DNA of 64,000 bases from Bolinopsis microptera. Its lineage: Eukaryota; Ctenophora; Tentaculata; Lobata; Bolinopsidae. The notes beneath the pieces are model-generated. The model worked only from the letters and a program-made list of their open reading frames with translations, made no database searches and was not told the DNA's origin. Positions 1 through 64,000 of the stretch are shown piece by piece. Both the position numbers and the translations under genes were made by a program. The stretch is from the NCBI RefSeq assembly GCF_026151205.1, contig NC_087079.1, positions 7,226,169 to 7,290,168 of the forward strand. Direction: 5' to 3'. Numbering within the stretch: position 1 is the stretch's first letter; each line of letters opens with the position of its first letter.

Positions 1-672
1 AGTACTCCCTTTAATATTCATACCACCCTCATGATACAGGTACTGGAAATGAGAAGCCAGTACTCCCTTTAATATTCATACCACCCTCATGATACAGGTA
101 CTTGAAATGAGAAGCCAGTCCTCCCTTAATATTCATACCACCCTCATGATACAGGTACTTGAAATGAGAAGCCAGTGCTCCCTTTAATATTCATACCACC
201 CTCATGATACAGGTACTTGAAATGAGAAGCCAGTACCCCCTTTAATATTCATACCACCCTCATGATACAGGTACTTGAAATGAGAAGCCAGTACTCCCTT
301 TAATATTCATACCACCCTCATGATACAGGTACTTGAAATGAGAAGCCAATACTACCTTTAATATTCATACCACCCTCATGATACAGGTACCTGAAATGAG
401 AAGCCAGTACTCCCTTTAATATTCATACCACCCTCATGATACAGGTACTTGAAATGAGAAGCCATTACTCCCTTTAATATTCATACCACCCTCATGATAC
501 ATGTACTTGAAATGAGAAGCCAGTACTCCCTTTAATATTCATACCACCCTCATGATACAGGTACTTGAAATGAGAAGCCAGTACTCCCTTTAATATTCAT
601 ACCACCCTCATGATACATGTACTTGAAATGAGAAGCCAGTACTCCCTTTAATATTCATACCACCCTCATGAT
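1..672. repeat. 58-bp minisatellite, about 11.6 copies
   Basis: Head-to-tail units of 58 bp that differ by only a few substitutions and one or two single-base deletions. The array runs off the left edge of the window. Every unit carries ATACAGGTACTT or a one-base variant, so each holds an AG/GTAC junction resembling an acceptor followed by a donor. That is weak evidence, because no polypyrimidine run precedes it. No open frame crosses the array, and there are no spacers between units. Confidence 0.97.
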
Positions 673-922
673 TAGCTGGAGTAACTCAACCAACAAACGA
701 TGAAAACTTGCCACTCTACTCTCTAAGCCAAATAGGCCAACGTTAGGCCTGTTTTTACAATGATGAATGAACTCAAATATCGGACACAGGCCTAAAAAAG
801 GTTCTTGTTTAAATGATACGAAAGTATTAATTCACAACTTCAGTAATTACTAGCTCCACAGATTAAAAGTATCGGATTTCTGGTTCATTCCAGCTAGAAT
901 GTGTCTTGCTAATTTACTCATT

Positions 923-2597
923 GTGTTCTGCTACCCTGCTCGATTATCTGACACTAAAACTTCTCAGGTTCACTACAAATTCACAACTTCAGTAATTACT
1001 AGCTCCACAGATTCTCTACATTATATTTCCCTGTTAACCACGTCAGCACCCAGTGACCTAGTTTTATTTCTGAATTATAACTTTCCGCGATGTTGCTTTT
1101 ATTCGTTCTCGCGATCTTCCTTGTGTTCCCTGTTACTGAAGCAGTGGACGGAAAGTACACTGCCCTGCAGTTTGGGACCACTACAAGTGACTACATAAGC
1201 TTTAATCACGACATGACCCCGTTCCGTACATCATTGACCCTCTGCTCCTGGGTTAAGCGAGTATACACCTCATCCTCCTACCCGACGGTGTTCCACTACT
1301 GGGCGAGCTCGAATACTTATGAGATACTGATTACATCTAACGGGATATACAACAGAGTAGCAGGTGATAGTGTTTTGGACTACTTACCGAGTAAATTCAC
1401 TACCCCGGCTGGACAATGGTTCCACTATTGTCTGACTTGGTCCTCCTCCTCACGGACTATGCAGCTCTACCTGGACGGGGAACTAGCAGCTAGTGACCAG
1501 ACTTCAGGAAGACAACTCTACACCAGCGGGACTGTGTGGTTTAATAGATTCGGTAACAGTGTTAGTAATGGTTTTGTTTTTGGAGGCCAATTATACAGAT
1601 TTAATATGTATACAGAGGTGCTGAGCTCGGAGACAATAAAAAGAATAGCAGACGGAGGTTTGTGTGCCGAAGCAGAGGAGACTATCAGCAGCAGACAACT
1701 ACGCTGGGAGGACGTGCTGGCAAAGTCAAGATCTGGGTCTGTGGTTGAGGTCACCGAGTGTGATGTGATACCTACGAAGCAACTAAAAGCAATGAGGGAA
1801 CAATTAGCTGCAGTCACTAGTAAACTCAACGCTACTGAAGGCGATCTAGAAACAGTGACCGGTAAATTTAATAGCACAAAGGATGAGTTACAAAATGTAA
1901 CAGACCGACTTAATCGGACAGAAGATGAGCTTGGGTCTTGTCTGTCTATTCTTAACGATCTTATCTTAGTACCAGTACTAGCTTGTACCACAGGGATCCT
2001 TATGGTAGTCTCTATTGCTCTGGGGTTGCTGTTCTGCTGTGAGAGAAGGAAGGGAAAGAAAGAAGATAAGGGACTTGGGAAGGTTGCCTATAATGCTTCA
2101 AGTGGAGTGCATCTGGGTGAAGAGGAGGGGAGTTCTCCTAGTGCAGATGACACATCTGACAACATTTACGAGAACTATGAAACTTAACGGTAAATATTTT
2201 TTGATAATTTGGCAATACTTTAAACACATTTCATATGCCACGCAGCCACGCTATCTGTATCACTATCTTTTTGAAATAGGTCTTTGACACTCCATTAACT
2301 ATTACACGGTACACCAATAACCAACTTTATTCTACAACCTCAGGTGAACCTTACAAAGCGAGAAGTACAGCAGTGACGTTTCTCCCGCTTAATAGCATCC
2401 TCTTATTCACCTTGGAACTGTTAAGGACCGCAAAAACTTAAGAAATTTGTGAAAAGTTATTTCGTTTTAAAGTTTGAACTCACCGATCTTTATATGATCA
2501 AGCTGCCGACAAGTTTGTCTGACAGAATGATTAAACTTATTAATTGGAGTGTATTTTTGGTAAATTATTGAACCTATTTAAAGACGACATGCTGTGA
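923..2597 (+). repeat. Segmental duplication, copy 1 (partner 4915-6813)
   Basis: A block of about 1.7 kb holding a whole receptor gene with its 5' and 3' flanks, repeated at 4915-6813. Similarity begins near GTGT[TC]CTGCTACC and ends at the sequence ATGCTGTGA. In copy 2 that point is followed immediately by the GGA microsatellite. A further small duplication lies in the 5' flank: about 35 bp at 831-866 recurs at 980-1014. The non-coding flanks are nearly as conserved as the coding part, so the duplication is fairly recent. Confidence 0.93.
1090..2187 (+). CDS. Type I membrane receptor: pentraxin domain, glycosylated coiled-coil stalk, tyrosine tail
   Basis: Single-exon frame of 365 aa. Residues 1-18 are a signal peptide (MLLLFVLAIFLVFPVTEA). 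Residues 22-195 form a pentraxin/LamG-like fold: C52 and C114 can pair, and HYCLTWSS at 112-119 fits the pentraxin signature H-x-C-x-[ST]-W-x-[ST]. Residues 230-283 are a heptad-repeat stalk with four N-x-T/S sequons. Residues 289-317 are a transmembrane helix, followed by CCERRKGKK as the stop-transfer sequence. The acidic cytoplasmic tail ends NIYENYET; Y360 followed by EN is a Y-x-N motif that SH2 domains of the Grb2 type can bind. I infer a cell-surface recognition receptor. The ligand is unknown. The intact paralogue shows what the broken copy at 5083 has lost. Confidence 0.85.
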   Translation: MLLLFVLAIFLVFPVTEAVDGKYTALQFGTTTSDYISFNHDMTPFRTSLTLCSWVKRVYTSSSYPTVFHYWASSNTYEILITSNGIYNRVAGDSVLDYLPSKFTTPAGQWFHYCLTWSSSSRTMQLYLDGELAASDQTSGRQLYTSGTVWFNRFGNSVSNGFVFGGQLYRFNMYTEVLSSETIKRIADGGLCAEAEETISSRQLRWEDVLAKSRSGSVVEVTECDVIPTKQLKAMREQLAAVTSKLNATEGDLETVTGKFNSTKDELQNVTDRLNRTEDELGSCLSILNDLILVPVLACTTGILMVVSIALGLLFCCERRKGKKEDKGLGKVAYNASSGVHLGEEEGSSPSADDTSDNIYENYET

Positions 2598-3110
2598 AGT
2601 ACATGGTATTACTTTACTTCTTTGACTTTCAATTTACCTCGAAGTTTAACTGCTGGTCTTTTTTCATTCAATAGTTTAAAATTGGGATTATTTCATTATC
2701 AACGCATTTATTAATAAAACAAATATTTAATAAAACAAATATTTATTTTTACGGCACAATCAAACAATATCAATAATAAATAAATCAGGGGAGGTTTGAA
2801 GAGGTTTCAAGTGCCGAAGGCCACTGCTTATCTTTAGGATTTGAGAGTGACCTGTGCTTGAAACCCCCTCAACCATCCACTACGTCAATAAACTTATTAT
2901 ACAAATATAGAAAAATATAGAAAAATATAGTTATCTAAGCTAAAATTGCTTATTGGTCTAGTTTGGTGACATAGGAGAGCCCAGTTGAGTTTTAGTTTTG
3001 GTTTATGTTTTAAATCATAGTTTGAAAGGTTAGCCATGTTTCATGGCAGAGAGAGATATCATGTGTGCATGAGAGCCGTACCGGATGTAGAATTTGAGAT
3101 ATAATATAGA
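2200..3110. other. Intergenic region with probable 3' end of the receptor gene
   Basis: No gene is seen. Up to 2597 it matches the 3' flank of the second receptor copy. Overlapping AATAAA hexamers near 2708-2735 could be poly(A) signals. The 2890-3110 part probably belongs to the 3' region of the antisense LINE fragment that follows. Confidence 0.5.
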
Positions 3111-3114
3111 TTAG

Positions 3115-3922
3115 TTACCATATATTAGGGTCACCTCGATTTTGGAGGGATAGCAAGTGCTTTTTAAGGTTAGATTTAATAATACCTGACGAGGCTGATA
3201 AGTCTGAATTTTTGGAAGAACCCGGGATTAGTATCCCATCTTCATTAGCATCACATATTTCGAATACATAGGGGATGAGATCATTCCAAATTTTCGTAGA
3301 GGTGTACAAAAAGTTCTGTTGGGAGATATCTAACCTCAGTAATGGGACAATCAGACGAAGTTTTTCATTTCTAGGACAGAACTTGAAAAGATCTTTAATC
3401 GACTGGGGGACATCAAATTTAAGAATTTTGAATAGTTCCATAAATGTATGGTACATGTGCAGATTCTCCAGGTTGATAATTTTCTGCTCAGTGAATAGCG
3501 GTTTAGTGTGTTCAAGACAGTAGTTCTTGCTAGCCATATGTTCGTTATAAGTTCTTGAACGTGCACAGGTTAAGTAGTATTCTTTATGATCAAAATTAGG
3601 AATGTTACCAAATAGCAGTCTTATACATCGTTTTTGAATTGCAAAGATTTTATTCAGCTTATGTTTAGGGATCCCACCCCAGCAACTTATACAATAGCTA
3701 AGATGTGACATAAAAAGAGCATTGTATAGTTTCAAATATGTAGATTTGGGAATGAATTTGCAAATTCTCTTAATCGATACAATACTGGAGTTCAGCTTTA
3801 AAGATAAATGATTAAGATGTGGTTCCCAACATAGCTGTTCGTCTATTATCACCCCAAGAAACTTTGTACATTGAACTTTTTCTAGCTTTTTGCCATCTAT
3901 TGAAATCGTTAGATTCCTGTTA
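3115..3922 (-). mobile_element. 5'-truncated non-LTR retrotransposon (CR1/L2/Jockey-like), C-terminal reverse transcriptase part
   Basis: A minus-strand open frame of 245 aa from its first Met, readable further upstream to about 3922. It has the look of the thumb and C-terminal region of LINE reverse transcriptases: FLGVIID near the start, then LSYCISCWGG and a basic IQKRCIRLLFG segment. Catalytic motifs (F/YxDD) are absent because the copy starts downstream of them. It is truncated at its 5' end, as LINE insertions usually are. The family name is inferred from these short motifs only. Confidence 0.8.
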
Positions 3923-3939
3923 AAGGGCCGTACGTCTGT

Positions 3940-4528
3940 GAGTTAAATACAGAGGAATACCTTAGAATCTTATAATCGGAGCTTTATGAACGGATATTAA
4001 TAATGTTAAATGATATTAACATTATTTCCAAGATCAAGCTTAGAACTTAAAAGCTTTTACGTTTGGAGCTATAATTATACATAATTTACATGCCTTTCTG
4101 TGTAACTTCAATTTTATTTCAGGTGTATCTCAGCTCATGGTTTTCGTAGGCTAATAATTATTTTTCAACCGGTCATAAAACGTCTCCTCTCCATTGGTTA
4201 TAGGTTCGCTAGTAGTAGTATTGTAAATTGTTAATATATTCCTAATTAGTAATTTAGTCGGCCCGTACGCTCATTTTACATGTATTTCTATATGCACGGA
4301 TCAGAGCAGGATACTTAAGACTAAGTGACCTCACAGGTTCAAATTGTTTTGGCTGGATATCTCGGCGCGCGAATGAAATACAACTGTACGGACTACGGAT
4401 TTAACAAAAGTGGTTTATAGGATTAATGTATTAGAAGGATTTGCACGAGAGAAAAAACTTTCACAAGCTCTCCTCATCGCATTAAAGCTCCGATTATGAG
4501 ATTCTAAGAATTCCTCTGTATTTAACTC
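3940..4528. mobile_element. Short element with 46-bp terminal inverted repeats
   Basis: The arm at 3940-3986 (GAGTTAAATACAGAGGAAT...) returns in reverse complement at 4483-4528 with about four mismatches. It encloses about 500 bp of non-coding, AT-rich sequence. No coding frame and no clear target duplication is seen. A non-autonomous inverted-repeat transposon or foldback element fits best. Its left arm begins about 20 bp beyond the truncated end of the LINE fragment. Confidence 0.65.
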
Positions 4529-5082
4529 AACAGTCCAAACGCTCCTATTATGGACTGATATCTCCTCTACCGGACTAAACACCTCCCCCGTGGACGGTGG
4601 AGGCTTCCAAGCTACTGCAGAATTAACAGCTCTCTTCAAAAAGTGTCACTCCAGATGAATAAAAATTATTGCCTTTATTTGAACAAAGTTTCGGTGTCTA
4701 AGTATTTCATAACCTTCAGTGCATAATTAATACAACAGTTCGCTTAAATTGTTAAAACTTAACAGGGAAGGACTTTTTATATTTGGGCTAGGAAACTTGA
4801 TTGAATTTGTGCAAATTATGGTGTGTTAATCGCTCGCATCTGAATTTTGATGAATCCTGACATTTAATATCAAAATATGTATTATAAATTATCAGATTTT
4901 TTGCCAGCTGCACTGTGTCCTGCTACCCTGCTCGATTATCTGACGCTAAAACTTCTCAGGTTCACTTACAAATTCACAACTTCAGTAATTACTAGCTCCA
5001 CAGATTCTCTACATTATGTTTCCCTGTTGACCACGTCAGCACCCAGTGACCTAGTTTTATTTCTGAAATATAACTTTCCGCG

Positions 5083-6240
5083 ATGTTGCTTTTATTCGTT
5101 CTCACTATCTTCCTTGTGTTCCCTGTTACTGAAACAGTGGACGGAAAGTACACTGCTTTGCAGTTTGGGACTACTTTTAGTGACTACATAAGCTTTAATC
5201 ACGACATGAGCCCGTTTCATACATCATTGACCCTCTGCTCTTGGGTTAAGCGAGTATCCACCTCATCCTCCTTTCCGACGGTGTTCCACTACCAGACGAG
5301 CTCCAGTACTTATGAGATACTGATTACATCTTACGGGGAATACAACAGAATACTATATGATAGGGTTTTGGACAACTTACAGAGTAAATTCACTACCCCG
5401 GCCGGACAATGGTTCCACTATTGTCTGACTTGGTCCTCCTCCTCACGGACTACGCAGCTCTACCTGGACGGGGAACTAGCAGCTAGTGGCCAGACTTCAT
5501 CAGGAAGAGAACTGTACACCAGCGGGACTGTGTGGTTTGATAGATTCGGTAACCAGGATAGTAATGGTGTTGTTTTTAGAGGCCAATTATACAGATTTAA
5601 TATGTATACAGAGGTGCTGAGCTCGGAGACAATAAAAAGAATAGCAGACGGTGGTTTGTGTGCTGAAGTAGAGACTATCAGCAGCAGACAACTACGCTGG
5701 GAGGACGTACTGGCAAAGTCAAGATCTGGGTCTGTGGTTGAGGTCACCGGGTGTGATATAACGGAATATCGGGAATTCATGGAGAGTCGATTAAATGAAA
5801 AGGAGGTGCAACTAAAGGCAATGAGGGTAGAATTGGCTGCAGTCACTAGTAAACTCAACACGACTGAAGGCGATCTAGTAACAGTGACCGGTAAATTTAA
5901 TAGCACAAAGGATGAGTTACAAAATGTAACAGGCCGACTTAATCGGACAGAAGACGATCTAGAAACAATGACCAGGCAATTAAACAGCACAAAAGATGAG
6001 TTACAAAATGTAACAGGCCGACTTAATCGGACAGAAGATGATCTAGAAACAATGACCAGGCAATTAAACAGCACAAAAGATGAGTTACAAAATGTAACAG
6101 GCCGACTTAATCGGACAGAAGATGAGCTTGGCCTATTGTCTGTCTATTCTAAACGATCTTATCTTAGTACCAGTACTAGCTTGTACAACAGGGATCCTAA
6201 TGGTAGTCTCCATTGCTCTGAGCTTGCTGTTCTGCTGTGA
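5083..6240 (+). pseudogene. Pentraxin-domain receptor paralogue, frameshifted before the transmembrane segment
   Basis: Frame of 385 aa. It keeps the signal peptide, the pentraxin-like domain with both cysteines and the HYCLTWSS signature, and an enlarged stalk. The stalk carries a 28-aa (84-bp) unit of four heptads, in which three of the four heptads hold an N-x-T/S sequon, iterated to about three copies against one in the paralogue. Near 6131-6134 it has one more base than copy 1 (four bases where copy 1 has three), so the frame leaves the transmembrane code and stops at 6240. The transmembrane and tail code survives out of frame at 6137-6385. A 7-bp insertion near 6366 also destroys the final tyrosine motif. 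It is either a pseudogene or a gene now making a secreted pentraxin with a stalk; transcripts would tell. Confidence 0.75.
5940..6125 (+). repeat. 84-bp coding repeat (four heptads per unit)
   Basis: In-frame tandem units of 28 codons encoding the stalk of the second receptor copy. The two full units are almost identical, while the paralogue has a single one, so the stalk has lengthened by unequal exchange. The heptad spacing is kept exactly. Confidence 0.88.
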
Positions 6241-6812
6241 GAGAAGGAAGGGAAAGAAAGAAGATAAGGGACTTGGGAAGGTTGCCTATAATGCTTCAAG
6301 TGGAGTGCATCTGGGTGAGGAGGAGGGGAGTTCTCCTAGTGTAGATGACACATCTGACAACATCAAACATTTACGAGAACTATGAAACTTAACGGTAAAT
6401 AATTTTTGATAATTTGGCAATACTTCAAGCACATTTCATATGCCACGCAGCCACGCTATCTGTATCACTATCGTTTTGAAATTGGTCTTTGACACTCCAT
6501 TAACTATTACACGGTACACCAATAACGAACTTCATTCTACAACCTCAGGCGAACCTTACAAATCGAGAAGTACAGCAGTGACGTTTCTCCCGCTTGATAG
6601 CATCCTCTTCTTGCAGGATTATTCACCTTGGAACTGTCAAGGACCAGAAAAACTTAAGAAATTTGTGAAAAGTTATTTCGTTTTAAAGTTTGAACTCACC
6701 GATCTTTATATGATTAAGCTTCGGTCAAGTTTGTCTGACAGAATGATTAAACTTATTAGTTTGAGTGTATTTTTGGTAAATTATTGAATCTGTTTAAAGA
6801 CGACATGCTGTG

Positions 6813-7047
6813 AGGAGGAGGAGGAGGAGGAGGAGGAGGAGGAGGAGGAGGAGGAGGAGGAGGAGGAGGAGGAGGAGGAGGAGGAGGAGGAGGAGGAGGA
6901 GGAGGAGGAGGAGGAGGAGGAGGAGGAGGAGGAGGAGGAGGAGGAGGAGGAGGAGGAGGAGGAGGAGGAGGAGGAGGAGGAGGAGGAGGAGGAGGAGGAG
7001 GAGGAGGAGGAGAAGGGGGATGAGGAGGAGAAGGGGGATAGGAGGAA
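6813..7047. repeat. (GGA)n microsatellite, about 235 bp
   Basis: About 200 bp of perfect GGA trinucleotide, then a degenerate end. The strand asymmetry is purine on plus and pyrimidine on minus. The long Ser, Leu or Arg frames across it are artefacts of the repeat. Its inner end joins the same GTCCG-rich block (7049-7160) that abuts the TCC arrays at 10.5 and 15.4 kb. Confidence 0.98.
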
Positions 7048-7048
7048 G

Positions 7049-7185
7049 CATCTAAATGTTATTTCCATAACATTTTTTGTCCAATTTTGTCCGCCCTACT
7101 TTTTATCCGTTTTGAAAATATAGGGTACCGAACGGACAAAAAGGGACACAAAACATGAACATGAACTCCCCCCCCCCCCCCCCCC
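7049..7185 (-). repeat. GTCCG/GGACA-rich block plus C18 tract
   Basis: Same block as 10446-10543 and 15281-15397, here in reverse orientation. It contains the GGTACCGAACGGACAAAAAG segment and repeated GGACAAAAA words, and ends in C18 at 7168-7185. In all three places it lies directly at the edge of a TCC/GGA array, so block and array move as one unit. Confidence 0.8.
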
Positions 7186-7189
7186 AAAC

Positions 7190-7510
7190 AAAAATCAATT
7201 TGGAAGCCGAAGCAAACGGTATAAAAATGGAACTACTTGGACGATTACATTTACATCTGCTAAATAGTGTGTTTATACAATACTGAGAGGACAGTCCCTT
7301 TGAGGATAGGAACGTTCTACGTAACGCATCACTTAAACTTTCTTAATTTAGCTGTAGCGTGGCGTAGGAAGTAAATAGGGATTCCAAACTTTCACAGAGC
7401 AATTACATATGACATAGCGCAATACAAGCATGTCTTAGATACATAGTACAAGGTAGCATAACGTCATCCTTTATAAAACAATTGTTTTCCTAAAAGCTTC
7501 CACTTTGACA
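7190..7510. other. Non-coding spacer
   Basis: No gene or clear element is seen. It contains short relatives (AACGCATCAC, TAGCGTGGCG) of the inverted-repeat element that begins at 7511. Confidence 0.4.
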
Positions 7511-8205
7511 AAGCTGTGAGAAGCCTCATTGAGTGCGCGGCGTGGCACAGTAACGCATCGCGCTACAAATCACCACAAAAGGGGTACTTTGGATAAAAAC
7601 GCGATCTTCACCCTCAGAATCGACTTTTAAAATTTTATGCTTTTCTCTGTCAAAATAAGCCTTATAATTATATCGAAATACCCCCCCCCCCCCCCTTTCT
7701 ACCCCCGCCCCCTTTCGTGTGCTCTCTTCTTCTGTCAACGGGTGATACTCTTAAAATATTTGTTCCAATTATTAGGGACGGTCGAGTGTCGACGAGTCCA
7801 ACTCAGCGCGCGTCCTGGTAGGTTATATAAACCTACAATTCTTCTTCAGCTTTCTTGAACTCTCGCATCTCGGCTGTCTCATACCCAGCAGACCTTACTG
7901 GTTGGCGATATTACTACAGGTAATTGCGTCTTCACAGCTTGTTGAGCTCCGCGCGCGCTCGCGTCGTAAGTATATTACTATATTGCATTTGCACGCCGCG
8001 CTTCAAACATTCCAAAAATGCAATCGCACCACGTACCACGTGATACGATTCAGCCAACCAGAGAACAAGAATCCGCGAAGTTATAAAGGCTGCGCAGCGC
8101 ACTTTTATATGGCCCAAAATATGAAATAAAACTTTTTGCAATAATTCTTGTAGCGCGATGCGTTACTGTGCCGCGCCGCGCACCCAATAAGGTTTTTCAC
8201 AGCGA
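7511..8205. mobile_element. 0.7-kb element with 57-bp GC-rich terminal inverted repeats
   Basis: The arm at 7511-7567 reappears inverted at 8149-8205; both contain CACAGTAACGCATCGCGCTAC. A partial third copy of the core (ATGCGTTACTGTGCCGCGCC) follows at 8227-8246. Inside lie a C15 tract (7681-7695) and a segment (7738-7840) that recurs inverted at 13378-13480 and in part at 9776-9836. No transposase frame is present, so it is probably a non-autonomous DNA transposon. Confidence 0.75.
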
Positions 8206-8249
8206 CAGATCTGGCTAGATCGGCGAAATGCGTTACTGTGCCGCGCCGA

Positions 8250-8960
8250 GCTGCCATGAATTGACATCGTCAATTAACGATAATTCGCGATTCAAAATCT
8301 ACGTTGTTTTAAATTTTCCTCCTGCGGAAGAAAACGTTATTTTTACAAGGCGAAAATTTTTTTGAAAAACAAACGTTTCAGTAATAGTAGAGGCTCTTAC
8401 GGGCAAATAAGGCACTCTTCTGCTGGAGCCCCTAGGCTCCTGGGATGATTGTTTTATGGACTAGTAATTAGTGCCGCATCGATAGCCGATCTCAGATGCC
8501 ACTATGGAGGCTGTATGGCCATGTGCTGACGGTTATTTGCTTTTTCCCGCGCACCTTGCTAAATCACAAAGTAAACGCTCGAATTTGATTTCAAAATATT
8601 CACACAACTTCTAGATACCTACTTGACAATATTACGTAGCCAGATTTACCTCTGTTGCTTATCTCTTGGTGTTATGACCATTCAAAGTTTCAGATTATCA
8701 CGTGACACATTATGTCACAGTAAATGCGCGCAAGAAAAACTTTCTCACATATTTTTGATTCGGCGCAAGCGCGCTCCGCACAATTACTACAAAAAGGACC
8801 AGGAATTTTCCGACGAGTTACACTACGTCATTTAATAGACATTTATTATTATGTGTGATACGAATGGTAACGAAACTTGTATCATAAGAAACAATGATTT
8901 AAAAAACAAGCTGCTATGATAAATGTTGCTATAAATCAGTAAGAACTACCTCGATGTAAA
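8250..8960. other. Non-coding spacer
   Basis: No convincing gene. Short open frames have no recognisable domains. The only notable word is a GCGCAAGCGCGC-type GC-rich patch near 8762-8775. Confidence 0.4.
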
Positions 8961-8967
8961 CATATTA

Positions 8968-9067
8968 GGGGTCGTTCACATAATACGGAATCACCGAGAG
9001 GGGGGGGGGGGCCGGGGGGTTAAATTAAACGTTGTTCAGGACGTGATTACGTAATATGTCAACGATC
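8968..9067. mobile_element. Short relative of the GGGGTCGTTCACAT inverted-repeat family
   Basis: Starts GGGGTCGTTCACATAATACG and ends in a decayed reverse complement (GATTACGTAATATGTCAACGAT). In between is a G-rich centre with G12CCG6. This is the same family as the well-preserved copy at 36172-36655 but only about 100 bp long. Confidence 0.7.
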
Positions 9068-9957
9068 CTGTAAGAACATTACATTGGCTGTTACATTCCA
9101 TACATTGAGTTTTACGGGGCTAAATTTGAACTTTAACAAGTTCTCTGTTTTAGTGTTCTGCTCTGGTGTTAGTTGGCATAACAAATACACCATTCGCACC
9201 TTTAAATGTGACTGATCAGTGACGGGGAAGATGTAATTGTAAAATAGCATTTAGTCCGCTGCATTTCCCTAGCACCCAATTTGGATCTTATGTCATGGTC
9301 AGTAAAATGAATTCCAACGAATCTTTAAACTAATACCCACCAGGTTCTGAAAATAGCACTTTCAACTGCTTTTAAAAATAAGCTATTTCTAATTTTCGAT
9401 CTGACTGTAACTTCGTCGATTAGGCGAGGTTTTACAAAATAAAAAACTTTCATATGCCCCGTTTTAAACATCAAACTGTATTTTAATGTAATCAACGCCA
9501 CAATGTAATAAAAACTATTTGTTTGATCAAAACTAAAAATGTCATAGCTGAAATCGATGGATCAGTTTGATAAAAGTTGAAACTAGTATAACGTGCTTCA
9601 AACCCCGGGTTGACACTTGGCCGTAAATCTCTGTTTGACATTTAGAGTTCTAAAGCTTACACACAAGAATTCTAGCAAACGTAATGTATTAAGAGAATAC
9701 AACGTTAAAGAATTAAATTACAAAGAATACAAGGTTTCCAGGGACTTCGAAGAAATCTATACCAGTAACATCTGTCAAACTCGTCGACGGTCCATTTGAC
9801 ATTTGAAACAAATATTTTACGAGTATTACCCGTTAAAAAATTTAATATTAATGAAGGATGTTAGGTTTGGCCTTGAGGCAATCTAGGTAAACCATAGGTA
9901 AAAATATAATATTAATCATAAGCTAAAATGTACTAATCTTTGTATTCTAAATGGGGA
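9068..9957. other. Non-coding spacer
   Basis: No gene recognised. The 9776-9836 part is related to pieces at 7738 and 13378 (words ...AAATATTTTACGAGTATTACCCGTTAA...). Confidence 0.4.
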
Positions 9958-10445
9958 AAAAGAAGGGGGGGGGGGGGGGGGGGGGGGGTCCAACCCGATG
10001 TCCGATATGAGGGTTGATGAGGCCAAAATCGGAATCGGAAAAATCGGAAAATTGAGAAATTTTAGAGAATCGATCTCTAAAACCTCTCAGAAGTGATATA
10101 ATTCAACCAGAACCCCTACATATGCTATATTGTTATGAGAAAACGAACTAATTGGACATTCCAATAGTATGTTTTATGTGTTTTTCCACTGCAGGGGCTA
10201 GTATGCTCACTACTAGTTGGAGTTGTCATGTACTCCCAGACCCGAGTGCTTTGGCCTCTTGACGTGAGATCGATTGTTTCTGCTCATTAATTTTATCCCT
10301 GTTACTTGTTATTATGTATTAGTACAACACTAGGTACCGGGTTATATTTTGTGGTCCGGTCTTTAAACAAACCATAATATCACTAGTACACTGCACCTTA
10401 AATGTATAGTCAAGTACATTTGTATCGTAACACATGCTTGGCTGG

Positions 10446-10543
10446 GGGATCATGTTTTGTGTCCGTTCGGTACCCTGTATTTTCAAAACGGACAAAAAGT
10501 AGGGCGGACAAAAACGGACAAAAACAGACAAAACATTTAGATG
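10446..10543 (+). repeat. GTCCG/GGACA-rich block at the head of a TCC array
   Basis: Forward copy of the block also found at 15281-15397 and inverted at 7049-7160. It includes GTCCGTTCGGTACCCTGTAT and runs of GGACAAAAA, ending AACATTTAGATG, where the TCC array begins. Confidence 0.85.
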
Positions 10544-10994
10544 TCCTCCTCCTCCTCCTCCTAAGTCTTCCTCCTCCTGAGTCCTTCTCCTCCTCAGTCC
10601 TCTTCAGTCCTCTTCCTGACTCCTCGTCCTCGTCCTTCTCCTCAGTCCTCCTCACCTTCCTCCTCAATCCCCTTCTCCTCCTCAGTCCTACTCCCAGTCC
10701 TCCTCCTTCTCCTTCTTCTTCTCCTCCTCATCCTCATTTCTCCTCCTGATCCTCCTTCTCCTCCCCATCAGTCCTCCTCAGTCCTCCTCATAGTCGTCCT
10801 CCTCCTCCTGAGTCCTTCTCATCCTCCTCCACCTCCTGAGTCCACCTCCTGAGTCCTCCTCCTGAGTCCTCATCCTCCTCCTGAGTCATCATCCTCTTCC
10901 TCCTGAGTCCTCCCCCAGTCCTCCCCCAGTCCTCTTCCTCCTTCTCCTCCTCATCCTCCTCCTCATCAGTCCTCATCCTCTGTCCTCCTCATAA

Positions 10995-11031
<37 letters not shown>

Positions 11032-12606
11032 TAGTCCTCCTCCTCCTTATCCTCCTCCTCAGTCCTCCCCCAGTCCTCATCCTCCTCCTTCTCCTCCTCC
11101 TCCTTCTCCTTTTTCTTCTCCTCCTAATCATTCCTCCTCCTCAGTTGTCGTCCTCCTCCTCCTCCTCGTCCTTAGTCCTCGTCCTCTTCAGTATTCCTCC
11201 TCAGTCCTCATCCTCATCATCCTCCTCTTCAGTCTTCCTCCTGAGTCCTCCTCCTCGTCCTCCTCCACCTCCTCATTCCCCTCCTTATCCTCCTCCTCTT
11301 CAGTCCTCCTCATCCTCCTCCTCGTTCTCCTCCTTATCCTCCTCCTCCTCAGTCCTCCTCCTCATCCTCCTCCTCCTTCTCTTCCTTCTCCTCCTAATCA
11401 GTCCTCCTCCTCAGTCGTCCTCCTCTTCATTAGCCCTTGTCCTCATCCTCCTAGTCCTCGTCCTTAGTCCTCGTCCACATCCTCCTCAGTCTTCCTCCTC
11501 AGTCCTCCTCGTCCTCATCAGTCTCATCCTCCTCATCCTCCTCCCCAAGTCCTCCTCTTCCTCAGTCCTCCCCCAGTCCTCCTTCTCATCCTCCTCATCC
11601 TCTTCAGTCCTCATCTTGTTCCTCCTCAGTCCTCCTCTTCCTCCTACTCGTCAGTCCTCCTCCGCAGTCCTTCTCCTCAGTCCTCCTCCTCCGCAGTCCT
11701 TCTCCTCCTCGTCAGTCTTCCTCCTCGCCAGTCCTCCTTCTCCTTCTTCTCCTCCTACTCCTAAGTCCTCCTCCTCCTCCTCCTCCTCAGTCCTCCTCCT
11801 CCCTCTCATCCTTTTCCTCCTTCTCCTCCTTCTCCTCCTACTCCTAAGTCATCCTCCTGCTCCTCAGTCCTCCCCCAGTCCTCCTCCTCATCAGTCCTTC
11901 CCCAGTCCTCCTTCTCCTCCTCCTCATCATCAGTCCTCCTCCTCATCATCCTCCTCAGTCCTCCTCCTCCTCAGTCCTCCCTAAGTCCTCCTCTTCCTCA
12001 GTCCTCCCCAGTTCTCCTTCTCCTCCTCCTCATCCCCTCAGTCCTCCTCCTCAGTCCTCCTCGTCCTTAGTCCTCCCCCAGTCCTCCTTCTCCTCATCCT
12101 CAGTCCTCCTCCTCAGTCCTCGTCCTTCTCCTTTTTAACAGTCCTCCTCCTCAGTCTTCCTCCTCGTCCTCGCTCTCGTCCTCCTCCTTCTCCTCCTTCT
12201 CGTCTTCCTCCACCAATCCTGCTCCTCTTCCTCAGTCCTCCCTCTCCTCTTCAGTCCTCTTCCTCCTCAGTCCTTCTCGGTCCTCCTCTTTCTCCTCAGT
12301 CTTCCTCCTTCTCCTCCTCCTCCTCAGTTCTCTTCCTCATCCTCCTCCTTCTTCTCTTCCTTCTCCTCCTAATCAGTCCTCCTCCTAATCAGTCCTCCTC
12401 CTCAGTCGTCCTCCTCCTCAGTCGTCCTCCTCCTCGTCCTTAGTCCTCGTCCTCATCGTCCTCATCGTCCTTAGTCCTCGTCCTCATCCTCCTAGTCCTC
12501 GTCCTTAGTCCTCGTCCTCATCCTCCTAGTGCTCGTCCTGGTCCTCCTCAGTCTTCCTCCTCTGTCCTCCTCAGTCCTCCTTCTCCTCAGTCCTCCTCCT
12601 CCTCAT
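10544..12606. repeat. (TCC)n-based pyrimidine satellite, about 2.06 kb
   Basis: Degenerate TCC repeat broken by AGTCC and AGTCG words, almost pure pyrimidine except for periodic AG. There are 12-15-bp higher-order units such as AGTCCTCCTCC. Serine/leucine-rich frames here are not genes. Confidence 0.97.
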
Positions 12607-12609
12607 CGG

Positions 12610-13180
12610 TTTACACAATTTATTGTTACTAAGATGTTTTTAAACGCATTTGAGTCTGTAACATATTGACATGTTACTGTTACTGACTCAAAATGTGCTC
12701 GAGAATTTTTTTGTTTAATAGAGTTTTACTCTCCAGTACTATGGAAAAGTTGTTACATGATAAATAAAGATTTTGATAAATAAAGTGATTTTCATCCCTT
12801 TTAATGTTATTGAAAATTGTGTAGACTATTCTTTGTATCTAACTGAGGATTGGAAGTTTGAGAAAGGACCAGTCATTAACCGTGCTACCCATTTCTGCAG
12901 ATAGCCTGTTACAAATTGTGGAGACAAATTGTGGAGACAATTTAAATCAAAAGTTACTAAAGCGTTCGCTATTTGTTACGATTGTTATTACCAACCATAC
13001 CTCTTTCAATTGTGGACCGGGGTGGATGTTTCTGTCAAACAAGAGTTGATTCGACATTGTGTTGTTTTTCGGACGAAACGATTCTTGTTTGGAACAAGAT
13101 ACCATTTTGGAGTTCTGGGACCACCACCAATCGATTTCTTGTCATATTTAAGTACAGAAATAGCTACCTATATCGCCTAG
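12610..13180. other. Unique non-coding DNA inside element A
   Basis: No recognised gene. A 14-bp local duplication (AATTGTGGAGACAA twice) lies near 12914-12940. Overlapping short frames at 12858-13371 show no domain. Confidence 0.4.
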
Positions 13181-13377
13181 AAACCTCAGAGGGAAGATTT
13201 AAATTTCCCGATTTTTCCGATATGAGGGTTGATGAGGCCAAAATCGGGATCGGAATGATCGGAATTGATCGGGTTGGACCCCCCCCCCAAAAGAAGAAAC
13301 ATTGTCAGTCAGTCGAGAAAATTGTCAGTAACTCATTTTTCATTCTGCGTGATGACTGTTTTAAATGTTAAATGGAA

Positions 13378-13480
13378 TGCAGTTTGTAGATTTATAACCT
13401 ACCACGACGCGCGCCGAGTTGGACTCGTCAACGGTCAAACTCGGTCCGTAAAATATTTGGAACATTAACGAGTATCACCC
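13378..13480 (-). repeat. Inverted copy of the 7738-7840 segment
   Basis: Shares GACGAGTCCAACTC[AG]GCGCGC and the TAGGTTATA and ATACTCGTTAATGTTCC-type words with 7738-7840, in opposite orientation. It is a remnant of a dispersed non-coding element. Confidence 0.7.
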
Positions 13481-13499
13481 GTTAATATATGCATCAAGC

Positions 13500-14260
13500 A
13501 TAAAATCAAAGATTGAAATACAAATTAAAATTGGCGCGCCGCGCATATTTTAATTAACGGGCCGCGCACTTATTTCGTATTTTAACTGATTTATATCACA
13601 CTGTAAAATCGAGCGCTACATAAACAACCAATTGTGTTAAATCTCTGATATTTGTTTCCTTTGTATTTCAGAACTTTTTCTCACTCTTTTGAATTTTACT
13701 TGGGATCCAAAGCTTTGTGTTTATATACACACCGACTGAAAATAATATGACTGCGAAGCTTGTATTACCCTGAAGCAATTATTACTTCGGAGAAATTTGT
13801 ACAAGTTCTTCAAAACAATCTACGTATACCATTATTATTATTAAACCGTATACCATTATTATTATTAAATCTAAAATAGCTAATAATTTATTATTATTTA
13901 TTTAATTATTAACAGGCCCCTTAACGTGGGCAATAATATCTATACCAAATTATGGCAACATTTATAATATCTATACCAAATTATGTCAACATTTATAATA
14001 AAACTTCGGTTTTCAGCATAAACATAGTTTTCCAGAAAAATATTTTAGGTTTCTAACAAGTTCTCAACTTTTTGGTGATGGGGAACATGCCACACAAACT
14101 AAGGAAGTCTATCAAGATCAGAGAACTTGACCCTAGGCTGATAGTCAGTTATTAGATTATATATTCGCACATATCCACACTATTTACATTACACGTGCAA
14201 CATGATATTATTATTACACAAAGCACGAAATTGTGCTGTATATGAGTGGTGATTTCGCTC
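13500..14260. other. AT-rich non-coding region
   Basis: No gene seen. Two local direct repeats: ACCATTATTATTATTAAA near 13829-13866, and TAATATCTATACCAAATTATG near 13934-13985. Confidence 0.4.
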
Positions 14261-14270
14261 TGAAAATCAG

Positions 14271-14345
14271 GGACAGTAGCTCAATAGGTAGAGCAAGGCA
14301 CGCGATATGTCGCGGTTCTGGGATCATTCCCCAGTTGTCCCCAGT
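14271..14345 (+). repeat. tRNA-derived SINE-like sequence
   Basis: Contains a good RNA polymerase III A-box-like word (TAGCTCAATAGGTAGAGC) and, about 35 bp later, a weak B box (GGTTCTGGGATCATTCC). The flanks form a hairpin: GTGGTGATT...CTCTGAAAA on the left and its inverse on the right (14355-14372). The acceptor stem and anticodon arm do not make a proper tRNA, so I call it a SINE or tRNA pseudogene. Confidence 0.55.
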
Positions 14346-14379
14346 TTTTCAGAGTTAATCATCACACATAGACAGCATG

Positions 14380-15000
14380 AGAGTAGGCCCTGCCATCTAG
14401 GCTGATAGTGTTAAACATCTAAACATTGATATATGCTGTGGCGGAATGACAGACTGAGCACTGCCCAGTAAAATGACATGTGCTAAGTGTCGCTCAGTCA
14501 GCCTTAAAATGCCTAACGGGTTATAAACCTCTAAGGCTATGATGGCCGGGCCCTTTATATACTTCCCTTACCTTACTTGCTAACTTCTTGCTCGCTTCTT
14601 TCTTCAGTGCAAAAAATTTGGAAAGAGTGCTGCGTGTAATGCTCTCTTTGAGACCTAGACCTCATGCTTTAAGTTCCGTAGATTTGGCCAAATAACCTAT
14701 AACAGACTGAGCACAGGTCCTGCCAAAAGATCAAAAATCTTTTTACAGCTCTTCTGCAGTACATTGTACATGTATTTAATGTATATTATGGGGCAAAGCT
14801 ACGTAGAGATGCTACGAGCTGGAAAAAGTTGCCCTTGTTTATCAAAAATAGTACTTTCTTTTAAATAGTATACTTGGTGGGATTATGTTTGATTTTGATT
14901 TGATTTCAAGTAGGCCATTGTTAGCCTATCTTGCCCACTGCTTATTGTCTATCCTCTATTATGACTCTCTATTGTAAATGTGTGAATGAGAGTTTTGTCA
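14380..15000. other. Non-coding spacer
   Basis: No gene recognised. Confidence 0.4.
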
Positions 15001-15110
15001 ACATTTTGTATATATAGGGGGGGGGGGGGGGGGGGGCCGGGGGGGGGGGGGGGGGGGGGGGGGTGTCACGTCCGTCTATGTCCGCTTGTCTCATAGAATC
15101 CAAAAAGGAC

Positions 15111-15232
15111 AGGACATAGGCGGACATAGGCGGACATAGGCGGACATAGACGGACATAGGCGGACATAGGCGGACATAGGGGGACATAGACGGACATAGG
15201 CGGACATAGGCGGACATAGGCGGACATTAATG
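15111..15232 (+). repeat. 10-bp tandem repeat (CGGACATAGG)n, about 12 copies
   Basis: Nearly perfect decamer array inside the left end of element B. A related array built from GTCCGCCAAT and GTCCGTCCGA words stands in the right end (23803-23947). Confidence 0.95.
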
Positions 15233-15280
15233 GACACCTAAATTGCTAAATAAAATGTTCAATTTTTGCTGTTACAGGGG

Positions 15281-15397
15281 GATCATGTTTTTTGTCCGTT
15301 CGGTACCCTATATAAATTCAAAACAGACAAAAAATAGAGCGGACAAAAACGGACAAAAATGGACAAAAACGGACAAAAATGGAAATAACATTTAGAT
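15281..15397 (+). repeat. GTCCG/GGACA-rich block at the head of a TCC array
   Basis: Third copy of the block seen at 7049 and 10446; it has extra GGACAAAAA units. It ends AACATTTAGATG at the start of the TCC array. Confidence 0.85.
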
Positions 15398-15398
15398 G

Positions 15399-16436
15399 CT
15401 TCCTCCTCCTACTCTTCCTCCTCCTCCCCCTGGGTCTTCCTGATCTTCCTCAGTCCTCTTCCTCCTCCCCTCCTCAGTCCTCCTCCTACTCCTCCTCCTC
15501 GTCCTCAGTCCTCCTCATCAGTCCTCAACAGTCCTTCTCCTCCCCAGTCCTCCTCCTCCTCCTGAGTCCTCCTCCTGGGTCCTCCTCCTGGGTCCTCCTC
15601 CTCCTCTTCATCCTCCTCCTCTTCCTCCTCAGTCCTCAGTCCTCCTCAGTCCTCCTCCTCATCCTTCTCCTCAGTCCTCCATGCTCCTCCTCAGTCCTCC
15701 CCCAGTCCCCCTCCTCCTCCTCCTATTCAGTCCTCCTCCTCCTCCTCCTTCTCAGTCCTCCTCCTCCTCCTGAGTCCTCCTCCTCCTCCTCTTCCCTCTC
15801 AGTCATCCTCTTCAGCCATCCTCCTCAATCCTCCTCCTCAGTCCTCCTCCTCCTGGGTCCTCCTCCTCCTCTTCATCCTCCTCCTCTTCCTCCTCGGTCC
15901 TCAGTCCTCCTCCTCCTGATCCTTCTCATCAGTCCTCCTCCTCCCCAGTCCTCTCCCAGTCCCCCTCCTTCTCCTCCTATTCAGTCCTCCTCCTCCTCCT
16001 CCTCAGTTCTCCTCAGTCCTCCTTCTCATTTCTCCTAAGTCCTCCTCCTGAGTCCTCCTCCTGAGTCCTCCTCCTCTTCCTTCTGAGTCCTCCTCCTGAG
16101 TCCTCCTCACTCTCAGTCATCCTCCTCAGCCATCCTCCTCAGTCCTCCTCCTCAGTCCTCCTCCTCCTGGGTCCTCCTCCTCCTCTTCATCCTCCTCCTC
16201 TTCCTCCTCGGTCCTCAGTCCTCCTCCTCCTGATCCTTCTCATCAGTCCTCCTCCTCCCCAGTCCTCTCCCAGTCCCCCTCCTTCTCCTCCTATTCAGTC
16301 CTCCTCCTCCTCCTCCCCAGTTCTCCTCAGTCCTCCTTCTCATTTCTCCTAAGTCCTCCTCCTGAGTCCTCCTCCTCTTCCTTCTGAGTCCTCCTCCTGA
16401 GTCCTCCTCCTCCTCACTCTCAGTCATCCTCAGAGA
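15399..16436. repeat. (TCC)n satellite, left part
   Basis: Degenerate TCC array with larger duplications: a stretch near 15845-15990 recurs near 16150-16290. It ends where the Copia LTR begins. Confidence 0.96.
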
Positions 16437-16447
16437 AGAGCATCCAA

Positions 16448-16690
16448 TGTTTAATGCAATAAAACGACCAAATGACAGTTATAACAATCTGAAATAGAAA
16501 ACGTATTAGAAATACATAATCCAATATTCATTGCTCAATAGTCAAGAATACATCATAAAACGGGATTTATAAAACGGCTAATAGTACTTTAAAACATAGT
16601 ACTCGAAAACATACAAACTCACCACTAGGTGGAAACGAAACTTGACATCCTGTCCTAAATAAGAGCATTGTTATAAATAATGATATAACA
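16448..16690 (-). repeat. Copia 3' LTR (243 bp)
   Basis: In element orientation the LTR begins TGTTATATC and ends TTAAACA. By eye it is identical to the LTR at 22897-23139, so the insertion is recent. A purine-rich GGCGGGAGA just inside (16692-16700) is the expected polypurine tract. CATCC stands outside both LTRs, but at a position 2-3 bp off the TG...CA borders, so the target duplication is not exact. Confidence 0.93.
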
Positions 16691-17187
16691 ATCTCCCGCC
16701 AAACAAACTTATAATTTAAGAAGGATGTAAAAGTTTAACCCAGAGGATTAGTGATTGTTAAAATTAAAAATCTTTGAAGTATATAAAAACCAGCCCATAA
16801 CATCTGGCAAATATCTTAAGTTATAAGATCAAGTGAAATATAACTGACATGCACACTCAAGTATAAAAGTATAAAATGATAAAGAGAAACGGTACATAGA
16901 TATAGCTCACACAGACGTGAAATCGGAAGGGGTTAAAACATATGCCCAAACACCAGAATATTCAGAGCAATAAACAACTATATCTCATAGGAAAACTGAT
17001 GTCATACCAGGTACACCTCATCCTCAGATAGCCTTAATCACTCTTCCCACCTCAATACAACAAGTCCTCGAGTAATGACACCAATAAGAAGTCGAAATAA
17101 AGGTATTTCATTGCCCATAACAGTCCAGTCCTTAGGGCACAAGAATAAACCCCACCACTTCAGCCGGCTAGACAATAAATGAACACA

Positions 17188-18357
17188 CTATCTGCTTGTG
17201 CTTTGACAACCAATGAGGTCTGATGACACAACGCAATTGCTTTTCAGGTCAAAACTGTAACATCCAGTCCTTAGAACGTGCATTAAAGTTTCGGGGGAAG
17301 CTGTCTTTTTGGTCAAGCAGTCCGCTAGCTGTAGTTCTGTGCGTGTCCAGACAATTCCATAAACTTCTCTAAGGGTCATTTGTTCTTTTATCGATGCTAC
17401 CTCTCGTCTTAGTTTGAGATCTGCAGCCAAAGACGATGATTGAATATTATCCCAGAGTGATTTGCTATCAGTTACTCCAATGATTGGTAGCATATTGTCT
17501 TTGTTTTCGTTATTCCTTAGATTTAAGACATCCATCATAGTTTCTCTTAGATTGACAGCTTCATCCAGGCATTTTCCTAAGGCAATACCCTCAGCGTATA
17601 TGATGGTCTTTGCAACTCTCTCCAGTTTTTTACTACACCATGATAGCGGAGAATATGCATCACCACAGTTGATAAAGATGATATAGCTCCGTGTACTCGA
17701 AGTTTTGTCAGGAAGGTTGCTTAATGCAGCATCTGAAAATGCTACTATCCTGAGATCTTCAACGTTACAGGGTGGGATCGAAAAAGATACTCTTAGAGTG
17801 TGCTTTTTTAGTCTTTTTACAACATTGTTTAACTGGATAACATCACTGACAACGGGTTTACTTGCCATTAGGCTGCATTCCAATACCAAATATCGGATAT
17901 CAGGTCTGGATTGAGACGAAATCCATTGCAGTTTCCCTAATAATTGTTGATATTTTTTCTTCTCTGATTCATTCAATTCATGATCCGACTGGGTTCTTCG
18001 GGCAGAGTTTAACTCGATAGGAACAATACCTTCTTGGTATGATATTTGGTCGACTTGTATTTGGTCTTCTTTCTGACTGATATCCCAACCTATATATCTA
18101 AACTCTTTGCTCTTCTTTGTACTAAGTTGAAAGTCAGAGCATAGGGCTTTTACCACATTCTGATGAAAATCTGCATTTCCTCCCACTAGGATATCATCGA
18201 CATGAATCACAAGGAAGCCACTGATTTCTCTATTATGGTGGTAAACATATACAGAAGGATCAAGTTTTAAGGATTTGCAACCATAACTTGCTAGTTTAGT
18301 CTTCATTGTGATGAACCACTGTCTAGCTCCATCGTTCAGTCCATAAACAGGCTTTTC
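17188..18357 (-). pseudogene. Copia pol fragment: C-terminal reverse transcriptase and RNase H
   Basis: Minus-strand frame of 406 aa, of which the first 17 or so codons belong to the inserted DNA element. It starts in the YGLND region of reverse transcriptase, carries the catalytic box as HVDDI (the family usually has YVDD), and ends with the Copia RNase H segment including the VTDSKSLWD stretch. It is separated from the rest of pol by the insertion. Confidence 0.9.
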
Positions 18358-19485
18358 AGTGAAAGCAGGATTAATGAACGAATAGTGTGACATTGGGTTC
18401 TCAACCATGGAAATTTAAAAGTCTCTACATACTGTTCTTTCTGGCTCCATGTGCTAGTTAGGGGCCTGAGGTATCCGAAAAATCATGTTTTGAGTACCCA
18501 AAGTGTTCTGGGTGCCAGGAATGAGGTTATTAAAGCGGCGAAAATGACCGGTTTTGGACTATTTATGAGCTTTTTTGCCCATTTTCATGAGATAAAGAAT
18601 CAGGAAAGCTGCTCTAGATGATTGAAATGGTTGATACCAATGAGGATACACCCAACACACATAAATATTCGTGATATATGTGATTTTAATGAGAAAAATA
18701 TGATCTCAGGGCCCATTTTATACCAAAATTTGCCAAAACCACTCGCACTTGTCAAAGCTTCCTCATTTTAGACACATTTAATGATTATTATGGTATCTAA
18801 CTTATGGTGGATCTGATAGGAGTATGTCTTAGCTTCATTTTAAGCCATCAATGAGCATGCTGGTGTGTATGAAAGTACTTTAATCCTCCCGTCCATTGAT
18901 CATATAGTCTGGGCCATGCGCGCGCGCGCGCTTGTTACAAGCATGAATTTTCTCCCTCAGTATCTATCTAAAGCTTTTAAAGACATGATTAGAATGCTAT
19001 CCTACTCAGCACATGAGTGCTACAGGATGGTGAAAGAATTTCCATGAAAAATCATTAAATGTGGAAGATATGAGGTCATATGTGTGTGCGCGCGCGCGCG
19101 CGCGCACGCTTGTTACAAACTTGACATCCTCAGAACTTTCACATTTACTGAGATTTTGTTTCAAACTTAATTGAACCTGAACCGAAATTGCCAGAGGAAA
19201 CAGATAGTGTAACTCAGAAAGACCACAAATGGATAGTTTGTGAGATATTGAGGTTAACTCTTAAAAATTTACAATGATGTCACACCAGAAAACCCCTATT
19301 TTTGGTATATTTAACCTCATATCTCGAACGCGCAGTACTGGATTGAGCTAAACTTGGTCAGGTTTTGTAGCCCTGACTATCCTCGATCATATGGAACAGG
19401 AATAAAACTGTTTAGATGTTATATCTTAATTATATTAGGCACTTAGTTCTGAAAAGTGAGAATGTCATTAATACTGCTTTCACTG
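18357..19485. mobile_element. Non-autonomous DNA element (1129 bp) inserted in Copia pol
   Basis: The ends are inverted: CAGTGAAAGCAGGATTAATG at 18357 and CAGTGAAAGCAGTATTAATG reading inward from 19485. It splits the reverse transcriptase code exactly between two conserved pieces, with a short A-run (TTTT on plus) repeated at both sides as a possible 4-bp target duplication. Inside are two alternating GC/CG tracts (about 18918-18931 and 19089-19105), each followed by CTTGTTACAA. No transposase frame. CAGTG ends recall hAT or CACTA elements, but the duplication size does not settle this. Confidence 0.85.
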
Positions 19486-19919
19486 TTTTTGATTTTCCAT
19501 ACTACGTCATCACTCACCCTAAATTCCTTGGGTGGTTTCATTAGCACTGTTCTTTCTAAGTCATTTGATTGAAGAAACGCTGCTCGCACATCAATTGATT
19601 GGATGTCCCATTTCTTCCAGTTGCATATAGAAAGACACATCCTGGCTAGACTCTTTTGAGCGGTTGGTGAGTCTGATGGGGGTGCATTGTGTTCTTTAAA
19701 GCCGCGGATAACAAGCCGTGCTTTATAGATCTGATTGCCATTTTTGTTTTTTGTTTCCGTGACCCAACGACTGGACAATACATCTTCCTCAGGAAAGTCT
19801 ATTCTTCTTACTTCATCAAAGACTTTGAATTCCTTCCATTTCTCTAGTTCTTCACTTTTTGCATCTAAATAAAGATCTGAGTTGGTTTCATTGTGCTGCA
19901 CAATGCACATACACTTCAT
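19443..19919 (-). pseudogene. Copia pol fragment: N-terminal reverse transcriptase
   Basis: Minus-strand frame of 158 aa with the Copia RT opening (SRWVTE, YKARLVIRGF, IDVRAAFLQ), ending where the DNA element enters. The last 13 codons are element sequence. It overlaps the preceding pol frame by about 30 nt in another frame, so a one-base shift lies near 19900. Confidence 0.88.
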
Positions 19920-20490
19920 AATATATCTGCTCAGAAAAACACTGTGATTCAGCTTCTGCTTTGTCTTCTTTAATCCAATTCATCATATCGAGATCAACAC
20001 CTTTTGTTTCCCCAGTACTCACATCTACCATGTTCCAGTAATTAGAGAACTTTCCGGTTGATTTTCCTCCTCTGCTAACAACAGTCATGGTATTCCACTT
20101 GTTTTGGTCGACATTTGATCCTTGGCAGACATAGATCCTATCACCAGGTCGAACAACTTTTGGTTTTTGTTGGGGAATATGCTCTTCTCTGTCGTTTTCT
20201 TCTACTGTTAGAAGTTCTGAGCCTACAGTAGAATTGTCTGCTGCTTCATTGTTGTATTGTGTGGTAGCAACAGGGTCATTGCTTTCCTCCTCTGAATCGT
20301 CATCATCACTCTCTGATTCTGATAAATTACTCCTTTTACTAACATGACTTTCTGGTTTCGTTTGAGTCATTGGTTTAGAGTTAATTTGGGTTTCCCCGTC
20401 TTCTTTAAGGATAACCTTACATGGGTGTACTTTGATGAGTGTTCCTGAGCCAGTTTTGATCAAAACCTGAGTTCCATCTTGGGTGATCAC
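19888..20490 (-). pseudogene. Copia pol fragment: integrase C-terminus and linker
   Basis: Minus-strand frame of 200 aa, rich in Ser/Glu/Asp, with the LIKVHPCKV-type segment typical after the integrase core. Its true start is the continuation of the integrase frame, lost to a one-base shift near 20590. The Met at 20490 is just the first in frame. Confidence 0.8.
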
Positions 20491-20591
20491 TTTACAGGCT
20501 GGACCATGCCATGATTTTTGGTCAAGGCGTTTGTAGTAAACTGTGTCCCCAACACAAAACTTTTGGTGGGTTCCGGTAAAAACTTTGCCTC

Positions 20592-22865
20592 TCAGGCTCT
20601 TGCAACCCGATTAGAATACTCTGCTTCAATATATGCCTGTCTTGAAATTCGAAGGCTGTTAAGATGATCAGCTACAAGTTGAGATGCTGATTGGTCTGTT
20701 AAGGCTGGAAGTTTGTTGGCAGAGTTCCCTGGTATATTAGGATTTCGACCTAATACGAGTTGGTATGGTGAGAATCCGAAGATGTTGATCAAAGAGTTTT
20801 TTGCATGAACTGCCCACATCAAGGCAATATGAATCGAGCATTTAACATCATCAATGATCTTTTCAGTCATTTCTCCTACTAGTGCGTTGTGACGCTCACA
20901 AATACCATTTGAGAATGGAGCTTCAGCAGCTGTAGTTTTGTGTAACACATTGAATGCCTCACAGAAAGCATCCCAGCTATGGCTGTTAAACTCACCTCCG
21001 TTGTCGCTCAGTATCTTTTTTGGTGGTCCAAAAAAGGAGATCCAAATCAACATGAACTTTTCCATAACTTCTTTTGCAGTTTTTGATTTGAGTGGGTGTA
21101 CTGCTGAAAATCTAGTAAGGTAATCAACACAGTGTAAAACCCAAACACCTCGAATCAGCTTAAGATCCATTGAGACAAGTTCATTGAATTCAGTTGCAAG
21201 GGGTAAAGAAACCACTGGTTTTGGGGCAGCGCGCCTATGTTTTAAGCAAAATTCACACGATTTATCAAGAAGCCTTAGTTCAGTTTCCAAAGCTGTATCT
21301 CTTTTACCAGCATGATCCCACAAGTTGATGATTCTCTCACTTCTAGCATGGGCAAATCTCCTGTGTAGTTTAAGGGCCTTCTTCTTAGTATCTTCTGGTG
21401 GGGACATGTTACATGAATCAACAGTATTGATAACGCATGCTTCAGAGCAGAATGTGAAACTCTTAATAAGTGGGAGTGTATAGTGTCCTGTAGAAGTCAT
21501 TTCAAGTTCAAATAATTTACCATTGATTTCTGCTTGATCTTTTTCAAAGTTGATCCTTAGTCCTAGGTTTTTCATAGTCTTCAATGAAAGAAGCAGTGGA
21601 ATATCGGTGTCAACAACATGAACTTCAAGGATTATCTTTTCTCCGCACATCTCTACTGGCAGATGAACCATTTTCATTGCCTTGAGTTTTCCAACTCCGA
21701 ATTTGAATATAGTCTGTGAATGGAATTCTTTCATTTCATCACGAACTTTCTGATTTAGACTATCAACATAACATGTGAACCATTCTTTTCCGCATACAGT
21801 TTTGCAAGCACCTGAGTCTAGGACAGCCTTGTTGACCGTTTCTCCAACTAGCCATATTTCTTCTAGCTCATTGCCAACATTAGATTGGAAAAATATGGGT
21901 TTTTCAGGGAGGTCATGATTTTGCTTGTCTGAATCGTTAAAATGCGATCCTTGTTCATCATTTTCTTCTGAAAAGTATGTCTGTCTACCCTGCTGATTGG
22001 GGATCATGTTGCGGTTTCTGATAAGACTTTGGATATCACGGATAAATGGACAATCTTTTATCCAGTGTGTTCTGTCTCCACACCCGTAACACTGTCTGTT
22101 AACATCATTTCTGTTGGAGTTCTGATACCTTTGTTTGTTCTTTGGGCAGTCTCTTAGCCAATGGGATGTGTCACCGCAGCCATAACACTGAGGTCTTTTA
22201 TTTCCCTGGTTTTTGGTATTATAAGGATTGCGCCTAAAGCGGTTCCCACTTTGAAAATAAATCTCATCTTTTTCATAACTACTATTCTCTCCATTATAGA
22301 AAATTGCATCATCACTTTCCAGAACTTCTTGCTTTACCTTGATGAGGTTATTGGTTGCTTGAGCTTGGCTTGGTCCGTTATCAGATACTCTTAATAAGGC
22401 AGCTTTTGCTTCTGCAAGGGTCATAGTCTGACATGTCGATCTAGCCAGAAGATACCGATTGGGGGATAGGTTAGCTGCTCTTAAAAGCTTATTCGCCACA
22501 ACGAGATCAGGGAGTACAAGTTTCTCGGCCTTCAGCTCATTGAGCTTTTGCTCATACACATGGATGAATTCCTTTATATTCTTGTCTTTTTCCCTCTTCA
22601 TCTGATCAAATTCGTCGAATTTCAACGATATATTGTTCTCTTCAACATACACTCCGTCAAGAATGGCGATCAGGTCGCTAACCTTTGTTTTGGTGCTATC
22701 AATTGCCAATGCAATGTCTAAGGCACTTCCGGACATGTTAAGAACAAGGGCGGCTCCTCTATCATCTTCTTCGATGTCGGTGACTTTCTCCCACAGTTGG
22801 ACGAGTTTCTTGTATTGCTTGTAGTTCTCACCACAGAACTTAGGTGTGTTGGCTTTCCTCGTCAT
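20592..22865 (-). CDS. Copia gag-protease-integrase polyprotein
   Basis: Minus-strand frame of 757 aa. The gag part is about residues 1-200, followed by two CX2CX4HX4C zinc knuckles (near 225 and 257), the aspartic protease DSGA motif (near 349), the integrase HHCC zinc finger (about 498-545) and the DDE core, with the second aspartate in SDNGGEF (near 622). It starts 32 nt downstream of the 5' LTR. It stops early through a one-base shift at the end of integrase. It would act in particle assembly, polyprotein cutting and integration; the element as a whole is not intact. Confidence 0.93.
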   Translation of the reverse strand: MTRKANTPKFCGENYKQYKKLVQLWEKVTDIEEDDRGAALVLNMSGSALDIALAIDSTKTKVSDLIAILDGVYVEENNISLKFDEFDQMKREKDKNIKEFIHVYEQKLNELKAEKLVLPDLVVANKLLRAANLSPNRYLLARSTCQTMTLAEAKAALLRVSDNGPSQAQATNNLIKVKQEVLESDDAIFYNGENSSYEKDEIYFQSGNRFRRNPYNTKNQGNKRPQCYGCGDTSHWLRDCPKNKQRYQNSNRNDVNRQCYGCGDRTHWIKDCPFIRDIQSLIRNRNMIPNQQGRQTYFSEENDEQGSHFNDSDKQNHDLPEKPIFFQSNVGNELEEIWLVGETVNKAVLDSGACKTVCGKEWFTCYVDSLNQKVRDEMKEFHSQTIFKFGVGKLKAMKMVHLPVEMCGEKIILEVHVVDTDIPLLLSLKTMKNLGLRINFEKDQAEINGKLFELEMTSTGHYTLPLIKSFTFCSEACVINTVDSCNMSPPEDTKKKALKLHRRFAHARSERIINLWDHAGKRDTALETELRLLDKSCEFCLKHRRAAPKPVVSLPLATEFNELVSMDLKLIRGVWVLHCVDYLTRFSAVHPLKSKTAKEVMEKFMLIWISFFGPPKKILSDNGGEFNSHSWDAFCEAFNVLHKTTAAEAPFSNGICERHNALVGEMTEKIIDDVKCSIHIALMWAVHAKNSLINIFGFSPYQLVLGRNPNIPGNSANKLPALTDQSASQLVADHLNSLRISRQAYIEAEYSNRVARA

Positions 22866-22896
22866 TGTCGTTTCGTATATTGCACACTGCTACCAA

Positions 22897-23139
22897 TGTT
22901 TAATGCAATAAAACGACCAAATGACAGTTATAACAATCTGAAATAGAAAACGTATTAGAAATACATAATCCAATATTCATTGCTCAATAGTCAAGAATAC
23001 ATCATAAAACGGGATTTATAAAACGGCTAATAGTACTTTAAAACATAGTACTCGAAAACATACAAACTCACCACTAGGTGGAAACGAAACTTGACATCCT
23101 GTCCTAAATAAGAGCATTGTTATAAATAATGATATAACA
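22897..23139 (-). repeat. Copia 5' LTR (243 bp) with adjoining primer-binding site
   Basis: Same 243 bp as the 3' LTR. On the minus strand it is followed, after one base, by TGGTAGCAG (plus strand 22887-22895), complementary to the initiator tRNA-Met 3' end. Confidence 0.93.
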
Positions 23140-23793
23140 TCCTCCTCCTGAGTCCTCCTCCTCCTCACTCTCAGTCATCCTCCTCAGTCATCCTCCTCAG
23201 CCATCCTCCCCAGCCATCCTCCTCAGCCATCCTCCTCAGTACTCCTCTGTCCTCCTCCTTCTCAGTCATCGTCAGTCCTATTCCTCAGTCCTCCTCAGTC
23301 CTCCTCCTCCTCCTGGGTCCTCCTCCTCCTCCTCCTCCTGGGTCCTCCTGGGTCTTCCTGATCCTCCCCAATCCTCTTCCTCCTCCCCTCCTCAGTCCTC
23401 CTCATCAGTCCTCAACAGTTATCCTCCTCCCCAGTCCTCCTCCTCCTCCTGGGGCCTTTTCCTGGGTCCTCCTCCTGGGTCCTCCTTCTCCTGGGTCCTC
23501 CTCCTCCTGGGTCCTCCTTCTCCTCCTCAGTCCTTCTCCTCCTCCTCCTCCTCAGTCCTCTTCCTCCTCTTCCTCCTCAGTCCTCTTCCTCCTCTCAGTC
23601 ATCCTCCTCCCTCTCAGTCATCCTCCTCCTCCTCCTAGGTCTTCCTTCTGGGTCCTCCTCCTCCTGGGACTTCCTGATCCTTCTCCTCCCTCTCAGTCAT
23701 CCTCCTCAGTCATCCTCCTCAGCCATCCTCCTCAGCCATCCTTCTCAGCCATCCTCCTCAGTCCTCAGTACTCTTCAGTACTCTTCAGTCCTC
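23140..23793. repeat. (TCC)n satellite, right part
   Basis: Continuation of the array cut by Copia. The sequence TCCTCCTGAGTCCTCCTCC resumes directly after the LTR. Confidence 0.95.
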
Positions 23794-23802
23794 AAAATTT
23801 TT

Positions 23803-23947
23803 GTCCGCTAATGTCCACCAATGTCCGCTAATGTCCACCAATGTCCATCCAAGTCCGCCAATGTCCGTCCGGGTCCGTCAATGTCCGTCCGAGTCCGCCA
23901 ATGTCCGTCCGAGTCCGCCAATGTCCGTCTGTGTCCGCCAATGTCCC
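23803..23947 (+). repeat. GTCCG(CC)AAT decamer/20-mer array
   Basis: Tandem units of 10 bp with alternating variants (GTCCGCCAAT, GTCCGTCCGA, GTCCACCAAT), forming a 20-bp higher-order period. It is part of the right end of element B. Confidence 0.92.
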
Positions 23948-24240
23948 AAAAAACACGTCCGTTGTCTCATAGAATCCAAAAAGGACAGGACATAGGCGGA
24001 CATAGACGGACATGACACCCCCCCTATATACAAATATATGCTGTATGAGATTTATAACCGTGGACAATTGACATGCTGATTGCTGGTATTGCTTATAATT
24101 TGAGCCACCGCCCACCATGCAGCTTTAACGTCTACAACATTCTTAGAAGGAATTCTCACTAAGATTTATTATGAAGTCATTTCATTATGATTCTGTTTCA
24201 TGAAATCATTCCAATGACCTTTATACCACCTTAGGTAACC

Positions 24241-24728
24241 ATGCCAAACATCAAGCTGCAGAGTAGTGATGGAGATATTTTTGATGTTGACATCAATATT
24301 GCCAAGCAATCTGGCACTATCAGCACCATGCTGGAAGACCTTGGTATGGACGAGGAGGATGATGATCCCGTGCCACTTCCTAATGTCAGTGCTATGATTC
24401 TGAAGAAGGTGATCACTTGGTGTAAGCACCACAAGGACGATCCTCCCAAGCCTGAAGATGAGGAGAACATGGAGAAGAGAACGATGATATTGACAGTTGG
24501 GACCAGGATTTCCTCAAAGTAGATCAAGGAACCTTGTTCGAGTTGATCCTTGCTGCTAACTATCTGGACATCAAGGGATTACTGGATGTTACCTGCAAGA
24601 CAGTCGCCAACATGATAAAAGGGAAGAAAGCAGAGGAGATTCGTAAGACGTTCAATATAAAAAACGACTTTACCCCCGAGGAAGAGGAACAGATCCGCAA
24701 GGAGAATGAGTGGTGCGAAGATCCCTAG
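24241..24728 (+). pseudogene. SKP1: SKP1, intronless, with a one-base deletion
   Basis: SKP1 is the adaptor of SCF ubiquitin ligases, joining cullin-1 to F-box proteins. From [17 protein letters not shown] to the C-terminal NEWCEDP the code is very close to vertebrate SKP1. It includes the BTB/POZ-like N-terminal half and the F-box-binding C-terminal half ([17 protein letters not shown]). The frame breaks just after codon 81 (24483), where one base is missing compared with the conserved KRTDD context. As written, the first frame stops at 24522, and the C-terminal half continues in the next frame to the stop at 24726-24728. With that base the gene would be 162 codons plus stop, the normal length. 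It is either a retrocopy/pseudogene or a working single-exon gene with a sequencing error. CTTAG just before the ATG could be the acceptor of a 5'-UTR intron. Confidence 0.85.
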
Positions 24729-25158
24729 ATTGTTTCCCTGCACAGTGTTTAGTGGACTTCTCAAAACTTTTACACAAAATTGTTTATAAAAAATACCTAT
24801 GTTTATTAGTTTAGTAAATTTCTTAACATGAGCAGTACTCATAAATGCAATATATATTTTGCTTACTGTTTACTGTAGCATTTGTTTTGTATTGATTATA
24901 AAAGTTGTTGCTGAGTGTATGGGGTTGGATGTGAAACAGCTGCACTGTTGGGCTAGAAGCTAGAAGCTGAAAAGTTTTCGGAACATTTTTCTATTACCTT
25001 TGCTGTAAAAGCCTACTTACATTAAAATGTAACTTGTGTATTTACATTTAGTAAAACTCATTTGCCCATAGCCATCTACCAGTACTGTTATTATAGCATC
25101 ATTGGTTTTCCTCGATCTATTTGTTTATTTGAATGTAGTGGATTTTGGTATTCTTGAA

Positions 25159-25164
25159 AATAAA
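25159..25164 (+). terminator. Candidate poly(A) signal of the SKP1 copy
   Basis: AATAAA about 430 bp after the SKP1 stop, in an AT-rich 3' region. Position and consensus only. Confidence 0.4.
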
Positions 25165-25623
25165 ATCAGTGTTACTTTATCTAATCCTGGATTAAAAGGC
25201 TGAGCTGTCAAAGAACAGTTGTTTACTAGTTACTAAAAATTATGTGAACGTACCAGCTTTTGTTACATATATTTCTTTACAATTTGAGCAAATTTTGAGC
25301 AAATACTAGCAAATTTTGCAATCCAAAAATTGACTGGAATTCAAAACATTAGCAATTCGTACATTTTGATCAGTTAAAATTAAAACTTCATTGTTGTGCA
25401 TTAGCATATGATATATTTTCGAGAAAATGAAAAAGACCATGCCACACTGCACTGTAACTTAATAAATACCTTCAGTGTAAAATAATTTCATACTAGCGTT
25501 TGTGTAAAGTACACATTCCTCAGTCAATTCAAAAACTCCTCGTTCCAATCTTGCAGTAACTGTGTGTAATGAATGATTTAAATAATAAAATAATCCTTAC
25601 AACAGTAAAAGATGAGTGTATAG

Positions 25624-28600
25624 ATGGGTCAGGCGCAGTCACAACGGCAAGATGACTACGCGATTGAGGGAAGCTCTAATGAGCCGGTTATCATAAGAGA
25701 GGTAAGATGTGACTACGCGATTGAGGGAAGCTCTAATGAGCCGGTTATTATAAGAGAGGTAAGATGACTACGCGATTGAGGGAAGCTCTAATGAGCCGGT
25801 TATTATAAGAGAGGTAAGATGACTACGCGATTGAGGGAAGCTCTAATGAGCCGGTTATCATAAGAGAGGTAAGATGACTACGCGATTGAGGGAAGCTCTA
25901 ATGAGCCGGTTATTATAAGAGAGGTAAGTTTAGGGAGCTCAGCAGTTAAGAAGGTTCTAGAATTCAGAATATTAGAACTTTTAAATGTTTGGCATTAAAG
26001 ATTTCCAGCTTAATGAAGGTTATAGATGTGGATTCTGGTGGGGCATACCATGTAATATGGAATAATTTAATGGATTGATCACGTCATGTCGACTTTCAAG
26101 TAAACAAATATGCCTCACCTCCCCACCAGAGGAGTAGAATTTTCTAGGGTCATATAAGACGTGTAGTGTGCATGTACATATTACAAGTTATAAATGATAT
26201 TACAAGTTATAAATGATATTTTATATTACTGTAATTAAAAAGGAAACTTATTGTATATTGTTTTACATCAAACGACAAAGAAAACATAAAATTATCTTGC
26301 TTCCCATTCTTTAACTTAGTAATCTAACCAGGCATTAATTGCCAGGTACAGGTAATTAATTAATTAATTAATTAATTGCCAGGTACATGTAATTAATTAA
26401 TTAATTGCCAGGTACATGTAATTAATTGATTAATTGCCATGTACAGGTAATTAATTAATTAATTAATTAATTGTCAGGTAATTAATTAATTAATTGATCA
26501 CGGATTGCCAGGTAAAACAAGCAGAGAGACCGCGAGACCAGGTTCCCGTGATACCAGTGCTGTTTAAATGGCAGGAGTCAGTGATGGATCACTACAGTGG
26601 AGTGTGTCTGAGTGGCAACTTTAACAAGTGGGGACGACTTCCTATGAAGTTCTGTGATAACGAGTACATTGAATCTGTTGGTAGGTTCTTAGGTTATTTA
26701 AGTTATTTAATACACATTTGTTTCTTTTTTAACTTTAGATTTGTTTGGAGACGCGAATCATGCACATTTTAAGCTCTTGAATTCTTCGAATAAAATATCA
26801 TCTTTATAGAACCTCCTGAATAGAATTAAGTTTGACTCATATTTAGGTGGAACAAAACAGTCTTAAAAACAAGAATCCCAAAAATTACGTGAAAATAAAT
26901 ATGAATAGAGATTTTTTATTGTCATCAAAAATGCATGAAAAAGTACGACTGTAGAATTTATGCAAAAATAGTAAAACACAGTTACCCCAGTTAGTTACAA
27001 AAATTTACAGAGCGTCTCACTTTCAGATTTGACGCCGGGAACGTACGAATTCAAGTTTTTCGTTGACGGCGAGTGGAAACATGATCCAAAGTTGAACAAC
27101 ATTCCGAACAAATTAGGTAGTTGCCCATTTGAATCCAGTTGATGAATTTGTGGCGAATATTTTTACTTGAGTATTTTATTTTGAAGGTTGAGCTATCAAT
27201 CTCCCTCAAATCTGCCTAGAACTGAACTCTTACTTTACCTTACTTAACTTTATGCTTTTTGGCTGGCCCCTCTCCAACAATAGACTAATGAAAAATTGGC
27301 CTACATTTTCTACACTCTATAACCAGAAATGGTATATTTTTCCCTCTCTTTTGATACTGTGCCTTGTGGTATGCCTGGAATGTATCATGACATTTCGCAG
27401 GCGCTGTTTTTGCATTGAAAATAAGAAAGATTAAAAACTGAATGCAAATTTTTTCTAGACAAAATATAACGGTCACTTTTTACAATTATCTTCTCGAGTG
27501 CTAAATTAAATCAAATCAAGCACTAGTTAACACAGTCAAATTGTCATCATGATTTCTCTGACGTCATACTTGCTGAAAATCTAGGACATTATTCCACGCT
27601 AAGCCTACAAATCAAGTGTGGTTAGTACGACTGTCTTGATATTCGAACATTTCACAAATTCCTTAACTCTCAAAGAACCAGGTGGTTTCAATAACGTTAT
27701 AATGGTAACTAAAGATGATAGCTCGCTCTGTATATCCTGTACGGAAGGAGTTGAGGGAGGTGCTGCCAGGACCTTCAACTACAAGGATTTAGGAGGTTAG
27801 TTTTAATTCACCTAGCACGGTTCACATGGTAACGCTTACTTGCATTCCTGCCCAGGGGGCTATAATATTTATAGATTTCTATGGTCTCCATTCTCGATTT
27901 TACGAAGAGCAGTGATATATGAGGAGCAGGCATTTCCACGACCTCCTCTTTAGATTGGTATCAGTGAGTCTGATGTGTTTTTACTTTATTTGCTGATGAT
28001 CGTGATAACTGCTCTATGATGAATGCTTGTTTTCGCATGTGCTGATCGATTAGTAGTTAATCTAAAAGCGATGATTATTGTCTGTAGAATCTGTGCGGTG
28101 GTCCTAATTTCAGTTTCGTGTCTTTTCTAGAACGGTTAGTTGTCTTGCATCACGAGAGCGCAGAAAATCAACAAAACCCATATACATGTTAAATGTCCAA
28201 CTTTTAGATTATCTGGTGTCAATCCTGCTTCATATATGAAAATTCTCCGGATTTTTCGATAAAATTCTGCTCAAATTACCCTCAGGAGTCAGAATCAAAT
28301 ATAACTTCATTGCAAAATATGCACTCTGGGGGTCCAATGAGCATAATTACACTGAGAAATCCCACAAGTTGTCTGTTGTGACAGAGATTGTAGCCGGTTA
28401 TTAATATTTGTACATTATACATTATACATTATACATTTGTACATTTCAGAGGAGGATCAGAAGTATTCATAATAACCAGTATTAGTAACCATTAGTAACC
28501 ACTACTGGTAACTAGTAGTAACCACTACTAGTAACCAATACTGTTGTGACAGAGATTGTAGCCGGTTATTAATATTTGTACATTTCAGAGGAAGATCAGA

Positions 28601-31600
28601 AGTATTCTGACGATGGCTTCACATCGGAGGTGCCGGACATGGGCATGTACAATAACGCCGGCCCTCCTCCCCAGCTTCCTGTACAATTGAGCAGAGGTAT
28701 CCTCAATTCAGAGACCGACCAGAGCAAAGACCCCACCTTGCTACCAGAACCCCAGGTTTTTGTTTACATGACGGTTGCGGTTGTTATTTGTTGTAAGTGG
28801 CACCCCGTATCTATAGCGAAGATGATGTCGGAGGCGGTTGACAGGATCTTTGATGTTGATGGGAGTTGATGAATCCAGATTTTTGGAACATTTTTGGAAC
28901 ATTTTTGGAACATGTCCCAAAATTGTCCCAAAATTGTCCCAAAAGTGTCCCATGCATTTATTTGCCCTAATAAGCTCTAAATAGTGCCAAAAATAATTGT
29001 AAATGATGGATATAGGTAAAAACTAGGCCTAAGAGCCATCAAAACTCAAATAACATTACCCAGGTTCATGGAATGAACGAAAATGAACAAAAATGAATAT
29101 TGTCCTAAAAATGCTCAGAACGGTTTAAAATTGGTCGGAAAGTGTTTATATTGGTCCTATGACCACTCAAACCAAGTTTGGGAATCACTGCATGTCTAGA
29201 ACCGATGTTACCAATGTTCCAAAATGTTCCAATTTTGTCACAATAATTCTCCTGAGAATCCAGATTTTTGGAACATGGGCACATCGAAGTATTGGCTGTA
29301 TTTAAGTGCTGGGAAGCCTCAATTCGATTTTCTAAGATGAATATATCCGTAAGCTAGGAGTCATCAAAGTCGTATAAAATTACCCATGAAATGACCAGAA
29401 ATGAACAAAAATGAACATTCTTCTCAAAGTGCTCAGAATGGTTTAAAATTGGTCGGAAAGTGTTTATATTGGGCCTAGGACCACTCAAACCAAGTTTGGG
29501 AATCACTGCATGTCTAGAACCGATGTTACCAATGTTCCAAAATGTTCCAATTTTTGCACAATAATTCTCCTGAGAATCCAGATTTTTGGAACATGGGCAC
29601 ATCGAAGTATTGGCTGTATTTAAGTGCTGGGAAGCCTCAATTCGTTTTTCTAAGATGAATATAGGTAAAAACTAGGCCTAAGAGCCAACAAAAGTCAAAT
29701 AATATTACCCAGGTTCATGGAATGAACGAAAATGAACAAAAATGGATATATATGTCCTTAAAATTCTCAGAACGGTTTAAAATTGGTCGGTAAGTGTTTA
29801 TATTGGTCCTAGGACCACTCAAACCAAGTTTGGGAATCACTGCATGTCTAGAACCGATGTTACCAATGTTCCAAAATGTTCCAATTCGAGTGGTCTTAGG
29901 ACCAATACAAACACTTTCCGACCAATTTTAAACCGCTCTGAGCAATTCCAAAGAGTTTACGAAAGAGTCATAAGGCCAATCAACAGACTATTCATTTACT
30001 GTACTGTTAAGATGGTTCGGTATTCTGCACCCCTCGTATCGGTTCTGGGCATGCAGTGATTCCATAAACAGTCAGACAGTCACACAATGTACACCCTATA
30101 TTTAGATCACATCAGTTTCATTTGTATCACATCACTTCGTGTAATAGATGTGTGGAAGCAAATAAAGATGTGATCTGAATAAGGTGATCCGAGCGTAGCA
30201 AGGTTATCCGATCTTATTTGGTGTGATCGGATGTAGAGGCGTAAGATCAGATCAGGTCATCAGCAATAGGATTAACTTAGCAAGCTTGTTAATGAATAAC
30301 AAGAGAATAAATAGATAATTAAGTTATACAAATCATTTTCCCTCTCTGTTAACCACAACAGACACAACGACAGTGAATCCCTTCACTAAATTGATGAGCC
30401 TACCTCTTTATCTACCAGTTCAAAGAAGCACCAGCAGTCCACCTCACTCAAACTTAGAATCAGCGCACATGATCTCCATATTGAAAGAGGCAGATACTCC
30501 AACACACCCCGTGAGCAAAGACTATGTGGTTGGTGCCAATCAAGTATGGGCGTTGAGACCATCGAAGACGAGTCGCATGTTCTTTACATATGTGACTTGT
30601 ATTCAAAACAGAGGTCGAAATTAGTCAAAAATCTTTCTCAAATGCCAATCATTGAAATAAGCAATGAAATCACCGACTCCAGCAATATCAATGAAACAAA
30701 TCTCAAAGATCATCTCATGGAAATTTTGTCTCCTTACTCAACTGTAATTCCTCAAAATCATCAGAGCCTCCATATTCACTGCCACCGCTCACTTGATATT
30801 CAACCAAACACCCCACAGTATATTCAATTTCAAGAAAGGCGCTCCTATGCTGTCAACTGTGTGTGCACTTTTTTCCTTCGCTGCTCCGAAGAGCGAAATA
30901 GTTTCACCGAAGATACGCGTCAGCGTAATTCAAATGCACGAAACTTAAACAATTTTACTATCAATTTGGTGAGAACCTCGCGAATTAGTCATAATTAAGA
31001 CTCAAGGATAACCCTGGCCCTGACTTCAAGCAAAGATGATTGTTTTCATTAACTTCTGTAAACAATTATGACGGTCCATGATAATGGATCTATAATTTAA
31101 TTTTAATCCTGTGTAAATCCTGTGTAAATCCTGTGTAATCCTCAACCAACCCCTTTACCAGCAACCTTCATCCCTCAACCAACTCATTCACCACCAGCCT
31201 ACCTAACGCAACCAACCCCTTCACCAGCAACCTACCTCGCGCCGCTCAACCAACCCTTTCACCTGCAACCTTCATCCCTCAACGAACAAATACAGCTAAT
31301 GATGTCAAAAATTTATATCAATATATTGGGGGATTATTAAAACCAAAATAGTTGCCCAATAAAATAATTTCTGCCTTCTCTTGGAGGTACGTGTGCTAAT
31401 TGTACATAATTCTGAATGCAACTTTAAGACTCTGTTGGACGAAAATATTGACTCTTTGCCACCATTTTCTTACCATTCTGAGCGCTTTAAGGATAATTTT
31501 CATTTTTGTTCATTTTCGTTCATGAACGAAAATGAACAAAAATGAAAATTATCCTTAAAGCGCTCAGAATGGTAAGAAAATGGTGGCAAAGAGTCAATAT

Positions 31601-32889
31601 TTTCGTCCAACAGAATTCCATGAACCTGGGTAATGTTATTTGACTTTTGATGGCTCTTAGACCTAGTTTTTACCTATATCCATCTTAGAAAACCGAATTG
31701 AGGCTTCCCAGCACTTAAATACAACCAATACTTCGATGTGCCCATGTTCCAAAAATCTGGATTCTCAGGAGGATTATTGTGCAAAAATTGGAACATTTTG
31801 GAACATTGGTAACATCGGTTCTAGACATGCAGTGATTCCCAAACTTGGTTTGAGTGGTCCTAGGACTAATATAAACATTTTCCGACCAATTTTAAACCGT
31901 TCTGAGCATTTTTAGGACAATATTCATTTTTGTTCATTTTCGTTCATTCCATGAACCTGGGTAATGTTATTTGAGTTTTGATGGCTCTTAGGCCTAGTTT
32001 TTACCTATATCCATCTTAGAAAACCGAATTGAGGCTTCCCAGCACTTAAATACAGCCAATACTTCGATGTCCCCATGTTCCCAAAATGGTTACAAAAATC
32101 AAAATTGGAACCACCTTCACATCGGTTCTAGACATGCAGTTATTCCCAAACTTGGTTTGAGTGGTCCTAGGACCAATGTAAACACTTTCCGACCCATTTT
32201 AAACCATTCTGAGCACTTTGAGAATAATGTTCATTTTCGTTCATTTCTGGTCATTCCATGGGTAATTTTATACGACTTTTGATGGCTCCTAGGCCTAGCT
32301 TACGGCTATATCCATCTTAGAAAACCGAACTGAGCCTTCCCAGCACTCAAATACGGCCAATACTGCGATGTGCCCATGTTCCAAATTTATGGATTCATCT
32401 ACTGGTTGATGGAACGCGCGATGACTTTCGCAATATTCCAGTGGAAAGCAAACCTATTTTTGCGCGAAGATGCCGCGCACATTTGATTTCGTTTGCTCGT
32501 GTTTTCCATAAATCAATCATGTCAACGAGCAGATGGCCGGTTCAAGGTAAGTCCAGTCTAGTACTGGCTGGCTCAAAGCGCCCAAGCCCCAAACCATACC
32601 TATTCCCTTGGTTTCCAACCATATTACTATCTGTATTCTATATCGCTTGGTCTATCATCGCTGACATGGCCAATATATCAACCCAATTACTGCGAGACAA
32701 TTAATGTTCGTACACTATGAGATTATTCCAGATTTACTCACTATCTCCTCTTTTCAGCACGTCTTATTGAATCACCTATACGCCCTGACCGTGAGAGATG
32801 GAGTAATGGTGCTCGGAGCTACACACCGGTACAAAAGGAAATACGTCACCACCATGCTGTATAAACCTATTTTAAAGAACGAGTATTGA
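25624..32889 (+). CDS. PRKAB: AMP-activated protein kinase, beta subunit (six exons)
   Basis: Scaffold and glycogen-sensing subunit of AMPK. Exons: 25624-25701, 26512-26680, 27027-27116, 27682-27795, 28589-28755, 32758-32889. Phases agree throughout and the joined code is 249 aa (human about 270). Exon 1 starts MGQAQSQ, so Gly2 could be myristoylated as in other beta subunits. Exons 2-3 are the CBM48 glycogen-binding domain (VLFKW, SGNFNKWGRLP, YEFKFFVDGEWKHDP). Exon 4 is a diverged linker. Exons 5-6 are the C-terminal domain that binds the alpha and gamma subunits (LLPEPQ/HVLLNHLYALTVRDG, THRYKRKYVTTMLYKP). The exon 1 donor and exon 2 acceptor both lie in tandem arrays. Intron 5 (4 kb) holds an inverted-repeat element. 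Exon 4's acceptor is weak in pyrimidines. Confidence 0.93.
25654..25930 (+). repeat. Minisatellite spanning the AMPK beta exon 1 donor, five copies
   Basis: Units starting GACTACGCGATTGAGGG at 25654, 25711, 25766, 25821 and 25876; the periods are 57, 55, 55 and 55 bp. Each unit holds the 3' part of exon 1 plus the donor GAG|GTAAG, so there are five equivalent donors. Donor 1 gives the 26-codon exon. Donor 2 (25759) adds 57 nt, that is 19 in-frame codons. Donors 3-5 run into TGA at 25765-25767. Confidence 0.93.
26333..26511 (+). repeat. (TAAT)n / TGCCAGGTA array ending in the exon 2 acceptor
   Basis: Blocks of TTAAT repeats separated by four or five copies of TTGCCAGGTACA[GT]GTAA, or close variants such as TTGTCAGGTAA. 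The last copy, GATTGCCAG|GTAAAAC, is the acceptor of AMPK beta exon 2. Every earlier unit therefore also contains CAG|GTA. Confidence 0.85.
28374..28610 (+). repeat. Duplicated acceptor region of AMPK beta exon 5
   Basis: The segment from GTTGTGACAGAGATTGTAG through TTTCAGAGGA[AG]GATCAGAAG occurs at about 28375-28471 and again at 28542-28602. The first copy has extra TACATTATACAT repeats and carries a decoy acceptor plus the first codons of exon 5. After that it degenerates, so it would not give a useful exon. Confidence 0.85.
30400..30998 (+). mobile_element. LINE remnant, C-terminal end of a non-LTR pol protein
   Basis: The frame carries LRISAHDLHIERGRYSN, then TPREQRLCGWCQSS and VETIEDESHVLYICDLY. 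This is the Cys/His pattern that closes the pol protein of many CR1/Jockey/RTE-type LINEs. It is followed by 120 residues without recognisable motifs and a stop at 30998. The upstream part is lost. It is on the same strand as AMPK beta but inside its intron. Confidence 0.7.
31431..31614. repeat. Perfect 184-bp palindrome (two 92-bp arms, no spacer)
   Basis: The centre is CGTTCA|TGAACG at 31522/31523. Every base from 31431 pairs with its partner up to 31614 without mismatch, and pairing fails at 31430/31615. It lies at the inner edge of the right arm of the intron 5 element. Confidence 0.95.
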
Positions 32890-32975
32890 TGTTATTAAAA
32901 GTGGACTGAATGCTGACTACAAGAACAGAAAGTAACTGATATGTGAACTGGGGGTAATATGCTCAAATAGAGCCG

Positions 32976-32981
32976 AATAAA
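32976..32981 (+). terminator. Poly(A) signal of AMPK beta
   Basis: AATAAA 87 bp downstream of the stop codon, at a typical distance. Confidence 0.7.
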
Positions 32982-33503
32982 CGATTGAGCCTCTTTAAAG
33001 AATGGTATTCCCCTTTAAAAAAACAAACAGTTTTTAAGAATTATTTTCGCACTATGAACTGTCGAGGTTCCTATTTGTAACCGAGTTGATCAGACAGAAT
33101 TCCTGGATCTGGACGATCTCAAACTGGTATTCTAGCGGACTATTTAGCTAACAGACTTTATAGCTAGATTTAGCCATATTGTCCGTTAGCTATAACTTTC
33201 ACCCACCGTGACTGGCAGTTAAATTATTTGAGGCACCCTGAACAGCATATAATTGATGTATCTGGCAGTGGAATTACTGATTATTGTATTAATTGTATTA
33301 CAAAGATTAACGTCGAACATATGGGAATTGTTTTGAATTTTATGATTTCATCAAATTTTGCAGCCTTATTTGCGTGTAGAGTTCTCTCAATTCATTTACA
33401 TAATTTTTGATCAAAATGAAACGAAACTTGCTGAGTTTTCGAAATTTTACAAAAGTTTCATGCCTAGGTATGGAATCAAAGCCTTAGTTTTGCACTCCGC
33501 ACG

Positions 33504-36500
33504 ATGGGTTCAGACAAGACAGAGGAGGACTACGAAGTCCTCCACCAAATCGTAAGCATCAGCTCTGTGAATTTCACCAGGAAATCCATTTCCGGGTTTA
33601 CGGAGCTGACGATTAGACCGCTGAGCGATATTATAACCTTCGTCTCACTGAACACTCAGCAAACCAGGATCTACAACGTCACAGTGGATGATATACAAGA
33701 TGTTAAGTTCACTCATGATGACCCCTTCCATCAGATCTGTGGGGATCCCTCAAAGCGTAAACTTGACTATTTCCTCACCAAGTACCAAGGAGCTATCCTG
33801 AAGAATGATTACGATTTCAAGAATCAGGGAGAATTGAAAATAGACGTCCCGAAGGAAATTCAGACTAAGCTAGCGTCCCCCAACACGTCGAGGGCTAATG
33901 TGAAGGTTCGAGTAGAGTTCTCTATTGAGGATCCTATTTGTGGGATACACTTCCATATTCCTGATGGGCCAGACGGAATAAGTTAGTAAACCTTGAGAAT
34001 AATTTCAATAATTTGTCAATCTAGCAACTTAGAATGTTAACTTTTATAACAAATTCACTTAAACTAAATGCAAATTCACAACTTGCTAACTGTAAAATGT
34101 CTTCAATTTGACCGTGACAATCAATTTAATTTCAGAGAAAGCCCACCTGTACACATCTCAGTTCGCCAACTCAGCCCGCTACTGTTTCCCCTGCATAGAC
34201 TCAGCTTCAGCACGCTGTCACTGGCAACTGGAATTCAGTGTAAACGCCGAACTTACTGTCGTCTCCTCCGGAGAGTTAAAAGAGTACAGTTTGTCCTCTG
34301 ACGAGAAACACAAGAGCTATGTCTTCAATCTAGCTATCCCCACTGCGGCCACCGGTATAGGTTTTGCGATAGGGAACTTTGAGGTTGTAGCTGAGCCGAC
34401 TAAGAACAATGTTGCGTATTTCTGCCCGAAAGGGATGGTACCGTTATTACAGCACACTACAGAGTTCCTACAGAGAGTGTACCCTATATACGTGGACTAC
34501 ATGAACATGTCCCTCCCCTTCGGAGACTACAAGATAGTGTTTGTAGATGAGCTGTTAAGTGATTATCAGAGCTACGCTTCTCTCACCACTGCTAGTATAA
34601 ACCTCCTCCACTCTGCCAGGATCATAGACCAGACTCTCCACACTCGCCGGGCACTTGGCATGGCCATCGCTAGTCAGTATTTCGGAGTGTTCATAGTCCC
34701 GGAATCGTACAATGACACGTGGCTAGTAGTAGGGATAAAGAACATTCTGTTCTTGCTGTTCATGAACAAGATATTCGGTAACAACGAATGCAGGTTCTGG
34801 GTGTACCAGCAGATGATGAAAGTTTACAACTTCGAATGCGATCAGCTTCTCCCCCCACTCCACCTCAAAGACAAGTCCCAAAGTTACCCTCTGACCTCTG
34901 GTAACAACTCCCAGATATTTCACATGGACCCCATGCTGACCCCACCCCACATCCTGGAACTAATGGAGCTGAAGAGCATGTTGGTTATGAGGATTGTGGA
35001 GAACAGGCTTGGTAACAAGGAACTCATCCAGAATGTCATCAAGAAACTCCTCTCTCTGGCCTGGATAAACCCATCGGGAGAAAGCAGCAGTATAAACGCT
35101 CTACTCTCCACCCAGGACTTCCTGAAAACCATTCAGGTTGTATCTGGGAAGGATCTGTCAGATTTCATGTCCCGGTACGTTTACCAGCCTGGTTTCACCA
35201 CCATCAACTTCAGTTTCGCGTTCAACAGGAAGAGGAACGTGGCGGACGTGACGATAAAACAAAAGACGCTGCATGATTGTGAGAAGTATGTGGGTCAACT
35301 GACGGTGCTGGTGCAGGAACTGGATGGCAGCTTCTCTAATCTTCTCCAGGTTATATTTGTATTTGTTGACAGGATAATGGATACATGTTACATTTTATGA
35401 TATTGTTCATGTTGTTGATATTTGGTCGAAATAAAACACGACTTTCCTTAAATATCGAAACTTCTGAAATGATTCAATAGTATAATTTGCCGATTTTAAC
35501 AAGTTTATAATGTTATCAGGTTGAAAAGAATGATGTTTTGCAAGAACTGAACTGTCAGAGTAAGAGCAGAAGAAACAAAAAGAAGAAAATCCCCCTATTT
35601 ACTGGTAATTATTTACAATATTGTATCTAAAGTTAAATCATCACTCCTTACTCTTTATTCATTAAACAGATCTATGCAATAAAGGTGTATACTTTTATAT
35701 GTACATTGTACAGGCCCAGAAGTAACTACTCACACGCAACCCTTTTATAACTCACCTAATTCTTCTTAGAATTGCTAAACAATTTCAGAGAATATAGTCT
35801 ATATGGGTCAAACTTGGGAAACTTAGATTCATCAATTACAGAGGGTGTGGGCACGCCACTCCCTCTTTTTCACTATTCTCAATATTGTCACTATAAAGTG
35901 AGAACGTTTTGAGCTAGGAACTCCAAAGTTTCTAGACACATTTGCTTTGATAATTGATTAAGTGCCAGGATTATGCATCCGACAGATCTTAAAATGGTCT
36001 AACTCGGCTTAGTTGTAAACAATCAACTCAGAATTGTGGGTAGTTACTTCTGGGCCACCCCACTAATTCACTAAAGGGTGTATACTAAAGGTGGTCGTCG
36101 GTCACTAAAAACACCCACTATTTGAATATTTGGACACCACATTGTCCGTGGGCACAAGTTGAATATAATATGGGGTCGTTCACATATTACGTAATCAGCC
36201 GAGTGGGGAGGGGGGTTTTTCAAACGCTTACGGTTGATTACGGGGGGTGGGGGGGGGGTTCGGTCGTTGATTACGTAACTCTCTAGAATAATAACAATTT
36301 GACAATATTTCAATTTAAATTACACTATATTTCACTCTGACAGTGATAAAATTTAGAAATTGATCGAATATCCGGCTAATAATAGTAAGTAGTTTAGAAT
36401 GTGCTTGGCCGGATATCATAACAATCATTTCGGCTCATCATGATAGCATGATCAGGGTAGCATGAAACGTAGAGAAAAGTGTTTTCTAGGAAAAAAGTCA

Positions 36501-39500
36501 AGGGGGCCGGGGGGGGGGGGAGGTCAGGCCATGATTACGTAATGATGCTGTCAGGAGGAGGGGGGGGGGTTGGGTCTTGATTACGGTTGATTACGGAAGG
36601 GGGGAGGGGGGTAAAAATTGCTCAAATATTGATTACGTAATATGTGAACGACCCCTGTGTTGAAATAACAATGTCATTATATCGCTCGTGTTAAAACCAG
36701 TACCATTTCCAGGAGAGGAGGTAGACATAGACCTGTCCCACAGTGACCAGGACAGCCCTGTAATCTGGCTCCGAGTAGACCCTGACATGTTGTGGCTCAG
36801 TAAGACCTCTATTGAGATGCCGGACTACATGTGGCAGGCTATGTTGTTGCATGAGAGGGATGTAGTTTACCAGCACATGGCTGCAGAGGTTTGTGGAGCT
36901 CACAGTTCAATTGTTTATTGTTTTTGGAGTTACTTTTTAGTACGTTCAAGCTGGTATTTGTCACAGTGTTGTACGTTTGGGGCCACAACTTTCTTTCAGA
37001 TCATTCCACTTTCACTGTTTCAAGGTGAAATGACCTCACACATTTTATCCATCTTATTGCTAACAGTGGTGATAACACTTGTTGCAAAACTGTCAAGAAG
37101 CACAATCGTTCCGTGTCACGTAAACAGTATCGTTTATGCTAGTCCCTCCCTGTCTGTTATTATCACTATTTAAACTCATTGCTTCGTCTAACCTTCCAGT
37201 CAGAGTTCGCACCAGAAATCTTCTAAAACTTCTGAAAATTGAGAAATGTCAAAAAATAATGAGAAATGTCAAAAAATAATGTAGATTGGATAGAGGAGCA
37301 AGGAATTTGGGTAGTGTTAGGAAGTGTTTAGTCTTAACTCTTAGCCGTCGTACAGCCTACAGCTTTCAAGGCTGAAATATTAGAATTCGGGAAATTGGAA
37401 GTGCTGTGAGATCACATCTTTTTGTTAAGCCTAACTGACCTGTTAGTGATAGTGTAGATAATTGGATTGAGAACAGAGTTGAGGAAGAGGAACTCCTGAG
37501 CTGCAAGGAGGTACCATGAAGGGATGGGATGGGTGGGGTCCAGGGTCTGCAACCCTATCCTGACTACAACTGGTGTAGCTGAGAAAACAAACGCCCACGT
37601 GACACAGCTCACTGTGACCAGAGCAGCTCTCCCTGGCAAACGTCCAGACTTACCCTTGATCGTGGCTATCACCAGAATAGCTATATTGGAGATAGGTAGT
37701 ATAACAGTAGGTAGCACGACCCAGTAGCAGACCATAGACAAGAGATACGTTATGGTGGTTTTAGTCGGGGAAAGTGATATAGAAATCTCACAAGAACCAA
37801 ACTGTGGGTCGAACACGTAGTGAGCTCCAACAGCATGGTAGCAGAAATTAAGGACAGCAGAGAGTCCCACGATAACACCCAGCAAGACTGCCCCGTGACG
37901 TTTTGTGACGTCACGTGCCCTGAACGGAGCTACAAGAGTAAACAAACGGTACAGGGAGATAGCTGCCACCACATGCATCTCCGCCTGGGTGCAGACATAG
38001 GACGCGAACCCGCTGATCCAGCAGCCTACAGGCCCTGTAACCCAGCCTCCCGCCATCAGGGATAACCAGATCGAGGACATGAAGAACAACACAACACTCA
38101 GATCAAGCGCTGCAAGACCCTGCAGCAGGACTATTGACACAGAGTCTACTGCGAGACTGTTGTACTTTATAGACCCGTAGAGAACCAGGCTGTTTCCTAT
38201 AAGTCCTATCATTATTGCTAGTGTGTGGTAGAGAAGAAGGAGGTTGAATCCTAGTTTTGATATTCCGAGATCGAGTGGGTTGTTGAGGCTGGTTGAGTTT
38301 ACAAATATCATTTCCTCAAGTTGTCCTACAAAGTAGATTGCTAATTAGCTGCATACAAGTTACTGAAACGCTATGTACATTAATTACTATTGTTATGGAA
38401 CAGTACATATACTGAGCGCTTACCCATGTGACATAAACGTGTCCAATATTCTTACATCACATGCTCCTTCAGTCGGTCATAATATGCTGATGACCAATTC
38501 GTCAATAATTATAGAAAATAATCGATACAGTCCGGCCTGAGATAGATCAACAAGGACAACAATATCATGTAGGTGTTAAACCGCAAAACAATGACCTGAT
38601 TTACAAAAATGAGTCTTCGAGACCTCTTAAAAATGTATTTATAACTGAAGCCTTTTCGTTCTGAACACATAATATGCTTGTACGCGGTATATTTCGCACT
38701 ATTATGACTCGACATGTGATCTCAAGTGAATTCCAAGAATAACATAGTGTCATAATCGAAATTAGAGTCTTATGAATCGGGTATGAAAAAGATGATATCT
38801 TCTTATTTTTGGCTAATAATCACTTTATGGCCAGCTGCGAGCAGATGGAAGGTTAACAAATATTGAATTCAGTTGAATTCAATATTTTACGCTTAAACGA
38901 TTACATCAGAAAACTGGGGAACCAGTCGTGATAAAAACAATGTACATTTTACGTATTAATCGAGAAAAACGATTCCAATACAAACAAAGTTATAAAACTA
39001 ATTATAACTATGAATACTTCTTAACCAAGATATCCACAAACAATCTGTAATACATGTCCTGTAAAGGTTCGTGTGCCGGAAATCAATAAAGTGAAACGTT
39101 TGTGGCTAAAAACCATGAAAGCAGCCAAAAAACATACTGATATCATATTTGGGATAACTTCACGGTCACTAATAGGATAATTATGCGTTTTGTAGCGAGG
39201 ATTTAACTAAAAGTAACTTACTGCAAAGACACAAAATCTCGATATCTAACAACAAGGTTATCAAATTTTTAAGAGGGATACTCTTCTACTTACTCGGTGA
39301 TATAATGTATAATTTTTGTATTATGACAATAAAGTTTGTTCCGCATTTCAACGTGACCTATTAATTCATCCTTATTCCTGAACCTAAGGACGATATGGGA
39401 CGCCGGACAATATGTATGTTATATCCTGCAATGACCTTTAAACTGACCTGGGCCTCACTAAGGAAGTAATACGCTCAAGTACTGTTACCGATCAGGAAGA

Positions 39501-42500
39501 GGGTTGGTCAGGCTGATGCCACGTGCTGCCTGCTGTCTGCACGTGCTGCCTGCACGTGAAGTGGCGAACCTTGACTCGCGAAACGCCACAATCATACAGC
39601 TGTTGCCTTATAATACCTTTCAATCAATGCTTTACTACATCTCCTACCAATACGGCTAAGGACAAGGTTTGTCAAATTTTAATAAAAGGATGAGACATAT
39701 TTTTTCAACAATACTCTCAAATGGAATGTCTAGCAAGAGCGGTCCTACGGAGTGCTGAATATCACAATATAATCTTTATCTTTACTATATATATACTTAT
39801 AGGGGGGGGGGGGGGGGGGGTACAGCTGTTGCCTTTTAATACTGTTTTATCAATGCTTTACTGTCTCTTCAACAACGACGGCTAAGGACAAGTTTTGTCA
39901 ACCTTCAAACTGAGGACAAGAGTGATTTTCACTCTGAAATTAGATGGTAACTAGCAAGATCGCCTTCTGGAGTCTGGATTAATACACCAAATTTACAACT
40001 GGCTGGTTTATCTGAAAACTCTTTGGCCACATCTAACACTGTAAGGAGGTAAACTTTCTGTTCACACTGGAATAAGGTGAATGTTCCCATCATCGATAAA
40101 GGCCAGGGTCAACGCCTTGGTTCTAATGATTGTCGAAGATATGAATATATTATATTATATTCTTAATGCTGTAAGTTATCTAAAAATGTCATGTATCTTC
40201 TTAAATTAATCGACCAGCATCCTTTGAATAAATTTCCCCAAATTATATTCAAAGGAGTGCTGAAGATTACATAATCCCTATAATAGCTAATTATGCTTTA
40301 TATTGATATGTATATCAATCGAATATTTTAGATTAATAATAATGGACATGATAATATCAGTAGATAAATCTAGAACAATAAAACTGAAAACATACCTGTT
40401 GGTCTAATTCCGCAGCGCGGTACCTGCTGATAGTAAAACAAACTGCCTTCTGAGTTCACAGTACAGGTCACATGACTATCTCCCGAGATAACAACATACC
40501 CCTCCTGTCTACATTCCACTAGAACAGTTTGTCCTGGAGTGACTGGAGTGGTGTTGGGGGTGATGTGGGACCAGGAGCTGGGGAGAGAGGAGCTGGGGAG
40601 AGAGGAGCTGGGGAAAGAAGAGCTGGGGAAAGAAGAGCTGGGGAGAGAGGAGCTGGGGAGAGAGGAACTGGGGAAAGAAGAGCTGGGGAAAGAAGAGCTG
40701 GGGAGAGAGGAGCTGGGGAGAGAGGAGCTGGGGAGAGAGGAGCTGGGGAGAGAGGAGCTGGGGAGAGAGGAGCTGGGGAGAGAGGTGCTGGGGAGAGAGG
40801 AGCTGGGGAGAGAGGAGCTGGAAAGAGAGGTGCAGTAGATTTTTGAGGATATCCTGTAGGTGACGTCGAAGAAGTTGAGTGGTTGGTTATTGTTCCCTTT
40901 GTTGTAGGAGTATAGGTAGACGTTGATAGCCTTGATGTTGGAGGTTGAGATGATGTCTTTCCATCGGTTTAATTTAGAGGAGTCTCTGAATCCTGTTGCT
41001 GGCTGGAGGTTGTTTAATGTAGCAAAGGGCTTCGTTGTAACGTCCCACGTGATCAAAACAGACTCAGTTTCAACTGACATCGTTCCTAGAGATGTTGTGT
41101 CTACAATCTTATTAATATTTTCGGGTCCGTCAATCAAAGCCAGTTGCGATTTTCTAACTTTTCCGCTGTTAATGTCATGAAAAACTCGAACAGATGCAAC
41201 GTAATCGAGAGTTCCTTGAACTTGATCACTGCTCTGGTTGTAGAGAGTTGCGTAGATGGTAAATTTCACATCTTCCTTTAGGAGAGATTCTTTGTTTTTC
41301 ACGGCGAATTTAAATTCCACAGATTCTTCTACTGGGTCGAAGAAGAAGAGATCAGGATCTCTTTCATATGATAGAGTCTTTCTGAGTTTCGATTTAGTTC
41401 TTTCCTTGGGAATTTTCCACTCTGAAATTATGGTAATTACGTTGTCATTGATCACAAACAGTCGACCGATTTAAGACGAGATGTTTATATAAGACGAGAT
41501 GTTTACATAAAACAAACGATGTGTAATTTCTTTTCTCTTCTCAACAGGGGTCCTGGGGTCTCAATAACACTCGGACCCCAGAAATGCAAAATGGTAAAAT
41601 AATAATACGACAAAACATGGCAAGGAAGTAGGAACATTGTTCGCCCATTAACGTCAATTTTAGACATAGTGCCTACCTTTACCATGAAGATTCCCTGTGA
41701 GCAGGTCCAGTAAGGTCACTAGAACCAACACAGAGAAGATTCTCATCGTAACGACTAAGAGCAGTTAATCGTGAAAATGCTAAATAATCTTACCCAGACA
41801 AAAATATGTGTAAATCATCGCATAAGGCATTGGCGCTCTCTAAAAATGAAGCCTTGCATTCAGTTAGCCTGTGTAAAACTTGACCATTTATCGTGAGTCT
41901 GGATCCATAAACAACAAACCTTGCTGATGGCAAGCTAATGGTGTTATTAAGTAGGATAATGCCACTGTTCCTCGGCGTTTATTCTTTGGCAAGTGATCTA
42001 CTCATCTACTAGCACTGTGAGTCCGGAACTGTGAGTCCGGAAATGTGAGTCCGGAACTGTTCATTTTAATCCACCACGTTAGAATACTAAAGACTGCTTA
42101 TCTACGTGTTTGGGTCATGAATCACGCTGAATTTGTAAGTATCTGAATTGTTATCAGGTTCCAATTCCATACACTTGTTGAATATTGTGACTAAAATATG
42201 CCTAAACCCCTCATTGAGGTTTGTATGTTTAATCTTTACCACTAGGCGATTTACCGAGACTATGTCGTTACCCTCTTTAGCATTCACCCTCTTTTATTAT
42301 CTTCGCGTGTTATGATATTCAGCTCAGACACTTCGTCATAGTGGAGTATTGTGGGGCTAGCTTATTAGTCGTCAGCTAGTCATCAGCTAGTCACATTATT
42401 TCTAAGTTTCATGCGGAGAGGCTGCATTGGAGACATGTAATGTCTGCTTCAAGCTGGAGTTGGAGCAAACGTTCCGGTTTGATGCTGTATTTTAGAGGCT

Positions 42501-44506
42501 TATTTCATGTCTGGGAAAATGAATTAAACTTGTGTTAAACATATGATCAACCTAGAAATCGGATATACAACGACCACCATTAAATACTCCCAACCACACA
42601 CACATGCTCATTGTTCAGCTTCAAGTAGTCTCATTACTTACTCTTACTTTATTTCAGGTAAGTAGTCCCATTACTTACTCTTACCTTATTTCAGGTAAGT
42701 AGTCCCATTACTTACTCTTACCTTATTTCAGGTAAGTAGTCCCATTACTTACTCTTACCTTATTTCAGGTAAGTAGTCTCATTACTTACTCTTACCTTAT
42801 TTCAGGTAAGTAGTCCCATTACTTACTCTTACCTTATTTCAGGTAAGTAGTCCCATTACTTACTCTTACCTTATTTCAGGTAAGTAGTCCCATTACTTAC
42901 TCTTACCTTATTTCAGGTAAGTAGTCCCATTACTTACTCTTACCTTATTTCAGGTAAGTAGTCCCATTACTTACTCTTACCTTATTTCAGGTGCTACCGA
43001 ATTTCCCCTCCCAAGGCACCATCACCACCCTCAGCACTGTACTTCTTGATGAGAAGTGCTACTACCAGGTTAGCAGTGAACTGCATTCTTATACTGTGAT
43101 ATAATAGAGTGGTCGCTATCCGTTGTAATGGTCAGCTAATTTTGATTTTTATATGATTGTAAAATACATATTGTTTTGCCCCAACATTTTGCCTTCATTC
43201 TCCCCCTTGCCCAGGTGCGGATACAAGCCCTAAAGTCCCTGGCAACCTGTATATCAATCTCAGGGGACCCCACTGTTAACGAGGAGGTCCTGATCAGTCT
43301 CTACCGGAAGTTATACGGAAGTGTTGATAACGAGAAGTTCACGAGAATGAACGACTTCAGCGATTTCCCGCTTTATTTTATACAGCAAGAGTTCATGAGA
43401 GCGATAGGTTTGGGGGCTTTTGAATTTATTGTTAAATACTGGGCTTACTGTTTACTGCTTACTGCTTTACTGCTTATGATATTTAAGTTTTAACACACAT
43501 AATATTTTACATTTTTACATTTCAAAAAGAATCTTTTAACAAACTTATATTTAAACAAAAATCACAAATTTTGCCAATACTAGCGTTTTGCCGATGCTAA
43601 ATTTGCTAAATTTGCAACAAATAAAATACTGTAAGTGTAACTATCACAACAACTTCAGGTCAGATAAAAGTAGCTGGGAGTACAACTCCAAGAATCGTCC
43701 AATTCCTCTACCAGCAGCTTTACTACAACGACAACCAGCGGAACGAATTCGATGACAGCTGGATGATAGTAGCTATAATAGATGGGCTAACTCACACTGT
43801 GCCCCACAAAGTAGACTACAAAATGGAGATAAATCTGAAACATGTTAAGCAAGTCCTCCCTAAAATAGTGTGTTATCTGAATATAGATAAGAAGATGCCC
43901 AGTTACCAGCAGATTATATCAGGGGCTTGTTTACGGTTCATTTCAAAGCTTATTCAGTACGGGCACATCATGGACAATCTGAAGGATAGCTCGATATTTA
44001 GCGCGCATCTGAAGCGGGGTCAGTCGTTCCACGTGCGCTGCACGGCAATACAACTTCTCGCACTGTTCATAAAAAACGAGAGCTCGGAGCGGGATCTGAA
44101 CACTATTTTGTCTCTGATAGAGTTCGATCAGTCTCCCTTTATCCGGTGCCACGCAGTACAGGAGCTCTACAAACTACCACTATTCACAAAACACCAGGAC
44201 TGTTTCCTCAACAACCTCCACTTAGTCGAGCGACTGTGGAGACTGCTGAATGAGCACCAGGACTTTAACTTGAGGTGTTGTCTAGCACAGCTATACTACA
44301 CGTTATACGGCAGGACCACGCCCACGTGCGTGCCTACTAATAACTGCGCTGTTGTGATAGACCTTAAGGGGCAGACAGCCAGGACTAATGTACCGGGTAT
44401 TCCGTCCAGTTTCAGGTTCAGCGCTAAGTTTGATGATGATCGGAAGTATAGTTCGGATGATAGTACTTCGAGTAGGAAGAAGAAGAAACACAGGCCCATG
44501 TCTTGA
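33504..44506 (+). CDS. TAF2: Transcription initiation factor TFIID subunit 2 (seven exons)
   Basis: TAF2 is the aminopeptidase-like TFIID subunit that contacts Initiator DNA with TAF1. Exons: 33504-33981, 34136-35349, 35520-35604, 36713-36888, 42991-43068, 43215-43407, 43659-44506. They sum to 3072 nt, 1023 aa, with all phases matching (human about 1199 aa). Diagnostic stretches are [20 protein letters not shown] (M1 fold start), [31 protein letters not shown] and the C-terminal HEAT-like repeats ending in a lysine-rich KKKKHRPMS. The zinc-peptidase HEXXH is absent, as usual in TAF2. The human C-terminal His/Lys tail is shortened. Intron 4 (6.1 kb) contains two genes on the opposite strand and ends in a 37-bp repeat array. 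It lies 615 bp downstream of AMPK beta on the same strand. Confidence 0.95.
35605..36712. other. TAF2 intron 3
   Basis: No gene. It holds the GGGGTCG inverted-repeat element and a short piece (about 36425-36480) related to the AGCATGAAACG.GGAGAAAAG repeat of the 50-kb element. Confidence 0.7.
36172..36655. mobile_element. 484-bp element with perfect 26-bp terminal inverted repeats
   Basis: Begins GGGGTCGTTCACATATTACG and continues TAATCA; the last 26 bp are the exact reverse complement. The interior has several G-rich runs and repeats of TTGATTACG. No coding capacity, and no certain target duplication. A shorter relative is at 8968-9067. It fits a MITE-type non-autonomous DNA transposon. Confidence 0.88.
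37412..38311 (-). CDS. Class A (rhodopsin-type) G-protein-coupled receptor, single exon
   Basis: 299 aa with seven hydrophobic segments. TM1 has GN (39-40). TM2 has LAALD with the sodium-site Asp70. C97 before TM3 and C174 in the second extracellular loop can form the usual disulfide. TM3 ends SLYR (119-122) in place of DRY. TM6 carries the proline (P247). TM7 has NPIIY (282-286). N5 (NST) is an N-glycosylation site. The tail is very short (RSVRLNKKM) and lacks a palmitoylation cysteine. It lies antisense within TAF2 intron 4. The ligand cannot be told from sequence. Confidence 0.92.
   Translation of the reverse strand: MIFVNSTSLNNPLDLGISKLGFNLLLLYHTLAIMIGLIGNSLVLYGSIKYNSLAVDSVSIVLLQGLAALDLSVVLFFMSSIWLSLMAGGWVTGPVGCWISGFASYVCTQAEMHVVAAISLYRLFTLVAPFRARDVTKRHGAVLLGVIVGLSAVLNFCYHAVGAHYVFDPQFGSCEISISLSPTKTTITYLLSMVCYWVVLPTVILPISNIAILVIATIKGKSGRLPGRAALVTVSCVTWAFVFSATPVVVRIGLQTLDPTHPIPSWYLLAAQEFLFLNSVLNPIIYTITNRSVRLNKKM
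38320..40365. other. Non-coding part of TAF2 intron 4
   Basis: Downstream exons of the CCP-domain gene (minus strand) are expected here, but I cannot identify them. There is a direct repeat of about 80 bp: TACAGCTGTTGCCTT[AT]TAATA starts at 39595 and 39821. A G19 tract (39802-39820) abuts the second copy. Confidence 0.5.
40397..41746 (-). CDS. Secreted or membrane mucin-like protein with a CCP/sushi half-domain (partial)
   Basis: Minus strand. Exon 1, 41746-41683, encodes a signal peptide ([19 protein letters not shown]). It splices in phase 1 (G|GTAAAG) to exon 2, which begins at 41421 after ATTTCAG. Exon 2 has about 200 residues of unknown fold, then about 17 Ser-Ser-Ser-Leu/Phe-Pro units. 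It ends in three cysteines spaced as C2-C4 of a CCP domain ([15 protein letters not shown]). A strong donor ACAG|GTATGT follows (GT at 40396/40395), so more exons lie at lower coordinates. The Ser/Pro tract stands between a lone Cys (KIYC) and the CCP C2, as though it had grown inside a CCP loop. It is nested antisense in TAF2 intron 4. Function unknown; probably extracellular, O-glycosylated. Confidence 0.72.
40569..40836 (-). repeat. 15-bp coding minisatellite (Ser-Ser-Ser-Leu/Phe-Pro), about 17 units
   Basis: Plus-strand unit GGAGCTGGGGAGAGA with an A/G variant (GGGAAAGAA) that changes Leu to Phe. It is kept in frame in the CCP-domain gene. Confidence 0.95.
41750..42610. other. TAF2 intron 4, non-coding; probable promoter side of the nested gene
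   Basis: No gene seen. A short triplicate GTGAGTCCGGAA occurs at 42018-42055. Confidence 0.45.
42621..42990 (+). repeat. 37-bp array of stacked splice sites at the end of TAF2 intron 4
   Basis: Ten units of exactly 37 bp, each running GTAAGTAGTCCCATTACTTA...TTATTTCAG (the first is diverged). There are nine internal junctions reading CAG|GTAAGT (donors at 42658, 42695, 42732, 42769, 42806, 42843, 42880, 42917, 42954). The last unit provides the acceptor (CAG at 42988-42990) of exon 5. Each junction has a pyrimidine-rich acceptor and a consensus donor, the layout of a recursive-splicing ratchet point. Retaining any unit would break the frame, since 37 is not a multiple of three. Confidence 0.96.
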
Positions 44507-44598
44507 GTTGTCCTGTGATTGGGGATTGTAATAGAGAAAACAACCGCCGGAGCAAAGTTCCAATATCATGACGAGTTGCAAATGCAACCCGCCGCGTT

Positions 44599-44604
44599 AT
44601 TAAA
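44599..44604 (+). terminator. Candidate poly(A) signal of TAF2
   Basis: ATTAAA 93 bp after the stop. A canonical AATAAA lies further on at 44911-44916. Either could serve. Confidence 0.5.
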
Positions 44605-44609
44605 ATACA

Positions 44610-45380
44610 AATTTTTACCTTTATTTTATCAGTATCTCAATGTGGGATTATTTTCATTTCTTTTTAATTGATTTATATATGAATTTTAAGATTTTTGAAT
44701 ATGTAGTAATTATTTGTGTTGATGTATGAAACCATATGACGAACTCAAACGACTTGTTGTGTGTTTTACTTTCCGTGAGCGATAACCTAATATGAAGCTT
44801 CGTTATGTGATTTTTACTGCTGGAATGCTGGAATGCTGACATGTCTTCATCGCATCAATTTACTGTTTTAATGATAATGCCATGAAAATTTAAGGATAGT
44901 TCAGTAAATGAATAAATGTAACACATATAAATATATATAATATGATAAATATTAGGTCTAATTTTATTACAATTTAAGATAGTTTTATGATTGTAACGTT
45001 GTCGATCTATCATGCTAGTTTAAAAAATTAGAATCATCAAATTATCTTCAATTGTAATTTAATTAGTAACGTCACATTAAAATAAAATAAAATATTGACC
45101 ACACCAGCTCTTGTCAATGTTATGTTATCGGAGCGAAGCACGAATTTTAAGATAGGCGGAAAGATATCAGAGTATGAGAGATCACGACTGGATAAAATAC
45201 GCCGTAATAAAGCTCTGGTGAGATTACCATAATTAGTTATGACTATGTACACGTGCTATCGTGCCGCGCAGCGTATACAGTATAAGGATATAAAGTACAC
45301 CTGCATACTTCAAGCATGCATAAAATATTTTATAAATCTGGAAAATAAATTGAACCAGATCCTGAAGGTGTTCTTATTTT
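44610..45380. other. Spacer between TAF2 and the CDCA7-like gene
   Basis: AT-rich. The first CDCA7 exon may lie here, but no convincing frame is seen. Confidence 0.4.
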
Positions 45381-45383
45381 CAG

Positions 45384-59783
<14,400 letters not shown>

Positions 59784-59784
59784 G

Positions 59785-60350
59785 TGAGAACTGAAACATG
59801 TTCAACAGAAACATGTTGAAATAACTAAACCGCTATCTCTGATAAGGTGAGAAACATGTTCAAAAGAAACATTTTGAAATAAGAAAACGTGTCCAACTCC
59901 AAGTTTTACATATTAGGATGCAGTGAAACTAACGGACTACGATGTATGGGGAGTGGGGACTTGCCACCCCATGGAAGCATTAAAATATGTTGACTCTGTT
60001 ACATTGTTTCCTGTTAAGTGTTAATATTAAGTTAAATTAATTGTTAAACATTTAACTGATACATCTTGTAATAAAGGACTATTAATCCCTTGAAGGGTTG
60101 ACTTTAAGGGTTGAAATAAATGACAAAATGAGTTCATCCGACTGTAAGACTGGCGCCGAAGGTTACTAAGCTTAAGAAAAACAAAGGAAACGAAATTTAT
60201 AATTAATTGAATGACTTGCAAGTAGTGAGTACTGATGCGTTGAGTTTTTAACTTTAATTTAAAAATAGTGTATGAGAGGACTCTTGACATCTGTTTTAAC
60301 ACAGTCGGTAAAAAAATACAGACTAGGTGCGGCTATTGTATAATACTAAG
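59785..60350. other. Start of the next CDCA7 intron
   Basis: A 36-bp direct repeat (GCTATAGCTGATAAGGTGAGAAC...ATGTTC and its near copy 59830-59880) copies the exon 5 end and its donor, GATAAGGTGAGAA: the second copy at 59839 is another potential donor outside the coding frame. Confidence 0.65.
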
Positions 60351-60629
60351 TTAATCGGGAGGGGGGGGGGGGGGGTCAGAATCGTGCGTGACGTTGGGTG
60401 GGTGGGTCATATTTTCTTCCAAAACGCAGTTAGTACTTTTGTACTAAGTGGTGGGTCTGCTGCTCATTTCCCAGAAAAACAGTTAACTACATTGTACTAT
60501 AGGGGGTTTCCAACCCAAAAAACCCCCAAAAAACTCATTTTACCTCAAATTTCAATTTTGGGAAACCCCTACTAAATAGTGGGTATAATTTGCCCATCCC
60601 CCCCCCCCCCCCCCCCCCCCGAGTTACTC
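60349..60629. mobile_element. Poly(G)-ended element (short, 265 bp)
   Basis: GGGAG15 at 60357-60375 on the left and C23 plus G (60598-60621) on the right. AGTTAATC (60349-60356) and AGTTACTC (60622-60629) flank it, an 8-bp match with one difference. The tips share only the G run. It is the weakest of the four poly(G)-ended candidates. Confidence 0.5.
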
Positions 60630-60639
60630 ATGTTAGACG

Positions 60640-61990
60640 TTATTAAGCTTCTGTTACAGCAGAACATGTGCTAGGCATAATGGCATATCATTCCAAAGCT
60701 AATAGTACTGTAGATAGAGATTGGAGCGAGGTATGCTTAATAAAGGAATTGAGACTGATAAATGGACGATAATTTAAATCCAGTCTTGTAAATTGGGGTT
60801 TTTAGTTTTCACTGCATAAATTATATAAATTCCTCGCATCAATTCTCAATAGGTACATTGGAACATGGTTAATTAAGTCACTATTGATATCCTACTTTTA
60901 CTTTTTTTGGGCATGAAATTTGATGATTACGTGGATGACTACTAAGACAAACTAAAATCGGGAAATCGTGAGAATTACACTGGACGGCTTAACATCTGAG
61001 GCTCTATTATTCGGCATGACCGTCGAAACATGTCATGCCGACATATTGTGAACTATTGTTAACAAATACTGCAGCATGAGAATGCATTGCACGCAGGTAT
61101 TTCTTTCTCTTGCCTGGAATTTGAATGTGTAAAGTATTAATAATTACGAATGTCGCTAAAATATTTTGAAACTCTCGAAATTCTTTAGCATTTGAATTAC
61201 AAATTTGGAGACGTTAGATTAATCCTAGGGAATAGGGAAATTCTTTAGCTTTTAGATCACCAATTATCTGGCAAGGTATGTACTATGTACCCTCCATCCT
61301 TGTGATCGCGTCATCACACCACGTGACATCATCATACCACGTGACGTCATCACCAATTATCTGGCTAGGTATGTACCCTCTCTCCACCCTTGTGATCGCG
61401 AGGCGAGGTTAATTTTATAACACCAATAACTTCTTTTACTAATATCGTATTATTTGTTATGACAACAAGCATGTAAAATGTAATTCGGTACACTTGATAT
61501 AATGCTCTTCAGATTTTAAAAGAACAGATTATCAAAATAATAATCCTTATCTTCCCTTTTATTTGGTACTACTACTTGTTAGGTAAAATAAGAAATTTCG
61601 ACATTCTAGAAAGAAAATACGTGCTACACAAAGAATTGTTGAAGTAAAATATGTAATATGTAGATAATATTTGTGCGATTTAGAAAAACATACGTTTTAA
61701 ACTTGTTACAAAATGTTATTATGACACGTTGCATAATCAGTAATTCACGATTGAGTCAACAAAATGACGACAAACCACGTCAATAACTCTGTGATAATAC
61801 TTTCGTTTAATTGATCGGACGACGGAAAACTTTTCGAGTAAAGATGTCTTAATTAAGTAACATGTATTACGAAAGATAGTCCTCTGAAAATGTTGCTTAA
61901 ATAAAATTGCTCTGTCCACTACAAGTCTCTTACTTAATTTCAGACATTTATTATAGTTGAGATACCAACTCTCAGACTATATAATAATAT
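60640..61990. other. Non-coding intronic or intergenic DNA
   Basis: No gene. Two related segments with TCACCAATTATCTGGC[AT]AGG and CTTGTGATCGCG (61256 and 61350), and tandem CACGTGACATCATCATACCA words (61319-61348). Confidence 0.5.
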
Positions 61991-61995
61991 AGTAA

Positions 61996-63316
61996 TACTA
62001 GAAAACCTTTGGTCAGAGGGAGGAAGCTAATAGTATTCTATTTCTTTGGTAGTCAGTTTTTTTCGCATCAAAAAATATCCGTCAGTACAACCAAAGATAC
62101 AGCCGATTATAATGTAGCTAGCACTGAACACAACGTAATTACCACAAAACCGATCAAAATGCCGTTCTAACAATCTTTGCACGTGCACGTGCGTGTAATA
62201 ACCCTCGGTTAGTGGTTACTATGCAACTTCTATTTGTTTACATAATTTGCACGTGGGCGGTCGTACATACAAAAAGAATCGTTTGAATTATAATATAGAA
62301 GACTAGTAGTACAATTTGTGTAAAGGAATTACTCATGCAATGATCATGGTCAGTCTATAAAACACATGAAAAGCAGTGTGCTCCATATATACCTTAGTCT
62401 CTAGCTTTGTTATCAAAACACGTGATTCGATCACGTGATATTATCTCATGAACAGGGTTTATTTGTTTTATTACGTGCAGTATGGTAATTGTAAAGTATT
62501 GACACAAGTTAACTAATAATATTATGTATATGAGTACAGAAGTCTGGCGAGGTCTGGGGAGCTGGGAGGAACTTTCGAGATCGTCTGATCTCAAAAGTTC
62601 GGAAAGATCGGAAGGGTTGATCTAAAAGCAAGCTCTGCTCAGTATTTATAGCTAATCTAATTACTAGACTAACAAGCTAGTTAATGCGGAATATATAATT
62701 ATATGACATCTAACTTTCCTCTGCAAATACATTACATGTTTATAAACATAATACAAAAAAATACTATTAGGAAGCTAATAGTATTTTTTTATTAGTAAGT
62801 TTAAATCTCGTCAAAAAATATCCTACAAAACCGAAGATACAGCCAATTAAAATATTGTTTTTACTAAACACAGCGTAATATCAACAAAACCGATCAAAAT
62901 GACGTTAAAACAATCATTGCACGTGCACGTAATAACCTTCGTTACCATGGTTACTACCAACTACGCAAGTTCATATTTTTCGTCTGATTTGCACGTGGGC
63001 GGTCGTACAAAGAGAATTCTCTGACTATAATATATATATACTAGAAAACCCGTGGTCACAGGGAGGAAGCTGATAGTATTTTTTGTTGGTGAGTTTGAAT
63101 CGCGTCAAAAAATATCCGTCACAACCGAAGATACAGCATTAAAATGTTGCTCGTACTAAACACGGCGTAATCTCAACAAAACTGATCAAAATGACGTTAA
63201 AACAATCATTGCACGTGCATGTGCGTGTAACAATCCTCGTTACCATGGTTACTTTGCAACTACCTATTTCTCGTCTAATTTGCACGTGGGCGGTCGTACA
63301 TCCTACAGAAATAATT
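61996..63316 (+). repeat. Three dispersed direct copies of a 300-bp sequence rich in CACGTG
   Basis: Copies at about 61996-62290, 62765-63017 and 63040-63316. Each has AGGGAGGAAGCT[AG]ATAGTATT at the head (partial in copy 2), CGTCAAAAAATATCC, CCGATCAAAATG, the GCACGTGCACGTG cluster and ends TTTGCACGTGGGCGGTCGTAC. They are about 85% alike and non-coding. Each carries several E-boxes. Confidence 0.85.
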
Positions 63317-63445
63317 CTTTGAATTATAGTAGAGATAGTTACACATATATGATAACGTAGTAACTGCAGCGTAAAGAATGGTCACTGTACGCTGGTTACT
63401 ACCGCGTTACGTACCGTCTAGCTAGGGTCTTAAAAAACAACGTAA

Positions 63446-63490
63446 GGGGGGGGGGGGGGGGGGGGGGGGGAGGGGGGGGGGGAGGGGGGG
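63446..63490. repeat. Poly(G) tract, interrupted, 45 bp
   Basis: G-run with single A interruptions, followed by GGTGGGTGG. The partner end, if any, would be outside the window. Confidence 0.9.
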
Positions 63491-63499
63491 ATGGGTGGG

Positions 63500-64000
63500 T
63501 GGTCCGGACTCTCTCTCTGTTTTGGTCAACGGTTTCTGGTCTCTTACTATAAAGATGGAGGCCTTCTCGCCGTGCCCACAGAATGCAACTCCTGCTAGCT
63601 GCATTCCAGGACTCCCAAAGTATATACGAAATCATAGAATAATAAATATCAATGCAACAGACCTCTGGAGTCTTGAAGCTGTCGCTACCTGTCTCAGAGC
63701 AAACCCACTTCGGTTGTGGTACTTCGGTGGGCAGACAAGGGACTTCCAAGCCAGGTCATCTCCTGGAATTGGTGCTATTATTAGTTTTCCTGGGAGTGGG
63801 TTATTTCCTGATGTTGTTTTCCTGAAATTGTGTTATTTCCTGGTGTTAAATCCTGGTAGTTTACCCAAAAAGATCTTCCTTGTCTAGTCTTTTTGACTGT
63901 TCCACAAACTTTATGATGTGGTTGAGTTTGCTGTTGATAATTTCCTCCATTGTGAGTTATGAGTAGAGGTTTACCAAATATCCTCAGTCTGATAGTCATC
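63500..64000. other. Right edge, no gene recognised
   Basis: Short frames on both strands have no recognisable domain. GT-TATTTCCTGG words are repeated near 63800-63850. Confidence 0.4.

What the first reader, a model, noticed from the sequence alone, without database searches (positions are those of the whole stretch)
42621..42990. Ten stacked 37-bp units, each an acceptor fused to a donor (CAG|GTAAGT), before TAF2 exon 5
Seen: nine internal junctions with pyrimidine-rich TTATTTCAG directly followed by the consensus donor GTAAGT, at exact 37-bp spacing, the last unit serving exon 5. Known: recursive splicing in long insect and vertebrate introns uses single AG|GT ratchet points with this layout. 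Inference: the 6.1-kb intron could be removed in steps through any of nine zero-length exons, or the array buffers acceptor choice. A tandemly amplified ratchet site is, as far as I know, undescribed.
Basis: partly seen in the sequence, partly recalled or inferred. Interest (0 to 1): 0.9.

Follow-up and report, generated by a model that had tools for sequence, protein, structure and literature searches.

The report
Minisatellite that copied a splice junction
A short stretch covering the end of an intron and the first two letters of the next exon has been copied head to tail ten times in an animal gene, giving nine look-alike splice points; this is most likely a by-product of repeat growth of a kind reported in lancelets, and the extra splice signals are predicted to fold up and hide themselves.

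Summary
The array is real: ten 37-bp units at 42623-42992, nine CAG|GTAAGT junctions and a tenth, CAG|GTGCTA, the predicted acceptor of TAF2 exon 5. In the 264.65-Mb assembly, pairs of TTTCAGGTAAGT 10-40 bases apart were found only here.

"Undescribed" is too strong. Minisatellite duplications of intron/exon borders that multiply AG/GT signals are known in amphioxus as "mirages". This genome is rich in minisatellites (10.8% of 264 kb examined), AGGT is not enriched in its tandem clusters, and a neighbouring AMPK-beta gene has border arrays at both ends of one intron.

The perfect donor is a fusion product: exon 5's GT joined to intronic AAGT. Each donor is predicted to be locked in a 9-bp hairpin with ATTACTTAC of its own unit, tighter than 26 of 26 other GTRAGT words of the window's + strand; 1 of 1500 shuffled units was as closed.

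Best reading: a tolerated bystander with self-masked donors, where occasional use of an internal acceptor is corrected silently because a donor is regenerated. True multi-step ratcheting is possible but unproven and oddly placed. No RNA data could be consulted.

The parts
42623..42992 (+). Array of ten 37-bp units (last 35 nt of the intron plus GT of exon 5)
42652..42663 (+). First of nine TTTCAG|GTAAGT junctions (others start at 42689, 42726, 42763, 42800, 42837, 42874, 42911, 42948)
42658..42678 (+). Example of the predicted donor-masking hairpin GTAAGTAGT-CCC-ATTACTTAC (9 pairs, one G-U), repeated in each later unit; unit 5 has CTC as loop
   Evidence: predicted:
42970..42974 (+). Branch-point-like CTTAC of the terminal unit, its A 18 nt before exon 5; present in every unit
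   Evidence: sequence; function inferred
42982..42990 (+). Terminal acceptor TTATTTCAG before exon 5
42991..43069 (+). TAF2 exon 5 (VLPNFPSQG...CYYQ), first bases GT shared with the repeat unit
36889..42990 (+). Host intron of 6102 nt with a weak donor GTTTGT
   Evidence: borders inferred

Best explanation
A minisatellite grew across the 3' border of this TAF2 intron. The duplicated unit is the last 35 nt of the intron (branch-point-like CTTAC, pyrimidine-rich tract, AG) plus the first two bases of exon 5 (GT). Head-to-tail joining puts that GT before intronic AAGT, so every internal junction reads CAG|GTAAGT: the perfect donor is a by-product of where the duplication ended (shown by the register). 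Each such donor can pair with ATTACTTAC of its own unit, a stretch resembling the 5' end of U1 snRNA (recalled), in a 9-bp hairpin that would hide the donor and the branch-point-like site together (predicted, not measured). I infer that most transcripts join exon 4 straight to 42991, and that an internal acceptor used by mistake leaves a donor exactly at the join, which can be spliced again to a later acceptor without trace in the mRNA. The array is then a tolerated bystander of the mirage kind, not an adaptation for recursive splicing.
For: Exact register and fusion point. Border arrays in the neighbouring AMPK-beta gene at both ends of one intron. Minisatellites cover 10.8% of 264 kb examined; AGGT is not over-represented in tandem clusters (15, against 7-28 for the 11 other orders of the same letters). 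Local folding closes 9 of 9 internal donors more than 26 of 26 other GTRAGT words on the window's + strand; 1 of 1500 shuffled units as closed, 16 of 1500 as stable by single-unit energy; whole stretch z = -9.4. Unrepaired use of an internal acceptor gives a frameshift (one unit kept) or an in-frame TAG (two or more kept). Amphioxus mirages are reported not to disturb splicing (passages).
Against: The hairpin does not explain acceptor choice: the terminal CAG is no more open (0.018) than internal ones (0.025-0.058), and the first six bases of exon 5 are also mostly closed (0.0012); only the terminal pyrimidine tract is more open (0.58) than in units 2-9 (0.29-0.33), but less than in unit 1 (0.79) (120/80 setting). 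AMPK-beta donors are not masked (0.15-0.26), so masking is not general here. The array donors are the best U1 matches measured (-11.8 kcal/mol against -5.6 to -7.1 for three TAF2 donors) and all nine are intact, which recursive use would also predict. Outside the window no AGGTRAG array was found in 200 kb. Nothing shows absence of selection.
Confidence: 0.66

Rival explanations
1. Tandem ratchet: recursive splicing in use. Exon 4, with its weak GTTTGT donor, joins an internal acceptor, gains a GTAAGT donor, and is spliced on to 42991.
For: Acceptor and consensus donor juxtaposed nine times; each site has a further donor 37 nt behind it, as the hidden exon of a ratchet point needs (definition); the exon 4 donor is weak and the array donor strong; strict form found nowhere else in the assembly.
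Against: Sites sit 37-333 nt before exon 5 and so do not divide the intron; donors predicted closed; the last piece of 37 nt is probably too short to splice (recalled); similar border arrays nearby lack a fused consensus donor on the acceptor side.
Confidence: 0.12
2. Acceptor buffer: the ten branch-point/tract/AG sets raise the chance that the weak-donor intron is recognised, the donors being incidental.
For: Every unit holds a full set of acceptor-like signals; exon 4 has a weak donor.
Against: Acceptors other than the last give a broken frame unless repaired; no sign of selection can be tested.
Confidence: 0.14
3. The array is structured RNA or DNA with a role of its own (processing, chromatin, antisense).
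For: Strong fold, z = -9.4; antisense donor-like words.
Against: No Rfam match in the window; the fold follows from self-complementary units repeated ten times.
Confidence: 0.04
4. Assembly artefact or wrong exon border.
For: No reads or transcripts seen.
Against: 370 bp is short, with three base differences among the units; the protein alignment runs through the junction.
Confidence: 0.04

Closest known systems
Amphioxus 'mirage' minisatellites (Adh3, globins BflGb6 and BflGb9, TnC, similar repeats in PGBD5)
   Same: Tandem duplication of an intron/exon border inside a gene, several AG/GT signals in a row, apparently tolerated (passages).
   Different: Here only 2 nt of exon are in the unit, and the join makes a consensus GTAAGT donor at every internal junction, with a self-pairing stem. 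Reported units are 10-72 bp (Adh3), 150-160 bp (globins) and 60 and 108 bp (PGBD5). The organism of the window is not identified.
Recursive-splicing ratchet points (Drosophila, mammals)
   Same: Acceptor directly followed by a strong donor; splicing to it regenerates a donor (passages).
   Different: Described as points within long introns, for example two evenly spaced in a ~50-kb kuz intron; here nine lie within 300 nt at the end of a 6.1-kb intron, and use is not shown.
Intron gain by tandem AGGT duplication (Rogers model; ATP2A1, potato RdRp, fission-yeast 24-bp repeats)
   Same: Tandem duplication of a segment with AGGT yields GT...AG blocks (passages).
   Different: There the segment is exonic or brings an exon along; here 35 of 37 nt are intron and the mRNA is predicted unchanged.
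Donor-hiding RNA hairpins (such as tau exon 10, SMN2 exon 7; recalled, not looked up)
   Same: By prediction it works like them: a local stem covers a 5' splice site.
   Different: There a real exon is regulated; here nine decoy donors would be silenced. No probing data.

Membership tests
Mirage minisatellite | Minisatellite-like tandem units inside a gene | tested here: met
Mirage minisatellite | Units span an intron/exon border | tested here: met
   35 intronic + 2 exonic nt per unit; border by homology to TAF2
Mirage minisatellite | Repeated AG/GT splice signals | tested here: met
   10 of 10 units end CAG|GT
Mirage minisatellite | Inner units homogenised, edge units diverged | tested here: inconclusive
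   Unit 1 has 2 differences, unit 5 has 1, the other eight none; the other edge, unit 10, is not diverged
Mirage minisatellite | Length differences between haplotypes | not testable with these tools
   one copy in the assembly, no reads
Mirage minisatellite | Normal splicing despite the repeats | not testable with these tools
   no transcript data
Recursive-splicing ratchet point | Juxtaposed acceptor and donor | tested here: met
   nine sites
Recursive-splicing ratchet point | Hidden exon with a donor behind the site, the site's own donor being stronger | tested here: inconclusive
   A donor follows at 37 nt, but for 8 of 9 sites it is the identical GTAAGT of the next unit; only the last site faces a weaker one, that of exon 5
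Recursive-splicing ratchet point | Lies within a long intron and splits it into sizeable steps (typical rather than strictly required) | tested here: not met
   all nine within 333 nt of exon 5 in a 6102-nt intron
Recursive-splicing ratchet point | Splicing intermediates, sawtooth coverage, lariats | not testable with these tools
   no RNA data
Recursive-splicing ratchet point | Evolutionary conservation | not testable with these tools
   no relatives of this genome are held
Rogers-type intron gain | Duplication of an exonic segment with AGGT | tested here: not met
   35 of 37 nt per unit are intronic
Donor-masking hairpin | Stable stem covering the 5' splice site | tested here: met
   prediction only:
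Donor-masking hairpin | Disrupting the stem changes splicing | not testable with these tools
   needs a minigene

The most novel reading that the evidence does not exclude
A tandemly amplified ratchet site in use: exon 4 joins any of nine internal acceptors, each join replaces its weak donor by a strong one, and self-paired stems keep the donors of unused units silent. A repeat that ought to break the gene would thus be a self-correcting landing strip for an intron with a weak donor.
Probability: 0.12. Interest if true: 0.82.

Novelty: new variant of a known kind. Interest (0 to 1): 0.5.

Why it matters
Ten nearly identical, complete acceptors in a row, nine of them followed by the same perfect donor, are a natural experiment on how the spliceosome picks one AG among equals. 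They also pose the question of whether a repeat of a splice border is survivable because it repairs itself (a zero-length exon) or because its donors fold away. The idea that a duplication ending in AG|GTAAGT cancels itself while one ending in another word does harm gives a testable rule for which border minisatellites survive. If it is only a mirage, it adds a case in a genome rich in minisatellites; whether that genome is outside the lancelets was not tested.

Tried and rejected
Special affinity of repeats for AG|GT: not supported by the sample. AGGT gives 15 tandem clusters of three or more in 264 kb, both strands; the 11 other orders of the letters give 7 to 28. Of the 15, two are the TAF2 array on its two strands, two are pieces of one 58-bp array that crosses the window's left edge, and two overlap in L014. 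AGGTRAG recurs in 2 of 93 arrays of period 20 or more; the reversed word and five scrambled words give 0, 0, 0, 0, 2 and 3. Both AGGTRAG arrays lie in the window, none in the 20 stretches of 10 kb.

Hairpin as selector of the terminal AG: not supported, the terminal CAG is not more open. Hairpin masking as a general property of border arrays: not supported, AMPK-beta donors are open. Hairpin-driven slippage as a general cause: single-stranded DNA units give z = -3.7 (TAF2), -0.3 and -1.1 (AMPK-beta).

Antisense function: the other strand has AGGTRAG nine times in the array, a consequence of CTTACC in nine units; no Rfam family reaches its gathering score in the window. A plasmid search gave no match.

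Not obtained: a genome-wide count of looser pairs (CAGGTAAG) and this genome's own U1 snRNA. The server was busy at each attempt, so the U1 5' end used is recalled. Whether three border arrays in one window exceed chance was not computed: there is no full gene model to count borders.

Organism: not established. Contigs C1-C8 of 16.3-26.2 Mb, 264.65 Mb in total, much tandem repeat and genes nested in introns would suit a ctenophore (passages of PMC8527503), but this is a guess.

Full report
Observation. The array is as described apart from a two-base register. Tandem Repeats Finder reports 42623-42992, period 37, ten copies, 98% matches, no indels. TTTCAGGTAAGT occurs nine times in the window, all in the array; shuffles expect 0.51 and reach at most 4 in 100. 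The ten CAG ends lie at 42657 to 42990 in steps of 37. Eight of ten units are identical; unit 1 has two differences and unit 5 one. In the whole assembly (264,652,675 bases, 232 contigs) TTATTTCAGGTAAGTAGT has nine matches, all here. Two TTTCAGGTAAGT separated by 10-40 bases give eight matches, all neighbouring junctions of this array, with 0 for the reversed control pattern. The tool warns that its counts can be lower bounds and that simple or very common words are skipped. Looser patterns could not be searched.

Gene context. The reading frames before and after the array join in phase 0 (...[14 protein letters not shown]...), and the joined peptide aligns to human TAF2 through the junction without a gap (E = 1.3e-26). 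Exon 4 ends at 36888 with GAG|GTTTGT, exon 5 starts at 42991, exon 6 at 43215. These borders are inferred; no transcript was available. The donors taken for exons 3, 4 and 5 pair weakly with U1 (-5.6, -5.8, -7.1 kcal/mol) against -11.8 for the array donor (the U1 5' end is recalled). The intron also contains an uninterrupted 7tm_1 receptor frame on the other strand, 37412-38344.

Anatomy and origin. The bases before 42623 and after 42992 both break the repeat, so the register is fixed. The unit is the last 35 nt of the intron plus GT, the first two bases of exon 5. Each unit holds a branch-point-like CTTAC whose A lies 18 nt before the border, a pyrimidine-rich tract and AG. Joining units head to tail puts the exon's GT before intronic AAGT and so makes GTAAGT. 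The consensus donor exists because of where the duplication ended; no microhomology is left at that join. In the AMPK-beta donor array the two edges share AAG (inferences).

Background. Tandem arrays of period 20-500 cover 10.8% of the 264 kb examined (window plus 20 x 10 kb of the same genome; 8.4% of the window), in 93 non-overlapping arrays. AGGT is not over-represented in tandem clusters (15 against 7-28 for the other 11 letter orders). AGGTRAG recurs in 2 of 93 arrays against 0-3 for six control words. Both of those are in this window; the 200 kb outside gave none.

Comparators in the window. An AMPK-beta gene (PF16561 and PF04739) begins with MGQAQSQRQDDYAIEGSSNEPVIIRE, ending at 25701 before GTAAGATG. 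This exon end is repeated in five units (donors at 25702, 25759, 25814, 25869, 25924). Only the first two donors lie before the stop of that frame, which ends at 25767. The next exon starts in frame at 26512 (GTAAAACAAGCAG), right behind imperfect AT-rich units of about 29-37 bp, most with ATTGCCAG|GTACA, one with CCATGT and one with TCAGGTAATT (26334-26495). So three border arrays lie in two genes, two of them at the two ends of one intron. Which AMPK-beta donor is used is not shown.

Folding. The stretch 42600-43070 folds at -116.8 kcal/mol, z = -9.4, 0 of 100 shuffles as stable. The local element is GUAAGUAGU-CCC-AUUACUUAC, nine pairs with one G-U, which covers the donor; a competing stem CUUACC...GGUAAG covers it too. 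With three window settings, each internal donor is open with probability below 0.0001, and 26 of 26 other GTRAGT words on the window's + strand are more open (compared at the 120/80 setting; these are words, not proven donors). With GTAAGT and TTTCAG kept and the other 25 nt shuffled, 1 of 1500 tandem arrays was as closed (median 0.0012), while 16 of 1500 single units folded as stably. As single-stranded DNA the TAF2 unit also folds better than chance (z = -3.7), the AMPK-beta units do not (-0.3, -1.1).

Results against the masking idea. The terminal CAG is not more open than the internal ones, and the first six bases of exon 5 are mostly closed as well. AMPK-beta donors are open, 0.15-0.26. 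Masking can explain silent donors, not acceptor choice, and it is special to this array.

Consequences of use. Keeping one unit shifts the frame and reaches a stop in exon 5; keeping two or more meets an in-frame TAG. An internal acceptor is therefore harmless only if its regenerated donor is used in a second step. The sites lie 37-333 nt before exon 5, so such a step is a repair rather than a division of a long intron. From the last internal junction only 37 nt remain, probably too short to splice (recalled).

Literature. Border repeats are known as mirages in amphioxus. I read passages of PMC3087553 (duplicated borders in two globin genes, Adh3 repeats of 10-72 bp, no interference with regular splicing in RT-PCR, length instability, a proposed role in intron gain) and of PMC3902484 (PGBD5, Adh, TnC). 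The original Adh paper is not held and is known to me only through these. Tandem AGGT duplication as a source of introns: passages of PMC4974935. Ratchet points and their hidden exons: passages of PMC8605326. Nested genes, tandem repeats (13%) and 13 chromosomes in a ctenophore: passages of PMC8527503. Searches for tandem ratchets: 0 papers; 712 papers with two of four terms, none of the 15 listed with 'recursive splic'; 1 paper, listing only. The library is partial.

Verdict. By layout it belongs with mirage minisatellites, as a variant in which the fused join is a consensus donor that pairs with its own unit. Recursive splicing through it cannot be excluded without RNA data; of the ratchet-point features tested, the juxtaposed sites are met, the donor hierarchy is mixed and the placement in the intron is not met. 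I put the bystander reading with occasional silent repair at 0.66.

Noticed in passing
25649-25928: AMPK-beta exon 1 donor repeated five times (55-57 bp units, GAGAG|GTAAGATG, last GTAAGTTT): a donor-side border array; only the first two donors lie before the stop of the frame.
   Followed up: partly
26334-26520: Imperfect AT-rich array, most units ATTGCCAG|GTACA, ending at the in-frame acceptor of AMPK-beta exon 2 (GT at 26512): the same intron has border arrays at both ends.
   Followed up: partly
1-672 and L009:6097-10000: A 58-bp minisatellite with ACAG|GTACTTG in most units, continuing about 3.9 kb to the left of the window; relation to a gene unknown.
   Followed up: partly
42623-42992, minus strand: The antisense strand of the TAF2 array carries AAG|GTAAGAG, a donor-like word, in nine units because CTTACC is part of them.
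   Followed up: no
37412-38344 (minus): Uninterrupted 7tm_1 receptor frame nested in the TAF2 intron on the other strand (PF00001, E = 1.3e-21); another 7tm_1 frame lies at 46631-47851 (minus, E = 5.6e-08).
   Followed up: partly
40370-41470 (minus): 366-aa open frame in the TAF2 intron with a 15-bp repeat (17 copies, LPSSS); no Pfam match at 0.01.
   Followed up: no
29020-32282: 318-bp repeats and related frames (ILENRIEASQHLN...) in both orientations, probably a dispersed repeat family.
   Followed up: no
L025:57-1751; L014:6010-7071 (minus); L019:9043-9197: Further tandem clusters with AGGT words (38, 36 and 4 members) in the 10-kb samples; not checked against exons.
   Followed up: no
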